Source: an uncultured Clostridium sp.
GTDB taxonomy: Bacteria > Bacillota > Clostridia > Lachnospirales > Lachnospiraceae
NCBI GenBank assembly: GCA_947644195.1
Contig: CANRZB010000010.1
Span: 1-64,000 of the forward strand
DNA length: 64,000 nt
Direction: 5' to 3'
The number at the start of each line of letters is the position of its first letter. The first letter of the stretch is position 1. Shown one piece after another: positions 1-64,000 of the stretch. The notes beneath the pieces are model-generated. The model was given only the letters and a program-made list of their open reading frames with translations, was not told the DNA's origin and searched no databases. The translations under genes and the position numbers were made by a program.

Positions 1-492
1 ACAAGTACACGTGAAATTGCAAGAAGAGCTGGTGTCAGTTCGGGCTTGTTATTTCATTATTTTAGCAATAAAGAAAGTATTTATCTTGAACTGGTGAAGA
101 TTGGTGTCGAAGAGATGAAAATCAATACAGAAGTAGCAATGAAAGCACCTTGCGAATACCTTTTTCAAACCATCAAGAATGTATTTGAACAGCTAGAAAA
201 CAATCCCTCATTTGGGAAGATGTTTGTGTTTATGGATAATGTGCAATATACAATTGTTAATGATAAGGAAATAGAGTTACTTTTGAAATCAATAGATATT
301 TGTGGGCAGTGGATTCCAGTTATTTTAGAAGGGCAACAACGTGGCGAGTTTCGTGAGGGGAATCCTCATTCATTATGTGTCGCTGTTTTTGGTGGCATAC
401 AGGGAATTGCACAGGAAAAAGTCAGAATCCCCAACACGCCATTGCCAAAGATAGATTGGCTTATGGATATGATAGTTCGTCGTACCAAATAG
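1..492 (+). CDS. TetR/AcrR-family transcriptional regulator, 5'-truncated by the window edge
   Basis: The reading frame is open from base 1, so the true start lies upstream and the TTG at 46 used by the ORF track is not a start. The first residues, REIARRAGVSSGLLFHYFSNKE, match the second half of a TetR helix-turn-helix, with the typical G-LLFHYF-NKE recognition-helix signature. The remaining ~140 residues would be the ligand-binding and dimerisation domain, which is too variable to name a ligand. The serine hydrolase starts 80 bases downstream on the same strand and may be a target or co-transcribed. Family call is firm; the regulated genes are inferred. Confidence 0.85.
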   Translation, partial: TSTREIARRAGVSSGLLFHYFSNKESIYLELVKIGVEEMKINTEVAMKAPCEYLFQTIKNVFEQLENNPSFGKMFVFMDNVQYTIVNDKEIELLLKSIDICGQWIPVILEGQQRGEFREGNPHSLCVAVFGGIQGIAQEKVRIPNTPLPKIDWLMDMIVRRTK

Positions 493-571
493 CAAACGCA
501 TTTATCTTTAAGGAAGTATAAATTGAAAATATTACGGAAGGGTAAACGGAAAAAGATAACATGGTGATATT

Positions 572-1603
572 ATGAGAACAAAAAGTTATGACAATTTATT
601 TGATGAATATATTCAGACGAAAAAGATTTATGAGAGTGTAGTCTTAATTGAAAGAGGGAGTGGGGAAACTATATTCTCAAGGGCATACGGGGGGAAAACT
701 ATAGATAGTCCAATAATAGCAGCAAGCATAACAAAAATGTTTACTGCTGCATGTATTTTTATTCTCATTCAACGAGGTTATTTGACATGGAATGATAGTT
801 TGTTAGAGTTTTACGAACCTGCTTATCTAAAAGGATTGCATGTTTATAAAGGTAAAGATTATTCTTGTGAATTGAAAATATCGGATCTACTCTATCAGAC
901 AAGTGGATTGGCAGATATATATGAGGAGGGAAAAAACAGCATCAAAAAACAAGCCATAATTTCGGATGCATTTCTTACTTTTGACGAAAACATAGCTTTA
1001 ACGAAAGAAAAAAATGCTCATTTTCCACCTAATTATAAAAACAATGCCTACTATGCAGATATTAATTATAACATATTGGGCGATATTATTGAAAAAGTTA
1101 CAAAATGCTCATTGGAAAGGGTGTTTGATAAATACATATTTTCAAGAATAAATATGACTAAAACGTATCTGCCTGTTTCGGAAAAAGAATACATACCTAT
1201 GGTTTACTTTGCGGATAAACAGTTATATAGACCGCAATTTATAATGTGTAGTAAAGCGAGTGGCGGATGTATTACCTCTACAAGAGATTTGATGATATTT
1301 ATACGGGCGTTTTTCCAGGGGGAACTTTTTGACAAAAAAATTCTTGATTCAAAACTCTATAGAAAATTGCAACTATCTATGTTTCCTATCTATTATGGAA
1401 GCGGCTATATGAGAATAAAAATGGGTGGATTTTCCACTTCCTTTTTGGGGCAAGGTGATTTGATAGGTCATAGCGGATCAACAGGCTCATTTGCATTTTA
1501 TTATCCTAGCAAAGAGTTATTTTTTGTTGGGGATTTTAATCAAATGAAATGTCCTGCACTGCCTATCAGGTTTGTGATGCAACTTGCTATGTTTGCTCCA
1601 TAA
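572..1603 (+). CDS. Serine hydrolase of the beta-lactamase class C / D-alanyl-D-alanine carboxypeptidase-like family
   Basis: A 343-residue protein with the three motifs of the class-C serine hydrolase fold (Pfam Beta-lactamase): SITK (nucleophile Ser plus Lys) near residue 52, YNI inside YADINYNILG near 165 as the Tyr-x-Asn element, and HSGSTG near 298 in place of the KTG triad. No signal peptide is visible, so it may be cytoplasmic. In this family members can be esterases, peptidases or beta-lactamases and sequence alone does not decide. It follows the TetR fragment on the same strand and precedes the BlaI-controlled penicillin-binding protein region, which makes a cell-wall or beta-lactam link possible but unproven. 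Confidence 0.75.
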   Translation: MRTKSYDNLFDEYIQTKKIYESVVLIERGSGETIFSRAYGGKTIDSPIIAASITKMFTAACIFILIQRGYLTWNDSLLEFYEPAYLKGLHVYKGKDYSCELKISDLLYQTSGLADIYEEGKNSIKKQAIISDAFLTFDENIALTKEKNAHFPPNYKNNAYYADINYNILGDIIEKVTKCSLERVFDKYIFSRINMTKTYLPVSEKEYIPMVYFADKQLYRPQFIMCSKASGGCITSTRDLMIFIRAFFQGELFDKKILDSKLYRKLQLSMFPIYYGSGYMRIKMGGFSTSFLGQGDLIGHSGSTGSFAFYYPSKELFFVGDFNQMKCPALPIRFVMQLAMFAP

Positions 1604-1674
1604 AAATAATGAGGTAATAACAAGGTAAGTGATTTTCGATCTGTGTTAGGAGGGAGAGATGGTGAAAAAATTGC

Positions 1675-1703
1675 TTGACATATTATTCCTACAAGTGTAA
1701 TAT
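1675..1703 (+). promoter_or_regulatory. Promoter with overlapping BlaI/MecI-type operator ahead of the PBP gene
   Basis: TTGACA at 1675-1680 and TAATAT at 1698-1703 are separated by exactly 17 bases. The perfect dyad TACAAGTGTA at 1690-1699 runs into the -10 box. TACA-NN-TGTA is the core recognised by BlaI/MecI repressors, so binding would block polymerase. A related site sits at 1740 and another at the blaI promoter. Confidence 0.75.
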
Positions 1704-1739
1704 TAAAAAAGTAGTTCAAATTTTTTTGCCATCAAATCC

Positions 1740-1753
1740 TACGTCTGTAATAT
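1740..1753 (+). promoter_or_regulatory. Second BlaI/MecI-type operator upstream of the PBP gene
   Basis: TACGTCTGTA at 1740-1749, followed by TAATAT-like sequence, matches the 1690 site (TACR-NN-TGTAATAT) with the same flank. A weak -35 (TTGCCA at 1726) could make it a second promoter. The 289-base gap between the hydrolase and the PBP holds both sites and no supported gene. Confidence 0.6.
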
Positions 1754-1892
1754 TTAGAAGAGCAAAAGAAAAGGAGTGATTTCTAAATCCAGTGTGTTCT
1801 TTGGATGAATTTTGAATAATGCAAAATAACGGCTTAAATGCTTTCTACAGATGGCAATGATTTGCAAACAATAGTACAAAGAGAGGTTCCGT

Positions 1893-4022
1893 ATGAAACA
1901 TAAATTTAATAGAAGATCAAAAAAAAGATTTTCTCGGGTTTTTCTTATAACGATGTTCCTTTGTGTAGCAATTTTGTTATGTTTCATGTTAGTAGCAAGG
2001 GAAATTAGGAACAGGGAAATGAGAAAAAATCCAGAACAGATTTTACAGCAAAGTTTGCTTGTTTATATGAATTATATTTCTGAGCAAAGATATGATGACA
2101 TGTATGAAATGTTGACTGAGGGAAGCAGAAAAACCATTAGTAAGAAAGAGTTTGTAAGCCGAAATTCTGCAATCTATAAAGGAATGGAAATGGAAAATAT
2201 GATTGTAGATATTACTGGATATGATCAGGAAAAGTTAACGGTGAAGTACAATACCTCTTTTGATACCGTTGCAGGAAATATCAACTTTGAAAATGAAGCA
2301 AGTTTTTGGGAGGAAGATGGTGCCTACAAAATAATATGGAATGATTCTATGATTTTTCCAGAACTACGTTCCCAGGATAAGGTCAGAGTTTCTACCGTTC
2401 CGGCAGAGAGAGGGGAACTATTAGATCGAAATGGACGGGTGCTTGCGGGAAAGGGATTGGCGTCTTCGGTTGGAATCATTCCAGGTAAGCTGGGAAACCC
2501 AAAAAAGGCAATAAAAAGGATTGCAAAACTACTGGGAATGAAATCAAAAGAAATAGAAAAAGAATTATCTGCAAAGTGGGTGCGGGATGATTCTTTGGTG
2601 CCAATAAAAACGCTTCCCAAAGTACGAGAAACAGATTTGCGTGTTGCCAATCCGGATAAAGAGGTGTTAAAAGAACAGGATCGCCAGGATAAATTATTAC
2701 ATATAGCAGGCGTTATGATTTCCGATACGGAAATTCGAGAGTACCCCATGAAAGAGGCGGCTGCCCATTTGATTGGCTACGTACAGAATGTGACGGCAGA
2801 GGATTTGGAGGAACATGCAGGTGAGGGATATACAAGCAGTAGTGTCATAGGAAAGACCGGGATGGAAGGACTGTTTGAAAAGGAGTTAAAAGGAAGAAAT
2901 GGGTGCAGAATCTATATTATCAATGCAGAAGGGAAAGAAACAGAAGAATTAGGCTGTATTCCTGTGCAAAATGGCAAAGATATTAAACTGACAATTGATG
3001 CGGATCTTCAATCCTGGCTGTACGATAGTTTCAAAACGGACAAAAGCTGCTCGGTTTCTATCAACCCTTTTACGGGAGAAGTATTAGCGTTAGTCAGTAC
3101 CCCATCCTATGATAATAATGCTTTTATCATGGGGATGTCCGGGAAACAGTGGAAGTTATTAAATGAGGATGATAAGAAACCTCTATATAACCGTTTTCGG
3201 CAGGTATGGTGCCCCGGCTCCAGCTTCAAGCCGATCACAGCAGCGATTGGACTACAGTCCGGGGCAATTGACCCGATGGAAGATTTTGGAGGGGAAGGAC
3301 ATAGCTGGCAAAAGGACAAGTCGTGGGGAACATATCATGTTACGACGCTTCACACCTATCAGCCGGTAATCTTAGAAAATGCATTGATTTATTCGGATAA
3401 TATTTATTTTGCAAAAGCAGCTTTGAAAATTGGCTCGGAAGAAATGGAACGGGCTTTATCCGAAATGGGCTTCCCTGGGGAACTGCCATTTGAAATAAAA
3501 ATGGGAAAATCCAGTTATTCCAATACGGAGCATATAGAGAGCGAGATACAACTAGCGGATAGTGGGTACGGTCAGGGACAAATTTTAGTCAATCCATTGC
3601 ATTTGGCATGTATTTATACTTCCTTTTGCAATCAAGGCAATATGATCAAACCTTATCTGCTCTATCAGGAGGATGCAAAAGCGAATAAATGGATATCCGG
3701 TGCGTTTTCCCAAGAGGTGGCAAAAAGAGTGTTAGATGGAATAACAAAAGTAGTAAATCAGCCGCATGGCACGGGATATGCAATACATCGGAAAGATGTT
3801 CTCTTGGCGGGAAAGACAGGAACGGCAGAAATAAAAGACTCAAAAGAAGATACCTCTGGAACGGAATTAGGATGGTTTACTGTTTTAACTCCCGATAGAA
3901 AGGAGAAGAAGGCAATTCTGGTGGTAAGTATGGTGGAAGATGTCAAGGAACGCGGAGGAAGTGGCTACGTTATCAGAAAAGACAAACCTGTTTTAGAAAA
4001 ATGGTTTCGTGAAGATCCGTGA
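1893..4022 (+). CDS. PBP2a-like penicillin-binding transpeptidase with N-terminal NTF2-like (MecA-type) domain
   Basis: A 709-residue class B penicillin-binding protein that would cross-link peptidoglycan outside the membrane. A single N-terminal transmembrane anchor (about residues 15-37) is followed by an NTF2-like domain (about 45-150, ending FWEEDGAYKIIWNDS), a PBP dimerisation region beginning ERGELLDRNGRVLA, and the transpeptidase domain. Its catalytic motifs are SSFK near 443, SDN near 500 and KTGT near 640. The domain order is that of MecA/PBP2a and enterococcal PBP5, which are low-affinity beta-lactam targets. ATG at 1893 has AGAGAGG upstream. Two BlaI-type operators precede it, so induction by beta-lactams through BlaR1/BlaI is likely. 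Low drug affinity is inferred, not seen. Confidence 0.9.
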   Translation: MKHKFNRRSKKRFSRVFLITMFLCVAILLCFMLVAREIRNREMRKNPEQILQQSLLVYMNYISEQRYDDMYEMLTEGSRKTISKKEFVSRNSAIYKGMEMENMIVDITGYDQEKLTVKYNTSFDTVAGNINFENEASFWEEDGAYKIIWNDSMIFPELRSQDKVRVSTVPAERGELLDRNGRVLAGKGLASSVGIIPGKLGNPKKAIKRIAKLLGMKSKEIEKELSAKWVRDDSLVPIKTLPKVRETDLRVANPDKEVLKEQDRQDKLLHIAGVMISDTEIREYPMKEAAAHLIGYVQNVTAEDLEEHAGEGYTSSSVIGKTGMEGLFEKELKGRNGCRIYIINAEGKETEELGCIPVQNGKDIKLTIDADLQSWLYDSFKTDKSCSVSINPFTGEVLALVSTPSYDNNAFIMGMSGKQWKLLNEDDKKPLYNRFRQVWCPGSSFKPITAAIGLQSGAIDPMEDFGGEGHSWQKDKSWGTYHVTTLHTYQPVILENALIYSDNIYFAKAALKIGSEEMERALSEMGFPGELPFEIKMGKSSYSNTEHIESEIQLADSGYGQGQILVNPLHLACIYTSFCNQGNMIKPYLLYQEDAKANKWISGAFSQEVAKRVLDGITKVVNQPHGTGYAIHRKDVLLAGKTGTAEIKDSKEDTSGTELGWFTVLTPDRKEKKAILVVSMVEDVKERGGSGYVIRKDKPVLEKWFREDP

Positions 4023-4063
4023 CAAAAAAGGGACAGGTCCAGGAAGGGAGGTTTCGAATTATT

Positions 4064-5377
4064 ATGAAGCGTTTGGCTTTTTGTATGATTATATGCAGTA
4101 TGATTTTTTGTTCCTGCACAAAAGAAGAGAAAAGAACGGAAAGGAAAAAAGAGCCAGAAAAGGAAGTAATAGAAGAAAAAGCAGAAAATACAGTGAAAAA
4201 TACAATAGATAATGCAATAGAAAATGCAATAGAAAATACCTTGGAAGATACAGAGCAGCCTATAGTAATGGAATCTGAGATGGAAAAAGGTTATGATCTT
4301 CCGATATCAGATCAGGACAGGAACGAAGCGGAACAGGAATCCGACGGGATCATGGGGCTGCTTACGGATATTTATAAACATGCAGAGAAAGGAAACTCTT
4401 CTAATGTTGTTTTGCATAGTAAAGTTATGGAGAAAATGACGAGGATCATCAAGAAACAGGGTTATCCGGTCATCCGTTCCGAGAGATACTCTAATATGGA
4501 AAATTATCAAAAAGTGGAACGGTTTTTATCAGATGCAGCATTAGGAAAGAAAAGCGCTATTGTTATTTATAGAGTACATACAGATGGCGGGATTGGCAGA
4601 GAAAAATATGTTTATGATGGCAAAGATATGTACCTTTTGGCGTCAAACATGATCTGGGACGATGATGATAAGCCCTGCATGTCATTTATATCCTATACAA
4701 GAATAAAAGAATGGAGGTATTCGAAGCGGGGATGGTTTTGTTATGAATTGTGCGTGCCGGAGTATCCAGAAGTGACGGAAATGGTAGATGGGTGTTGCTT
4801 AATCCGTATCAAGCCAAGGAGCGGAAAGAAACGCAGGCTTTCAAAACAATGTGTCCAGGGTTTGGGATATCAGGGAAATAATCTCTTATGTTCTAATTGG
4901 GATGAGAATCATATGGAAAAGTTAGATTATAATGGATTATATGAGTATTTTTATGAAATGAAATATAAGAAAAAATATAATAGTAAAAAATATTCGAATG
5001 GGATACCAAAAGATTCATTTGAAAGTCTGATGATGGAATATCTTGCTGTCACTCCTGAGATGATACAGAAGTACGCAGTATTTGATAAAAAGAAGGGAAC
5101 CTATCTGTGGCAAAGGTTAGGATGTTTTAATTATGCCCCGGATTATTTTGGAACATCCATTCCAGAAGTGACCAGGATACAGGAAAACTCGGATGGAACA
5201 ATGACCCTGACGGTAGATGCCGTATGTGAAATGGTACTGTGTGATGAGGCAGTTATTACGCATGAATTAACGGTACGATTTGCAGAAGATGGCAGTTTTC
5301 GGTATTTAGGCAATAAAATTTTGGATGAAGGCATGAAAGAAATCCCTCCGTATCAGCACCGACTGGAAGATCAATAA
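4064..5377 (+). CDS. Putative lipoprotein of unknown function, in the PBP transcription unit
   Basis: The ORF track starts at a GTG overlapping the PBP stop, but ATG 4064 has GGGAGG about 9 bases upstream and gives a credible lipoprotein signal (basic start, hydrophobic stretch, FCSC). The product is about 437 residues: a Lys/Glu-rich linker with repeated ENAIENT-type segments at residues 20-70, then a globular part I do not recognise. It starts 41 bases after the PBP and ends in a 7-base convergent overlap with blaR1, so it belongs to the beta-lactam module by position. Function unknown; a role in sensing or in assisting the PBP is only a guess. Confidence 0.75.
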   Translation: MKRLAFCMIICSMIFCSCTKEEKRTERKKEPEKEVIEEKAENTVKNTIDNAIENAIENTLEDTEQPIVMESEMEKGYDLPISDQDRNEAEQESDGIMGLLTDIYKHAEKGNSSNVVLHSKVMEKMTRIIKKQGYPVIRSERYSNMENYQKVERFLSDAALGKKSAIVIYRVHTDGGIGREKYVYDGKDMYLLASNMIWDDDDKPCMSFISYTRIKEWRYSKRGWFCYELCVPEYPEVTEMVDGCCLIRIKPRSGKKRRLSKQCVQGLGYQGNNLLCSNWDENHMEKLDYNGLYEYFYEMKYKKKYNSKKYSNGIPKDSFESLMMEYLAVTPEMIQKYAVFDKKKGTYLWQRLGCFNYAPDYFGTSIPEVTRIQENSDGTMTLTVDAVCEMVLCDEAVITHELTVRFAEDGSFRYLGNKILDEGMKEIPPYQHRLEDQ

Positions 5378-7194
5378 CCACGGAAACGGGATTGATCCCA
5401 AAGTCCCATGTCCGATAAAATGGACAGGGAGATCTCTGTGGCAACGCTTCCGTTAGCGTTAGAAACACCTTGAATGTTAGTCGCAAAATAGTAGACATGG
5501 CCGGATTTTTCAATGTATCCGATAAACCAACCATTGGTATCCTGTCCATCTACTCTGCCAGTTCCGGTTTTGCCGGAAAGAGTGCCGTTTGGTGAACGGG
5601 ATAAGAGAATGGAATCTTTGACGGCATTGATATTATCATAGGAAAATCCAAAATCATTATGATAAAATTTTTTCAATAATTCGACTTGTTCTAGCGGAGA
5701 AATCTTCAGAGAAAAATCGGTCCAGTATAAATCCATATCATTGCCGATTTGTTGATTCCCATAACCGATCTCTTGTAAAAATGATTTAACGTGCTTCCAT
5801 CCTACTTTATGATCAATCGTCTGAAAATACCAGTTGACTGATGAACGCATGGCGGAACTTAAATCCTGATCAGCTTTCCAGGCATCGAAAGGATAATCTT
5901 CGCCATTCCAGGCCAGCTTAGAATGTTCCGGTGAAATAATACCAGATTCTAAGCCAAGCAGGGCATCGTATATTTTATAGGTGGAATTTGGCGTAATTTG
6001 CTCCAAGGCTGCTTCTTTATGATAGATGGTCCAAGCATTTTTGCCGCTATCGTATAAAACAAAGCTGCCTTGATATCCTTTAAATTGAGAACGGAAATCT
6101 TGATAAATGATCCTTTTGCCTTCTTCATGAAAGGAATATGTATTCTGTCCGGTTGCATAGGTTGGCAGAACGGGTATTAATACAAGAAAGATTGCTAAGA
6201 TAAAAATACAGGCAAGACGGCTCTGCATTTTTTGGGGTCGAGTTTCTTTTTTGTAGTTTGCAATATTTAAAATTCTCCTTCTGATTTGTTTCCTGTTTCC
6301 GCCGATACCGGCGACAAAGGGAAAGGAAGAAACAGAGTGATTTTTTCTGGATATCTTTTCTGCAAAGTTAATCAGGGTATTACCATAATTTTCAAACTCT
6401 GTTTCCGGTAGCATTTGCAGAACCGAAGAATCACAGGCAAGTTCACGCTCACATTTCATTTCTTTCAAAGCATACCAGACAAAAGGGTTGAACCAGTACA
6501 CGATCCCGGCAAGGATAATCAACTGATTTACAGCCATGTCTTTATGTTTCAAGTGCTGTAATTCATGGTATATCATAAGCCGTATACTGGCAGCATGCTC
6601 ATCCGAGATTGTGTGGATTGGAAGAAAAATACGGGGTTTCAGGAAACCGACAATCGCAGGAGACTTTAGATAGGCGGTGCTATATACGGGAATGTCTACG
6701 TGGATTCCCGTTTCCCTTAAACATTCATAATATAGATTTCTGATTTTACGATTTTGCAGAGGAAGTGATGATTTGATGATTTTATGCAGATGCAATGAGG
6801 ATCTTATCAGGAATACTATCATGATAAAGATTCCGATAAACCATAGGAGACACAATAGATTGCCCACTGCTGACGGTGCCCTATGACTGACAGATATGGC
6901 AAAATCATTGACTTGCTTTGAAGTGTCGGCAAGGTAGGAGGTGGACAGTTCCTGGGGGGTAGGGTTCGTTTCCTCTGTGAAAGTACCTGCTATAACATTA
7001 AGCCATGTAAATACGGGGAAAGAACGAATCGGAAGGAACGGAAGCATCAAAAGAGCAAATAAAAGAAAACTAAGATGATATTGCATCCGATGGGATATCT
7101 TGGTTTGAAGTGCTTTTTTGGTGGTAAAAAGGATGAAGATAATACCACTAATAAAGAGGTTGCAAATAAAAAAGTATATTACAAAATTAGTCAT
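5371..7194 (-). CDS. blaR1: BlaR1/MecR1-family beta-lactam sensor-transducer
   Basis: The start is placed at ATG 7194 (MTNFVIYFF), which has GAGGGA upstream; the track's longer ORF reads into blaI. The 607-residue product has four or so N-terminal membrane segments around an M56 metalloprotease domain with the zinc motif HELQH near residue 210. A further membrane segment near 330 leads to an extracellular penicillin-binding sensor domain with STYK near 403, SVN near 447 and KTGTG near 540. In this family acylation of the sensor serine by a beta-lactam activates the protease and relieves BlaI repression. It lies 31 bases after blaI on the same strand, as in classical bla/mec operons. Confidence 0.92.
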   Translation of the reverse strand: MTNFVIYFFICNLFISGIIFILFTTKKALQTKISHRMQYHLSFLLFALLMLPFLPIRSFPVFTWLNVIAGTFTEETNPTPQELSTSYLADTSKQVNDFAISVSHRAPSAVGNLLCLLWFIGIFIMIVFLIRSSLHLHKIIKSSLPLQNRKIRNLYYECLRETGIHVDIPVYSTAYLKSPAIVGFLKPRIFLPIHTISDEHAASIRLMIYHELQHLKHKDMAVNQLIILAGIVYWFNPFVWYALKEMKCERELACDSSVLQMLPETEFENYGNTLINFAEKISRKNHSVSSFPFVAGIGGNRKQIRRRILNIANYKKETRPQKMQSRLACIFILAIFLVLIPVLPTYATGQNTYSFHEEGKRIIYQDFRSQFKGYQGSFVLYDSGKNAWTIYHKEAALEQITPNSTYKIYDALLGLESGIISPEHSKLAWNGEDYPFDAWKADQDLSSAMRSSVNWYFQTIDHKVGWKHVKSFLQEIGYGNQQIGNDMDLYWTDFSLKISPLEQVELLKKFYHNDFGFSYDNINAVKDSILLSRSPNGTLSGKTGTGRVDGQDTNGWFIGYIEKSGHVYYFATNIQGVSNANGSVATEISLSILSDMGLWDQSRFRGY

Positions 7195-7225
7195 TCTATT
7201 TCCCTCATTTCTTACATACTTTTTT

Positions 7226-7618
7226 TCAGTGCTCTTTTTCCTTGTTATGAAAACGGTCGGAAAGCAGGGAACGTAAACTTTGGATTTCTGATTCAGACAG
7301 CCGATCATTTTCGATAAAAGAGGATAGCATAGCAGTGATGTTTCCACCATAAAAACGATCCAGAAAAGATTTGCTCTCCTGACCGATATAATCACATTCC
7401 TGTATCAAAGGAGTATATACAAACACCCGGCTTTCCTTTTCATAAGCCAGTACGCCTTTGTTTACCAGACGTTTGATTAAGGTTTGTATTGTTTTAGGGC
7501 TCCATGAGGATGTCGCTAAAAGTTTTTCTGTGATTTCGTTCGTGTTAATCGGTGCATATTTCCATACAATTTTCATTACTTCATATTCAGCTTCAGAAAT
7601 CTGTGGCAAAGTAGGCAT
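7226..7618 (-). CDS. blaI: BlaI/MecI/CopY-family transcriptional repressor
   Basis: A 130-residue winged-helix repressor. The opening ISEAEYEVMKIVWKYAPINTNEI and the following WSPKTIQTLIKRLVNKGVL are diagnostic of the Penicillinase repressor family; the C-terminal third is the dimerisation segment that BlaR1 signalling inactivates. It is the first gene of a blaI-blaR1 operon divergent from the PBP unit. Operator-like dyads are present at its own promoter and at 1690/1740, so it probably represses both units. The start at 7618 is supported by GGAGGTG on the minus strand just upstream. Confidence 0.93.
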   Translation of the reverse strand: MPTLPQISEAEYEVMKIVWKYAPINTNEITEKLLATSSWSPKTIQTLIKRLVNKGVLAYEKESRVFVYTPLIQECDYIGQESKSFLDRFYGGNITAMLSSFIENDRLSESEIQSLRSLLSDRFHNKEKEH

Positions 7619-7642
7619 GATGGCACCTCCGCTCCTAATTCT

Positions 7643-7689
7643 TACGAGTGTAATATAGATAGTATAAGTCTCCAGCCGTAATATGTCAA
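7643..7689 (-). promoter_or_regulatory. blaI promoter with BlaI-type operator
   Basis: On the minus strand TTGACA (7689-7684) and TATACT (7666-7661) are spaced by exactly 17 bases. The dyad TACACTCGTA (7652-7643) covers the expected transcription start. A further half-site-like TACGGC occurs inside the spacer. The same TACR-NN-TGTA core is found twice before the PBP gene, which supports one shared regulon. Confidence 0.75.
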
Positions 7690-7810
7690 AGCTAAAAATG
7701 CCATTCTTAAGAAATCTTAAGAAATTCCCTACCTGAATCTTAAAATTTTTTTTGTATTCTATTCCTGACGAAGGAAGTTAAAAGCTTTACCATAGAGAAG
7801 GAGGGGGCTT

Positions 7811-9424
7811 ATGCAAAGAAAAGAGAAAACGAACGGGAAAAGAGCAGAGAGTGTGATACGGGGGTTGTTGATTCTGGCTATAGCAGCGGCACTGTGTCTG
7901 TGGAAAGGCAATGTGTGCCAGGCGGAGGCAGATGCACAAAATGCAGAGTTCTATTATACGTTTGACCAGACGACAGGAACACTGAGCTTTTATGGGACTG
8001 GCATGTTGGGGCAGGGAACAGGAATCGTTTCTGAGGATTCTAATTATCGGTATTATGCCTACGACAGTTTTTATGGTTTCGATCTAGTAGAAAAGGGCTG
8101 GCGTACAAAAATTAAAGCAGACCAGGTTCGCAAAGTTGTGATAGGGAATGGCATCACAGGCATTTATCGAAATTTTTTCCAGTCACTGCCGAATCTAGAA
8201 ACGGTGGAACTTGGGTCCGGTGTCTGTGAAATTCAGGAGTATGCGTTTCTACTCTGTCCATCCATTCGGACCATTACTTTGGATTCTTCAAATTCCAGCC
8301 TTAAGGTTGTAGACCGGGGAATCTACAGTCAGGATGGCAAAAAACTTTATGCGTATCCGGTAGCGGACAGTAGTCCGGTCAAAATTGCTCCGGGAACGAA
8401 GACATGTAATCCCTGCGTGTTTGCTGACGGTAAAATGGAAGTAGTTACTATACCGGCATCTATGACAACCTTGAGTTCGGGGATGTTCCTGCGATGTGGA
8501 AACCTGAAGACCGTTCACTTTGAAAAAAATTCCCAGTGTAAAAAGACCGAGTACCAGGGAATGTGCTATGGCGCTTTTGAGAAGTGTGGAAATTTACAAA
8601 AGGTAAAATTTGGAGAGTGTTTGGAAACGCTAGCTCCAGCTACATTCAAGGATTGTTCGAGCTTAAAAGAAATCTATTTGGGTAAGGCATTTCGTGGATT
8701 TGATTCATGGTCTGTTGGTAAAGTTACGAAAAGATTTTTAAGTTACGAAAGTGAATATACTGACATAGCATTTCCAGCCTTGGAGAAGATTCGGATTGCG
8801 AAAGAAAATAAGGTGTATCAAACGAAAAACAATGTAGTTTTTTCCAAAGATGGTAAGAAATTGTATTGTTATCCAACTTGTCGAAAGGGGAAATTTTACC
8901 AGGTACCTCCATCTGTCACGGTAATAGAAGCTCATGCTTTTTCAAAAAATCAGACCTTGCGGTCTGTCCACACTGGTAAAAATACGACAAAAATTTTCTG
9001 GTATGCATTTTCCAGTTCTAAAAAACTATCAAAAGTGGTCTTTGGCAAAAAAATAAAAAGGTTAGAAAGATATGCCTTCGCTTTTTGCAAGAATCTAAAA
9101 ACGGCAAAAAATCTGGAGTATGTTAAAGAAATTTATGATGGTGCGCTGCATCGGACTCAGATCTATTTAATTACCGCAGATATCAGGGATCTTACCTATG
9201 GTACCATTGGAATGAATATGACCCTGTACTTACCGGCGTCAAAGCAGAAGTTTCATTGGAAAATTTTGTCAGGAAAGGACAAGATAAAAGTGGTAAAGAG
9301 GTATCCAAATTCCAATCGGATCACCCTTCGGATAAAAAAGAAAGGGAAGGTTAAAATTCAAGCCGTGGCAGGGCGGAAAAAATGGACGTGCTTGTTATTA
9401 AATGACAGGTATCAATACGATTGA
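7811..9424 (+). CDS. Secreted BspA-type leucine-rich-repeat protein, copy 1
   Basis: A 537-residue exported protein. Basic N-terminus, hydrophobic core LLILAIAAALCLW and a cleavage region around QAEA form a signal peptide. The body has LRR_5/BspA-type repeats such as VTIPASMTTLSSGMFLRCGNL and LETLAPATFKDCSSLKEIYLG between about residues 100 and 450. The last ~70 residues are a lysine-rich beta domain resembling a bacterial Ig-like fold. No sortase motif or membrane anchor is seen. BspA-type repeats usually act in surface binding; the ligand here is unknown. RBS GGAGGGGG precedes the ATG. It is paralogous to the next gene, which starts 30 bases after its stop. Confidence 0.85.
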   Translation: MQRKEKTNGKRAESVIRGLLILAIAAALCLWKGNVCQAEADAQNAEFYYTFDQTTGTLSFYGTGMLGQGTGIVSEDSNYRYYAYDSFYGFDLVEKGWRTKIKADQVRKVVIGNGITGIYRNFFQSLPNLETVELGSGVCEIQEYAFLLCPSIRTITLDSSNSSLKVVDRGIYSQDGKKLYAYPVADSSPVKIAPGTKTCNPCVFADGKMEVVTIPASMTTLSSGMFLRCGNLKTVHFEKNSQCKKTEYQGMCYGAFEKCGNLQKVKFGECLETLAPATFKDCSSLKEIYLGKAFRGFDSWSVGKVTKRFLSYESEYTDIAFPALEKIRIAKENKVYQTKNNVVFSKDGKKLYCYPTCRKGKFYQVPPSVTVIEAHAFSKNQTLRSVHTGKNTTKIFWYAFSSSKKLSKVVFGKKIKRLERYAFAFCKNLKTAKNLEYVKEIYDGALHRTQIYLITADIRDLTYGTIGMNMTLYLPASKQKFHWKILSGKDKIKVVKRYPNSNRITLRIKKKGKVKIQAVAGRKKWTCLLLNDRYQYD

Positions 9425-9454
9425 TGCGTTTTACCATAGAGAAGGAGAGGGCTT

Positions 9455-11098
9455 ATGCAAAGAAAAGAGAAAAAGAACGGGAAAAGAGCAGAGAGTGTGA
9501 TACGGGGGTTGTTGTTTCTGGCTATAGCAGCGTCGCTGTGTCTATGGAAAGGCAATGTGTGTCAGGCGAAGTCAGATGCACAAAATGCAGAGTTCTTTTA
9601 TACGTTTGACCAGGCGACAGGAACTCTGAGCTTTTATGGGACAGGCATGTTGGGTCAGAAGGCAGGAATCATTTATGGGGAAGAGGATTATTGGATTTAT
9701 GATTACGAAGGTGCTTACTTTGAAAATGATCAAGAAGAAAAAGGTTGGCGTACAAAAATTGAAGCAGATCAGGTTCGTAAAGTTGTAATAGGGAATGGCA
9801 TTACAGGCATTTATCGGTCTTTTTTTCAATTATTGCCAAATCTTGAAACAGTGGAACTTGGATCCGGTGTCCGTGAAATTCAGGAATATGCCTTTCTGCT
9901 CTGTCCATCGCTGCAAAGGATTATTTTGGATCCTGCCAATTCCAGCCTTAAGGAGGTAGACCAGGGAATCTACAGTCAGGATGGCAAAAAACTTTATGCG
10001 TATCCAGTGGCAGACAGTAATCCGGTCATAATTGCTCCCGGAACAGAGACATGCAATCCTTGTGTATTTGCTGATGGTAAAATGGAAGAAGTTACTATTC
10101 CGGCTTCCATGACAGCCTTGAGTTCGGGGATGTTTCTGCGATGCAGAAATCTGACATCCGTTCGTTTTGCAAAAGATTCCCAATGCAAAAGAACGGAGTA
10201 TCAGGGAATGTATTATGGTGTTTTTGAAGAGTGCAGTAAATTACAGAAGATTATCTTTGGGGAACGCCTGGAAACTCTTTCTCCTGCTGTGTTCCAGGGA
10301 TGTTCCAGCTTAAAAGAGATTTATTTGGGTAAGGCATTTCGAGGATTTACCAATTATTATCTCGATATAAAAATAAATAAAACATTTCTTAGCCGTGAAA
10401 GAGATCGCTATGAGATTGTATTTCCTGCATTGGAGAGAATTAAGATTTCAAAAAAAAATAAGGTGTATCAAACGAAAAAGGATGTAGTTTTTTCAAAAGA
10501 TGGTAAGAAACTGTATTACTATCCAATTTGTCGAAAGGGAACGTCCTACCAGGTTCCTGCGACAGTCAGATCCATTGAAGAGTGTGCTTTTACGAAAAAC
10601 AGGATATTACAGTCTATAGATACTGGAAAAAATACGGAAACAATTTCTTATTATGCATTTGCATACTCTAAAAAACTATCCAAAGTCATTTTGGGGGGGA
10701 AAATAAAAAACTTAAACGAGGGTTCCCTTGCTTATTGCAAGAATCTAAAAGTGGTAAAAAATCTTGAGAAGATAAAATATATGCATTATGATGCACTGCA
10801 TCAAACTCAGATCTATTTGATTACCGCAGATATCAGAGATCTTACCTATGGAAATATTGGAAAAAACATGACCCTGTACTTGCCGGCATCAAAACAGAAG
10901 TTTCGTTGGAAAATATTGTCAGGAAAGGACAAGATAAAAGTGGTAAAAAGATATCCAAATTCCAATCGGATCACCCTTCGGATAAAAAAGAAAGGGAAGG
11001 TTAAAATTCAAGCCGTGGCAGGACGGAAAAAATGGACTTGCTGGTTAATAAATAAGAAATATACCAATGATGATTACAGTTTTTACAGTCTTTTTTAA
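9455..11098 (+). CDS. Secreted BspA-type leucine-rich-repeat protein, copy 2
   Basis: A 547-residue paralogue of the preceding gene with the same signal peptide, repeat layout and C-terminal domain. The two proteins are nearly identical in the final ~65 residues except for the last few amino acids, where this copy ends in an aromatic tail (DDYSFYSLF). Differences cluster around residues 55-75 and in the LRR segments between 290 and 430, which suggests diversification of the binding surface. The closeness of the two genes and their shared ribosome site favour co-transcription. Function beyond surface interaction is not known. Confidence 0.85.
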   Translation: MQRKEKKNGKRAESVIRGLLFLAIAASLCLWKGNVCQAKSDAQNAEFFYTFDQATGTLSFYGTGMLGQKAGIIYGEEDYWIYDYEGAYFENDQEEKGWRTKIEADQVRKVVIGNGITGIYRSFFQLLPNLETVELGSGVREIQEYAFLLCPSLQRIILDPANSSLKEVDQGIYSQDGKKLYAYPVADSNPVIIAPGTETCNPCVFADGKMEEVTIPASMTALSSGMFLRCRNLTSVRFAKDSQCKRTEYQGMYYGVFEECSKLQKIIFGERLETLSPAVFQGCSSLKEIYLGKAFRGFTNYYLDIKINKTFLSRERDRYEIVFPALERIKISKKNKVYQTKKDVVFSKDGKKLYYYPICRKGTSYQVPATVRSIEECAFTKNRILQSIDTGKNTETISYYAFAYSKKLSKVILGGKIKNLNEGSLAYCKNLKVVKNLEKIKYMHYDALHQTQIYLITADIRDLTYGNIGKNMTLYLPASKQKFRWKILSGKDKIKVVKRYPNSNRITLRIKKKGKVKIQAVAGRKKWTCWLINKKYTNDDYSFYSLF

Positions 11099-11151
11099 TG
11101 ATGTTTCCATGAGAATAATGGTGTTTTTTCGCAATATAAAATATAGTTAAA

Positions 11152-11186
11152 AACAATCCTCCAGGCTGCCAGCTAGGAGGATTGTT
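11152..11186. terminator. Hairpin between the LRR pair and the amidohydrolase gene
   Basis: AACAATCCTCC (11152-11162) pairs perfectly with GGAGGATTGTT (11176-11186) around a 13-base loop. A T-run follows only on the minus strand (TTTTTAAC), so as a plus-strand terminator it is unusual. The rest of the 178-base gap holds the promoter region of the next gene. Confidence 0.55.
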
Positions 11187-11276
11187 GCATGCCAGGACAA
11201 ATTCCATGCTTTCCAACTGTGGATAGGTGTGCTATAATCTATATGGATTAGAATGTAAATAGAATGGAGATAGAGT

Positions 11277-12107
11277 ATGCGGGCAGCACTGGGGCAACTC
11301 GATATGGTGTGGGAAGATAAGGAAGCGTCCATGATCCGTGCCGAGAAAATGATCGGAGAGGCAGCGCGGGCAGGAGCAGATGTGATAATTTTTCCTGAGA
11401 TGAGTTTTACGGGATTTTCTATGAACCTGGACCGGATCGGAGAACCGGCGGAACAATCGTTTACTGTAGAGAAAATGGGTACGTTAGCGAGAAAATACCA
11501 GATTGCGATTGGTTTTGGATGGGCAGCATTACCGAACTCGGGAGAAACCAAAGGAACCAACAGATTTACATTGGTAGATCAGCAGGGAGACCGGGTGACG
11601 GAATATATCAAGATTCATCCGTTTTCATTTGGAGGGGAAGCGGATCGTTTTCAGCGTGGGGAACAGATTGTCAGTGTCCCGTTTTTGGGACGGAATATCA
11701 GTTTATTTATCTGTTATGATCTTCGTTTTCCTGAGCTGTTTCAAATAGCAGCGGAGCAGTCGGACATCATTTTTGTGATTGCGAATTGGCCGGGGATTCG
11801 GAGCAGTCACTGGCAGACATTACTTCGTGCCAGAGCCATAGAAACACAATCTTATCTGGTTGGGGTAAATTGTTTTGGCAGTCGGGATGGTGACAGTTAC
11901 AGCGGGGACAGCATGGCAGTAGATTCGATTGGAAATATTTTAGGAATGATATCTGGACGGGAAGGGGTTCTGATTTGTGATCTGGATGATCGGGCATGGA
12001 ACCTGCGGAAGAAATTTGCAACCCGGTTGGACCGTCAGGAAGACTTATATAGAGATTATTTTCGTGGGAAACGCAGGGCAGCAGAAACGGCATGGAGGTT
12101 AAGATGA
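11277..12107 (+). CDS. Carbon-nitrogen hydrolase (nitrilase superfamily), omega-amidase-like
   Basis: A 276-residue cytoplasmic hydrolase of amide or nitrile C-N bonds. The Glu-Lys-Cys triad is visible: E41 in FPEMSFTGF, K112 in YIKIHPF and C146 in FICYDLRFPELF. Length and the CYDLRFPE context resemble omega-amidase and other small-amide hydrolases, which repair deaminated glutamine or asparagine products; the substrate cannot be fixed from sequence. Its stop overlaps the next gene's start as ATGA, so the two are translationally coupled. Confidence 0.85.
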   Translation: MRAALGQLDMVWEDKEASMIRAEKMIGEAARAGADVIIFPEMSFTGFSMNLDRIGEPAEQSFTVEKMGTLARKYQIAIGFGWAALPNSGETKGTNRFTLVDQQGDRVTEYIKIHPFSFGGEADRFQRGEQIVSVPFLGRNISLFICYDLRFPELFQIAAEQSDIIFVIANWPGIRSSHWQTLLRARAIETQSYLVGVNCFGSRDGDSYSGDSMAVDSIGNILGMISGREGVLICDLDDRAWNLRKKFATRLDRQEDLYRDYFRGKRRAAETAWRLR

Positions 12108-14686
12108 GACAGTATGAAATAGCGATCAGGATCGCACAGGTACATCATCTGGCAGATGAAAGGAAATATCGCAAAGCATTGACCGTAATTCAGACATTAG
12201 ACATACGCCAGATCCGTAATGTCAGTGACCTGAAGGTATTTGCTGAAGTTTTTACCCGTACAGAGCAGTTGGCAGAGGCCAAGGCAACCTATCTGCGGAT
12301 TTATAAAAAGTCCCGCACCAGAAAGATCTTATATCGTTTGATCTATCTGGCGATCCGCACAAATGATCTGGAAGAGGCGGAGAAGTATTATGAAGAATTT
12401 GTACGTATGAATCCGAGCAATCGGGATGCTTTAATCCTGCGCTATCGTCTGGATAAGGCGGCAGGGGTGCAGATTGGTCAGTTAATTGATACACTGCGTG
12501 ATTTAAAGGAAGAGGAATATATCGAGGAGTGGGCGTATGAACTTGCGAAACTCTATCAGCAGGCAGGACGTTATGAGGAATGTCGCGAAGAATGTGCGGA
12601 TATCCGTCTGTGGTTTGGCAGTGGTGAAATTGTAGAGCGCGCGAAACTATTATTGGAACACATCCAGGAAAATGATCCGATGCCTTTTCTGGATGATACA
12701 GATTTTACCGATCCGCTTCACCGGGAAAAGCCGAACCCGGATGATACCGGTTCCCTGCCGGATCTGAGCGAATATCTGGAAAGCGACAGTGAGCAGGAAA
12801 TGAAACTGTTGAAAAAAGCGGATCCGGCCAAATTTGAAGAGATCATTTCCGAGAAAGTGTCAACGGATGAATTTGCAACAGGTACGGATAGCAGTGTGGA
12901 CAAAAAACCGGAAGGACTGCAGAAATTGTCCGGTCTGTTATTTGGCAATAAATCTGCGAAAGCAGAGACTGAATTTGATCAAAATCCGGAAGAAGATCAT
13001 TTTGAACTTGCAGGAGAGACAAACGTTTCCGAGGAGAGAGAGGATCCACCGGAGGAGATGCCGGAAACGATGCAAGACAGAAAGGATACTGCGGGGACAG
13101 CAGAGCATCAGGCAGTGGAATCTGCCGTAGTGGAGGGATATCAGGAAGACAAAGTTGCAACAATAGGAGATAGCGTACAGGAGGATGCGGTATCGACAAA
13201 GGATTCGGATTCTGTACAGGAAACTTTGGCTGTGGCAGAAGAATCCGAGCAGACTGCTGCGAAAATAGAGATAGATCCTTCGGGATTTCCACCGGTATCT
13301 CAGTCTGGAACTGGAATTACGCAGGATTTGGCGAAAGAAATCTCTGCAATCTATGAAGCCGAGCATCAGGCACAGCTAAAAGAAAAAACGGTAACCGTGA
13401 TCCAGGAACTTCCGAATATTGCCAACGATGTAGTGGAGCGTATGACGGAAGCACTGGAACAGTCAGAAACCAGGCAGTATGTTCCGGTTTCCGTGGGGAA
13501 AGATTCTTCCTCCGAAGATTTATCCGGGCCAACCGTCGTGGTGCCGGATCTGGGAGGATCTGTGGTGGAGCAGATGGAGCGGATGGCAGAGAAGCTGCCG
13601 GATCCTTCGGCTGACACAAAGGAAAACCGAATTCAGGATATTGCCAGACAGTTGCAGGAAGCGGAGTTGTCTCAGGAAAGCCAGGAGGATAGTATTGAGA
13701 AACCGAAAGCGGAGAAAGCTTCCGAGTTGAATACCGAGTTACAATTGTTGCGGGCTTTGGAGAAAGAATTGCAGGAGGCGGAGGCCAAAATTGAGAGAAC
13801 GGTTGCGATTGCAGGCGAAGAGATGGAAGCGGCTGCAGGCGGTGAGATTGCTGTAACAGCTACTGCCCAGGAGGTAATAGATGCAGTGGAGGCAAATCTG
13901 GAAAATCATGGTAATCAAACCGTTCCAGATGTGGATGCTGCAAAGAGTACCGCAGCTACTGTGGAACCTGCGGAAGCCAGACCGTTAGAAGCTGCGGGCC
14001 AGCAGGAAACGAAGACGAGTCAACCGGAGGAGGCAGCAAGGCAGCAGAATACGATGGCGGAAGTGAATTCAGGGCAGCCGCAGGAAGCAGTAGGACAGCA
14101 GAATACGGTAGCAGAAGCGATGACGGGACAGCCACAGGGAACCGAAGGGGTTACGCCGGAAACAGTGTCTGTGAAGGAATCTTCTGAGGAAGTTCCATCT
14201 GCTACGGGTGAGGTTCTGCCGGAAAAAGATCTGCCGACTACCAGAGCATTGCATCGTTCTTTTGACGATGTCTTGATTCTGATTGGCGGCGAGATGGATC
14301 CTTCCCATTTTGTGTTGATTGGAGATGGGAAAGACCGGATCCTGGGGATTTCCAAGCGGATTGCCGTGGTAATGCGAGAAACCGGTTATCTGAGTTCGGG
14401 ACGAATTGCTCATATTACAGCGGAACAGTTAAACGTGATGGATTTATCGCAGTTTAAGAAGCAGCTCAAGGGAAATTGTCTGCTGATTACTCATGCGGCA
14501 GAGCTGCTATTTCCGACAATTACCAGGGTATTCGCGATTATGGATGAATTTTACGGAGATTTTACGGTAATTTTATCCGATGAAGGGGCGACGCTGGATC
14601 AGTTGTTCCGTTTTGTACCGGCGTTGGCCAGAAGATTTAAATATGTCATTGACATTACACAGTATACGGAAAAAGACTACAAATAA
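12104..14686 (+). CDS. TPR protein with long acidic linker and C-terminal degenerate AAA+ (SpoVK/CbxX-like) domain
   Basis: The start is set at ATG 12104, with GGAGG upstream and an ATGA overlap with the amidohydrolase; the track's start is four codons earlier. Residues 1-180 form TPR-like helical repeats (for example NDLEEAEKYYEEFVRMNPSN). About 200-700 is acidic, Glu/Gln/Ala-rich and low complexity. The last ~140 residues follow the CbxX/SpoVK AAA+ pattern: HFVLIGDGKD sits where Walker A (GNPGTGKT) belongs, GYLSSGRIAHITAEQL matches the next block, LLITHAAEL replaces the Walker B strand, and RRFKYVIDI resembles the LxxRF-V-F segment. Both ATP motifs are lost, so this is probably a non-hydrolysing scaffold. 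Homology is my pattern-level inference; the 860-residue architecture is seen directly. Confidence 0.7.
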   Translation: MRQYEIAIRIAQVHHLADERKYRKALTVIQTLDIRQIRNVSDLKVFAEVFTRTEQLAEAKATYLRIYKKSRTRKILYRLIYLAIRTNDLEEAEKYYEEFVRMNPSNRDALILRYRLDKAAGVQIGQLIDTLRDLKEEEYIEEWAYELAKLYQQAGRYEECREECADIRLWFGSGEIVERAKLLLEHIQENDPMPFLDDTDFTDPLHREKPNPDDTGSLPDLSEYLESDSEQEMKLLKKADPAKFEEIISEKVSTDEFATGTDSSVDKKPEGLQKLSGLLFGNKSAKAETEFDQNPEEDHFELAGETNVSEEREDPPEEMPETMQDRKDTAGTAEHQAVESAVVEGYQEDKVATIGDSVQEDAVSTKDSDSVQETLAVAEESEQTAAKIEIDPSGFPPVSQSGTGITQDLAKEISAIYEAEHQAQLKEKTVTVIQELPNIANDVVERMTEALEQSETRQYVPVSVGKDSSSEDLSGPTVVVPDLGGSVVEQMERMAEKLPDPSADTKENRIQDIARQLQEAELSQESQEDSIEKPKAEKASELNTELQLLRALEKELQEAEAKIERTVAIAGEEMEAAAGGEIAVTATAQEVIDAVEANLENHGNQTVPDVDAAKSTAATVEPAEARPLEAAGQQETKTSQPEEAARQQNTMAEVNSGQPQEAVGQQNTVAEAMTGQPQGTEGVTPETVSVKESSEEVPSATGEVLPEKDLPTTRALHRSFDDVLILIGGEMDPSHFVLIGDGKDRILGISKRIAVVMRETGYLSSGRIAHITAEQLNVMDLSQFKKQLKGNCLLITHAAELLFPTITRVFAIMDEFYGDFTVILSDEGATLDQLFRFVPALARRFKYVIDITQYTEKDYK

Positions 14687-14717
14687 ATATATTTGAATTT
14701 GATCAGGAGGTAACACG

Positions 14718-16373
14718 ATGATGACACAGGAAAATGATACTGTCATTAACGTGATCGGTCATATTAATCCAGATACGGATTCCGTTTGTTCTGCCATTGC
14801 GTATGCCTATCTAAAGAATCAAGGGACGGGGGGGCATTATGTTCCAAGACGTGCGGGACAGATTAACTCGGAGACACAATTTGTACTGAGGCATTTTCAT
14901 ACGCCGGCTCCCGATTACATGGGTGACGTGAGAACCCAGGTCATGGATATAGAAGTACAGCGTGTGCCGGGTGTCAGTGCTGAAATTTCCCTGAAAAAGG
15001 CATGGGAGATCATGAAGACGGACTCGCTGCAGACGTTGCCAATCATTGAGAAAGATGAGACGTTGCTGGGACTGATTACGATTGAAGACATTGCCAAATC
15101 CTATATGGATGTTTATGACAGTAAGGTGATTGCTACGGCGCATACGCCGTTTCATAATATTGTAGAAACTCTCGATGGGGAGATGCTTAACGGCGATCTG
15201 GAGGAACAGATCATGTCCGGGAAATGCCTGATTGCTGCAGCGAATCCTGATTTGATGGAGAGTTACATTGAGAAAGACGATATCGTAATATTGGGTAACC
15301 GTTACGAATCCCAGCTATGTGCGATTGAAATGGGGGCAAAATGCATCATTGTGTGTGATGGCTCTACCGTATCTTTTACGATTAGCAGATTGGCAGAGAG
15401 TAAAGGCTGCTATATTATAAAGACACCGTATGACACTTTTACGGCGTCCCGTCTGATTAATCAGAGTATTCCGATCTGGTTTTTTATGAAAAGCGAGGGG
15501 TTAATTACTTTTGGGCTGGGGGAATATCTCGATGATATTCGGGATACTATGGCAAAGAAGCGATACCGGGATTTTCCAATTTTGGATTGGAATGGCAGAT
15601 ATTACGGAATGATATCAAGACGCAGTCTCTTAGGAGCCCGGCGTAAGAAATTGATTCTGGTAGACCATAATGAGATGACTCAGGCGGTGGACGGAATTGA
15701 AGAAGCGGAATTGCTTGAAATTATAGACCATCACCGGATCGGGAGTATTGAAACGATGGGACCGGTTTTCTTTCGAAACCAGCCGTTAGGATGTACGGCA
15801 ACCATTGTTTACCAGATGTACCGGGAAAAGGAAGTAGAGCTGCCGTCGGATATCGCAGGGCTGTTGTGTTCTGCTATTTTATCCGATACACTGATATATC
15901 GGTCGCCGACCTGTACAGAGACAGACCGACAGGCAGCGGAAGAACTGGCGGAAATTGCAGGTTTGGATACACATACTTACGCGGCAGAGATGTTTGCTGC
16001 TGGGAGTAATTTATTATCTAAGTCACCGGAAGAGATCTTTTATCAGGATTTCAAGAAATTTGTGGTAGGCGAGGTAGTGTTTGGGGTGGGGCAGATTACC
16101 TCTATGAGCCGAAATGAATTGGAATCCATAAAAGACAAACTAGTACCATATATGGAAAAGGCTATGTCCGATCATGATGTTTCGATGATGTTTTTTATGC
16201 TGACAGATATTATGCAGGCACAGACAGAATTATTATACCATGGGAATGGTGCGTTGGAACTGGCAGTAAAAGCATTTCATCTACCGTCTGATACGGAGCA
16301 GATTGTACTGAAGAGTACGGTATCCCGTAAGAAACAAATTATTCCAGCAATGATGATTGCGCTTCAGGAATAA
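14718..16373 (+). CDS. ppaC: Manganese-dependent inorganic pyrophosphatase with CBS and DRTGG domains
   Basis: A 551-residue family II pyrophosphatase (DHH superfamily) that hydrolyses PPi to phosphate. The metal-binding opening GHINPDTDSVCSA lies at residues 13-25, the DHH motif in IDHHRIG near 338, and the DHHA2 domain with the RKK substrate loop (SRKKQI) at the C-terminus. Inserted between are a CBS domain (about 70-125), a DRTGG domain (about 130-250) and a second CBS (about 255-310). This CBS-DRTGG-CBS layout is known in clostridial CBS-PPases, where adenine nucleotides and diadenosine polyphosphates regulate activity. AGGAGG precedes the double ATG; the second ATG at 14721 is also possible. 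Confidence 0.92.
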   Translation: MMTQENDTVINVIGHINPDTDSVCSAIAYAYLKNQGTGGHYVPRRAGQINSETQFVLRHFHTPAPDYMGDVRTQVMDIEVQRVPGVSAEISLKKAWEIMKTDSLQTLPIIEKDETLLGLITIEDIAKSYMDVYDSKVIATAHTPFHNIVETLDGEMLNGDLEEQIMSGKCLIAAANPDLMESYIEKDDIVILGNRYESQLCAIEMGAKCIIVCDGSTVSFTISRLAESKGCYIIKTPYDTFTASRLINQSIPIWFFMKSEGLITFGLGEYLDDIRDTMAKKRYRDFPILDWNGRYYGMISRRSLLGARRKKLILVDHNEMTQAVDGIEEAELLEIIDHHRIGSIETMGPVFFRNQPLGCTATIVYQMYREKEVELPSDIAGLLCSAILSDTLIYRSPTCTETDRQAAEELAEIAGLDTHTYAAEMFAAGSNLLSKSPEEIFYQDFKKFVVGEVVFGVGQITSMSRNELESIKDKLVPYMEKAMSDHDVSMMFFMLTDIMQAQTELLYHGNGALELAVKAFHLPSDTEQIVLKSTVSRKKQIIPAMMIALQE

Positions 16374-16401
16374 TCCTACCGAGGGGAAGGGGCGGAAGAA
16401 T

Positions 16402-17133
16402 ATGTTAAAGATTGCTATTTGTGATGATAATGAAATCGAGCGTATGATTCTAAAAAAGATGTTACAGGGAGTTCTCCAGGAAATGCACCGCAATGCGATG
16501 CTGATTGAATTTTCCTCGGGAGAAAAATTACAGCGTAATTTTTCCAGGGGAGATTACGATATTATTTTTCTGGATATTCGTATGAAGGGATTAAATGGGA
16601 TTGAGACCGGAAAAGCGATCCGGTCAAAGGATGCACAGGTGGAATTGGTCTTTGCCACTTGTAGCAATGAATATTTGCAGGAAGGGTACGACGTTCATGC
16701 ATTGGCATATTTACTCAAACCGTATAACATCAAGAAAGTCCGTGAGACCTTTTCCTACTATTTTTCAAAAAATCAGACGGGAGAACCGGAAAATGATTAT
16801 GAAATTCTGACCTTTTCCGTCCAACAGAAAGAAATCAGCCTGTTACAGCGGGAAATTAGTCTTATAGAGTCGGAGGGTAGGGTGGTTATGATCCACCACG
16901 GCGAAGAAGTTTACCGGGCATATGCCAGATTGTCTGAGATAGAGAAACAGTTGGATATGAGAATGTTTCTGCGCTGTAATCAGAGCTATCTTATTAACGT
17001 TTTGGCTGTGGATGGTGTGATTGACTACGATTTTTATATGCAGGATGGAAGTAAAATACCGATCCGGAAACGGGATAAAAAAGATATTGTCCAGAAATAC
17101 TATCAAAAGAGAAGTGAACTAGCGGGGACTTAG
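16402..17133 (+). CDS. LytTR-family response regulator (orphan)
   Basis: The start is moved to ATG 16402 (MLKIAICDDN), which follows a purine-rich AGGGGAAGGGG site; the track's start lies inside the pyrophosphatase gene. The 243-residue product has a CheY-like receiver with acidic pocket CDD at 7-9 and phospho-acceptor Asp in IIFLDIRMKG near 57, then a LytTR DNA-binding domain (about 140-240) with FLRCNQSYLINV. No histidine kinase is adjacent; the gene starts 28 bases after the pyrophosphatase. Such regulators typically control bacteriocin, agr-like or cell-wall genes, but the partner kinase here is unknown. Confidence 0.88.
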   Translation: MLKIAICDDNEIERMILKKMLQGVLQEMHRNAMLIEFSSGEKLQRNFSRGDYDIIFLDIRMKGLNGIETGKAIRSKDAQVELVFATCSNEYLQEGYDVHALAYLLKPYNIKKVRETFSYYFSKNQTGEPENDYEILTFSVQQKEISLLQREISLIESEGRVVMIHHGEEVYRAYARLSEIEKQLDMRMFLRCNQSYLINVLAVDGVIDYDFYMQDGSKIPIRKRDKKDIVQKYYQKRSELAGT

Positions 17134-17137
17134 CAGC

Positions 17138-17166
17138 TTGACAAATTCGATTGGCTGCGATACTAT
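17138..17166 (+). promoter_or_regulatory. Promoter of the thrS T-box transcript
   Basis: TTGACA at 17138-17143 and TACTAT at 17161-17166 are separated by exactly 17 bases. Transcription would start near 17173, just ahead of the T-box leader. Confidence 0.7.
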
Positions 17167-17189
17167 TACTGCGATGGGAAACCATCAGA

Positions 17190-17496
17190 AATAATTTGCT
17201 TTATGGCAAGATAGAGTTTAAAACGCAGATGAGGACAGTACATGGCGTGCGTGATGACAGAGAGAGATGGGTGCTGGGAACATCTTATCACTAAGCGATG
17301 GAAGACCACCTCGGAGTGACCTTAATCCGGTCCGGCCGACACCGTTACCGTCATTGGATAAAGCTGCAAAAACAGGCAGGGCAGGATGCAGGTTTGCATG
17401 CACTGTGGGTGTGTCTGTTTTTGAATAAGGGTGGAACCGCGTAATCGAATGGTATTGCGTCCCTTCTGGCAGAGATGCTGGGAGGGGCGTTTTTTA
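17190..17496 (+). promoter_or_regulatory. T-box riboswitch (threonine type) with terminator
   Basis: The T-box core AGGGTGGAACCGCG (17428-17441) is canonical. Stem I features are visible upstream: AGTA near 17237, an AGAGAGA loop near 17261, and GAAGACCACC at 17301-17310, where ACC (17305-17307, a Thr codon) is the probable specifier. The terminator hairpin pairs GCGTCCCTTC with GGAGGGGCG and ends in TTTTTT (17456-17496). Uncharged tRNA-Thr would stabilise the antiterminator and allow transcription of the small membrane gene and thrS. This explains most of the 460-base gap. Confidence 0.88.
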
Positions 17497-17593
17497 CTTT
17501 TAAAATAGGAGTAGTCTGGGTAGACGATTCTCTATAAAGTAGCAGTCCCTTAGGGGAGGATACATTCAATTTGTAATCATAAGGAGGTAGAAG

Positions 17594-17836
17594 ATGATGG
17601 AACAGTTAGAACAGGTAAAAAACATGACGGCTGCTTGGTATGATGGGGCGAAAGGAACAATGACCGATTATTTTGGGAAATCTCAGGTTCGCACCCGCTC
17701 GCAATGGATTACCATTGGATTGTTGTTATTTTTTGTGGGTATGGTTATTGGATTCCTGTGTGCACCAATCAAAGGGGGAATTTCCATTGCCAGCAACAAT
17801 GTAGATTCTTTTCATGATGCAGAGGAGGAAGATTAA
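17594..17836 (+). CDS. Small single-pass membrane protein between T-box and thrS
   Basis: An 80-residue protein with one predicted transmembrane helix (IGLLLFFVGMVIGFLC, about residues 47-63), a polar N-terminal half and an acidic C-terminus (DAEEED). AGGAGG lies 7 bases before ATGATG. I do not recognise a family. It is the first gene after the threonine T-box and 90 bases before thrS, so it should be induced with thrS during threonine starvation. A housekeeping role is possible; the linkage is the only functional clue. Confidence 0.75.
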   Translation: MMEQLEQVKNMTAAWYDGAKGTMTDYFGKSQVRTRSQWITIGLLLFFVGMVIGFLCAPIKGGISIASNNVDSFHDAEEED

Positions 17837-17926
17837 TCTGTAAAGGCAAAGAAATGTGTTGATTGCGGATCTTAGCTTTGCAAGAGTAGTCATAGAAACG
17901 TAATATAGAAAAAGGAGACGACAGAG

Positions 17927-19921
17927 ATGAAAGTAACATTAAAGGATGGTTCCTATAAGGAATATGACCAGCCGTTGGCGGTGATTGATATTGCGAAAGA
18001 TATCAGTGAAGGTCTGGCAAGAGTGGCATGTGTGGCAGAGGTGGACGAACAGGTTGTGGATCTGCGTACAGTGATTGACCGGGATTGCACCTTAAATATT
18101 TTGACGTTTGATTCCGAGGCAGGAAAAAAGGCATACCGCCATACTTGTGCCCATGTCATGGCGCAGGCGGTTCAGAATTTATATCCTGACGCGAAACTGA
18201 CGATCGGACCGGCGATTGACAATGGATTTTATTATGATTTTGATATGCCTAGCCTTACCAGGGAAGAGCTGGATGCGATTGAAAAAGAGATGAAGAAGAT
18301 TATCAAAAAGGGAGATCGCTTAGAGTACTATACTTTAACAAAAGATGAGGCAATCCGATTAATGACGGAGCGGAAGGAGCCATATAAGGTAGAGATGATT
18401 CAGGAGCATGGAGAGGACGAAACGTTGTCTTTCTATCAGCAGGGAGATTTTGTGGAATTCTGTGCTGGCCCACATCTGATGAGTACGAAGCAGATCAAGG
18501 CGTTTAAGTTGACTTCTTCTTCCGGGGCTTATTGGAGAGGCGATGAAAAGAATAAGATGCTGACCCGAATTTATGGAACGGCATTTGCGAAAAAAGCGGA
18601 TCTGGAGGAATACCTGGAGTATTTGGCGGATATCAAGAACCGGGACCACAATAAATTAGGCCGCGATATGGATTTGTTCACGACGGTGGATGTTATTGGA
18701 CAGGGACTGCCGTTGTTTATGCCAAAGGGTACAAAGATGATCCAAAAATTACAGCGCTGGATTGAGGATCTGGAAGACAATGAGTGGGGTTATGTGAGAA
18801 CCCGGACGCCGTTGATGGCGAAATCGGATCTCTACAAAATTTCCGGTCATTGGGGACATTACAAAGAGGGAATGTTTATTTTGGGGGAGGATGATGAGGA
18901 TGAGAATGGCGTCAGTGCATCCGGGAATGAAATCTTGGCGCTCCGTCCCATGACTTGTCCATTCCAGTATTATGTCTATAAGGCGAGACAGAAATCATAC
19001 CGTGACCTGCCATATCGTATGTCTGAGACATCTACTCTGTTTCGGAATGAGGATTCCGGCGAGATGCATGGCTTGACCCGTGTCCGTCAGTTTACAATTA
19101 CGGAAGGGCACCTGGTGGTGCGCCCGGATCAGATGGTGGAAGAATTCAAAGGATGTTTGGCATTGGCGAAATATTGCCTGCAGACCCTGGGAGTGGAGGA
19201 AGATGTAACTTATCATTTGTCCAAATGGGATCCTGAGAAACGGGATAAGTATATCGGCGAGCCAGAGGTCTGGGAAGAGACGCAGCAGCATATGAGGGAT
19301 ATCATGAATGAATTGGATATCGCTTACGTAGAGGATGTGGGAGAGGCTGCATTCTATGGGCCGAAAATTGATATCAATGCAAAGAACGTGTACGGAAAAG
19401 AGGACACGATGATAACGATTCAGTGGGATGCCCTGTTAGCTGAACAGTTCGACATGTATTATATTGATAAGGATGGAGAGAAGAAACGTCCGTATATTAT
19501 ACACAGGACTTCCATGGGATGTTATGAGCGTACTCTGGCATGGCTGTTAGAGAAATATGCTGGAAAATTCCCGACATGGCTGTGTCCGGAACAGGTAAGG
19601 ATTCTGCCGATTTCTGAAAAATTTGCCGATTATGCGGAGAAAGTTTTGGCAGAATTAAAGAAGAATGGAATTGATGCGACGGTGGATCTGCGTTCTGAAA
19701 AAATTGGCTATAAGATCCGAGAGGCACGTCTGGATAAGCTGCCGTATATGCTGATTGTGGGGGCGCAGGAAGAAGCGGAAGGCAAGGTATCTGTCCGCAG
19801 CCGTTTTGAAGGAGATGAGGGGCAGAAGTCCTTACAGGAATTTATTAATGCGATCTGCGAGGAGATCCGTACCAAAGAGATCCGAAAAGAAGTGGTGCAG
19901 GAAGAGAGCAAGAAAGAATAA
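17927..19921 (+). CDS. thrS: Threonyl-tRNA synthetase
   Basis: A 664-residue class II synthetase that charges tRNA-Thr. Domains in order: TGS (about 1-62), the second additional editing domain with HTCAHVMAQAV (72-) and its Cys/His metal ligands (FCAGPHL near 182), the catalytic core with motif 2 FRNEDSGEMHGLTRVRQF and motif 3 MGCYERTLAWLLE, and the C-terminal anticodon-binding domain starting PEQVRILPI near 563. Length fits the family (about 640). AAAGGAG precedes the ATG. Control is by the threonine T-box upstream. Confidence 0.97.
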   Translation: MKVTLKDGSYKEYDQPLAVIDIAKDISEGLARVACVAEVDEQVVDLRTVIDRDCTLNILTFDSEAGKKAYRHTCAHVMAQAVQNLYPDAKLTIGPAIDNGFYYDFDMPSLTREELDAIEKEMKKIIKKGDRLEYYTLTKDEAIRLMTERKEPYKVEMIQEHGEDETLSFYQQGDFVEFCAGPHLMSTKQIKAFKLTSSSGAYWRGDEKNKMLTRIYGTAFAKKADLEEYLEYLADIKNRDHNKLGRDMDLFTTVDVIGQGLPLFMPKGTKMIQKLQRWIEDLEDNEWGYVRTRTPLMAKSDLYKISGHWGHYKEGMFILGEDDEDENGVSASGNEILALRPMTCPFQYYVYKARQKSYRDLPYRMSETSTLFRNEDSGEMHGLTRVRQFTITEGHLVVRPDQMVEEFKGCLALAKYCLQTLGVEEDVTYHLSKWDPEKRDKYIGEPEVWEETQQHMRDIMNELDIAYVEDVGEAAFYGPKIDINAKNVYGKEDTMITIQWDALLAEQFDMYYIDKDGEKKRPYIIHRTSMGCYERTLAWLLEKYAGKFPTWLCPEQVRILPISEKFADYAEKVLAELKKNGIDATVDLRSEKIGYKIREARLDKLPYMLIVGAQEEAEGKVSVRSRFEGDEGQKSLQEFINAICEEIRTKEIRKEVVQEESKKE

Positions 19922-19966
19922 TTTTTTGAGGATTCGATGATATCATGGTTATTACAGATTGCTTTA

Positions 19967-19996
19967 GGGACAATGTGCCAATGGGTGCATTGTCCC
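19967..19996 (+). terminator. Hairpin after thrS
   Basis: GGGACAATG (19967-19975) pairs with CATTGTCCC (19988-19996), extended by inner wobble and GC pairs to a 4-base loop. No T-run follows, so it may slow polymerase or protect the 3' end rather than act as a canonical terminator. Confidence 0.55.
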
Positions 19997-20027
19997 ATCT
20001 GTCAGGGGTTTGACAGGAGGGGGAGGA

Positions 20028-20690
20028 ATGGCGCAGAATAAAGTTCTGATCGTGGAAGATGAAGTTTCCATCGCGAAGATGATTGCGATGAATCTTAAAG
20101 TTGCGGGATATGATACCACTATTTTTCACAATGGAAAAGAGGCAGCGGAAGCACTGGAAGAAAAACAAGATTATGATATTGCCCTGTTGGATGTGATGCT
20201 TCCGGGAATGGATGGATTTTCCTTATTTGAGATTGTAGATTCCTATGGAATTCCAGCCATTTTTTTGACGGCGAAGGATGATATCAATTCAAAGATCCAA
20301 GGTCTGCAGGGAGGCGCTGAGGATTATATTGTGAAACCTTTTGAGATGTTAGAACTCATGGTGCGGATGGAAAAGGTGCTGGAACGGACGAAAAAGTTGA
20401 GTGACAGTATCCGGGTATTGGATGTGGAAATCGACTTACAGAAACGGACGGTGCATAAAAATGGAGTGGAAATTCCACTCAAACCGATGGAGTTTGAGCT
20501 CCTGTGTGTGTTGGCACGCAATAAAAATATTGCGGTCTCCAGGGAAGACCTTCTTCGACGAGTATGGGGCATGGATTATGTAGGGGAAACCAGAACCGTG
20601 GATGTCCATATCGGACAGCTTAGAAAAAAGTTATCTCTGAGTGAAAACATAAAAACGGTATCTAAGATGGGATATCGGTTGGAGGAATAG
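20028..20690 (+). CDS. OmpR/PhoB-family response regulator
   Basis: The start is set at ATG 20028 (MAQNKVLIVEDE), preceded by AGGAGGGGGAGG; the track's TTG start is six codons earlier. The product is 220 residues: receiver domain with EDE acidic pair and phospho-acceptor Asp in IALLDVMLPGMDG near 52, and a C-terminal winged-helix DNA-binding domain (VWGMDYVGETRTVDVHIGQLRKKL). It ends two bases before the sensor kinase ATG, an operon pair. Because an envelope ABC operon follows directly, that operon is the obvious candidate target. Confidence 0.93.
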   Translation: MAQNKVLIVEDEVSIAKMIAMNLKVAGYDTTIFHNGKEAAEALEEKQDYDIALLDVMLPGMDGFSLFEIVDSYGIPAIFLTAKDDINSKIQGLQGGAEDYIVKPFEMLELMVRMEKVLERTKKLSDSIRVLDVEIDLQKRTVHKNGVEIPLKPMEFELLCVLARNKNIAVSREDLLRRVWGMDYVGETRTVDVHIGQLRKKLSLSENIKTVSKMGYRLEE

Positions 20691-20692
20691 AG

Positions 20693-22084
20693 ATGCGTTT
20701 AAGAACAAAAATGATTCTGATTTGCTGTATCAGCATTTTGTGTTCTTCGGCAATTTGTAGCGCAGCAGTTTACAGCTTGGTAAAACGAATTTCCCTGGAT
20801 GCGGCAGAGAGCCAGAGTTATCGGAATACCTACCTGTTATTTTCGGAAATCGAGGAAAGAATTACAACCCTGATGGATGGTAAGGAAGAGGAGATAGAAC
20901 AAAAAGTGTTGGCATATCTCTTGAAGATGCAGGGTGATGAACTGCTTCTCGGCTTTATGGCCGGGGAACCAGGAGAAGAAATCTTTAACAACACGATTTT
21001 TCAGCAGAGAGAGTTGTCTGGTCTGTCTTATCATTCTTTGGAAGAATTGGATGGAAGAATTGATGTAGCAGAAATGAAATGGGAGGGCAGACATTTCCTG
21101 GTCTTTCGGCAAGAGTTAAACGGAACCTGTGTCTTATATAAATTAGAGGAAGTGACTTATGTATGGTCACGCATGAGAATGTTGGGATTGGGTTTGCTTC
21201 TGCTGACAGTTGTAATTGCGGCAGTAGTCTGTTTGATTCTATTTGTCATATTAAATCGAATGTTGCGTCCCTTACATCAATTAAACGAGAGTGCGAAACA
21301 GATTGCCAGAGGCCGGTATGAGGAACGGGTGGCTGTCGAGCAAACGGATGAAATCGGGGAACTCAGCGGCAACTTTAATGTGATGGCAGAGGCGGTACAA
21401 TCCCACATTCAAAAACTAAAAGAGATTGAACAGAAACGAACATTATTTATGGGGAATTTAACCCATGAGTTAAAAACACCGATGACGGCAATTTCTGGTT
21501 ATGCCAAGACCCTCCTAACGGTAAAACTGCCAGAGGAAGACCGGGAAGATGCGTTATCCTATATCTACCAGGAGAGCTGCCGTTTGGAGAGACTTTCCAA
21601 AAAGATGATGCATCTGTTACTGTTAGAGGAAGAGGATGATCCGATTAGCCTGACGGAAGTGTCGGCGGAACAACTATTTCACAATGCAGAGGAGGCATGC
21701 AGCCAAAGTTTGTTGGAAGCCGGAATCGACCTAGAATGTCACTCGGATGGCGCGCACTTTTTGGTGGATACCGATCTGATGACCGAGGTGTTGATCAATC
21801 TGATTGACAATGCCTGTAAAGCCAGTAACCGAGGGGATCGTATCATTTTATCAGCGGGAGAAAACGTGATTGTAGTACAAGATTTTGGCAGAGGAATCCC
21901 GGAAGAGGAGCAGGCAAAAATCCTGGAGCCATTCTACCGCATTGATCAGTCCAGGAGTCGGGAGAATGGTGGAGCCGGTCTGGGACTTGCGATAACGGTT
22001 ATGATTCTGAAACGCCATCACTGTAGTATCCGGATGGAGAGCAGGATCGGAGAAGGGACCCGAATGATTTTACAATTTGTTTAA
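20693..22084 (+). CDS. Membrane sensor histidine kinase
   Basis: A 463-residue partner of the preceding regulator. Two transmembrane helices (about 7-28 and 163-190) flank an extracytoplasmic sensor region of ~130 residues. Then come HAMP (about 187-240), HisKA with phospho-acceptor His in GNLTHELKTPMTAI near 259, and the HATPase domain with NLIDNACKAS, DFGRGIPEE and GAGLGLAI. All catalytic boxes are intact. The signal is unknown; the downstream lipoprotein/ABC operon suggests envelope stress or a peptide. Confidence 0.93.
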   Translation: MRLRTKMILICCISILCSSAICSAAVYSLVKRISLDAAESQSYRNTYLLFSEIEERITTLMDGKEEEIEQKVLAYLLKMQGDELLLGFMAGEPGEEIFNNTIFQQRELSGLSYHSLEELDGRIDVAEMKWEGRHFLVFRQELNGTCVLYKLEEVTYVWSRMRMLGLGLLLLTVVIAAVVCLILFVILNRMLRPLHQLNESAKQIARGRYEERVAVEQTDEIGELSGNFNVMAEAVQSHIQKLKEIEQKRTLFMGNLTHELKTPMTAISGYAKTLLTVKLPEEDREDALSYIYQESCRLERLSKKMMHLLLLEEEDDPISLTEVSAEQLFHNAEEACSQSLLEAGIDLECHSDGAHFLVDTDLMTEVLINLIDNACKASNRGDRIILSAGENVIVVQDFGRGIPEEEQAKILEPFYRIDQSRSRENGGAGLGLAITVMILKRHHCSIRMESRIGEGTRMILQFV

Positions 22085-22107
22085 ATAATGATGAATACTT
22101 GTTGCAA

Positions 22108-22143
22108 ACATCCATGTTAGAATGACTCTGACATGGATGTTTT
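22108..22143 (+). terminator. Terminator after the two-component pair
   Basis: ACATCCATGT (22108-22117) pairs perfectly with ACATGGATGT (22131-22140), followed by TTTT. It separates the regulator/kinase operon from the ABC operon, so the latter probably has its own promoter. Confidence 0.75.
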
Positions 22144-22216
22144 CGTCTGAAATATTTTGGAAACCAGAAGCAAACAGACGAAAGGGTTATAAATTTTTAG
22201 TAAGGAGGGGCTGTTT

Positions 22217-23773
22217 ATGAGAAGATGTAAGATCGTTGGGATCCTTTCGGCTGTCCTGGTCTTTTCCCTGACAGGCTGTGCAGGAAATCCGGAGAAATCT
22301 GTAGTCCGGGAAAAGAATATGGATAAAATGCTGCAGGAGGCGAAGAAGAAAGAAGATACTAATTCCTATGAGCAAGTTAAGGAGGAAGTAAAACAATATG
22401 AGAGTTATCAGACAAAGATTCAGGATAAGGATCTGAAAGTAAATGTGGATGTAGATGCAAAAGTGGAGATTCCTGAGGTAGATCAACTTTCTGTCTATCG
22501 TGCCAGCCAGAAAAAAATAGATCAAAAGCTTCTGGATACGATTCGCAATGCGCTAACCCCGGATATCACCTACTATGATGGGGATAAGAGCAATGCCAGG
22601 ACGAAATCGGTCATTGCGAAAGAAATCAGGGAGATTGAGCGACAGAAAGCAAACGAGAAAAGGGATGATCAGGTTGAGGAATCGGAATATGAGGAAATGC
22701 TTGCAGACTTGAAGAAGGAATATAAAACAGCGCCGGATAAGGTTACTCTGACAGATTATCCGACGGACCATAAGATTCAGGAGATCCGAAAACAGCATGA
22801 AGCCAATCCAGGAGATTCTTTTTTTGACTGGTTGTACGATTTGCATGGCAACGGAAAATTCTTCTATGGTGTCAGTGATGGGAAAGATGGGAATTATCAT
22901 TCCCTATTTATGCAGAATTCCGCTGATTATGGCAACTGTATACGGTATTCCAGCAATCACAATGGATACGAAGCCAGAATGTACCATGCCAATGTGGAAG
23001 ATGACCTTGACAACATTGTTCCTATAGAAAATGGAAAAGAGCCTGATTTTTCTAAAAAGAAAGCAGGACAAGTAATAGAAACGGATACTACGATCCAGTG
23101 TGCAGAGAATGAGCCTTTGACAATATCGGAAGAGGAGGCCAAGAGACGAGCAGATGCGATTATGGAGCAGACGGGTCTGTCAAATTATGCAATTTATGAT
23201 CAAGGGTTGTATGCCCAAACGTTGGAAAAAGAGGAAGACACGGGTGATACGGCAGTCCGCTACCGGAAAATATATCGGTTTCTATATTTGCGGGAACTGG
23301 ACGGCGTCCTGGTCGACAACCGGGCAGGTTATAAATTGCTAGACGAATGGCAGGGAAAAGATTATGTAAAAAAGATGTGGGGGAGCGAAGCAGTGGCTGT
23401 GGCTGTCAATGACAGCGGCATCGTGGGCTTTTATTATCTTTCTCCGCTGAAAATCAAAGAAACCGTGGTGGGGCAGAGCCGGATCAAATCGTTCCAGGAA
23501 ATTAAAGAAACGTTTGAGCAGATGGTAGTAATCAAAAATACTGCAACAGACGTTGAAGGAATGGAGGATGCAAAAGTATCCATTAAAGTGACCGATGTCA
23601 GGCTGGTCTATACCAGGATCAGTGAAAAGGACAGTTTTGACACGGGATTGATTGTGCCTGTCTGGAATTTTGAGGGAAGCATTGTAGATGCCTATGGGGA
23701 GAAAACGACGGGTACGGTATTGTCGATCAATGCCATTGACGGTTCCGTCATTGATTACAGATTGGGGTATTAA
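22217..23773 (+). CDS. Lipoprotein at the head of the ABC operon
   Basis: A 518-residue protein with a clear lipoprotein signal (basic start, hydrophobic core, LTGC lipobox near residue 22). A charged helical region rich in Lys/Glu follows, then globular sequence I do not recognise; it vaguely recalls DUF-type lipoproteins common in Lachnospiraceae. AAGGAGG precedes the ATG. The next gene starts two bases after its stop, so it is the first gene of a six-gene operon. It is probably an extracytoplasmic partner of the ABC transporter or the sensor kinase; that is inference from position. Confidence 0.75.
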   Translation: MRRCKIVGILSAVLVFSLTGCAGNPEKSVVREKNMDKMLQEAKKKEDTNSYEQVKEEVKQYESYQTKIQDKDLKVNVDVDAKVEIPEVDQLSVYRASQKKIDQKLLDTIRNALTPDITYYDGDKSNARTKSVIAKEIREIERQKANEKRDDQVEESEYEEMLADLKKEYKTAPDKVTLTDYPTDHKIQEIRKQHEANPGDSFFDWLYDLHGNGKFFYGVSDGKDGNYHSLFMQNSADYGNCIRYSSNHNGYEARMYHANVEDDLDNIVPIENGKEPDFSKKKAGQVIETDTTIQCAENEPLTISEEEAKRRADAIMEQTGLSNYAIYDQGLYAQTLEKEEDTGDTAVRYRKIYRFLYLRELDGVLVDNRAGYKLLDEWQGKDYVKKMWGSEAVAVAVNDSGIVGFYYLSPLKIKETVVGQSRIKSFQEIKETFEQMVVIKNTATDVEGMEDAKVSIKVTDVRLVYTRISEKDSFDTGLIVPVWNFEGSIVDAYGEKTTGTVLSINAIDGSVIDYRLGY

Positions 23774-23775
23774 GG

Positions 23776-24396
23776 ATGAATAGCTTTGAAAGCGATATGA
23801 AACGGGCGTTTTGCAGTATTAATTTTTTCATCGCTTTACTCGTGGAGTGTGTGATTTTGTGCCGCGCTGGTTGGGAATCCGAGCTGTTTCGAATCAGTGT
23901 GCCGGTGCTGGCCTCTTTTCCTTACTCTACTGCATGGCTCAACGAATATCAGAGCGGATTTGTCAAGGAGTACCTTCCCCGGTGCGGGAGGAAGTCTTAT
24001 ATCTGGGGGAAGCTGCTTGCCTGTGGAATCAGCGGGGGAGCCCTGCCAGTCCTTGCTGGTTTGTTTGCCCAGTGTGTTGGGATCGAACCGAAAGGAGATC
24101 TGTTTCTCTTATTTTTCTCCGGGGTGTTTTGGGCAGTGGTGGCTGCTACGCTTGCAGCGGCAGCAAACAGCCGTTATGTGGCATATGGCGGAGCGTTTGT
24201 CCTATGTTATATGTTGGTGATCTTGTATCAGCGTTATTTCAAAGCTTTGTACTGTCTGTATCCCGTGGAATGGTATGCCCCGGAGCATACCTGGATTTTG
24301 GGGGACACGGGAATCCTGCTCATGGTAGGTGGATTCATCCTAATCGTTAGTATTCTCTTTTATGAGATTGTGGGGAGGTGCATAGAACATGTCTAA
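23776..24396 (+). CDS. Membrane protein, probable ABC-2-type permease subunit (small)
   Basis: A 206-residue protein with about six hydrophobic helices (FFIALLVECVIL, LLACGISGGALPVLAG, AVVAATLAAAA, GAFVLCYMLVILY, ILLMVGGFILIVSILF) and short polar loops. It resembles ABC-2 permease halves in layout but has no diagnostic motif. It overlaps the next membrane gene by 8 bases and both precede the ATPase, so the pair likely forms the transmembrane part of one transporter. Several ORFs in other frames here are shadows. Confidence 0.7.
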   Translation: MNSFESDMKRAFCSINFFIALLVECVILCRAGWESELFRISVPVLASFPYSTAWLNEYQSGFVKEYLPRCGRKSYIWGKLLACGISGGALPVLAGLFAQCVGIEPKGDLFLLFFSGVFWAVVAATLAAAANSRYVAYGGAFVLCYMLVILYQRYFKALYCLYPVEWYAPEHTWILGDTGILLMVGGFILIVSILFYEIVGRCIEHV

Positions 24397-25276
24397 GATA
24401 CGGCAGATCTTTTATATTGCCTGTTCTAATTTTCGGAAATGGCATAAAAATCCTCAGATTATTCTATGCTTCCTGCTTGCCTTTATTTTCTGTTTTTTGC
24501 TTTCCGATAAGGTAATGCAGTTTGCACTGGCGCATGGAACCCACCTACAGGGTTTGGAAGCTTTTATCTGGACATTTGGCGATTCCCAGTCGGTACTTGC
24601 GATTTCAATTTTATTGCTTCTGCTCTTTTCGGGAATTCCAGATTTATCCAATGAAGTACCCTATTTCATGATTCGGACGGATCGAAAAGTATGGATGATG
24701 GGGCAGATTATCTACCTGATCCTGGCAACCTTTTGCTTCATGTTGTTTATTCTAGCAGCAACAGTGTTTCTATCTTCCAGCCGTGCTTATCCTGCCAATC
24801 TGTGGAGTGATACCGCAGCGATTCTGGGATATTCGGAAGTCGGAGAAAGTCTGGCAGTACCTGCGTTTGTGAAAGTATTGGAATTGACCGATCCCTATCG
24901 CTGTACCTTGCATATTTTTTTGTTGATGACGGGCTACACAGTAACCATGGCAGGCATCATTCTGTTTTGGAATCTTTGCAGAAACAACGGAGGTATGGTT
25001 GGGGGGCTGGTCTACAGTGTGTTTGGTTTGTTAATGAATCCAGATATCGTGGCTAAATGGTTTGGGATTTCCATGGAACGGATGAGGATTGCCAATATTT
25101 TAAGCGGCTGGATTTCTCCGCTAAACCACGCTACTTACTACATGCATAGTTTTGGTTATGATAATCTGCCCAAACTCTGGCAGTCCTATCTGTTTTATTT
25201 ATTCACCAGTATTTTGCTCTTTGTGGCTTCTCTCTACAAAATAAAAAATTATCCGTTTCAGTTTACGGGAACCTGA
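24389..25276 (+). CDS. ABC transporter permease
   Basis: A 295-residue polytopic membrane protein with about six transmembrane helices (for example IILCFLLAFIFCFLL, IIYLILATFCFMLFILAATVFL, FLLMTGYTVTMAGIILF, YLFYLFTSILLFVASLY), fitting the ABC-2 permease size and pattern. It overlaps the preceding membrane gene and lies 77 bases before the ATPase. Substrate unknown; export of a peptide or envelope component is typical of this transporter type. Confidence 0.75.
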   Translation: MSKIRQIFYIACSNFRKWHKNPQIILCFLLAFIFCFLLSDKVMQFALAHGTHLQGLEAFIWTFGDSQSVLAISILLLLLFSGIPDLSNEVPYFMIRTDRKVWMMGQIIYLILATFCFMLFILAATVFLSSSRAYPANLWSDTAAILGYSEVGESLAVPAFVKVLELTDPYRCTLHIFLLMTGYTVTMAGIILFWNLCRNNGGMVGGLVYSVFGLLMNPDIVAKWFGISMERMRIANILSGWISPLNHATYYMHSFGYDNLPKLWQSYLFYLFTSILLFVASLYKIKNYPFQFTGT

Positions 25277-25353
25277 TTCCGAGACCGGAAAGAACAAGGT
25301 AAGTGAAATATGATATGTAATGTGGGATGAAATTCAGAAAATGGAGGACGGCG

Positions 25354-26007
25354 ATGGAAGAGAGCCAAGGAATTGTAGTAGATCATGTTTATAAATCTTT
25401 TGGAAAAGAGAGGGTGTTAAATGACATTAGTTTTACCATTCCTCCAGGCACAATCTATGGGGTGGTCGGTAATAATGGAAGTGGAAAGACGGTATTGATG
25501 AAATGCATCTGTGGTTTTATGAAATGTGACCAGGGAACCATTCTGGTAAACGGAAAACGGGTTGGCAAGGAAGTGGATTTTCCCGATCGTCTGGGTGTTA
25601 TTATTGAGACACCAGGATTTATCCCGAATTTGACAGGATATAAGAATTTAAAAATACTTGCTGCGCTGAAAGGGAGAATCGGGAAAAAGGAAATCAGGGA
25701 GACTTTGGAAAAAGTGGGACTTGCGCCGGACATGAAAAAACCGGTGGCAAAATATTCCCTGGGAATGAGGCAAAGGCTGGGAATTGCCCAGGCAATCATG
25801 GAGGATCCTTCGGTACTGGTTCTGGATGAACCTTTTAATGGACTTGACCGCTATGGAGTTGTGGAAATTCGTTCCTTGCTAAAAGAGCTGAAGGCAGACG
25901 GAAAATCCATTCTGCTTGCCAGCCACAATGCGCAGGATATCGAAGAACTTTGTGACCAGGTCAAGGATTTGATGGATAGGACAGGGTACGAGGAGGATAG
26001 AAAATGA
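25354..26007 (+). CDS. ABC transporter ATP-binding protein
   Basis: The start is set at ATG 25354 (MEESQGIVVDHVYKSF), with GGAGG upstream; the track's start is nine codons earlier. The 217-residue nucleotide-binding subunit has Walker A GNNGSGKT, a Q-loop region, signature YSLGMRQRLG, Walker B VLVLDEPFNGLD and the switch His in LLASHN. It ends soon after the H-loop, so it is a minimal domain without the C-terminal extension of many drug exporters. It overlaps the next gene by 4 bases (ATGA). Confidence 0.93.
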   Translation: MEESQGIVVDHVYKSFGKERVLNDISFTIPPGTIYGVVGNNGSGKTVLMKCICGFMKCDQGTILVNGKRVGKEVDFPDRLGVIIETPGFIPNLTGYKNLKILAALKGRIGKKEIRETLEKVGLAPDMKKPVAKYSLGMRQRLGIAQAIMEDPSVLVLDEPFNGLDRYGVVEIRSLLKELKADGKSILLASHNAQDIEELCDQVKDLMDRTGYEEDRK

Positions 26008-27932
26008 TTTTTGTAAAAAGGTGGAAACGAAAATACTTTATGTTGCTACTGTGTCTGGTAAGCTGTTTGATGGTGGAGATGGGAAAGAGCAATATCCTAA
26101 TCAGTAAAGCGAAACAGCAGACCCAGGAATCTACAGGAAAAGATACAGAGGGGAGTTCTGAAGATGGAGAGGGGATACCGGGGGGATCGGATGCAGGGAG
26201 CATGGGGGGATTTGTGATTGATAACCAGAACCGTTATGAGGACATGGACAAATCGTATTCTGGGGGATATCTTCCCAAGATCGAGGGAAAAAAAGCGGTG
26301 GTGGTGCTGCCATTATTGGCAAAGCGAAAGCTGTCCCAAAACCGGGTCAATGTTTCTCTGCGCTTTGGGGAATCGGAACATCTTCCGTTTGTGCAAAAAA
26401 ATTATGAAAAAACGGTTGCTTATGGCTATCATAAAACAGGAAACCAGGGGAAACTGTCAGGATGTTATCTGATTACTTTTGCCCTGGAGTTAAAGAAAGA
26501 ATATTATAATGGGAATTATCCGGTAAGTCTGTCCGTATCCGCTGAGGACGAATCCGGGGTAGAAATTAGCCAGGAATTTACGGTATCTGTAGCACTGACA
26601 AATGGAAAAGAGATGGATGGGGACAGCGCCCAGGGGACGGGAGAATCTGGCGGTGCATCTTATTTTTCTGTTGATAACCGCACGGTTTATCCGGGGATGA
26701 ACAGATCGTATTCGAGAGGATATGTCCCAAAAGAGGGATCGGGAAAAGTTCATCTGCTACTTCCATTGCAGGCAAAGCGTTCGTTGTCGAAAAAGGAGCT
26801 GACTGCCAGCGTCCGGTTTGGGGAGTCTGAAAATCTACCATTTGTACACAAGAATTATGATAAGATGATCTGCTATGGAAATCATCAGACTGGAAAGAAG
26901 GGGAAGAAAGCAGGCTGCTATCTGGTGAATTTTGATTTGAGCCTGAAAGCGGATTATTATAATGGCAGCTATCCTGTGACCGTCGCTGTCACAGCACAGG
27001 ACGAATCCGGGTTGGAAATCAGCCAGGAGTTTACCTTGTATGTTTCGCTAACAAGAGGGAAGCAACCGGAGGGAGACGCGGCACAGGCTGGTGCAGAAGA
27101 AAACCAGCCGCAGTTTGCACCGAAAGTCAGGGTGGCAGCTTGTCAGCTTTCCGATCATACCATTTTGTGCGGAAAGGAGTTTACAGCAAAGTTGACATTG
27201 CTCAATTCCAGCAAAACCAGCCCAGTCAAAAACATGTTGATTAAAATTGCTCCCGGGGAAAATGTGGAGTTGACGGAAGCCACGGGAAGCAGCTATGTGA
27301 ATCATTTGGAAAGCGGAAAAACTTGCACGGTCTCTGTTCCGCTTCGGGTCAAAGCGGTCGCTCCGGGCGGACAGTATGAATTCGTAGTAACGATGGACTA
27401 TGCCGATCAAAAGGGGAATCCGTATACGATGGAGGAAACGGTAAAAATATCGGCACAGCAGCAGGCAGAATTAGAAATTGCACCCCTGGGTATGCCGCGG
27501 GAAATTCAGATGGGAGAAACGATAGAACTACAGGCGCAGGCAATGAATCTGGGGAAGGGGAAGTTGTATAATGTCCGTGCATCCTTGGAAGCAGATGGTT
27601 TGGCGGCATCCGGCATGGCGTTTATCGGAGATATGGAGGCCGGGACTTCCATGAACGGCAGTATGGAATTGACGGTAGAGGGATTGTCAGGAGATTCCCT
27701 GTATGGCACGACGCAGGGAAAGGTCATATTTTATTATGAAGATGAGCAGGGGAAGGAAATGACACAGGAGCAGGAGTTTGAAACGACCATTTTATCTCCC
27801 TTAAAAGCAGAGCAAAATGATACCCCGGAAGATGATACGAAACAGTGGTGGATCATTATGGGGGTAATCGTATTTTGTCTGGTGCAGGCGGCAGTGATGG
27901 TTCTTTATCGTCGGAGAAAGGAAAAACTATGA
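26004..27932 (+). CDS. Exported, membrane-anchored protein with duplicated beta domain and CARDB/NEW3-like repeats
   Basis: A 642-residue protein with an N-terminal hydrophobic signal (YFMLLLCLVSCLMV), a Ser/Gly-rich linker and two ~120-residue direct repeats (about 68-200 and 212-345). The shared repeat motifs include RFGESEHLPFV/RFGESENLPFV, YYNGNYPV/YYNGSYPV and DESGVEISQEFT/DESGLEISQEFT. Two regions resembling CARDB or NPCBM-associated NEW3 beta-sandwiches follow (about 365-590), then a C-terminal transmembrane helix (IIMGVIVFCLVQAAVMVLY) with a basic tail. This topology places the repeats outside the cell. Its place within the ABC operon suggests an accessory or substrate-binding subunit. 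Confidence 0.75.
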   Translation: MIFVKRWKRKYFMLLLCLVSCLMVEMGKSNILISKAKQQTQESTGKDTEGSSEDGEGIPGGSDAGSMGGFVIDNQNRYEDMDKSYSGGYLPKIEGKKAVVVLPLLAKRKLSQNRVNVSLRFGESEHLPFVQKNYEKTVAYGYHKTGNQGKLSGCYLITFALELKKEYYNGNYPVSLSVSAEDESGVEISQEFTVSVALTNGKEMDGDSAQGTGESGGASYFSVDNRTVYPGMNRSYSRGYVPKEGSGKVHLLLPLQAKRSLSKKELTASVRFGESENLPFVHKNYDKMICYGNHQTGKKGKKAGCYLVNFDLSLKADYYNGSYPVTVAVTAQDESGLEISQEFTLYVSLTRGKQPEGDAAQAGAEENQPQFAPKVRVAACQLSDHTILCGKEFTAKLTLLNSSKTSPVKNMLIKIAPGENVELTEATGSSYVNHLESGKTCTVSVPLRVKAVAPGGQYEFVVTMDYADQKGNPYTMEETVKISAQQQAELEIAPLGMPREIQMGETIELQAQAMNLGKGKLYNVRASLEADGLAASGMAFIGDMEAGTSMNGSMELTVEGLSGDSLYGTTQGKVIFYYEDEQGKEMTQEQEFETTILSPLKAEQNDTPEDDTKQWWIIMGVIVFCLVQAAVMVLYRRRKEKL

Positions 27933-28792
27933 TCAATAGAATCAAAGATCTGATCAGGCTGCGGAAACAAAATGATGCAGTAAAAATAATGCTGCTTTTT
28001 CTCCTGGCAGGAATCACATCAGCCTTCAGCATCCTTTATTATGCCTGGGAAATTTATTATTTTGTCAATACTCCGGCGGAATATGTTCTTTCATCGAATC
28101 AGATCATTTCTGGGAAGCAGGTGCAGACTTTGCTGCAGATGAAAGATGTTGTCAGGATCAGCCGTCAATTGGATACCTCGCTTACGATAAAATATAGGGG
28201 GAAGGAAGCTGTCATCAATGCAGTTTTGCTATCGCAGGATTATATTGAGAAAATGTATGATACGACACTTCCGTCGGGTGCAAAAAGAATATTTTTGGAT
28301 CCTGTCTCTTTTGAAAATCTACAGCAGGAGTGGTCGGAGGATGGGGTGGAGGGTGTCGGGATCGACAGCAGACAGGCGGAACACAATGAGGGGATGGATG
28401 TCCGCTATGCGATGATGGAGATGCTGCCGGATCAGACAGGGGAGACAGCGGAGGATATCTTAACCGATCAGCCGGCCCGCTTGATTGTGACAAAGCCGGA
28501 AAACCAGGAAGGGGAAGGACTGGTTTGTCTGGTTGGGTCGGAGAGCCAATTATTAAAAGGAGCAAACGGCCTGAGGATACAGTTTCGCAGTCATGACCTG
28601 GATGGACTTCAGGTGGATCGTCTGGAAAAGTTGGGATATCAGATTGAGAATGAGGAGAGGGTAATGGAGCAGGAGTTTGCAATGAAAATGAAGCTGCTGC
28701 ATATTCGGTATGGGTTATTGATTCTGGGGGGATGCCTGGTTGCGGTATTTGCGATAAGGAAGTGGGGAGTGTTGATTGGCTGCGAGGGGTAG
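27929..28792 (+). CDS. Bitopic membrane protein, last gene of the ABC operon
   Basis: The start is set at ATG 27929 (MINRIKDLIRLRKQN), overlapping the previous stop as ATGA; the track's start reads into the previous gene. The 287-residue product has an N-terminal transmembrane helix (IMLLFLLAGITSAFSILYY), a ~200-residue extracytoplasmic part and a C-terminal helix (YGLLILGGCLVAVFAI). That topology recalls the periplasmic-domain layout of MacB/FtsX-like or assembly proteins, but I find no family motif. Function is unknown; it is linked to the transporter by tight coupling. Confidence 0.7.
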   Translation: MINRIKDLIRLRKQNDAVKIMLLFLLAGITSAFSILYYAWEIYYFVNTPAEYVLSSNQIISGKQVQTLLQMKDVVRISRQLDTSLTIKYRGKEAVINAVLLSQDYIEKMYDTTLPSGAKRIFLDPVSFENLQQEWSEDGVEGVGIDSRQAEHNEGMDVRYAMMEMLPDQTGETAEDILTDQPARLIVTKPENQEGEGLVCLVGSESQLLKGANGLRIQFRSHDLDGLQVDRLEKLGYQIENEERVMEQEFAMKMKLLHIRYGLLILGGCLVAVFAIRKWGVLIGCEG

Positions 28793-28871
28793 GAGGATTT
28801 TGGAGAGAATAGATAGTATTTATTACTTGAAATATATCAAGTAATAATATATAATATAAGTGCTGTTTGGT

Positions 28872-28900
28872 AAATATAGCGGTGGATACCGCTATATTTT
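28872..28900 (+). terminator. Intrinsic terminator after the ABC operon
   Basis: AAATATAGCGG (28872-28882) pairs perfectly with CCGCTATATTT around a 6-base loop and continues into TTTT. A second AT-rich dyad (TTACTTGA/TCAAGTAA, 28822-28843) lies just before it. Confidence 0.85.
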
Positions 28901-28969
28901 TATGGTATAGGTTTTGATTTATTAATAATGCATAAAAGTAGTTATGTTTAATAAGTCTGGAGGAATGAT

Positions 28970-29455
28970 ATGGTAGGAAAGGAGAGGTTGATAAAATTTT
29001 GTTGTGCACTCATTATTAGTTTCTTACTATTAAGTTTAGATAGAATATATCAAATACAATATCAATCTATTTGGTCAGAGAGTGACTTGGAGCCTATGTG
29101 GAAATATGATACGGTACGTATATCTGAAGGAATGTGGGCTTCACAAGAACCATTGAATAGAGAAGATAAGATTAAATTGTATTTTGTATTAGGAAGTGCA
29201 AAGAAATATAGGGAGAATGAGAAAAAATATAAATTAGATGAAATTAGTTTTATGTCTTATCCCAGCATAGCATTTATAACGGATAGATGGGATGGCATAG
29301 ATGATATTTCAATAGTATGGGAATATGAAGAAAATACACTTTTTGTGGGAGCGGATGATGATACAAAAACTCGATATTTTCTTGACGAAAAGCATGCAAA
29401 GGTCTTGTATGGTCTGTGTGAGAGATATCATTGCATACCCGCTGGTGCACAGTAA
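28970..29455 (+). CDS. Small membrane-anchored or secreted protein, unknown
   Basis: A 161-residue protein with an N-terminal hydrophobic helix (FCCALIISFLLLSL) after a basic start, acting as signal or anchor, then a polar acidic domain without Cys pairs or known motifs. GGAGG precedes the start. It stands between the terminator at 28872 and the next gene, with lower GC than the ABC operon. I do not recognise a family. Confidence 0.65.
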   Translation: MVGKERLIKFCCALIISFLLLSLDRIYQIQYQSIWSESDLEPMWKYDTVRISEGMWASQEPLNREDKIKLYFVLGSAKKYRENEKKYKLDEISFMSYPSIAFITDRWDGIDDISIVWEYEENTLFVGADDDTKTRYFLDEKHAKVLYGLCERYHCIPAGAQ

Positions 29456-29547
29456 AAATTAAGTTAATTTTTATGGTTTTTTGTGTGATAATAGTAAAGC
29501 AATAGTGACAGAGGGGATTACATGCAATAATGTGGAGAAAGGAAATT

Positions 29548-31779
29548 ATGAAAGATGAGATTCAACTTTTTGCTGAAAGATCAAGAAGAAAACTAGTTCA
29601 TTTTTGTCAAATGTACTTGATTTTTATTTTATTTGGCATTGTGATCATCTGTTTGCTTTCCAATGGAAAGATAGAACAATACCAAGATTATTATATTGCA
29701 CTTGGTAGTATTGCTGGTATTTTTGTTGTTGCCATCATTGTTATTTCCTTTTTGGCAGAAAGAGGATTAAAGAAACAGAGGAAGAAGTTTTCCAGTGAAG
29801 AGATCAGGAGAATTAATCGAGAGGCGTCTAAGGGACCAAAATTGGAGCATTTGTTAATTACGCAGGATGTCATTGCGTATGCAGCGGGACTACGTATTGT
29901 TTTGATTCCGGTGCGTGATATTATTTGGATTAAGAGGCGGCGTGTTATTCGGGCAAAAATGATGCACGGAGCGGGGATGTTTTTTCCAATGGCATCTTCG
30001 GAGCGTTTTATTGATATCCGAACAAGGGATAATAAGGTACATCATATTCCAAATGATGTGAAAGAGGAGTTGGAATCGGAAATTTATAATTATCTTGTTT
30101 TTACTGTCAGGATGAAAAGACCCTTCGTACTGCTCGGACGAGAAAAAGATTGGAATCGTATTAACAAGGATGAATTTCAGGAGATTGTAAAGAGAGTAGA
30201 TGCGGTTGGAGAGGAGGATGCAGGTGAGATAGAGATGCTCTTCAACCGGGAACATCTTTATGAGCTTTGTCGTTCTGGTATTGGGGACAGTCGAGGATCT
30301 GAGGTAAAGCTGATGGCCACTGTAGTAATAAGTTATTTTGCTGTATTTTTCCTATTTAGAAATCCCAAATTATTATTTCATAGTGGTCATCAGTTAGAGA
30401 TGGATTTATTTTCAAGAGTGTTTCAGACCTTTGGATTAGGTTTCGTTATGTTTTTACCGATTATTTTTGTGTTGGTTTGCTTTCTGAAAAATGTAGTACT
30501 AGACAGGGAGAGAGCAGTCACACAAGTGACCGGGGCAATCTATTTTGTATTTGCGATGATTTCGGTCGGCGGCTTTGCCGGGTATACACTTATGGCAAGT
30601 GAAAATGTACATGGTATTGAGGCGATAAGGGACTGGCAGGCATATACAGGTGGCAACCTTGAGACATACGAAGGAACTTTGCTAAGTACTCAGGCCCCTG
30701 TGATGAATCAAATTGCAATTCATACGGACAAAAGATATGAATATTTTCAGGGGGAAGGCATTGCTTTCCGATCTTATTCTGGATTCTGTATTGTGCCAAA
30801 CTTGCTGCAACAGAGATACCGGGTTACCTATACTCCCAACTTGCATATTTTAGTTTCTCTCACGGATGAAAATGGCAATGAAAGGCTGGCATTAAGTGAA
30901 GCAGATCTTATAAAATGTCAGGATACTTTTGAAAAATATATTCAGAAAGAGAAGGGAAAATATGCAGATATTGGTGTATGGGAGATAGGTGATATTATGT
31001 ATCCTAAAAACCCACATATATATGGATATGACCTGCTGACAGAGGAACAACAGAAAGACTTTGACTTGCTTTACAGCGATATCATGCAGAGAGAGGTAGA
31101 GAGTACAAGAGTATTTTATCTGCCTGTTCCATTGGAAAAAAAGGAATTTCAAGAGATCAATGCTTTGTATGACTGTAATCATAAGTTTGATTCCTTTCAA
31201 CAATATACATATAGAACGGATGATAGAGAGGTTGTAGAAAAGGTATATGTGTCAAGAACCGTTTATTCTGAGGAGGCGTATAATTCCTATAGCGCCAAAT
31301 ATCAGAAAAAAGTTAAAAAGATTGTTGCGGGAATGTCCAAAGATCTTACGGGTAAGGAGAAAGTTACATGGATTTCTGATTACCTGTTAAAACATGTCGA
31401 GGTTTTGGATTCCATGGAATGGCTTGATCAAACCGATGGTGGGCAAAATACAGCAAGCCCGGAGTATAAGAAGGGAATTTTGGCGAATACAGGTTATGGC
31501 GCATTGTTTTGTGGTACGGCCTCTGGGAAAGGGTATATGGAGGCTTTTGGAATGATTGCAAAGGCAGTAGGAATTTATAGTATTGCGGCTATGGATGATA
31601 ACGAGTGTAAATATTGGAATCTTGTGAGATTAGATGATCAATGGTATGCTGTAAATGTATATGCGATGGCAAAGGAGAAAAACAAAGATAAATATCTATT
31701 GATCTCTAATTCCGCTATGGAAAAATATATGGAGGCAAAGGCAACCTATGGAACGAGTAAGCACTTTGCCTGTCCTTAG
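29548..31779 (+). CDS. Polytopic membrane protein with C-terminal transglutaminase-like fold lacking catalytic residues
   Basis: ATG 29548 has GGAGAAAGGA close upstream and is preferred to 29530. The 743-residue protein has an N-terminal membrane hairpin (about 17-70), a PH/YcxB-like cytoplasmic segment (95-190), and three further helices (about 250-350). A long extracytoplasmic part ends in a transglutaminase/protease-like domain (about 590-743). Against the usual pattern YGALxNGKAVCQGYAEAF, this protein has YGALFCGTASGKGYMEAF, so the catalytic Cys is Gly. HAWN becomes KYWN and the usual Asp in WYxVDV becomes Asn (WYAVNV). It is therefore probably a binding domain, not an enzyme. The family consensus is from memory; the residues are read directly. 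Confidence 0.7.
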   Translation: MKDEIQLFAERSRRKLVHFCQMYLIFILFGIVIICLLSNGKIEQYQDYYIALGSIAGIFVVAIIVISFLAERGLKKQRKKFSSEEIRRINREASKGPKLEHLLITQDVIAYAAGLRIVLIPVRDIIWIKRRRVIRAKMMHGAGMFFPMASSERFIDIRTRDNKVHHIPNDVKEELESEIYNYLVFTVRMKRPFVLLGREKDWNRINKDEFQEIVKRVDAVGEEDAGEIEMLFNREHLYELCRSGIGDSRGSEVKLMATVVISYFAVFFLFRNPKLLFHSGHQLEMDLFSRVFQTFGLGFVMFLPIIFVLVCFLKNVVLDRERAVTQVTGAIYFVFAMISVGGFAGYTLMASENVHGIEAIRDWQAYTGGNLETYEGTLLSTQAPVMNQIAIHTDKRYEYFQGEGIAFRSYSGFCIVPNLLQQRYRVTYTPNLHILVSLTDENGNERLALSEADLIKCQDTFEKYIQKEKGKYADIGVWEIGDIMYPKNPHIYGYDLLTEEQQKDFDLLYSDIMQREVESTRVFYLPVPLEKKEFQEINALYDCNHKFDSFQQYTYRTDDREVVEKVYVSRTVYSEEAYNSYSAKYQKKVKKIVAGMSKDLTGKEKVTWISDYLLKHVEVLDSMEWLDQTDGGQNTASPEYKKGILANTGYGALFCGTASGKGYMEAFGMIAKAVGIYSIAAMDDNECKYWNLVRLDDQWYAVNVYAMAKEKNKDKYLLISNSAMEKYMEAKATYGTSKHFACP

Positions 31780-31803
31780 TTATATGATTCACAATTTTTG
31801 TAT

Positions 31804-31832
31804 TTGACAAAAAAGCTTAATGGTGCTAGTAT
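31804..31832 (+). promoter_or_regulatory. Strong promoter of the attenuator leader
   Basis: TTGACA (31804-31809) and TAGTAT (31827-31832) are spaced by exactly 17 bases. Transcription would begin near 31839, about 38 bases before the leader peptide ATG. Confidence 0.75.
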
Positions 31833-31876
31833 AAAAAACAATTTTAGTAACCATTGTATGAAGGAGAGCATACATT

Positions 31877-31939
31877 ATGAATCACAACTTATATTCCAGA
31901 CGTTATATGTATTGGTATGAAAGACGTGTCTGTTTATAA
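31877..31939 (+). CDS. Arg/Tyr-rich 20-residue leader peptide (not in ORF track)
   Basis: AAGGAGAG precedes an ATG opening a 20-codon frame that ends YSRRYMYWYERRVCL-stop. The frame has an excellent promoter and ribosome site but is followed by a terminator, not a gene, which is the layout of leader peptides that sense ribosome stalling. The stop at 31937-31939 is 12 bases before the first arm of the attenuator, so a ribosome paused at the last codons would cover it. No family known to me. Confidence 0.6.
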   Translation: MNHNLYSRRYMYWYERRVCL

Positions 31940-31951
31940 TTAGGCATAGGA

Positions 31952-32078
31952 GATGTGCTGATAATAAGCAGATAGGTCTTATTGTCTGGTGCATCGCTTT
32001 AGAATGTGAGTTGTTACTTTGACATAGCATCCTGGATAGAGAATCGCATCAGACAAAGAGTGTTTGATGCGATTTTTT
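31952..32078 (+). promoter_or_regulatory. Transcription attenuator upstream of the GNAT gene
   Basis: Three competing pairings can be drawn. Arm 1 (GATGTGCTG at 31952, plus AATAAG) pairs with arm 2 (CTTATTG...GGTGCATC, ending near 31996). Arm 2 segment TTGTCTGGTGC (31982-31992) pairs with GCATCAGACAA (32046-32056), one G-U pair. AATCGCATCA (32042-32051) pairs with TGATGCGATT (32065-32074), followed by TTTTTT. The last is an intrinsic terminator and the second pairing would prevent it. A ribosome stalled at the leader-peptide end would mask arm 1 and favour read-through into the acetyltransferase. Confidence 0.65.
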
Positions 32079-32127
32079 ATATGATAGGAAAGTAGTCCAT
32101 ACTGGACTATTCCTATCATATAAAAAA
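32073..32127. repeat. Long near-perfect palindrome
   Basis: TTTTTTATATGATAGGAA (32073-32090) pairs with TTCCTATCATATAAAAAA (32110-32127), and inside it TAGTCC pairs with GGACTA with a 2-base bulge. It begins in the T-run of the attenuator terminator. It has the look of a dispersed palindromic element or a second, bidirectional terminator. Confidence 0.7.
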
Positions 32128-32232
32128 CGCTCCGCGGGATGCGCACTCGCGCGTAATGAAGATGTCGTTTACACGACCGCGCTCTGCGCGAGAGTTTCAA
32201 AAGCGAACTGAGAGTTCGCTTTACGAAACTCT
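32128..32232. repeat. GC-rich inverted-repeat segment before the GNAT gene
   Basis: After the palindrome comes a CGCG-rich stretch (GCGCACTCGCGCG, CGCGCTCTGCGCG). A nested hairpin follows: AGAGTTTC (32191-32198) with GAAACTCT (32225-32232), enclosing AAAGCGAACT (32200-32209) with AGTTCGCTTT (32213-32222). The composition is unlike its neighbours. No coding capacity is supported here. It may be a miniature repeated element. Confidence 0.6.
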
Positions 32233-32256
32233 TTCTTATGCAAAAAGGAGGATTTT

Positions 32257-32742
32257 ATGGAGAACAATATCATAATACGGTTTGCAAGAGCAGACGAATT
32301 GGAGCAAGTGAATCAAATCAGGAAATCGGTGCATGAGTTGCATGTCCGAGGCAGAGCAGATTTATTTCAGCCCGATGGTTGGAGAGAGATCAAAGAGGTT
32401 GTTAAGGAACGATTTGATTCTGAGAAGAGCAGTGTCATCGTGGCATGTTTTGACGACCTAATTGTGGGTTTTGCCATAGTTCAGTATATTCACAGGGCAG
32501 AAACTGCATTTCGTCCGGCGCAGGATTTTTGCCATATTGAGGAATTTGGTGTGGATCAGAAATTTAGGCGCCAGGGAATTGCATCAGCATTAATTGATTT
32601 TATTCGTGAGGATGCATCAAACCATGGATTTCAGAAGTTAGAGTTGAATATGTATGAATTCAATGACAGCGCCCTAAAATTTTATGAGAGTGTCGGATTT
32701 CACACATATCGGAGGGATCTGGAATTGCTGGTAGAAAAGTAA
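32257..32742 (+). CDS. GNAT-family N-acetyltransferase
   Basis: A 161-residue acetyl-CoA-dependent N-acetyltransferase. The acetyl-CoA loop is QKFRRQGIASALIDFI (RxxGxA form) near residues 107-122, followed by the C-terminal LNMYEFNDSALKFYESVGF motif typical of GNAT domains. AAAGGAGGA precedes the ATG. The substrate is unknown. Because it sits behind an apparent leader-peptide attenuator, induction by a ribosome-targeting compound and drug or peptide acetylation is a plausible role, but protein or metabolite acetylation cannot be excluded. Confidence 0.88.
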   Translation: MENNIIIRFARADELEQVNQIRKSVHELHVRGRADLFQPDGWREIKEVVKERFDSEKSSVIVACFDDLIVGFAIVQYIHRAETAFRPAQDFCHIEEFGVDQKFRRQGIASALIDFIREDASNHGFQKLELNMYEFNDSALKFYESVGFHTYRRDLELLVEK

Positions 32743-32777
32743 TCCCGCTAAAGAGGAGAGTGTTTTCGATATAAAAG

Positions 32778-32814
32778 GAACCTGCCTATGGAAGATAATT
32801 CTATAGACAGGTTC
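32778..32814. terminator. Terminator-like hairpin between convergent genes
   Basis: GAACCTG (32778-32784) pairs with CAGGTTC (32808-32814), with further CTAT/ATAG pairing inside. It lies between the GNAT gene and the convergent minus-strand gene; on the minus strand it is followed by a T-rich TTCCTTTTAT tail. Confidence 0.65.
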
Positions 32815-32836
32815 TGAATAAAAAGAAATACTTATG

Positions 32837-35800
32837 TTACAGCTTAAAACCTGATTTCACTATTTTTTGGTGATAGGTTTTCTTTCTGGAAGCTGGCAAT
32901 TTAAATTTTGCTTTTTTAGGTATCCCTTGAAATGCTTTAGTGCCGATCGTCTTTAGTTTTTTGCTTTTAATAGTAATTTGCTTTAAGTTTTTGCAGTGAT
33001 AAAATGCTTTCTTCCCAATTTTGGTCAGAGAGGAACCTAGGCTAACTTTCGTCAGAGATTGATTGCCAGCAAAAACATTGGCAGAGATTTCTGTCACCGG
33101 GTAACTGGTTCCCTGATAGGTAATTTTTGCAGGAATGGATACGGTCTTAGCCTTTTTGTTCGTCAATCCTGCAAACTTTACGGATTTCTTTCCGCTGGCA
33201 GTAAGTTTGACCACATATTTCTGTTTCTTTACAGTGATTTTCTGTCCATTCCGAACAGTCGGTGCCGCCGTTATTTGCGGTGTATTGTTCTTAGGCGGTT
33301 GATTGGTTGCTGTCGGTGGCTTAGGACTTCCTGGTTCTGCGTGCACGGTAACTGTCAGCTCTGTCTGTATTACACTATAATGTGTCTGATCTGCCGGGGT
33401 AAATACTAGACTGTATTTTGTTTTTTGGCTATCTGCAGCAGATGGTTTGATGGTAGCATCTTTCCATGAAAAAGTGCCTTCCACATCCGCTTTCCCGCCG
33501 GTCAGGGTAGCATTTGCCAGAGTTTGTCCTGTTTGGATTGCTCCAACTGCCGGCCATTGAATAACTGGGACTCTTTTATTAATGGTAAAATCTGTTTCTG
33601 CGGTGGCCGCTTTATAACAAGCGGTATAATCACTGGTCACACGTAAAGTATATTCTCCTGGCTCGGTCGGAACAACATCGGTAAAAGTTTCTTGCCCCTT
33701 CCCTTTATATGTATATGTCAATTCACCCAGAGAGGGATTCAATACCTCCGGTTGAATCTCCGTACCATAGGACACATTTTCACAGGAGACTTTTAATGGA
33801 TTATCAATTTTATTGATGGTAAAATATTGGGTAACGGATCCAAAATCAGCATATTCCTCTTTTCCCTTTACAGTTACAGTTCCCTGACCGGCAAGTACAT
33901 TGCTGCCATAAGACAGGGAATAATCTACACCTTTCTGCAATACCTGATCTCCCTGTTTTACCGTAATCTCCGGTTTAATCCGTTTCCCCGTAAAATCATA
34001 GGATGCAATCTTTGAAATGCTCAGATTTTTCATTACATCACTACTCCACTGTATTTCGCCTTCGTTACCGGTATTTTTATAGTATGTAATTACCTGTTCG
34101 CCAGCATCGTAAATGGCAATCTCGGCGTCCGTTGTATCATTATACTCTAACAGATAATAGACATGATCCGTTTCTTTACATAAAGACAGGTAGTCAGAAA
34201 ATTCAGCTTTACTCTTGTCAATTCGTCTGGTAAAGAAATCTAACATGTTACCATATGTTTTATTGGCTAAGATATCGCTCTTTGCACTGTTGAACATACC
34301 ACAAGCCATCTGATCAGATTCCACACTCTGGAATGTGGTAGAATCATAACCACACATGTAAATATCCGGAAAAAAGAATAAGATCAATTCGGCTGGAATA
34401 CTGGAGTCCACATCGGTCACTCCCAGTTCTTCCAAATCCTGCTGCTTCGATGGATATAATGCAGTTGGTGTCCCCGGATGCCCCTTATAATAATACTCAT
34501 AGGAATCTCCATAATGTTTCTTGATCAATCTGACATAATCCTTAAAATCCGGTTCGTTATTCACTGTGCTTCCTAGAATTAACATAATTGGTTTCCCTGT
34601 TTCACTGGCACTGCCGAACATATCGGCATCAAAGTGATATAGCTGCTGGAATGATTTATCATATCCAGATGCTTGCACATTCGCCAGCATTTTAGAAACA
34701 CCTTTTACCGTACAGTTACCAACCACTTTTGCAAGTAGTTCTTCATTTTTGATAGAAAAAGTACCGTTTGTCCGGGCTACCCACCAGTCCACATTTTCAT
34801 CCTCTGCCGCTACCGCCGCATATTTCGGCAGGCAGGTCATGGATAAATTCGTGCTGCTGGCATATTTTGCCCAGCTAGGATCAAACTTGCCCTCTTCCCT
34901 GGACTTTTGTTTCAATGCTTCCCAGTCAGCGCGCATAGCGTCATACAAGGTGCCATTATCATTGCGGAATGTATCATTAAAATAGGCATAAGTTCCACTG
35001 CCATCGGATAGAAGAATAACATGATACTGTGACTCAGGAATCTGATTTGCCTCCAAGAGCCATAACATATTTTCTACAAAGTTATCTGTATAATATAGAT
35101 TAAAAGTAGAATTCGGACTGATCTCGTATAAGTCTTTAATATAGGAAGACATTTTATTTCTACTGTCAATCCATGCCTGACCGCCCCATTTCACGCCTGT
35201 AAAATCGGAATCAGAAGCAGTTGGAAGTTTATATACATTCGCTGGTAGATTGTTCCAATCCCAGGAATCTGCTCTTTCAAAAACAGCAAACGTTGGAATT
35301 GGATTGCCCTCTGCATCTTCCGTAATATTATACTCACTTCCCTCCCATAGAGATAGTGAAAACAGAACAGCCGGAAAAGTTGCACTGATTGGTGCAAAAT
35401 TATAAGCAGATGCCGCAATTCCTACCGTAAGTTCTTCGGAAGCTCCAACCACATCATTTCCCTTCAAATATTCCACAGATATCGTATACTTACCAAAATT
35501 TTTCAGGTCCATCGTATACTGTGATTGATCTTTACTTAAAGAGATTTTTTTTGTCTCATTCTGGGTGACCGTATCCTGATAGTACATTTTTGCGGTAATT
35601 CTAACATGATCCGCTCGTGATTCTGCCAAGATATCATTTACCCCGGGTATCGTTAAGGTCAAATTTGTTTCGTTCAGTTTTGTTTGTTCCAGGCTGATAT
35701 CGCCAATGGAATTGCTTGCCGTAACAGCTGCCGCCGTACTTTTGGCAGACGCTTCTTTTTCGGTTGTCTGCTCTATTACCGCAGCTTTTGTGTCTGTACA

Positions 35801-35881
35801 CGCCGCCGTCCATGGTAAGAAGGAAGACAGCATCGCCACTGATAATAAAATAGCGAGACATTTTTTCATTTTTACGAGCAT
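32837..35881 (-). CDS. Large secreted protein: GT80-sialyltransferase-like domain, Ig-like (MBG-type) repeats and BspA LRR tail
   Basis: The start is set at ATG 35881 (MLVKMKKCLAILL), with AAAGGAG upstream, giving 1014 residues with a signal peptide to about residue 32. An N-terminal beta domain (55-155) precedes a ~370-residue domain holding the two hallmarks of the GT80 sialyltransferases (PM0188 family): an acidic-DG motif in LLSDGSGTY (about 292-297) and KGHP in YYYKGHPGT (466-469). IPAELILFFFPD and CGYDSTTF follow, where GT80 enzymes have their IP-E and GG-SS segments. The next ~300 residues contain MBG/Big-type repeats (VKQGDQVLQKGVDYSL), a Pro/Thr linker and LRR_5 repeats (about 890-1014). 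No anchor is seen. CMP-sialic acid is not expected outside the cell, so activity is uncertain. Confidence 0.65.
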   Translation of the reverse strand: MLVKMKKCLAILLSVAMLSSFLPWTAACTDTKAAVIEQTTEKEASAKSTAAAVTASNSIGDISLEQTKLNETNLTLTIPGVNDILAESRADHVRITAKMYYQDTVTQNETKKISLSKDQSQYTMDLKNFGKYTISVEYLKGNDVVGASEELTVGIAASAYNFAPISATFPAVLFSLSLWEGSEYNITEDAEGNPIPTFAVFERADSWDWNNLPANVYKLPTASDSDFTGVKWGGQAWIDSRNKMSSYIKDLYEISPNSTFNLYYTDNFVENMLWLLEANQIPESQYHVILLSDGSGTYAYFNDTFRNDNGTLYDAMRADWEALKQKSREEGKFDPSWAKYASSTNLSMTCLPKYAAVAAEDENVDWWVARTNGTFSIKNEELLAKVVGNCTVKGVSKMLANVQASGYDKSFQQLYHFDADMFGSASETGKPIMLILGSTVNNEPDFKDYVRLIKKHYGDSYEYYYKGHPGTPTALYPSKQQDLEELGVTDVDSSIPAELILFFFPDIYMCGYDSTTFQSVESDQMACGMFNSAKSDILANKTYGNMLDFFTRRIDKSKAEFSDYLSLCKETDHVYYLLEYNDTTDAEIAIYDAGEQVITYYKNTGNEGEIQWSSDVMKNLSISKIASYDFTGKRIKPEITVKQGDQVLQKGVDYSLSYGSNVLAGQGTVTVKGKEEYADFGSVTQYFTINKIDNPLKVSCENVSYGTEIQPEVLNPSLGELTYTYKGKGQETFTDVVPTEPGEYTLRVTSDYTACYKAATAETDFTINKRVPVIQWPAVGAIQTGQTLANATLTGGKADVEGTFSWKDATIKPSAADSQKTKYSLVFTPADQTHYSVIQTELTVTVHAEPGSPKPPTATNQPPKNNTPQITAAPTVRNGQKITVKKQKYVVKLTASGKKSVKFAGLTNKKAKTVSIPAKITYQGTSYPVTEISANVFAGNQSLTKVSLGSSLTKIGKKAFYHCKNLKQITIKSKKLKTIGTKAFQGIPKKAKFKLPASRKKTYHQKIVKSGFKL

Positions 35882-36273
35882 AAAAACTCCTTTCTTTTGC
35901 ATAAACAATTATTTCCTTATGTATCGTTACAAGTTGCAATGTATATTCTAGTTATTGCAAACAGATAACAAACATTATAATAACATAAATTGTATAGCTC
36001 GTAAACAATCTTATTTATGTAACATATTTCCTAAATGGTTTATTTGGGCATGTTGTTGGGGGAGCAATTAAAAGTTAGCAAAAAATGGTGATATGGGAGG
36101 AAAATAATTCAAAAGGACTACTAGATCAGGAAAAAGAAAGTTCATTCTTTAAAAAAATCTAAAAATATGTTAAACTTATTTTAATATTAAAATAAATTAT
36201 AAGGTGATTATTTGTTTTACCAAATTAATGTTAGTAGTATAAATACGATTTAGGAAAGATTAAGGAACGCAGG
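35882..36273. other. AT-rich intergenic region between the GT80-like gene and the retron
   Basis: About 390 bases of markedly AT-rich DNA. It holds the minus-strand ribosome site of the GT80-like gene, and near the retron a perfect 20-base AT palindrome at 36176-36195 (TTATTTTAAT and its complement). I see no gene, and no promoter I would commit to. Confidence 0.5.
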
Positions 36274-37281
36274 ATGAATAAATTGACCGAACAAGCAATA
36301 GAAGAGTTTTATAAATATAATAAAATTGATGATAAAATATATAGTTTGAATGGAAAAGATAGACTTTTCGGTTTTATTTTGGATAGAAATATTCCCCGTG
36401 AAATTTTAGAAACTAATCTTACTCACTGGTTAGACAATTTTGGTTTAGATGATCAAGAAACTTTTTTAGCGCTGTTTTCCCATTTTCGGTATATTCCGAA
36501 AAATATATTTGAATATATGGTTACCTGTTTTGTTGACAGGATGAAAAAAGAATTAAGTGAATATGATTTGAAAGAGACATTATTTGTTTTTGTTGAATCC
36601 CCAAAAGGATGTAAATCAGGAATTGATGATTTTGCAGTTGCACTATGGGAATGTCTAAAAGGTGAGATTTGGAAGGAGCAATTAATTACTCATTTTTCTA
36701 TGTTAAACGAGAAAAAGATTTTAGAAAATCGAAATATTATCTTTGTCGATGATATCATTGCGACGGGGTTTTCAATGAATGAAAATATCAAAAAATTTTT
36801 TGAAAAGTTTCCTCAATGTAAAAATTCTAATATTAAATATTATGTAGCATCTCTGTTTTTGACAAGGAGAGGAAAAAAATTTATAGAAAAAAAGAGAAGC
36901 AATATGACTTTGATGGTAGAAAAAGGTTTGTTGAAGTCAGCATTTAGAGGTAATTATATTTTTTCAAGTGATGAATTGAAGAAAAAAGAAGAATGTGTTT
37001 TACCATATGAAGACAAGGCGGGGAAGGAATATGATGGGAAAAAATACGTGATGGGATTTTCGGAAAGTAAATTATTAATTGGATTTTACTATGAAATTCC
37101 CAATAATACATTATCAACTTTTTGGAGACATACAGAAGACTTTACCCCTTTATTTCCAAGGAGTTCAGAGCATGCCTTTTCGAGTAAGTTAACTTTAAAG
37201 GAAATTATTGAAAAGAAGAAAAAGATGGCGAACAGAGCGTATGTGATAAATAGCATGGGAGGATATGATGAAAGCGAATGA
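36274..37281 (+). CDS. Retron effector: phosphoribosyltransferase-like protein
   Basis: A 335-residue protein with the PRPP-binding signature of type I phosphoribosyltransferases, IIFVDDIIATGFS, near residues 154-167 (hydrophobic stretch, Asp-Asp, then TG). The N-terminal ~90 residues look helical and carry no motif I know. PRTase-like proteins paired with a winged-helix protein occur as effectors in one class of retrons. In defence retrons the effector is held inactive by the RT-msDNA complex and released on phage attack. It overlaps the next gene by 17 bases. Base composition is much more AT-rich than the window average, consistent with horizontal transfer. Confidence 0.8.
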   Translation: MNKLTEQAIEEFYKYNKIDDKIYSLNGKDRLFGFILDRNIPREILETNLTHWLDNFGLDDQETFLALFSHFRYIPKNIFEYMVTCFVDRMKKELSEYDLKETLFVFVESPKGCKSGIDDFAVALWECLKGEIWKEQLITHFSMLNEKKILENRNIIFVDDIIATGFSMNENIKKFFEKFPQCKNSNIKYYVASLFLTRRGKKFIEKKRSNMTLMVEKGLLKSAFRGNYIFSSDELKKKEECVLPYEDKAGKEYDGKKYVMGFSESKLLIGFYYEIPNNTLSTFWRHTEDFTPLFPRSSEHAFSSKLTLKEIIEKKKKMANRAYVINSMGGYDESE

Positions 37282-37558
37282 GAGGATACTATTAACTTAT
37301 ATTGGCAAATATAAGAAAGTTGATTTTGCATTTTTTGCAGATGAGTTTAACATTTCTCCCATGGTAATTTTAGACTTGGTTGTGCAATTAATTAATGATG
37401 AATTTATTAAGGTTTGTGAGGATGAACTTATTCTTACAGAAAAAGGAATGAAAGAAGTATATGAATCATTTAACAAGATTTTTCTGGAAGAAGAAAATAT
37501 ACCAAAATTTGATTGGACAGAACTATATATTCCTCAAAACTTTGGGGAAGTATTGTAA
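37265..37558 (+). CDS. Retron accessory winged-helix protein
   Basis: A 97-residue protein whose first ~70 residues fit a winged-helix domain (VDFAFFADEFNISPMVILDLVVQLINDEFIKV, then a strand pair and EKGMKEVYESF). GGGAGG precedes ATGATG, and the gene overlaps the PRTase gene by 17 bases, so the two are coupled. It ends 26 bases before the msr-msd RNA. It may bind the msDNA or the PRTase, or autoregulate the operon; the AT palindrome at 36176 is a possible site. Confidence 0.75.
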   Translation: MMKANERILLTYIGKYKKVDFAFFADEFNISPMVILDLVVQLINDEFIKVCEDELILTEKGMKEVYESFNKIFLEEENIPKFDWTELYIPQNFGEVL

Positions 37559-37584
37559 TGATGGAAGATTATATGTTAATATAA

Positions 37585-37738
37585 AAAGAGAGTAACTGGA
37601 TTGGAGTGTATTCGCTCCCTTGAAAAAGGGCACTAACATCACAATATATACGAGTTGTTCGCAGGTAAGGCGTTTGCTCACAACTCGAATATATTGTGAA
37701 TTTTTGCAAGGTATTGATATTAAGCAGTTACTCTCTTT
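37585..37738 (+). ncRNA. Retron msr-msd noncoding RNA
   Basis: The RNA is bounded by perfect 14-base a1/a2 inverted repeats: AAAGAGAGTAACTG (37585-37598) and CAGTTACTCTCTTT (37725-37738). The msr part has two short hairpins (GGAGTG/CGCTCC at 37603-37618, CCCTT/AAGGG at 37617-37630). The msd part is one long hairpin: CACAATATATACGAGTTGT (37640-37658) with its complement at 37680-37698, 18 of 19 pairs, and a 21-base loop. A G next to a1 (37598 or 37599) is the likely branch nucleotide. The ORF track's RT start at 37620 lies inside this RNA and cannot be right. Confidence 0.88.
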
Positions 37739-37754
37739 GAATGAGGAATTTGAA

Positions 37755-38747
37755 ATGGATAAAACCGTTTATTTACATAGGTTAAAAGTAAATATGCAGG
37801 GCAAATATGAATCTGAGTATATTGACAGATGCGTTTTTTATGCAGAAAGTCTATTGGATCGAAATCTGCCTGTAATATTTGATATGAACCATATATATGC
37901 TATATTACAGCTGGGGTGTATCAATTTAGATTGGTATAACGATTTTGGAATCAAGCGGAGGAATGGAACGGTTCGAATTATTTCTGCACCGAGTCGGCCG
38001 CTAAAATATCGACAGCGATGGATCTTAGATGAAATTTTATCTAAGATAGAAATAATGCCCTGCTGTGAGGGATTTACGAAAGGACATTCTATTGTTACTA
38101 ATGCAAGCAAGCATATTGGCTATGCTGAGACTCTGACGGTAGACATGAAGGACTTTTTCCCTAGTATAAAGGAGAAACAGATTGTTGATGTGTTTCGGGA
38201 AGTTGGTTATACGCAGGAAGTAGCCGTAACTTTATCTAGTCTATGTTGCCATGAGGGATGTCTGCCACAGGGAGCGCCTACCAGCCCGCAATTATCCAAT
38301 ATTATCTGCAAATCATTAGATAGGGATCTTATAGAGTTTTCGAAAAAATATGGTTTGGTTTATAGCAGATACGCAGATGACTTAACCTTTTCAGGTAATC
38401 AGGATTTAAATTGTACTGTTTCTCAAATAAAAGGAATCATACAAAATCATGGGTTTAGAATCAATGACAGAAAGACGAGATTATATACTGGAAAATACAG
38501 AAGAATTGTAACAGGTCTTATCGTTACGGAACATGGATTACGTGTTCCTCGTGAATATAAGAGAAAATTAAGGCAAGAAATATATTATTGTAAGAAATTT
38601 GGAGTAACGCAACATTTAAAGAATACGAATTCTTCTAAAGTAGTTAATTTTAAAGAATTCTTGTATGGAAAAGCATATTATATTAAAATGGTTGAACCAA
38701 AGACGGGGAAAAAGTTTTTGGAACAATTAGATGAAATAGAATGGTAA
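37755..38747 (+). CDS. Retron reverse transcriptase
   Basis: The start is set at ATG 37755 (MDKTVYLHRL), 16 bases after the a2 repeat with AGGAA upstream, giving 330 residues, the usual retron RT size. RT motifs: TVDMKDFFPSI (first catalytic Asp), LPQGAPTSPQLSN, and YADDLTFSG near 205 with the catalytic Asp pair. RIVTGLIV carries the VTG motif used by retron RTs for recognising their RNA. It would prime on the branching G and copy the msd into msDNA. Together with the upstream RNA, PRTase and winged-helix genes this is a complete, apparently intact retron. Confidence 0.94.
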   Translation: MDKTVYLHRLKVNMQGKYESEYIDRCVFYAESLLDRNLPVIFDMNHIYAILQLGCINLDWYNDFGIKRRNGTVRIISAPSRPLKYRQRWILDEILSKIEIMPCCEGFTKGHSIVTNASKHIGYAETLTVDMKDFFPSIKEKQIVDVFREVGYTQEVAVTLSSLCCHEGCLPQGAPTSPQLSNIICKSLDRDLIEFSKKYGLVYSRYADDLTFSGNQDLNCTVSQIKGIIQNHGFRINDRKTRLYTGKYRRIVTGLIVTEHGLRVPREYKRKLRQEIYYCKKFGVTQHLKNTNSSKVVNFKEFLYGKAYYIKMVEPKTGKKFLEQLDEIEW

Positions 38748-38803
38748 TATCTCAAAAAGTTTCCGGTATTCATAGCACATTCCGTCGTAATCCCCCAGGA
38801 GAT

Positions 38804-40066
38804 TCAAACCGTGTGATCTAGATACAGGATAATGTCAGCTTTGAATACCCCATTTTCTGTACGGAAGCTGGATTCGCCGTGATATTTTTCAATTACGGAA
38901 TGAATATTTTTGAAGCCGTAGCCGTGTATCTTCTGATCCTTTTTGGTTGTCTGGAAATAATTATTTTGTCTGCAGAGGGTTCCCTGGAAGGTATTGTAAA
39001 TGCTGATATAAAGAATGTTTCTGTCAAATTTCATTGCAATATTTAGATATTTGTGATCACATTGGGTGGTTGCTTCAATCGCGTTGGTAAGGAGATTGCT
39101 GATTAAGATATTTAGATCCAGGGCAGACATGAAAGTTTCGGATGGGATTTTAATAGAAGTATGAATTTCACAATTCATTTGATGGGCGAGTTCAAGCAGG
39201 TAATTTAACACGCAGTCGGTTTCTTCGTTACCAGAGTGGACATAGGTATTCATTGTGTTATGTGTCTGGGTAATGTCTTTGATATACTGTATGGCTGATT
39301 CGATTTTGTTGGATTCCAGATAGGTTTGAACTAATAACAGATGATTTTTCAGATCATGCCGTAGGGAGCGAAGATCTTCCTGGGATTGCTGCATGATCTG
39401 AAATTGATTTTGGTACATGATAACCCGTTGTTCCAGTGTTTTATTCTCAACTTCCCGTTGCTGCATCACACTCAACCGGGAATACATCAGCAGGGTTAGA
39501 ATATTGATGAGGTAGATTACGGATACACAGATACATAGCGTAATAGGGGAGATCATCGTTACTGAAATTAGGATTCCGCATAGTGCGATGCTGCTTAGAG
39601 CAATGAAAATAATTTGGAAGTTGTAGACCGTACGGGGTGTCTCAGAACGTTCATAATCAAAAATGTGTTCCCAGATAAGAATCAGCGCGAGCGTCAGAAC
39701 ACAGGGGAGGAAAGGACAATAGATTTCATTTCTGGGAAGCAGGTCGGAATAACGATGCAGATACCATACAACACCTTGTGTGATGCCGGTTAAGCCAATC
39801 GAAATGGAGATAACAGACAGGCATTTTACGACAGTGGTCTCAAATTGATACATAGTAAAGAGAAACAACAGGAAAAAGAAGAGGATCATAAAAATTTTTC
39901 TGTTTTGAATTATGGAATGGGAGAGCCAGCTTGCAGAAGCCAGGATGCCGTAAAAGGGCAGGACAGAGAGGGGATTCCGTTCTTTTTTCGTTAAAAATAT
40001 TCTGATTATCCTTATATTTAAATACACATATAATAAATGAATGAAATAAGAAAATAGTGTATCCAT
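38804..40066 (-). CDS. AgrC-like sensor histidine kinase (GHKL ATPase)
   Basis: A 420-residue kinase with about six N-terminal transmembrane helices (1-200), a coiled segment (LEQRVIMYQNQFQIMQQ) and the phospho-acceptor box SLRHDLKNHLLLVQTYLES typical of AgrC/NatK-type kinases. The C-terminal GHKL ATPase has NLLTNAIEAT and GYGFKNIHSVIEKYHG. AAGGA lies before the start on the minus strand. It is 24 bases after the LytTR regulator gene, its obvious partner. No agrB or agrD-like peptide gene is adjacent, so the signal is unknown. Confidence 0.9.
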   Translation of the reverse strand: MDTLFSYFIHLLYVYLNIRIIRIFLTKKERNPLSVLPFYGILASASWLSHSIIQNRKIFMILFFFLLFLFTMYQFETTVVKCLSVISISIGLTGITQGVVWYLHRYSDLLPRNEIYCPFLPCVLTLALILIWEHIFDYERSETPRTVYNFQIIFIALSSIALCGILISVTMISPITLCICVSVIYLINILTLLMYSRLSVMQQREVENKTLEQRVIMYQNQFQIMQQSQEDLRSLRHDLKNHLLLVQTYLESNKIESAIQYIKDITQTHNTMNTYVHSGNEETDCVLNYLLELAHQMNCEIHTSIKIPSETFMSALDLNILISNLLTNAIEATTQCDHKYLNIAMKFDRNILYISIYNTFQGTLCRQNNYFQTTKKDQKIHGYGFKNIHSVIEKYHGESSFRTENGVFKADIILYLDHTV

Positions 40067-40090
40067 AGTCCTTTTCCTCCGAAATCGTTT

Positions 40091-40810
40091 CTAGCGGTTT
40101 TCTATCTGTTTTTTCATGATGAACTCTTTGACGGATTGCCGCCTGGCTTGGCTGATCGGTATGCGGCAGGAATTCATCATGATTAGTTCGTTTGCCTTAT
40201 ATACGTTTATATAATTGATGTTGACGATATAGGATTTATGTACAAGGATGAATATATTGCTATTTAGCTGCTCCATACAATCGGATAATTTTCCATAGTG
40301 TTGATATTCCCGTTCCGTCGTAAAGATCGTAATAATTTTTCCGGTGCTCTGCATACAGACGATGTTTCTTTGGTCGATACGATAGAAGGTTTTATTGATA
40401 CGATATTCATAGAATGACCGAAGATGAATGAACAGGGAGCAGTAGGTATCAATTACCCTGGAAATCTCTTCATAGGAAATGGGCTTGATGAGAAAATCCA
40501 AAGGCCGTATTCTGAATAACTGCATGGCGTAATCATTTCGAATAGATACAAATACAATCTGCGTACTTTCGTTTGCTATATTCTGGCGTAGCTCTTTGCC
40601 AACGGTAATTCCGTCTGTAGTTTGTAATTCAATATCCAGAAAGAGCAAATCCAAGGAATCTCCGCTATGCCAATGTTCTAATAATTCTTCTCCTGAACTG
40701 AAAATCACAGTTTCGATTTCCCAATGTATTTTTTCGCAATAATCAAGAATCATACTCTCCGTTTCCCAGCAAAATAATTCGTTGTCATCACAAATACCAA
40801 TTGTGTACAT
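40091..40810 (-). CDS. LytTR-family response regulator
   Basis: The start is set at ATG 40810 (MYTIGICDDNELF), with an AAAGGATGG ribosome site; the track's start adds 23 unlikely residues. The 239-residue product has a receiver with CDD pocket and Asp in LDLLFLDIELQTTDG, then a LytTR domain (about 140-235) with ILVHKSYIVNINYINV. It is first in the operon with the AgrC-like kinase and divergent from the small XRE gene. LytTR regulators bind paired ~9-bp direct repeats; none was confidently found in the 200-base divergent region. Confidence 0.9.
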   Translation of the reverse strand: MYTIGICDDNELFCWETESMILDYCEKIHWEIETVIFSSGEELLEHWHSGDSLDLLFLDIELQTTDGITVGKELRQNIANESTQIVFVSIRNDYAMQLFRIRPLDFLIKPISYEEISRVIDTYCSLFIHLRSFYEYRINKTFYRIDQRNIVCMQSTGKIITIFTTEREYQHYGKLSDCMEQLNSNIFILVHKSYIVNINYINVYKANELIMMNSCRIPISQARRQSVKEFIMKKQIENR

Positions 40811-41014
40811 GATGTCATCCATCCTTTCGTATATCATATAGAATATAGTTTTCGGGATAATAATGCAAGTGCTATCCATCAGGTTTTTTGCGGGGATTTT
40901 TGGGAAAAATATATTGCAAGGACACCATTGTAGTGTATTGAGTTACAATAGTAATTTTGGGGAAGATTTCAATAATTTCTATAGATGTTAGAATAATAGA
41001 AATGAGGTGTGATT

Positions 41015-41278
41015 ATGAAAAAAGAATTGGTACAGGGTCAATTCGATCAACGTTATATTGAGATCGGTTATAAAATTTCATATTGTAGAAAACATTTACA
41101 GCTTACACAGGAGCAATTAGCAGAAATTATGGGGATATCCAGAGAACATTTAGCTGCGCTGGAAGCGCCTAATTTAGTGAAGAAACCATCCTTAGACCTG
41201 ATCTTTCTGTTAGCACAAATATCTGGCAGAAAACCCAGTTGGTTTCTGGAATGTGATGAATTAGAGGAAGGTAATTAA
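41015..41278 (+). CDS. Small XRE/Cro-CI-family helix-turn-helix regulator
   Basis: An 87-residue protein starting at ATG 41015 (GAGGTG upstream; the track uses an earlier GTG). Almost all of it is one HTH_3 domain: IGYKISYCRKHLQLTQEQLAEIMGISREHLAALE. There is no dimerisation or sensing domain. It is divergent from the LytTR/AgrC operon, so it may regulate that operon or itself. The target is not known. Confidence 0.85.
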   Translation: MKKELVQGQFDQRYIEIGYKISYCRKHLQLTQEQLAEIMGISREHLAALEAPNLVKKPSLDLIFLLAQISGRKPSWFLECDELEEGN

Positions 41279-41327
41279 GCCCGATTAATATGGCTCTGTA
41301 TCACAATGTGTTTTATGAAAATATTAC

Positions 41328-41380
41328 TGCATACTCTTTTTAGGGATATACGTACTCGAAATTGGAGTATGCATTATTTT
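41328..41380 (+). terminator. Terminator after the XRE gene
   Basis: TGCATACTC (41328-41336) pairs perfectly with GAGTATGCA (41365-41373), followed by a T-rich tail. The loop is long (28 bases) and contains a short run of T. Confidence 0.6.
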
Positions 41381-41390
41381 TGGATTTTTA

Positions 41391-41432
41391 TTAGCACTCA
41401 CTATTGACGAGTGCTAATAAAAGTGGTATAAC
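41391..41432 (+). promoter_or_regulatory. CIRCE operator and clpB promoter
   Basis: TTAGCACTC (41391-41399), nine bases, then GAGTGCTAA (41409-41417) is the canonical CIRCE element bound by HrcA. TTGACG (41404-41409) with TATAAC (41427-41432) at 17 bases gives a promoter whose -35 lies inside CIRCE. clpB is thus predicted to be HrcA-repressed and heat-inducible. Confidence 0.92.
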
Positions 41433-41563
41433 ATAGAAGAAAACTGGTACAGCGAATGACGGATTAGTATTCATTGTACTGGACAGGGGAAGTCTATCAT
41501 TAGGCAATTAGGAATAGGAGTACGTGAGCAGGTAGTGAGCGTAGTCCAGTCAGGAGGTGGCAT

Positions 41564-44140
41564 ATGAATATTAGTAGATTTACTCAAAAATCACAGGAAG
41601 TAGTGCAGGGCTGTGAAAGGGTTGCAATGGATCATGGTCATCAGGAAATTGCGGAGGAGCATTTGCTGTTATCCATGATGACGGTGGAAGATAGTCTGAT
41701 CCATAAACTGATTGATAAGATGGGAATAGAGCCTCCCGTATTTGAAGCGCAAATCGAAGGACTTTTACAGAAGCGGCCGAAAGTCAGCGGAGGAGACCTC
41801 CATATTGATAAATATTTGAATGAAACCCTGGTCTACGCAGAGGATGAGGCGAAACAGATGGGGGATGAATATGTTTCCGTGGAACATTTATTTCTCAGTC
41901 TGTTAGCACATCCGAGCCCAGAGATCAAGGAATTATTCCGCACCTGTCAGATTGATCGGGAACGGTTTTTGCAGGTACTATCGGAAGTGCGTGGAAATCA
42001 GCGTGTGACCAGTGACAATCCAGAGGCAACCTATGATACGTTGGAAAAATATGGTCAAGATCTGGTGGAGCGTGCCAGGAGTGGGAAGATGGATCCGGTT
42101 ATCGGGCGGGATGCGGAGATCCGCAATGTCATTCGGATTCTTTCGCGCAAGACCAAGAATAATCCGGTGTTGATCGGGGAGCCGGGTGTCGGCAAGACGG
42201 CGGCGGTAGAAGGATTGGCGCAGCGTATTGTCCGCGGGGATGTCCCGGAGGGACTAAAGGATAAACAGATCTTTGCGTTGGATATGGGAGCTTTGCTGGC
42301 AGGGGCGAAATATCGTGGAGAGTTTGAGGAACGCCTCAAGGCGGTGCTCGAAGAAGTCAAAAAAAGTGATGGACAGATCATCTTATTTATTGATGAGCTG
42401 CATACCATTGTGGGCGCAGGCAAGACAGACGGGGCCCTGGATGCTGGCAATATGCTTAAACCAATGCTGGCGAGGGGAGAGCTGCACTGTATTGGTGCCA
42501 CGACGCTGGATGAATATCGTATGTATATTGAGAAGGATGCAGCGTTAGAGAGACGGTTCCAACCGGTAATGGTAAATGAACCGACCGTGGAGGACACCAT
42601 TTCAATCCTGCGTGGTCTCAAAGACCGTTATGAGGTCTATCATGGAGTTAAGATTACCGATGGATCTCTGGTAGCGGCGGCGACTTTGTCAAACCGCTAT
42701 ATCTCTGACCGGTTTTTGCCGGATAAGGCTATTGACCTGATTGATGAGGCGTGTGCGATGATAAAGACGGAGTTGGACAGCATGCCGTCTGAACTGGATG
42801 AGGTGCGCCGTCGGATCATGCAGATGGAGATTGAGGAGGCTGCTCTAAAAAAAGAAACGGATCATCTGTCTGCGGAGCGATTGGCAGAGCTACAGCAGGA
42901 GTTGGCAGAATTAAGAGATACCTTTAATGAGCAGAAGGCGCAGTGGGATAACGAGAAAGCTTCTGTGGATAAAGTGAATAAATTGAGAGAGCAGATTGAT
43001 GAACTCCGTACTGCTATGGAAAGTGCACAGAGAAATTATGATTTGAACCGTGCCGCTGAAATTCAGTATGGTCAGCTGCCGGAACTGGAGAAACAACTGG
43101 CGGCTGAGGAAGAACGGGTAAAATCGGAAGAGCGCACTCTGGTGCAGGAAAGTGTGACAGACGAAGAAATCGCACGTATTATTTCCCGATGGACGGGAAT
43201 TCCGGTCTCCAAATTGACCGAGGGAGAGCGAGAGAAAACTCTGCATTTGGAAGAGGAACTGCACCGGCGTGTCATTGGGCAGGAGGAAGGCGTCAAGATG
43301 GTGTCAGAGGCGATTCTGCGTTCTAAGGCGGGGATTAAAGATCCGACGAAACCGATTGGTTCCTTTCTGTTTCTGGGGCCGACCGGCGTGGGAAAAACGG
43401 AACTGGCAAAATCTCTGGCAGCCAGTATGTTTGATGATGAGACAAACATGGTGCGGATTGATATGAGCGAATATATGGAGAAGTATTCTGTATCTCGCCT
43501 GATTGGGGCGCCTCCGGGATATGTCGGCTATGAGGAAGGCGGTCAACTGACGGAAGCGGTGCGGCGGAAACCATATACCGTGGTGCTGTTTGATGAAATT
43601 GAGAAGGCGCATCCCGATGTCTTTAACGTACTGCTGCAGGTATTGGATGATGGGCGAATTACCGATTCGCAGGGGCGGACGGTAGATTTCAAAAATACCA
43701 TCCTGATTATGACTTCCAACATCGGATCGCAGTATTTATTGGAGGGAATTGATGAATCCGGTGAAATCCGGGCAGAGGCAAAAGAAGCGGCTATGCAGGA
43801 TCTGCGTGCCGGATTCCGGCCGGAATTTTTGAACCGTCTGGATGAAATAATTATGTTTAAGCCGTTGACGAAGCAAAATATCAGTGGTATCATAGATATT
43901 CTGATGAATGATCTCAATAAACGGTTGGCAGATAAGGAACTACAGGTATCTATGAGTGATACGGCGAAAAACTTCATTGCGGAACATGCCTACGAACCAG
44001 TGTTTGGCGCACGTCCGCTGAAACGTTATTTGCAAAAAAATGTAGAGACTTTGTTGGCGAGAAAGATTTTGGGTGGAGAAGTCCATCTGGGAGAAACCCT
44101 TACCCTGGATGTGAAGGATGATACCCTGATCTGTCGTTAA
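41564..44140 (+). CDS. clpB: ATP-dependent chaperone ClpB
   Basis: An 858-residue Hsp100 disaggregase that works with DnaK on heat-aggregated proteins. Clp_N repeats (1-145), first AAA+ domain with [13 protein letters not shown] and [10 protein letters not shown], a coiled M-domain (about 400-525, which distinguishes ClpB from ClpC), and a second AAA+ domain with [13 protein letters not shown] and the C-terminal D2-small domain. Length is normal for the family. CAGGAGG precedes the ATG; CIRCE and a promoter lie about 150 bases upstream. Confidence 0.97.
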
Positions 44141-44211
44141 TGCAAGGGATAACCGCTTGTTTTATCAGTCCTAAATAAAATGACAGAGAATGTACAGGTA
44201 GATTACAGATG

Positions 44212-44249
44212 ACGGGATTTCATGAGAAGTTGGAATCCCGTTATTTTTA
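44212..44249 (+). terminator. Intrinsic terminator after clpB
   Basis: ACGGGATTTC pairs with GGAATCCCGT around a 10-base loop, followed by TATTTTTAT. Confidence 0.85.
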
Positions 44250-44457
44250 TCGAACAAGGATGTAAAAGGGTCTGATCTTTATAGAAAAGCATAAAAAGAT
44301 CTTCTGGTGGCAGACTATACGGCAGACACCGAGATATGCGATATGGCGCTTGGTGTTAGGAATGGAAGCTGCTCGTCGTGTGGTGGTATGTCAAAGAAAT
44401 TCGCAGAATTTCTTGCCGTGTGGCATGCTGGCGTAGCGCTTAAAAGGGAGGTCTGGT
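44250..44457. other. Unexplained, possibly structured leader before the DUF1622 gene
   Basis: About 200 bases without a supported gene. It contains a dyad GAAATTC-GCA-GAATTTC near 44397-44413, several GGC/GCC-rich short inverted repeats, and an ORF (44307) that reads as a shadow with no ribosome site. It could be a 5' untranslated structured RNA, but it matches no riboswitch consensus I know. Confidence 0.35.
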
Positions 44458-44775
44458 GTGATAGATGTAATCGAGGAGATCCTGGTGGAAATTGTCAATG
44501 GCTCGATCCTGGTATTGGAATTTATGGGAGTTTGCGTGATTGTAGCTTCTGGACTTCGGGGGTTTTATGATTATGTGAGGCATGTGCCGAGTATGAAACT
44601 GACATTGGCAAAAGGACTGGCCGTAGGCTTGGAATTTAAGATGGGCAGCGAGATTCTCCGTACCGTCATTGTGCGGGAGTGGAAAGAAATCATCGTAGTC
44701 GCAGGGATTATTGGCCTGCGTGCTGCCTTGAATTTTTTGATCCATTGGGAGATTCATGAGGAAATGACAAATTAA
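44458..44775 (+). CDS. DUF1622-family membrane protein
   Basis: A 105-residue protein with two or three transmembrane helices (GSILVLEFMGVCVIVASGL and EIIVVAGIIGLRAALNFLI) separated by the conserved cytoplasmic stretch LTLAKGLAVGLEFKMGSEILRTVIV, which identifies DUF1622. The start is a GTG just after GGGAGG. The family's function is unknown. It lies alone between clpB and the helicase gene. Confidence 0.85.
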   Translation: MIDVIEEILVEIVNGSILVLEFMGVCVIVASGLRGFYDYVRHVPSMKLTLAKGLAVGLEFKMGSEILRTVIVREWKEIIVVAGIIGLRAALNFLIHWEIHEEMTN

Positions 44776-44861
44776 TACAGAAAATGTGTCATTGGGAATC
44801 AGAAGGAGATCTATTCCCGAAGGACAGTTGCGCAATAAATTGTGCAGGAAAGAGGTAAATT

Positions 44862-46439
44862 ATGAATTTTGAAGAAATGTGTTTCGATCCCCGTATTATG
44901 CGTGCCATTACAGAAATGGGATTTGAGCAGGCAAGCCCGATCCAGGCGCAGTCGATTCCGATTGCCATGGAGGGAAGGGATATGATTGGCCAGGCGCAGA
45001 CCGGTACAGGAAAGACTGCTGCTTTTGGGATTCCGTTGCTGCAGAGAGTAGATCCGCACAATCGAAAATTACAGGCGATTGTGTTATGCCCCACCAGAGA
45101 ATTGGCGATCCAGACAGCGGGAGAAATTCGTCGTCTAGCAAAATTCCTTCATGGAATTAAAGTTTTGCCGATTTATGGAGGGCAGGAGATTTCCAAGCAG
45201 ATCCGTTCCCTCAAAGGAGGGGTGCAGATCATCATTGGAACGCCGGGGCGAGTGATGGATCACATGCGCCGCCATACGCTGAAGTTGGAAGAAGTCGGTG
45301 CTGTCGTGTTAGATGAGGCAGACGAAATGCTGAACATGGGATTTCGCGATGACATCGAGATGATACTTAAAAAACTGCCGGAGGAGAGGCAGACGTTATT
45401 GTTCTCGGCAACCATGCCGAAGCCGATTATGGAGATTGCCAGAAATTACTTACAGGATCCTGAGATTGTGAAAGTGGTTAAAAAGGAATTGACGGTTCCG
45501 AAAATTGAGCAATATTATTATGAAGTCAATCCCCGCAGAAAAAATGAAGTGCTGTCCCGCTTGTTGGATATTTATGATCCCGAACTATCCCTGGTATTTT
45601 GCAATACCAAACGAAAGGTGGATGAACTCGTTGCAGATCTGAAAGGGCGTGGATATTTTGCCGAGGGATTGCACGGTGATATGAAGCAATCCCAGAGAGA
45701 CCGTGTTATGAATGGATTCCGAAATGGCAGGACGGATATCCTGGTGGCAACCGATGTGGCGGCGCGGGGCATTGACGTAGATGATGTGGAAGCGGTATTT
45801 AACTATGATGTTCCACAGGATGACGAATACTATGTACATAGAATTGGCCGGACCGGACGTGCGGGCCGAACCGGGCGTGCCTTTACTCTGGTAGTGGGCA
45901 GGGAGATCTATAAGCTGAAGGATATCCAACGCTACTGCAAAACCAAAATCAAGCGGCAGCAAATTCCTTCCATGGATGATGTGACGGAAATCAAGGTGGG
46001 TAAACTTCTGGAGCAGGCAGGGGACTTGATCGAGCGGAACCGTCTGGACCAGACGATGGATCTGATCGAAGAATATCTGGACACGACGGAACATTCTACG
46101 TTAGAACTGGCAGCGGCGCTTCTTCAGTTACAGATGGGAGAGGATGGCAATTCTGCCGCTCAGGATGAGATCGAATTTGGGGATACCGGGGCCGAGCCAG
46201 GAATGGTGCGTCTCTTTATCAATATTGGCAAGAAGCAGCGCATCAAAATTGGCGATATCTTGGGCGCTGTCGTAGGAGAATCCGGGATTGGCGGAAACCT
46301 GGTCGGCGCGATTGATATGTATGATAATTTTACCTTCGTAGAAGTGCCGAGAGAGCATGCGGCGCAGGTTCTGGATGCTATGAAACATGCTAAAATCAAA
46401 GGAAAGTCCATTAATGTGGAGCCGGCGAAAGGGAAATAA
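44862..46439 (+). CDS. DEAD-box ATP-dependent RNA helicase with DbpA-type RNA-binding domain
   Basis: A 525-residue RNA helicase. Motifs: Q-motif FEQASPIQAQSIPI, motif I AQTGTGKT, DEAD in VVLDEADEML, SAT, and HRIGRTGRAGRTGRA (motif VI). The C-terminal ~75 residues (GMVRLFINIGKKQRI through VPREHAAQVLDAMK) are a DbpA_CTD RNA-binding domain, as in DeaD/CshA/DbpA proteins that act on ribosome assembly and mRNA decay. Which orthologue it is cannot be settled, so no symbol is given. GAGG precedes the ATG. Confidence 0.95.
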   Translation: MNFEEMCFDPRIMRAITEMGFEQASPIQAQSIPIAMEGRDMIGQAQTGTGKTAAFGIPLLQRVDPHNRKLQAIVLCPTRELAIQTAGEIRRLAKFLHGIKVLPIYGGQEISKQIRSLKGGVQIIIGTPGRVMDHMRRHTLKLEEVGAVVLDEADEMLNMGFRDDIEMILKKLPEERQTLLFSATMPKPIMEIARNYLQDPEIVKVVKKELTVPKIEQYYYEVNPRRKNEVLSRLLDIYDPELSLVFCNTKRKVDELVADLKGRGYFAEGLHGDMKQSQRDRVMNGFRNGRTDILVATDVAARGIDVDDVEAVFNYDVPQDDEYYVHRIGRTGRAGRTGRAFTLVVGREIYKLKDIQRYCKTKIKRQQIPSMDDVTEIKVGKLLEQAGDLIERNRLDQTMDLIEEYLDTTEHSTLELAAALLQLQMGEDGNSAAQDEIEFGDTGAEPGMVRLFINIGKKQRIKIGDILGAVVGESGIGGNLVGAIDMYDNFTFVEVPREHAAQVLDAMKHAKIKGKSINVEPAKGK

Positions 46440-46469
46440 AATGGAATATGTCGGTATTCCTTAAAGGCA

Positions 46470-46511
46470 GGGGCTGTACGCAGAGTAGCTGGGCGTGCAG
46501 CTTCTTTTTTG
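46470..46511 (+). terminator. Intrinsic terminator after the helicase gene
   Basis: GGGCTGTACGC pairs with GCGTGCAGCTT around an 11-base loop, followed by CTTTTTT. Confidence 0.85.
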
Positions 46512-46746
46512 TCCCAAAAAATAAGTGCAGATGTCAGAGTTCATTACTCTCTAACAACTACATTTTGATAGTACTAAAAGAAGAAGTAACTCAATCATAC
46601 CATAGGGAGAATGTTTGTAATTTATCAGATGGTTTTTTGAGAAAATATTTTTTTGTTTGACGATTTAACTCTATTCTGCTATAGTGAGTATGTAGAAATA
46701 TTTTTGTTAAATTTAGTCGAAGTTAGAACAGGCAGGAGGTTCTTCA

Positions 46747-47145
46747 TGAAAAAGAAACAAAAAGGGTGGATAAGCATCTAGATTATCGTTGCCATACTGG
46801 TATCGGTAATGTTTCCGGCGTCCAATAGTCTGGCAGACAGCCAGCAGCAAAGGAAAGGGTTTTATGAGGGAGAGGGCTTTCAGGTGCAGTTTGATGTGAC
46901 AGAAGCCTGGGGTGGTGGCGCTGCTGCCGGAAATGAATGAGATGGACTATGCCTTTCGTAAGGATGATTGTTTGGGGTCGCTCAATAATCTGCAAAAGGC
47001 GATTACTATTCTGAAAAAAAATGGGGATAGTAAGGAGCTGCTTCATACCCTGCAGACAAATTTGCAAAATCATAGAAAGGAATGGAAGGGCGATATCGTC
47101 CGGCTGAGAGAAAAAGAAGATAAGATTGAAAAATATGGATATTGA
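46747..47145 (+). pseudogene. Decayed gene for a secreted protein (nonsense codon and frameshifts)
   Basis: AGGAGG precedes ATG 46747, which opens a basic start followed by TAG at 46780-46782 inside what continues in frame as a signal peptide (IIVAILVSVMFPASNSLA). Coherent protein sequence then continues in another frame (YEGEGFQVQFDVTEAWGGG, about 46863) and finally returns to the first frame (VALLPEMNEMDYAFRKDD through EKYGY, to 47145), giving a helical, charged C-terminus. One stop codon and two frame changes point to a broken gene. The track's 77-residue ORF at 46912 is its 3' part. Original family unknown. Confidence 0.6.
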
Positions 47146-47205
47146 TTTCATGAAATATCAAGTATGTCAAATAACTACAATATAGTAAAAAGGAGAATGA
47201 TCATT

Positions 47206-47931
47206 ATGAAATGTAAGTTAATAATATTAACAATCTCTCTTTCCGTTTTTAGTATACTAGGCTCTGCCTGCGGAAAGGAAGTCGCTTCTGACAATATGGT
47301 AAAGAAAGAGAATGTGTCACAAAAAACAGTGCAAAAAAGTAAAGAGATTGCAGATATATTTGGAGAAAATCTGATACCAAAAGAACAAAAGAACTATTAC
47401 AAAAAATATTTTACACAGGAATTTGCGGAGGGCAGGAATGATGACATTTCTGATTGGAAAGACAAAGAAGGAAATTGGTGCTACCCTGCTGGATACCAGA
47501 TTACATGGATTCCATCTGATGATGAAAAGATGGCGGCACAGCAGTTCCCAGAAGAACTGTTGGCAGATATGAGTACGGATGAATTGTATCAGTTTATTAT
47601 GAAGGCGCATGGTCAGTGGGCACAATTAGCTTTTGATACATATGCATACGCCTTGAGTTCGTATTATTCCTACTATAATTTCATTGCGGAGTTGATGCAG
47701 AGAGTGGATTGTGCAGAGGTTGTCCATAAATATTATGCTCAGACTACAGATGATGATGTGAAGCGTTATTCAAAGAAGTCTCGCGCTTCTTATTCAGATC
47801 CAAGTGATACAGAAAAGCAGGAATTATTTCAATTGATGGAAGGGATGGAGTGGTTCTTTCTGTATGAAGAAGGAAAATCGGTTCCTGATGAACGTGTTTT
47901 TGGATCAGCTCAACTAAAACCAGAGAATTAA
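47206..47931 (+). CDS. Putative lipoprotein, unknown function
   Basis: The start is set at ATG 47206 (MKCKLIILTISLSVFS), preceded by AAGGAG. The lipobox LGSAC is at residues 18-22. The 241-residue mature part is polar, with aromatic-rich helices (YALSSYYSYYNFIAELM) and no recognised domain. It lies 60 bases after the decayed gene and before the SAM riboswitch region. Confidence 0.7.
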   Translation: MKCKLIILTISLSVFSILGSACGKEVASDNMVKKENVSQKTVQKSKEIADIFGENLIPKEQKNYYKKYFTQEFAEGRNDDISDWKDKEGNWCYPAGYQITWIPSDDEKMAAQQFPEELLADMSTDELYQFIMKAHGQWAQLAFDTYAYALSSYYSYYNFIAELMQRVDCAEVVHKYYAQTTDDDVKRYSKKSRASYSDPSDTEKQELFQLMEGMEWFFLYEEGKSVPDERVFGSAQLKPEN

Positions 47932-48035
47932 TATGGGGGATGCAAAGGAAAGACTCAATCAATTTGACTGCTTCTGTTGTATTAATACTAACGTCAAGAA
48001 ATTCATGTTAATATTAATGTCAAAAAATCCCCCTC

Positions 48036-48064
48036 TTGACGGATACCAGGGATAGGTATAAGAT
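48036..48064 (+). promoter_or_regulatory. Probable metK promoter
   Basis: TTGACG (48036-48041) with TAAGAT (48059-48064) at 17 bases, about 95 bases before the riboswitch. Two direct repeats TTAATAYTAAYGTCAA (47982 and 48008) lie just upstream. Confidence 0.5.
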
Positions 48065-48157
48065 AGAAAAGTAGACCGCAGAGAGATCAACATAAGTGGA
48101 TCTGCAAAAGGCCGGAAGCCAGTGCTTCTCGGCTTCATTATGAAAAAGTTCACAATA

Positions 48158-48309
48158 CTCTTATTCAGAGTGGTGGAGAGTGAAGGCTCTGTGAAACCAC
48201 GGCAACCCCATTGCGGAAGGTGCCAATCTCAGCGAGGAATCGATCAATAAGAGGGTTTGAAGTCTATACGATGAAATTCAAGTCCATCTTTTGGTTAGGT
48301 GGACTTTTT
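48158..48309 (+). promoter_or_regulatory. SAM-I (S-box) riboswitch with terminator
   Basis: P1 is formed by CTCTTATT (48158-48165) and AATAAGAG (48246-48253). Between them are the hallmark S-box elements CAGAGTGGTGGAG, GAAGGCTCTGTGAAACC, CGGCAACC and GGTGCCAATC. Downstream AAGTCCA (48280-48286) and TGGACTT (48300-48306) with a T-run form the terminator. SAM binding should stop transcription into metK. Confidence 0.95.
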
Positions 48310-48434
48310 CTATTGGTTTTGTTGTGTTATCCAGTGTCATGGCGAAAGATCTTGCAGGATAACGATGCAGCACAAAAGAATAGGGATCTGTCGGGAGGTA
48401 CTCGTCGGCAGGCAGTAGAAATGGAGGAATCAAT

Positions 48435-49631
48435 ATGGAAAAAAGATTATTTACGTCAGAATCAGTTACGGAAGGGCATCCTGATAAGATCTGTGACAAT
48501 ATTTCAGATGCCATTCTGGATGCATTGATGGCACAGGATCCAATGAGCCGTGTGGCGTGTGAAACGGTAATTACCACGGATTATGTGATGATTATGGGTG
48601 AGATCAGTACGACGGCACAGGTGGATTATGAGAAAATCATTCGAGAAACTATTCGGGAGATCGGCTACGATGATGATTTGAAAGGATTTAACTGTGATAA
48701 CTGTGAGGTCAGGATCTTGTTGGATAAGCAGTCGATCGACATTGCCATGGGAGTGGATCAGGCATTGGAGGCGAAAAACGGAGAGAAAGATATGTCCGAG
48801 GAAGAACTTGATGCGATTGGTGCGGGCGATCAGGGAATGATGTTTGGTTACGCCACCAATGAAACCGAGGACAGGATGCCTTATGCAATTTCGTTAGCCC
48901 ATAAGCTGACCAGGAAATTAACTGAAGTCCGCAAGAACGGGACATTAGATTATCTGCGTGCGGATGGCAAGAGTCAGGTTACCGTAGAATATGACGAAAA
49001 GGGAACGCCGGTACATATTAATGCGGTAGTGATTTCTACGCAGCATGCTGCCGGGATTAAACAGGAGCAAATCCATCAGGATATCCGTACTCATGTGATT
49101 GATCCGGTATTACCGCAGAATCTGGTGGACGATCAGACCAAATTTTTTATCAATCCGACCGGAAGGTTTGTCATCGGTGGGCCAAACGGGGACAGTGGGT
49201 TGACCGGGCGTAAGATTATTGTGGATACCTATGGCGGATTTGCCCGTCATGGTGGCGGTGCTTTTTCAGGGAAGGATTGCACTAAGGTGGACCGTTCCGC
49301 GGCGTATGCAGCCCGCTATGTGGCTAAGAATATTGTCGAGGCGGGGCTGGCAGAACGTTGTGAGATCCAGCTTTCCTATGCAATTGGCGTGGCGCATCCA
49401 ACTTCAATTATGGTGGATACTTTTGGGACAGGAAAATTGTCCGATAGCCGTCTGGTAGAAATTATCCGGGAGAATTTTGACTTGCGTCCAGCCGGGATCA
49501 TTAAGATGCTCGATCTGCGTCGGCCAATCTATAAACAGACAGCAGCTTATGGACATTTTGGCAGAAATGATTTGAATCTACCATGGGAAAAAACCGATAA
49601 GGCAGAAGACTTGCGGAAATATGCCGTATAA
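48435..49631 (+). CDS. metK: S-adenosylmethionine synthetase
   Basis: A 398-residue enzyme forming SAM from methionine and [19 protein letters not shown] opens the protein, [12 protein letters not shown] carries the methionine/ATP-binding loop, and [26 protein letters not shown] is the P-loop-like motif. Length is normal. GGAGG lies 9 bases before the ATG. It is under the SAM-I riboswitch, a product-feedback arrangement. Confidence 0.98.
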
Positions 49632-49656
49632 GCTACAATAGTATATCAGGAGCAGT

Positions 49657-49709
49657 TGTCCGCAATGATGGATAGGGAAGTTTGCTATCTGTGATTGCGG
49701 ACATTTTTT
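49657..49709 (+). terminator. Intrinsic terminator after metK
   Basis: TGTCCGCAAT (49657-49666) pairs perfectly with ATTGCGGACA (49694-49703), with inner GATAG/CTATC pairing, followed by TTTTTT. Confidence 0.92.
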
Positions 49710-49731
49710 GAAATCGGAGGAGGATTTTGTG

Positions 49732-50832
49732 GTGAAGTATGATTATTTAATCGTAGGTGCTGGATTGTTTGGGGCTGTTTTTGCCCATGAGATGACGAGC
49801 CGTGGCAAAAAATGTCTGGTTATTGACAAGCGGGATCATGTTGCTGGAAATATTTACAGTGAAGAAGTGGAAGGGATCCATGTACACAAATATGGAGCCC
49901 ATATTTTTCATACTTCAAACCCTAAAATTTGGGAATATATGAAGCAATTTGCTGATTTTAACCATTACATCAATTCCCCGGTGGCTGTTTACCGGGATGA
50001 ATTGTACAACCTGCCGTTCAATATGAATACGTTCAGCAAAATGTGGGGAGTGCGGACGCCGCAGGAGGCAAAGGATAAAATTGCGGAACAGATTGCTTCA
50101 TTAGAGATAAAAGATCCGAAAAATCTGGAAGAGCAGGCGTTGTCATTGGTAGGTTCTGACGTGTATGAAAAATTAGTCAAGGGTTATACGGAAAAGCAGT
50201 GGGGCAGGGATTGTAAAGAACTTCCGGCATTTATCATTAAACGTCTTCCATTGCGCTTCGTCTATGACAACAACTATTTTAACGATCGTTACCAGGGAAT
50301 TCCAATGGGAGGTTATACTACTATTGTAGAAAAGATGTTAGAGGGATCGGATGTGCTGTTAAATACCGATTATTTTGAGTATCGCAAATTCCATACAAAT
50401 ATAGCAGACAAGACTGTATATACTGGCATGTTAGACCAATACTTTGAGTATCGTCTGGGCGTGTTGGAATATCGGTCTGTGCGGTTTGAACAGGAGACTC
50501 TGGATATGGAGAATTACCAGGGAAATGCTGTAGTGAATTATACAGAACGGGAGATTCCTTACACTAGAATTATAGAGCATAAGCATTTCGAATTCGGTAC
50601 ACAGCCAAAGACTGTAATTTCTCGTGAGTATCCGAGTGAATGGAAGCAGGGAGAGGAGCCGTATTATCCGGTCAATGACGCACGAAATGAAGAATTGGCG
50701 GCGAAATACCGGGAACTTGCAGCTTCGGAGCCGAATGTGATTTTTGGCGGCAGACTGGGAGAATACCGTTACTACGATATGGATAAAGTAGTGGATGCTG
50801 CATTGACAGCAGTACAAGAGCAGTTATGCTAA
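49732..50832 (+). CDS. glf: UDP-galactopyranose mutase
   Basis: A flavoenzyme converting UDP-galactopyranose to UDP-galactofuranose for cell-surface glycans. FAD-binding GAGLFGAVFAHE follows YDYLIVG at the N-terminus; VHKYGAHIFHTS, the family's conserved block, is near residue 55; RYYDMDKV is near the C-terminus. The track's start is upstream of the ribosome site; GTG 49732 (or 49729) after GGAGGAGGA is preferred, giving about 366 residues. No galactofuranosyltransferase is adjacent, so it stands alone after metK. Confidence 0.94.
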   Translation: MKYDYLIVGAGLFGAVFAHEMTSRGKKCLVIDKRDHVAGNIYSEEVEGIHVHKYGAHIFHTSNPKIWEYMKQFADFNHYINSPVAVYRDELYNLPFNMNTFSKMWGVRTPQEAKDKIAEQIASLEIKDPKNLEEQALSLVGSDVYEKLVKGYTEKQWGRDCKELPAFIIKRLPLRFVYDNNYFNDRYQGIPMGGYTTIVEKMLEGSDVLLNTDYFEYRKFHTNIADKTVYTGMLDQYFEYRLGVLEYRSVRFEQETLDMENYQGNAVVNYTEREIPYTRIIEHKHFEFGTQPKTVISREYPSEWKQGEEPYYPVNDARNEELAAKYRELAASEPNVIFGGRLGEYRYYDMDKVVDAALTAVQEQLC

Positions 50833-50968
50833 TACAGCAAATACGTAATCACTGAAAATTCTAATTATCTTATGTTATATCCGCTGGTAACTGGCGTAAC
50901 AGGATTTTTGAATAAAAATCGCCGAACACAGCGGAGAAATCTACAGACGACAGAAGGGAGTATTTCCG

Positions 50969-53623
50969 ATGGAAAAGGAAGCAGGACAGAAGCCCAAGAA
51001 GCATATTTGTACAGGTCTTCTGGCCCATGTAGATGCGGGCAAGACGACATTATCGGAAGGGATATTGTATTCTGCTGGTGTGATCCAGGAAATTGGAAGG
51101 GTAGACAACCAGAATACCTTTCTGGACCATGACGCCGTGGAGCGGATGCGGGGAATTACCATTTATTCCAGTCAGGCGGTTTTCGATCAGGGGGATACTC
51201 GGATTACGTTGGTTGATACACCAGGTCATGTGGATTTTTCTGCGGAGATGGAACGGGTATTACAGGTTTTGGATTATGCGATTCTCATTATCAGCGGATC
51301 TGAGGGAATCCAGAGCCATACTGAAACATTATGGCAGCTTTTGGATCGCTATGATATTCCCGTTTTTCTATTTATCAACAAAATGGATCAGCCAGATACG
51401 GATCCACAGAAAATATTGCAGGAATTGCGCCAGAAATTATCGGATGCATGTACGGATTTTGGGACAGATCCAGTGATTCGGATGGAAGCAGCTGCGATGT
51501 GTGAAGAAACTTTGCTGGAAACTTTTCTGGAGACGGGAGCAGTGTCAGAGGATGAGATTCGGCGGCTGATCTGGGAGCGGAAATTGTTTCCATGTTATTT
51601 TGGATCTGCCCTGCGTATGGAGGGTGTTGTGGAATTTCTGCAGGGTTTTGCGGAATATACATCTGCACCTGAATACCCGGAAGATTTTGGGGCTGTGGTA
51701 TATAAGATTACAAGAGATGAGCAGGGAAACCGTCTGACCCATTTGAAAATTACCGGAGGCACGTTGTGTACCAAGCAGGTATTACATGGCGTCCGAAAAC
51801 AACAGGGAAACGACAGCGATGAGGAGGAAAACTGGTCAGAGAAGGTGCATCAGATTCGTATCTATTCCGGGGAACGCTATGAGACTGTCATGGAAGCGGC
51901 AGCCGGGACGATTTGTGCGGTGACCGGCTTAAGCAATACCTATCCCGGAGAAGGGCTTGGTGTGGAACAGGGGACAGAGCCTCCGGTATTAGAGCCGGTT
52001 CTAACCTACCAGATTCGTCTGCCAGAGGGATGGGATGCTAGCCGTGCGATGCCATTTCTGCGCCAATTGGAGGAGGAAGAGCCGGAACTGCATATTGTCT
52101 GGGAGGAGACCACAGGGGAGATCCATGCCAAGATCATGGGTGAAATGCAAATGGATATCATTAAGCGTCAGCTCTGGGAACGTTTTCGCATGGATGTGGA
52201 GTTGGATGCCGGGAGTATTGTATACAAGGAAACAATTGCGGAACCTGTGGTAGGAATCGGTCATTTTGAGCCACTGAGACACTATGCGGAGGTTCATTTG
52301 CTGCTTGAGCCGGGCGAACCGGGGAGCGGATTGCAATTTGAGACTAGTTGTAGTGAAGATATTCTTGCAAGAAATTGGCAAAGACTGGTACTGACCCATC
52401 TTGAGGAAAGAACGCATCGGGGAATACTGACGGGTTCCGCTATTACGGATATGAAAATTTCTGTGGTATCTGGTCGGGCCCATCCCAAACATACCGAGGG
52501 GGGAGATTTCCGGCAGGCAACATATCGTGCTGTTCGCCAGGGATTGCGCAGTGCGGAAAATGTTTTGCTGGAGCCATATTATTCCTTTCGACTGACAGTT
52601 CCATCGGACCGGATGGGACGTGCTATGACAGATGTGGAGCGAATGAGTGGCAGATTGGATGCCCCGGATACCCAGGGAGATATGGCGGTTCTTACCGGAA
52701 TTGCCCCTGTGTCAGAGATGTGGGAATATCATCGGGACCTTTCCGCCTATACCGGGGGGACGGGACGACTATCCTGCCAGATTTTTGGGTATCTGCCCTG
52801 TCACAATGCAGAAGATGTCATTCGGGAGATCGGATATGACCCGGATCTGGACCTGGGCCAGCCAGCAGATTCCGTATTTTGTTCCCATGGATCCGGTTTT
52901 ATCGTACCATGGAATGAGGTGCCGGAGCGGGCTCATGTGGAGAATGACTGCCTGATTGGGGAAGAGGTAACACAAAGGAGACAGGAGCAGGAAGTCTATG
53001 CAGCATTATCGGCAGCGGAGCGGCGCAGGCAAGGTTATGTGGAGGATTTTTCGATCGGAGAGGAGGAAATCCATTCCATTTTGGGGCGTATGAGTGCGAC
53101 GAAACGTCAGGAAAAGCGTGGGTGGAAGAAACAGCGGCGGACGATTACGGCAGAGACCAGTCATTCTGCTAAGACAGCGTCAAAAATCCGGGAAAAGTAT
53201 TTGCTTGTCGATGGATATAATATCGTGTTTGCCTGGGAGGAGTTAAAAACACTGGCAAAAGATAATATTGACGCTGCTAGGGATCGCCTGATGGATATTT
53301 TGTGTAATTACCAGGCGTATTGTGGTATGACCCTGATTTTGGTTTTCGACGCCTATAATGTCCGGGGCGGGATTGGCAGGATGATGGACTATCATAATAT
53401 CCATGTGGTTTATACCAAAGAGGCGGAAACAGCAGATCAATATATTGAGAAGCTGGCGCACCGTATGGGTAGGGATTATGATGTAACCGTGGCGACTTCA
53501 GATAATGTAGTACAGTTAATTATTCTTGGGCAGGGGTGCAAATTATGGTCCGCCGGAGATTTCGAATTGGAGGTGCAACGGATTGAGGAGCGGATTGCGG
53601 AGGATACGAAACGGATGTATTAA
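50969..53623 (+). CDS. TetM-like ribosomal-protection GTPase fused to a C-terminal YacP/Rae1 (NYN) ribonuclease domain
   Basis: An 884-residue fusion. Residues 1-~650 follow the Tet(M)/Tet(O) translational GTPase layout: G1 AHVDAGKTT, G2/G3 RGITIYSS and DTPGHVDF, NKMD, then EF-G-like domains II-V including EPYYSFRLTVPSDRMGRAMTDV. The YSPVSTP domain IV tip of Tet(M) is not present (GRAHPKHTEGGDFR stands there), so tetracycline resistance is uncertain. After a basic linker, residues ~740-884 are a YacP/Rae1 nuclease with acidic residues in VDGYNIVFAW, VFDAYN, ADQYIEK and VATSDN. Rae1 cleaves mRNA in the ribosomal A site in Bacillus. The fusion could open a stalled A site and cut the mRNA. AAGGGAG precedes the ATG. 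Confidence 0.88.
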   Translation: MEKEAGQKPKKHICTGLLAHVDAGKTTLSEGILYSAGVIQEIGRVDNQNTFLDHDAVERMRGITIYSSQAVFDQGDTRITLVDTPGHVDFSAEMERVLQVLDYAILIISGSEGIQSHTETLWQLLDRYDIPVFLFINKMDQPDTDPQKILQELRQKLSDACTDFGTDPVIRMEAAAMCEETLLETFLETGAVSEDEIRRLIWERKLFPCYFGSALRMEGVVEFLQGFAEYTSAPEYPEDFGAVVYKITRDEQGNRLTHLKITGGTLCTKQVLHGVRKQQGNDSDEEENWSEKVHQIRIYSGERYETVMEAAAGTICAVTGLSNTYPGEGLGVEQGTEPPVLEPVLTYQIRLPEGWDASRAMPFLRQLEEEEPELHIVWEETTGEIHAKIMGEMQMDIIKRQLWERFRMDVELDAGSIVYKETIAEPVVGIGHFEPLRHYAEVHLLLEPGEPGSGLQFETSCSEDILARNWQRLVLTHLEERTHRGILTGSAITDMKISVVSGRAHPKHTEGGDFRQATYRAVRQGLRSAENVLLEPYYSFRLTVPSDRMGRAMTDVERMSGRLDAPDTQGDMAVLTGIAPVSEMWEYHRDLSAYTGGTGRLSCQIFGYLPCHNAEDVIREIGYDPDLDLGQPADSVFCSHGSGFIVPWNEVPERAHVENDCLIGEEVTQRRQEQEVYAALSAAERRRQGYVEDFSIGEEEIHSILGRMSATKRQEKRGWKKQRRTITAETSHSAKTASKIREKYLLVDGYNIVFAWEELKTLAKDNIDAARDRLMDILCNYQAYCGMTLILVFDAYNVRGGIGRMMDYHNIHVVYTKEAETADQYIEKLAHRMGRDYDVTVATSDNVVQLIILGQGCKLWSAGDFELEVQRIEERIAEDTKRMY

Positions 53624-53666
53624 CACTGGCGTATATTGTTAGTCACAGGAGAGAGGACGGAATGGA

Positions 53667-54338
53667 ATGAAACCAATTGCCCATATGGAAAATGATTTGG
53701 ATACGAAATTTGGCATCCCCAGACAGAGTGGTTTGGTGGAGGAATTACTGGGTACGGTCGTGTTTGAGCCGGAATACCGGGATGAGCAGGCATTGCGTGG
53801 CCTGGAAGCATTTTCTCATATCTGGCTGCTGTGGGAATTTTCAGAGGCCAAACGGGATACCTGGTCCCCCACGGTTCGCCCGCCCCGCCTGGGAGGAAAT
53901 ACCCGCATGGGTGTTTTTGCTACCCGGTCTCCCTTCCGTCCCAATCCAATTGGATTATCCTGTGTCAAATTTATTGGGGTACAGAGGGATCCGCAGAAGG
54001 GAAATGTCTTGCGAGTGGGGGGCGTTGACCTGAAAAACGGTACGCCCATCTATGACATTAAACCATATCTGTCCTATACGGATTGCCATCCGGAAGCGAC
54101 GGGAGGCTTTACGGACGAAACTGCCCGCCAGACATTAAGCGTGGTAATTCCATCGGATTTGGAGCAGAAAATTCCGCCGTTTCAGAGAAAGGCTTTATAT
54201 GGAATTCTATCACAAGATCCCCGGCCTAGTTATCAGCAGGATCCGGAACGCATTTATGGGATGTCCTATGGAGGCAGTGATATTCGCTTTCGGGTGTCGA
54301 ATGGACGAGTGATGGTCGTCGAGGTAGAGGCAGACTGA
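53667..54338 (+). CDS. trmO: tRNA (N6-threonylcarbamoyladenosine37-N6)-methyltransferase TrmO
   Basis: A 223-residue TsaA/TrmO-fold enzyme that methylates t6A37 in tRNA-Thr using SAM. The conserved block [22 protein letters not shown] (residues ~76-97) and the [20 protein letters not shown] segment are family signatures. It sits 43 bases after the GTPase-Rae1 fusion, so both act on the translation machinery and may be co-transcribed. ATG 53667 has a moderate GGACGGAATGG upstream. Confidence 0.93.
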
Positions 54339-54366
54339 TCTTCTGTATTTATGTACGCATCATCGC

Positions 54367-54395
54367 TTGACAGGAGGTTGTGGATTTGATAGCAT
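54367..54395 (+). promoter_or_regulatory. Probable trpS promoter
   Basis: TTGACA (54367-54372) with TAGCAT (54390-54395) at 17 bases, 104 bases before trpS. The leader has one dyad, CAGCTGT/ACAGCTG near 54451-54477, but no T-box sequence. Confidence 0.5.
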
Positions 54396-54498
54396 TTTTA
54401 TAGTTGACTGTAGGCGGAAGACCATAGAATCACGGATCAAAGATTATTTCAGCTGTGGGGTTTTGACAAACAGCTGTTCAGATACGATGGAGGTTATT

Positions 54499-55584
54499 AT
54501 GAAAAAAACAATATTGACAGGAGACAGGCCAACCGGAAGATTGCACGTAGGCCATTATGCAGGCTCTCTGAAGCGCAGAGTTGAGTTGCAAAATTCAGGA
54601 AATTATGATAAAATATTTATCATGATTGCCGATGCACAGGCATTAACAGATAATTTTGAGAATCCGGAAAAAGTCCGGCAGAATATCATAGAAGTGGCGT
54701 TGGATTATTTATCCTGTGGGCTGGACCCACAGAAATCTACCCTGTTTATTCAATCTCAGATCCAGGAATTATGTGAATTGACTTTTTACTATATGAATCT
54801 GGTTACAGTATCCAGGCTACAGCGGAATCCTACCGTCAAATCCGAGATTAAAATGCGGGATTTTGAGACAAGTATTCCAGTTGGTTTCTTTAATTATCCA
54901 ATTAGTCAGGCAGCAGATATTACCGCTTTTCGGGCAACTACAGTTCCTGTTGGGGAGGACCAGCTGCCAATGATTGAGCAGACCCGTGAAATTGTACGGA
55001 AGTTCAACAGCATTTATGAGGAAGTGTTAGTGGAGCCGGAAGTTTTACTACCAGATAATGAGGCTTGTTTGAGATTGCCTGGAATTGATGGGAAGCAGAA
55101 GATGAGCAAGTCTCTGGGTAATTGCATCTATTTGTCTGATACCGAGGAAGAGGTACGTGCCAAGGTTATGGAAATGTACACGGATCCTTTGCATATTAAA
55201 GTTACTGATCCAGGACATTTAGAGGGTAATACCGTATTTACCTATTTGGATGCCTTTAGTAAACCAGAGCATTTTGCGGAGTATCTTTCTGATTATGCGA
55301 ATCTGGAGGAATTAAAAGATCATTATACCCGTGGTGGGCTGGGTGATATGAAAGTAAAGAGATTCTTGAATTCTGTATTACAGGAGGAGCTTTCTCCGAT
55401 TCGTGCCAGAAGAGCGGAATATGAGAAAGACATTCCGGCAGTCTATGAGATTTTGCGGAAAGGCAGCGAGGCAGCGAGAGAGGTTGCAGCTGAAACGTTG
55501 TCTGACGTTAAGCGTGCAATGAAGATTAATTACTTTGAAGATGCAGAATTGATTCGGGCGCAGAGTGAAAAGTATCATTCCTAA
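54499..55584 (+). CDS. trpS: Tryptophanyl-tRNA synthetase
   Basis: The start is set at ATG 54499 ([13 protein letters not shown]), 7 bases after GGAGG; the track's start adds 44 leader residues. The 361-residue class I synthetase charges tRNA-Trp. The HIGH-type motif is HVGHYAGS near residue 17 and KMSKS is in [10 protein letters not shown] near 205. The class I core [13 protein letters not shown] opening is typical of TrpRS. Length is slightly above the usual 330-350. Confidence 0.96.
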
Positions 55585-55863
55585 GAAATAGATATGGGGG
55601 TTCTTTTTCTATCTTGCCAGACGTTAATTTTGGGGCTTATGACTAACAGCATGGTAACCGTTAGTTTGTTCGTCTGGGGAGATGGATTACTGGTACAGCA
55701 GATGAAATCAAAGAAAAGCATAACGCAAACAAACTTAGTGTCCGTTGTACTAGAACATAAACAGGGGAATTGATAAATTCTCTGCATGATGATTTAAGTG
55801 TGTGCGTTACCACACATAAATTATCATTTAGTAACAACTAGTAACGCAGAAACGGGGGAGGAT

Positions 55864-56646
55864 ATGCTTAAGATTCAAGATTTTTGTGACATGGAGAAGT
55901 TTGAGAGTATCATGGATAACTGGGCGAACAGTACCGGTCTTGCAACAGTGGCGGTGGGTGCGGATGGTAACTACATCAGTGAATGTTATAATTTTACGGA
56001 TTTCTGCATTAAGCTGACGAGAGGCTGTGAGGAAGGCGCTAGACGTTGTGAGAAATGTGACCAGGAGGGGCAGGGCGTATATCCGTGCCATGCTGGCCTG
56101 GTGGATTTCGGAATTCCAATTACATTGACGGATGGAACGGTATTGGGAAGCGTCATCGGTGGACAGGTGCTGCCGGAGAATCCAGATGACGAAAAATTCC
56201 GCCAGACAGCTCGTGAGTTGGGGATTGATGAAGATGAGTATATTGAGGCGCTGCATCATGTCAATGTCAGAAGCAGGGAACAGATTGAAGCCTCAGCTAA
56301 TTTATTGGGCGATGTCATCAATATGTATGTGCGTTCCTGTTATCAGGAATATGCCAACAAACGGCTCTTAGAGAAATTGCGCCATGGCATTACACAGGCA
56401 GCCAGTGAGATTGAAGAAGCCAATGTCAGTACAGCTAAAATTACTGGATTCAGCAAGAAACAGAATATGTTGGCGTTGAATGCATCCATTGAGGCAGCCA
56501 GAGCTGGTGAAATGGGAAAAGGTTTCGCTGTAGTTGCAACAGAAGTACGCAAACTGGCAGAAGGTATGGCGGTGGCGAGTAAAGAAATTACTTCCCGGCT
56601 GGCACAGCTGGAGGAAACCATCAACGATTTGAACGACAGCGAGTAG
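55864..56646 (+). CDS. PocR-domain sensory protein with short methyl-accepting chemotaxis signalling segment
   Basis: The start is set at ATG 55864, preceded by GGGGGAGG. The 260-residue soluble protein has an N-terminal PocR sensory domain (about 15-180) with a Cys-rich segment ([33 protein letters not shown]) that may bind a metal or small ligand. The C-terminal ~80 residues are the MCP hairpin tip: [33 protein letters not shown]. There is no membrane segment or HAMP, and the helical bundle is far shorter than a normal chemoreceptor. It could be a cytosolic receptor coupling a metabolite to CheA, or a dimeric sensor repurposed. GCGTTAC/GTAACGC inverted repeats (55804, 55841) precede it. Confidence 0.88.
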
Positions 56647-56756
56647 GGAATTAGACTATTTTTCAGGTAATTTACAATTTGCTGTAAAAAGAACATATGG
56701 TTTTAGGGAATAGTAAAATTAGAAAAGAGTAAGCGATAATAATAAGATTTTGTTTT

Positions 56757-56805
56757 AACGGTGTAAAATTTCTTAGTGCAGAAAAGAAATTTTACACCGT
56801 TTTTA
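56757..56805 (+). terminator. Strong intrinsic terminator
   Basis: AACGGTGTAAAATTTCTT pairs with AAGAAATTTTACACCGTT (56757-56802), followed by TTTT. It separates the PocR gene from the toxin locus. Confidence 0.9.
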
Positions 56806-56948
56806 TAAATTTTATTAGTGAGAAATTCATTGACTACATAAGTAATTGAAATATGGCATTGATTTTAATCGTTACATATGTTAATGTATTGTTTGAGTGA
56901 CTGTGTTCAAGGAGTGGTGAATCTCCCTTTGCGAGGGGAGGTGGTGTG

Positions 56949-57044
56949 ATGAGTACATACGAGGTATTAACATTGTTATTTCTTGGAGGTACATTTTTCA
57001 TTGCGCTGCTTGCCTATTTAGATAATAGGTATAAGCGAAAATAA
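56949..57044 (+). CDS. Type I toxin: holin-like hydrophobic peptide, 31 residues (not in ORF track)
   Basis: The frame reads MSTYEVLTLLFLGGTFF and ends DNRYKRK-stop: a short polar start, one membrane helix of ~20 residues and a basic tail. This is the holin-like type I toxin pattern (TxpA/BsrG-related family widespread in Firmicutes). A strong ribosome site GGGGAGG lies about 6 bases before the ATG but can pair with CTCCC at 56923-56927, so translation is probably gated by mRNA structure. A convergent small RNA overlaps its 3' end. Overproduction of such peptides damages membranes. Confidence 0.82.
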   Translation: MSTYEVLTLLFLGGTFFIALLAYLDNRYKRK

Positions 57045-57136
57045 AAATTACCCTATCCTTGCACTTTAGCCGAGTCTAGGATAGGGTATCACAAATTCTA
57101 GGGAGCTAAACCACACCTTGTGGGCGGTCACTCTTT
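57042..57136 (-). ncRNA. Antisense antitoxin RNA of the type I toxin
   Basis: On the minus strand a promoter (57171-57143) drives an RNA of about 95 nt. It ends at a perfect hairpin TACCCTATCCT/AGGATAGGGTA (57088-57078 with 57059-57049), followed by ATTTTTAT at 57048-57041. The RNA therefore overlaps the toxin stop codon and its 3' untranslated region. Base pairing with the toxin mRNA would block translation or trigger decay. Ends are inferred from promoter and terminator. Confidence 0.75.
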
Positions 57137-57142
57137 TATAGT

Positions 57143-57171
57143 ATAATAACTTATTTTTTTCCCTCTGTCAA
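57143..57171 (-). promoter_or_regulatory. Promoter of the antitoxin RNA
   Basis: Minus-strand TTGACA (57171-57166) and TATTAT (57148-57143) with 17 bases between them. Confidence 0.7.
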
Positions 57172-57237
57172 TTATTTATCCTTTTTTATCTCTTTTGTTT
57201 GAGGCCTTCCTGAATTGACTTGATATGGAATAGAGTG

Positions 57238-57267
57238 TTGACAAAAAGAGAGTAACTATACTATAAT
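57238..57267 (+). promoter_or_regulatory. Promoter of the aspS T-box transcript
   Basis: TTGACA (57238-57243) with TATAAT (57262-57267) at 18 bases, directly ahead of the T-box leader. Confidence 0.75.
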
Positions 57268-57612
57268 CGTGTGGATGGCGATGACGAAGAGAAGTAGCGC
57301 AGGTTATCGTTTCCAGTGAGCAGAGGCCAGTGTGAACTCTGTAAAGTGAACCTACGTGAAGAACACTTTACCAGCCGCAATCTGAACGTGATTTCGTTAA
57401 GGATCGGATTCATCAGTAGGTGAGCCGTTTGCCTGTACGATAACAGGAGAGGCTTTCGAGTGTATTTGAGAGATAGATTACTTTCTTTCTGTGGACATTG
57501 AAGTATGTCCGGTTGCACGAGAAGCTGTTGAGTGACTGAAAATTCAGTAATTCGGGTGGTACCGCGGACTTTATGTTCGTCCTGAACAATCGTTTAGGGC
57601 GAATTTTTTTTC
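57268..57612 (+). promoter_or_regulatory. T-box riboswitch (aspartate type) with terminator
   Basis: The T-box core TCGGGTGGTACCGCGG is at 57553-57567. Stem I elements include GATGACGAAGAGAAGTA (5' arm and S-turn) and TGAACGTGATTTCGTTA, where GAT at 57390-57392 is a candidate Asp specifier. The terminator pairs TTCGTCCT...AAC with GTT...AGGGCGAA and ends in eight or more T (57576-57612). Uncharged tRNA-Asp would permit aspS transcription. The specifier assignment is tentative; the T-box call is firm. Confidence 0.88.
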
Positions 57613-57653
57613 GCACAGCAGCAGAAATTATTTTATAGAATTGGAGGAAAAGT

Positions 57654-59411
57654 ATGAAAACAAATGTTGGAAACAAATACCGGGACAGAGTATTAAATCA
57701 GATTTCAGAGAGCGATGTGGGTCAGAAGTTGAGAGTGGCAGGCTGGGTAGAAAATATCCGTGACCATGGAGGCGTTTCTTTTATTGACCTGCGGGATATG
57801 TACGGCGTATTGCAGGTAGTAATGCGGGATACCTCTTTATTGGATGGGATCAGCAGGGAAGACTGTATTTCCATAGAGGGGGAGATGGAGCACCGGGATG
57901 AGGAAACATACAATCCAAAGATTCCAACCGGAACGATCGAATTGGAGGCACATCAGGTAACCGTTTTGGGAAAAGTATACCGTCAACTGCCCTTTGAGGT
58001 AACAACCTCCAAAGAAACCCGCGAGGATGTTCGGCTGAAATACCGTTATTTGGATCTGCGAAATACGAAAGTACGGGATACCATGATTTTCCGTTCCAAT
58101 GTAATCCGTTTTCTGCGGGAAAAGATGGAGGAGCTGGGATTTTTAGAGATTCAGACTCCCATTTTATGTGCTTCCTCTCCAGAGGGTGCACGAGATTATA
58201 TTGTGCCTTCCCGCAAATTTAAAGGACAGTTCTATGCGCTGCCACAGGCGCCACAGCAGTATAAGCAATTATTGATGGTGTCCGGTTTTGACAAGTATTT
58301 TCAGATTGCACCGTGTTTCCGTGATGAGGATGCCAGGGCAGATCGCTCTCCGGGAGAATTTTATCAGCTGGACTTTGAGATGAGCTTTGCAACGCAGGAA
58401 GATGTGTTCCGTGTCGGTGAAAATGTTTTGACAGAAACCTTTGCTAAATTTGCACCGGAGGGGTATGAAGTAACACAGGCTCCGTATCCGGTTATCAGTT
58501 ATAAACAGGCGATGCTGGAATTTGGTACGGATAAACCGGATCTGAGAAATCCTTTGCGCATTGTGGATGTAACTGATTTCTTCCAGCAATGTTCTTTTAA
58601 GCCGTTCCATGGTAAGACGGTCCGGGCAATCAACGTACATGCGAAACTTTCCAAGGGCCAGCATGAGAAAATGTTGAAATTTGCGCAGTCCATTGGCATG
58701 GGTGGCCTGGGGTATCTGGAAGTGAAAGAAGATATGACCTACAAAGGGCCGATAGATAAATTTATTCCAGAGGATAAGAAGGCAGAAATTGCAGAAATTG
58801 CCGGACTGCAAAGCGGAGATACCATTTTCTTTATCGCTGACCGGGAAGAACTGGCAGCGTTGTATGCCGGACAGATTCGCAGTGAATTGGGAAGCCGCCT
58901 GGATCTGATCGAAAAGAAATCATTCCGCTTCTGTTATGTGAATGATTTTCCGATGTATGAATATGATAGAGAATTGAAACAGTATATATTTACGCACAAT
59001 CCTTTCTCTATGCCACAGGGAGGAATGGAAGCCTTGGAGACAAAAGATCCATCAGAAATTCTGGCTTACCAGTATGACATTGTCTGCAACGGAATTGAAT
59101 TATCTAGTGGTGCTGTCAGAAACCATGATATGAAGGTCATGGTGAAAGCGTTTGAGATAGCAGGATATACCGAAAAAGATCTCCAGGAGAAATTTGGTGC
59201 ACTTTATAATGCATTTCAGTTTGGTGCACCGCCGCACGCAGGTATGGCGCCAGGAGTAGACCGCATGATCATGTTATTGCGGGAGGAAGAGAATATCCGG
59301 GAAGTGATTCCGTTCCCAATGAATGGAAATGCTCAGGATTTGATGTGTGGCGCGCCGGGACCGGTAACGGAACAGCAGCTTCGGGAGACACATATTAAGG
59401 TTAGAAGCTAA
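57654..59411 (+). CDS. aspS: Aspartyl-tRNA synthetase
   Basis: A 585-residue bacterial-type class II synthetase. OB-fold anticodon domain (about 1-110, with VAGWVENIRDHGGVSFIDLRD), catalytic core with motif 2 FRDEDARADRSPGEFYQLDFEM, the bacterial GAD insertion (about 290-420), and motif 3 GMAPGVDRMIMLL near the C-terminus. GGAGG precedes the ATG. The T-box upstream fits control by aspartate supply. Confidence 0.97.
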   Translation: MKTNVGNKYRDRVLNQISESDVGQKLRVAGWVENIRDHGGVSFIDLRDMYGVLQVVMRDTSLLDGISREDCISIEGEMEHRDEETYNPKIPTGTIELEAHQVTVLGKVYRQLPFEVTTSKETREDVRLKYRYLDLRNTKVRDTMIFRSNVIRFLREKMEELGFLEIQTPILCASSPEGARDYIVPSRKFKGQFYALPQAPQQYKQLLMVSGFDKYFQIAPCFRDEDARADRSPGEFYQLDFEMSFATQEDVFRVGENVLTETFAKFAPEGYEVTQAPYPVISYKQAMLEFGTDKPDLRNPLRIVDVTDFFQQCSFKPFHGKTVRAINVHAKLSKGQHEKMLKFAQSIGMGGLGYLEVKEDMTYKGPIDKFIPEDKKAEIAEIAGLQSGDTIFFIADREELAALYAGQIRSELGSRLDLIEKKSFRFCYVNDFPMYEYDRELKQYIFTHNPFSMPQGGMEALETKDPSEILAYQYDIVCNGIELSSGAVRNHDMKVMVKAFEIAGYTEKDLQEKFGALYNAFQFGAPPHAGMAPGVDRMIMLLREEENIREVIPFPMNGNAQDLMCGAPGPVTEQQLRETHIKVRS

Positions 59412-59415
59412 TACA

Positions 59416-60102
59416 ATGAAAATAAATAAGTTTGATATGGAGCGTTGGGGGATGAGTGGAAGTACGCTCAAACTGATCGCACTTGGCAGTATGTTTGTGG
59501 ATCATTTGGCGGCATCTGGAGTGCTGTTGAAAATGTGTGGCAGTGAACCATTATACGAGTTTTGCAGGGCAGTGGGCAGGGTTGCATTTCCCCTGTTCTG
59601 CTTCCTGTTGGTAGAAGGATTTGTATATACCAAAAATCGGAAGGCGTATCTAATTAGATTGTTTTTGTTTGCATTGCTGTCAGAGGTACCCTTTGATCTG
59701 GCATTTTTTGGAACCCCATTTCTTCTCTCGTACCAAAATGTATTTTTTACCCTGTTTTTAGGATTCCTTACGCTATGTGGTGTGGAAGAGCTTAAAAACA
59801 GAGAACATATCGCATGGGTCTGGGTGCCGATGTTGTCAGGGATTATTGTAGCATTTCTGCTTCAGACGGATTACAGTGGTTTTGGGATCATTTTGATCTT
59901 GATTTTTTACTGGTTTCGGGAGGCGCCTCTACGGAGAAATCTGGTCGCCGGCTGTGCCTGCCTCGGAGAACCAACGGCAATATTATCCCTGCTGCCAATT
60001 CAGCTTTATAATGGAAAACGTGGTATCCCACTCAAATATGTATTTTATCTGTTTTATCCGCTGCATCTGCTGCTGTTTGTTCTGATTCGGGAGACGATTT
60101 AA
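59416..60102 (+). CDS. TraX-family membrane protein
   Basis: A 228-residue polytopic protein starting 4 bases after the aspS stop. SGSTLKLIALGSMFVDHLAA and GRVAFPLFCFLLVEGFVYTKNRKAY are the conserved opening of the TraX family (Pfam TraX), which includes a putative pilin acetylase of the F plasmid and many chromosomal Firmicute proteins. About seven membrane helices are predicted by eye. Chromosomal members may acetylate an envelope component; nothing here shows conjugation genes. Confidence 0.88.
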   Translation: MKINKFDMERWGMSGSTLKLIALGSMFVDHLAASGVLLKMCGSEPLYEFCRAVGRVAFPLFCFLLVEGFVYTKNRKAYLIRLFLFALLSEVPFDLAFFGTPFLLSYQNVFFTLFLGFLTLCGVEELKNREHIAWVWVPMLSGIIVAFLLQTDYSGFGIILILIFYWFREAPLRRNLVAGCACLGEPTAILSLLPIQLYNGKRGIPLKYVFYLFYPLHLLLFVLIRETI

Positions 60103-60142
60103 TTGGCAGTAGGAAGGTGGGATAGCAAGAAAGGACAGGAAG

Positions 60143-61381
60143 ATGAAATATTATTATCCCGATTATTTTGACGCGTTCCAATGTGTTCCGGGCAAAGACT
60201 GTCCAGATAGCTGCTGTATCCGATGGCAGATTGTTGTGGATCCTGAGACTTTGCAGAAATATAAGCAGATCGGTGGAGAACTGGGCAGGCGTATGTCGGA
60301 AAAGATTGACGCAAAGACTGGAAAAATCGCTCCACATGGCTGTGACCACCGCTGTGAATTTCTCAATGAAGATAATCTTTGTGATATCGTGTTGGAACTG
60401 GGGGAGGAGTACCTGTGTGAGACTTGCCATACTCATCCCAGACATGAAGAAGTGTACCCGAATGTCCGGGAAAGATCACTTGCCCTCACTTGCCCGATCT
60501 TTTGCAGGCAGTTGTTGCTGCGTCAGGAGCCGGTTCAGATTTTGCAACGGGAGGAAAATAGTAAAAAGGAACATGACCGTTTCTTTGACTGGAAGTTGTT
60601 CCAGGTGTTGCTGCGCACCAGAGACAGTTTGCTACATGTGGCAGGCAACCGGAAATTATCTATTGCGGAGCGGATGATTACTGTGCTCGGCCTGGGACAC
60701 GATGTGGAATCCCGTATCCGCAAACGTTCTCTGCGGAAACAGGGGGGATGGTGGCAGAATATTTTCCCCTCCTATCCAGATTTTACGGAACAGGAATTTT
60801 GGGAGCTACGGCAGATCCGCAGACAATATCGCAGTCATCATGTATTTTCCAGAGTGGAGCAGCGATTGGATGAAATTATCTACGATGAAAAATATTTTCG
60901 CCAGGAATCGGAAGAATCGGCACAGACCATTATGACAAATATGATTTTTGCCTTAAGTACAATGGAAGCTCTGCGTCCTGACTGGCCGGAATATTTACAG
61001 AGTGTGTTAAATATGCGGGAGGAGATGACCCGGGAGGAATCCGCCGATTGGATGGAGCAGTACCATGCCTGGGAAGATGAGATTCCGTTGGAGCAGATGC
61101 TGGTGTATTTCCTGTATGTCTACTGTTGCAGCAGTGTATATGATGGGCAGCTTTTGGCAAAATGTAAGATGGCAGTGGTCAATGTCATGCTGATTCGGGA
61201 ATTATGGTTTATGAAGTGGTATGAAAATGACCAAAGTTTAACGATTGAGGAACAAGCGGAGATTGCGCACTGGTATGTGCGCGAGATTGAAAACTCTGAT
61301 GAGAATATGGAGCAATGGGATAGTCTCATGCAGCGCAACCCAAGGTTTGCCTTAAAAAAACTACTCAAGATTTTGCGGTAA
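60143..61381 (+). CDS. fliB: FliB-like flagellin lysine-N-methylase family protein
   Basis: A 412-residue protein with the Cys-rich N-terminal half of the FliB family: CVPGKDCPDSCC, CDHRCEFLNEDNLCDI, CETCHTHPR and CPIFCRQLL within residues 13-125, which probably ligate iron-sulfur or zinc. The C-terminal half is helical and lacks known motifs. In Salmonella FliB methylates flagellin lysines. No flagellar gene is within the window, so the substrate here is unknown and may be another surface protein. GAAAGGACAGGAAG precedes the ATG. Confidence 0.85.
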   Translation: MKYYYPDYFDAFQCVPGKDCPDSCCIRWQIVVDPETLQKYKQIGGELGRRMSEKIDAKTGKIAPHGCDHRCEFLNEDNLCDIVLELGEEYLCETCHTHPRHEEVYPNVRERSLALTCPIFCRQLLLRQEPVQILQREENSKKEHDRFFDWKLFQVLLRTRDSLLHVAGNRKLSIAERMITVLGLGHDVESRIRKRSLRKQGGWWQNIFPSYPDFTEQEFWELRQIRRQYRSHHVFSRVEQRLDEIIYDEKYFRQESEESAQTIMTNMIFALSTMEALRPDWPEYLQSVLNMREEMTREESADWMEQYHAWEDEIPLEQMLVYFLYVYCCSSVYDGQLLAKCKMAVVNVMLIRELWFMKWYENDQSLTIEEQAEIAHWYVREIENSDENMEQWDSLMQRNPRFALKKLLKILR

Positions 61382-61396
61382 GAAAAGAGGAGAATG

Positions 61397-62950
61397 ATGC
61401 AGACGAATGTACTGGAATATATAGAAGAAACTGTGCAGAGACTGCCGAATAAGGTAGCGTTTGCGGATGAGGAGACCGCATTGACGTTCCAAGAACTGTA
61501 TGACAGGATTCGGGGGATTGGTTCTCGGTTAGCGGCTATGGGATCATTTCGGGAACCCGTCATTGTGTATATGAAAAAGTCTCCCGATACCATTTCTGCG
61601 TTTTTTGGGGTTATTGCCAGCGGTTGTTTCTATGTTCCGATTGATGAGGAAATGCCCCGAAGAAGAATCGAACTGATCCTGGAAAATACACAGGCAAACT
61701 ATTTGATCTATGATGACAGCACACAGCAGAGAGCTGAGGAACTAGGATTTCCGGGAGCTATGATTTCCTATCAGGACTGCTTACAGACAGAAATTGACGA
61801 TCAGGCATTGTCGTGGATCCGAGAGCAGGCGTTGGACGTAGATCCGATCTATGTATTGTTTACCTCCGGTTCTACAGGGGTTCCCAAAGGAGTTGTGGGG
61901 CATCATCGTGGGGTAATTGATTATATAGAGAGTTTATCGGAAACATTGGGCTTTGGGGAAGAGACAATTTTTGGAAACCAGACGCCACTGTATTTGGATG
62001 CCTGTATGAAAGAGATATATCCAACCATGAAATTTGGCGCTACGACCTGGTTGATTCCGCGGGAATATTTTATGTTCCCGGTTAAATTAGTGGAATATCT
62101 GAACCAAAATAAAATAAATACCATTTGCTGGGTTGTTTCAGCATTGACAATGATCTCTGCATTTGGTACTTTTGATACGATAATACCGAAATATCTGCAC
62201 ACAATTGCCTTTGGCAGCGAAGTATTTCCGGTCAGACAGTTTAACCTGTGGAAAACTACATTACCGCAGGCAGAGTTCTATAATTTGTATGGACCTACTG
62301 AGGCTACGGGGATGAGCTGCTATTACCATGCGGATCGGTTGTTTGAAGATCGGGAAGCCATTCCGGCAGGAAAACCTTTCCGTAATACACAGATTTTGCT
62401 GTTGGATGCTGAGGGGCAGCAGATCGCAGAGGGAGAGACCGGGGAAATCTGTATCCGGGGAACCTGTCTGGCACATGGATATTATCGCAATCCAGAAAAG
62501 ACAGCGGAGGTATTTACACAGAATCCTTGTATGCCAGGCTGTTCGGACCGAATCTATCATACGGGAGATCTGGGGCGTTTGGATGAACACGGAGACCTGG
62601 TTTTTGTGTCCAGACAGGATCATCAGATCAAACATATGGGACATCGGATTGAACTGGGCGAGATTGAAGCAGATGTATCTTTGATTGATGGTGTAAAAAG
62701 TTGTTGCTGTATCTTTATCCAAGAGAGCAAAAAAATGGTTTTGTTTTATGTCGGGGATGTCGATAAGCGTAGTGTGACACAGCAGCTCAAGGAGCGGCTG
62801 CCAAGATATATGGTGCCCAATGCAATTTTGCAGATGGAGAGTTTGCCACTGACGGCAAATGGCAAAATGGACCGTTTCGCCATGCAGACAATATATGAAA
62901 ATAGAAAAAAAGGATCCAGGCGGAAGAGCGCTTCCGTTTCAATACAATAA
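61397..62950 (+). CDS. DltA-like adenylation (AMP-binding) enzyme
   Basis: A 517-residue ligase that would activate an amino or carboxylic acid as its adenylate and load it on the next gene's carrier protein. Motifs: P-loop FTSGSTGVPKG (about 158-168), YNLYGPTEA, YHTGDLG, RQDHQIKHMGHRIELGEIE and the C-terminal catalytic Lys in NGKMDR. The size and the neighbouring ACP and MBOAT match DltA of teichoic-acid D-alanylation. Nonribosomal-peptide-type substrates cannot be excluded, so no symbol is given. ATG 61397 has better spacing from GAGGAG than 61394. Confidence 0.85.
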   Translation: MQTNVLEYIEETVQRLPNKVAFADEETALTFQELYDRIRGIGSRLAAMGSFREPVIVYMKKSPDTISAFFGVIASGCFYVPIDEEMPRRRIELILENTQANYLIYDDSTQQRAEELGFPGAMISYQDCLQTEIDDQALSWIREQALDVDPIYVLFTSGSTGVPKGVVGHHRGVIDYIESLSETLGFGEETIFGNQTPLYLDACMKEIYPTMKFGATTWLIPREYFMFPVKLVEYLNQNKINTICWVVSALTMISAFGTFDTIIPKYLHTIAFGSEVFPVRQFNLWKTTLPQAEFYNLYGPTEATGMSCYYHADRLFEDREAIPAGKPFRNTQILLLDAEGQQIAEGETGEICIRGTCLAHGYYRNPEKTAEVFTQNPCMPGCSDRIYHTGDLGRLDEHGDLVFVSRQDHQIKHMGHRIELGEIEADVSLIDGVKSCCCIFIQESKKMVLFYVGDVDKRSVTQQLKERLPRYMVPNAILQMESLPLTANGKMDRFAMQTIYENRKKGSRRKSASVSIQ

Positions 62951-62969
62951 GGAAAGAGAGGACAAAATA

Positions 62970-63215
62970 ATGGATGTAGAAGAAATCAGAGAAATTATCC
63001 TGGGGATTTTACAGGAGCTTCATGAGGACATTGATTTTGAAGCAGAGGAAAAGATGGTGGATGACAAGATCCTGGATTCCTTTGATTTGGTTACATTAGT
63101 TACTGAATTGGGGGAAGAATTCGATGTAGAAATTACTGCCAAGGATTTTGTGGCGGAGAATTTTAATTCCCTGGATACACTGTCCAGTATGATTGCACGT
63201 TTGTTGGATGAATAA
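62970..63215 (+). CDS. Acyl/peptidyl carrier protein (DltC-like)
   Basis: The start is set at ATG 62970 (MDVEEIREIILG), after GAAAGAGAGG; the track's longer ORF overlaps the previous gene. The 81-residue carrier has its phosphopantetheine serine in DDKILDSFDLVTLV (Ser about 38) and the acidic helix II typical of carrier proteins. It lies 19 bases after the adenylation gene and 42 before the MBOAT gene, giving a three-gene activation-carrier-transfer cassette. Confidence 0.92.
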   Translation: MDVEEIREIILGILQELHEDIDFEAEEKMVDDKILDSFDLVTLVTELGEEFDVEITAKDFVAENFNSLDTLSSMIARLLDE

Positions 63216-63257
63216 CGAAACGTTCCTGGATACAAATGAGATTAGGAGGAGGGGTAC

Positions 63258-64000
63258 GTGTTTGTTTCATACGGATTTATAGCGTTTTTATGCATTTTGT
63301 TCGTGCTGTATTATCTGTTGCCGGGGAAGTGCCAGTGGATATTGCTTTTATGTGCCAATTTTCTGTTTTATTTTTCAGCGGGAAGATGGTATCCTTTGTT
63401 TATTTTAGTCACGTCCCTGACGGTATACTGGACTGGCAGGATGCTTGGACGTCTGGACGGACAATGGGATGCCTATCTTGGGGATATTCGATCTGGAAGA
63501 ACAGAAAAGCCTTCCAGAGAACAGAAAAAAGCTTTGAAAGCAACAGTCAATCGCAGGAAGAAAGGTTGGATGCTACTATGCCTCTTTCTGAACCTGGGGA
63601 TTCTGGCAGTTCTCAAATATACGAATTTTGTGGTGGATAATATCAATACGGTACGATCCTCCCTGCATATTCAGGGGGAGGCATTGCCGTATCTGCAATT
63701 GGTGGTACCGCTGGGGATCTCGTTCTATACGTTTCAAGCCGTCAGCTATCTCTTAGATGTTTATTGGAACAAAATAGAACCACAGCGTAATGTCTTGAAA
63801 TTTACGCTGTATGTGAGTTTTTTTCCACAGCTGATCCAGGGGCCGATCAGCCGTTACCAGGATATGGCGCCGAGCCTGTATGCCAGCCATGCGTTTGACT
63901 GGAAACAGGTGCGTTTTGGCTTGGAGCGGATTCTGTGGGGATATTTCAAAAAATTAGTGATTGCAGACCGTATCAGTGTTGCCGTCAGTATGTTGATGAG
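63258..64000 (+). CDS. MBOAT-family O-acyltransferase (DltB/AlgI-like), truncated at the right edge
   Basis: The frame GTG-TTT-GTT-TCA (FVSYGFIAFLCILFVLYYLLPGK) is open from 63258 to the window end, at least 247 residues. The ORF track lists only an overlapping wrong-frame ORF (63236). GGAGGAGGGG precedes the GTG. Membrane helices and the MBOAT blocks YLQLVVPLGISFYTFQAVSYLLDVYW and FVSFFPQLIQGPISRY identify the family; the catalytic His would lie beyond the window. After an adenylation enzyme and carrier protein it is likely the membrane acyltransferase that passes the activated group across or onto an envelope polymer. Confidence 0.9.
   Translation, partial: MFVSYGFIAFLCILFVLYYLLPGKCQWILLLCANFLFYFSAGRWYPLFILVTSLTVYWTGRMLGRLDGQWDAYLGDIRSGRTEKPSREQKKALKATVNRRKKGWMLLCLFLNLGILAVLKYTNFVVDNINTVRSSLHIQGEALPYLQLVVPLGISFYTFQAVSYLLDVYWNKIEPQRNVLKFTLYVSFFPQLIQGPISRYQDMAPSLYASHAFDWKQVRFGLERILWGYFKKLVIADRISVAVSMLM

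Follow-up and report, generated by a model that had tools for sequence, protein, structure and literature searches.

What controls the acetyltransferase gene at positions 32257-32742 of the window (the whole stretch of 64,000 nucleotides analysed), and which signal does its upstream region read? The gene encodes a 161-residue GNAT acetyltransferase (PF00583, E = 1.2e-16), here called GNAT D, and like the parts of the attenuator ahead of it lies on the plus strand. An earlier note, made from the sequence, described a consensus promoter, a strong ribosome site, a 20-codon leader frame and three competing pairings ahead of the gene, and all of these lie where it placed them. The sigma-70-type promoter (31804-31832) consists of TTGACA (31804-31809), a 17-nt spacer and TAGTAT (31827-31832), the latter preceded by TG. 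It is followed by the leader Shine-Dalgarno sequence AGGAGA (31862-31867) and the leader frame (31877-31939), which starts with ATG at 31877, encodes MNHNLYSRRYMYWYERRVCL in 20 codons and ends with TAA at 31937-31939.

The RNA downstream of the frame offers several mutually competing helices. Arm 1 (31952-31972) begins 12 bases past the leader stop, as had been noted, and is divided into an outer part (31952-31958) and an inner part (31964-31972) that is contested by arm 2 and by an upstream segment, S. Arm 2 (31978-31995) has three possible partners: arm 1, leader codons, and arm 3 (32042-32055), the 5' arm of the terminator. The antiterminator formed by arms 2 and 3 joins 31982-31992 to 32046-32056 through 11 base pairs with one G-U, matching the single wobble of the earlier description. 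The intrinsic terminator (32042-32078) has a 14-bp stem with one G-U followed by T6; arm 4 and the T-run occupy 32061-32078, with arm 4 at 32061-32074 sharing two bases with the T-run at 32073-32078. Between arms 1 and 2, and overlapping the start of the latter, is the block TAGGTCT (31973-31979), whose TA-GTCT stands opposite the AGAC-GTA codons of the leader. Three elements are absent from the earlier note: an outer helix between leader codons 3-7 (31885-31896) and the segment GAATGTGAGTTG at 32002-32013, a stop-codon helix in which S (31929-31937, the final leader codons and stop) pairs with 31964-31972, and a repeat copy at the T-run. The 5' leader RNA of the window has a folding energy of -80.7 kcal/mol, a value equalled by none of 200 dinucleotide shuffles (z = -6.8), and that of one related locus, L042, reaches z = -8.0.

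The complete attenuator layout is found again at 26 other loci, for a family total of 27 loci in 25 genomes, all within the same bacterial family as the window's genome. Identification began with a genome of the same genus (G253), in which a GNAT 56-57% identical to that of the window is preceded by a similarly built leader, MQNLHFTMNYMYMYYRRTSK, complete with hairpins and a terminator; five further loci came from a pattern search. A covariance model was then made from seven loci, extending from the leader to the segment after arm 2 and excluding the terminator and the GNAT gene. Both are thus invisible to the model and serve as independent tests of its matches, which occur in 21 of 397 same-family genomes and are spread over 20 genera, the sample spanning more than 330, a breadth that suggests Lachnospiraceae. 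A second model recovered three more same-genus loci held out from model building, and the total of 27 consists of the covariance-model matches, the G253 locus and those in the three held-out genomes. Weak matches to the leader models on the opposite strand of five loci (L047, L072, L092, L045 and the window) point to the nearly palindromic architecture of the long hairpin.

Beyond this bacterial family the leader is not seen. Among 391 genomes sampled across the class, a strict peptide pattern matches only in the window's own genome, as does model R2 in a sample of the same kind; approximately 16 of the 391 belong to the same family, and the leader is absent from the ∼374 sampled genomes of other families. 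Comparison of the leader DNA with plasmids and phages, and of exact patterns with viral contigs, gave no match and hence no named host or mobile carrier. In Rfam 15, neither the window leader nor those of ten related loci match any family at the gathering score, and a lax threshold yields only chance miRNA and snoRNA matches. Literature searches returned no account of this leader. The same window contains a recognised riboswitch elsewhere, a SAM riboswitch at 48158-48253 (RF00162, 73.8 bits).

The conserved parts of the family indicate what kind of regulator it is. Of 24 loci examined, 20 have a TTGAC box 46-73 nt 5' of the leader ATG and 23 a Shine-Dalgarno site; a terminator hairpin with T-run was recovered by script at 22, with a weaker one at L071 recognised by eye. 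The leader is 57-69 nt long and a multiple of three in all 23 loci with a recognisable frame; the spacing from stop to TAGGTCT, 25-46 nt in the same number of loci, follows no such rule. With divisibility by three strict in the frame and absent from the adjoining spacer, and with ribosome sites preserved, translation of the frame matters. TAGGTCT is the same in all 23 aligned loci (L134, found later, has CAGGTCT). The invariance of this block and its adjoining bases is the kind of feature expected of a metabolite-binding riboswitch in which the short frame is incidental, a reading that is nonetheless very improbable given the frame-length rule with its Shine-Dalgarno site, the overlap of the helices with the coding frame and the lack of an Rfam family at gathering score. 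The attenuator family is real, conserved and apparently undescribed, and it is of a known general kind.

A regulator that works through alternative pairings is expected to preserve them as its sequence diverges, and the earlier note had named compensatory variation of the arms as a check. RNAalifold recovers only 8 pairs from 23 sequences, a poor consensus attributable to competing helices and to insertions and deletions; swap and ribosome-position tests were therefore used. In the swap test, cognate arms were scored by duplex energy against arms exchanged among 16 diverged loci (mean identity 0.64; 20000 permutations), the resulting figures being inflated by the shared ancestry of the loci. 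Cognate arms pair better for arm 2 with arm 3 (-14.57 vs -13.25 swapped; z = -3.0, 11/20000) and for arm 1 with arm 2 (-13.64 vs -11.71; z = -4.2, 1/20000), so that the expected compensation is present for both. It is present as well for S with arm 1 (-15.04 vs -10.69; z = -5.5, 0/20000) and for the outer helix (-13.10 vs -9.08; z = -5.7, 0/20000). These four pairings are maintained by compensating change, and that of the leader middle with arm 2 is so only weakly (-11.18 vs -10.36; z = -1.9, 675/20000).

Where must a ribosome stand to throw the switch? For 22 loci, transcripts with arm 3 as their 3' end were folded with an assumed ribosome footprint moved codon by codon, a thermodynamic calculation without co-transcriptional kinetics. 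Averaged over the loci, the expectation for 2:3 pairing is ∼10 pairs when the P site lies between stop-14 and stop-10; it declines through stop-8 to reach 2-3.2 pairs between stop-4 and the stop, compared with 4.0 in the ribosome-free RNA. The contrast between early and late positions is 7.5 for the real sequences versus a mean of 0.06 when leader and S are shuffled (25 sets; the top set has a mean of 1.6). Four of the 22 loci depart from this pattern: L078 and L079 have no predicted switch, with 2:3 always formed, and L090 and L092 have little. In the window itself, the antiterminator is predicted with P-site codons 1-13, is lost at 14-19 and partly returns at the last two; its ribosome-free value of 9.2 expected 2:3 pairs means that the OFF state without a ribosome is not reproduced for this copy. 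These results do not support the earlier proposal that a ribosome stalled at the stop codon is the one that acts; they predict the opposite, OFF for codons 14-19 and ON for codons 1-13.

The following model would account for the folding results. In the ribosome-free RNA, arm 2 would be occupied by leader codons and arm 1 by S, leaving arms 3 and 4 to form the terminator. A ribosome that translates the leader to its end would cover S and the stop; arm 1 would thereby be released and capture arm 2, and transcription would again terminate. A stall in the early or middle leader would block the pairing of leader and arm 2 while S keeps hold of arm 1, making arm 2 available. Arm 2 would then pair with arm 3 as the antiterminator, and RNA polymerase would read through into the acetyltransferase gene. 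The element is probably a ribosome-mediated transcription attenuator that responds when translation slows or halts within the first two thirds of the leader. Its conservation, co-varying arms, position-dependent folding and GNAT linkage are established computationally. The leader-peptide transcription attenuator proposed by the earlier note is strongly supported by the conserved family, by the co-variation of its arms and by the switch predicted from ribosome position; that note was right on the class of regulator, wrong on the decisive ribosome position and unproven on resistance.

The signal that slows the ribosome can be approached through the leader peptide. Its consensus across 23 leaders is YMYMYYRR with many substitutions, and the existence of such a motif is what an arrest peptide would display if one inhibitor class, acting with the YMYMYYRR nascent chain, caused a one-codon stall as sole trigger of antitermination, in the style of the ermC and cat leaders. 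The predicted ON range of the window leader, which stops at codon 13 within this motif, also agrees with arrest of this type. The middle residues are freely exchanged, however (YMYMYY, DMDMDL, HMSIHH, AYIIYY and NMPMCD all occur), and Gly replaces the first Arg in 6 of 23 leaders. Constraint on the peptide is likewise weak, with pN/pS at 0.60 in frame, barely different from the 0.70 in frame +1, and folding gives ON for any stall in the early leader. Drug-specific arrest is rather unlikely on this evidence. The tyrosines raise a second prospect, that of an amino-acid-starvation attenuator reading charged tRNA-Tyr (or Arg or Met) at the Tyr-rich stretch, and most leaders do carry at least 4 Tyr in ∼20 codons. 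Two loci, L085 and L092, nevertheless have no Tyr in the stretch despite a predicted switch or intact arms, and the leaders precede acetyltransferase and detoxification-like genes, not ones for amino-acid synthesis or transport, which makes starvation sensing quite improbable. A queuosine-codon sensor was considered as well, as Tyr is mostly replaced by His, Asp or Asn; it was rejected because these replacements are close to single-base changes of TAY and GNAT genes do not fit. Broad sensing of slowed translation is favoured over a single drug-specific arrest peptide, because the mid-leader residues are variable and pN/pS in frame is near its +1 value. Conservation of the leader codons seems due to base pairing in the RNA and to where the ribosome stands, more than to a fixed arrest peptide.

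In the window's strain, the path from attenuator to gene is interrupted by a ∼168-bp repeat (32073-32240), one of a dispersed set, inserted in or next to the terminator T-run. At least 10 copies are present in the same genome (G000; copies L002-L008 and L115-L130). They are built from a 55-bp near-perfect palindrome, beginning TTTTTTATATGATAGG, and a GC-rich hairpin part, some consisting of the palindrome only, and most have their start precisely at an intrinsic terminator's T-run. The repeat is a putative small terminator-targeting, MITE-like element. The T6 of the attenuator is kept and the GNAT gene is pushed ∼165 bp away, behind extra hairpins; with this insertion, regulation in the strain is possibly altered. 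The local attenuator could even be a relic that no longer controls the gene, if the repeat contributes a structure of its own or another stop signal. Both the position of the repeat past the terminator and its end, a GAGTTTC...GAAACTC hairpin followed by TTTCTTAT, suit such a loss of control. Against it, the T-run is retained, the GNAT gene keeps an undamaged frame and ribosome site, and a terminator scan called none on the plus strand within the repeat, and on balance the loss is unlikely. Further along the window, genes at 36274-38747 match PADLOC components of retron type III-A: a phosphoribosyltransferase-like protein (36274-37281, E = 4e-50) and a reverse transcriptase (37620-38747, E = 9e-128); a small ORF (37265-37558) separates the two.

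The genes behind the leader bear on what the probable stall sensor serves. A GNAT gene is first or nearly first at 22 of 27 loci, and in the first set of 24 it comes first, or directly after a GNAT remnant, in 21. The exceptions in that set are L084 (an ABC exporter), L077 (a GNAT C not before 2.3 kb) and L092, the second copy in genome G070, which is followed by a phosphorylase remnant. Of the three loci found later, one has a GNAT B with an MBL-fold gene, one a GNAT B fragment after a decayed attenuator, and one no GNAT gene within 1.5 kb; in total, 5 of 27 loci lack an intact nearby GNAT gene and have other genes, remnants or none. The GNATs fall into five subgroups, A to E, of which A and B are frequently one fused frame. 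Behind the same leader in G253 stands a relative 57% identical to the window's GNAT D. Four closer orthologues in other genera (G096, G107, G238 and G030) have no recognised leader upstream, and the leader is therefore not tied to this subgroup.

Frequent second genes encode PNP_UDP_1 phosphorylases and PhnP-like MBL-fold proteins, and operons hold up to three GNATs, in some cases with a NUDIX or pyridoxamine-oxidase-like gene. The operon at L107 (G414:C35) comprises a GNAT A remnant, a GNAT C-B fusion, a nucleoside phosphorylase, an AadA-like nucleotidyltransferase and a peptidase S51 protein. Such neighbourhoods look like detoxification. Matches of the window GNAT to known resistance acetyltransferases fall far under the curated cut-offs, the AadA-like protein is under them as well, and protein searches of genome and viral contigs with the GNAT found distant GNATs only or no match. 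Antibiotic induction, and a GNAT that modifies a ribosome-targeting compound, as the earlier note proposed, are compatible with the gene neighbourhoods, and resistance is plausible. We infer that the natural trigger may be a translation inhibitor and that the GNAT enzymes may modify that compound or a related one. On a 3-kb contig (L045, G253:C28), a leader copy and GNAT B lie just behind a 452-residue gene whose relaxase-like reading comes from sequence inspection, as it matches no NCBIfam model; the arrangement hints at mobility of the cassette.

How does the family relate to known systems? The closest logic is that of the ermK and msrD attenuators of Bacillus and Streptococcus, in which a ribosome stalled within a short leader frame tips the RNA from an intrinsic terminator to an antiterminator ahead of a resistance gene (PMC5418344). 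The family would share this route from stall to antitermination and differs in leader sequence and RNA, in commanding acetyltransferase cassettes, and in its broad predicted ON range as opposed to one drug-specific codon. In Escherichia coli, the toiL uORF of topAI-yjhQ is a leader frame within a repressive hairpin that is relieved by stalls at many positions and by several antibiotic classes (PMC12121999). The placement of the frame and derepression by stalls at many positions, in the family as predicted from folding, are common to both; toiL acts on translation and Rho termination, whereas the family uses an intrinsic terminator, and no sequence relation is recognised. The vmlR attenuator of Bacillus subtilis (PMC9226507) also works by transcription attenuation in a Gram-positive, there of an antibiotic-responsive gene, with a different RNA and a different gene, for an ABC-F protein. 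In the cat leaders, a leader peptide controls chloramphenicol acetyltransferase (listed in PMC5418344). Here too a leader peptide precedes an acetyltransferase, which in cat modifies a ribosome-targeting drug. Control of cat is by translation attenuation and its enzyme is not a GNAT, both of which set it apart from the family. Finally, the aac/aad leader RNA, on the account of Jia et al. 2013 given in PMC5418344, precedes aminoglycoside acetyl and adenyl transferases and is a debated riboswitch acting on translation; judged by that account, the family differs in its translated leader and intrinsic terminator.

The leader family and its acetyltransferase genes suggest that one bacterial family possesses an inducible module, as yet undescribed, for detoxification or antibiotic resistance. 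A more specific and tentative proposal, possible if short of even, is that the leader is a family-wide sensor of translation stress commanding exchangeable cassettes of GNAT and nucleoside-phosphorylase-like or MBL-fold enzymes, which would inactivate a ribosome-targeting compound, perhaps nucleoside-like or aminoglycoside-like, from the same habitat. A conserved leader that responds to stalling marks the genes downstream as likely defences against translation inhibitors, and it would provide a ready inducible reporter for finding the compound. It thereby points to uncharacterised acetyltransferases and partner enzymes as possible resistance genes in a large bacterial family.
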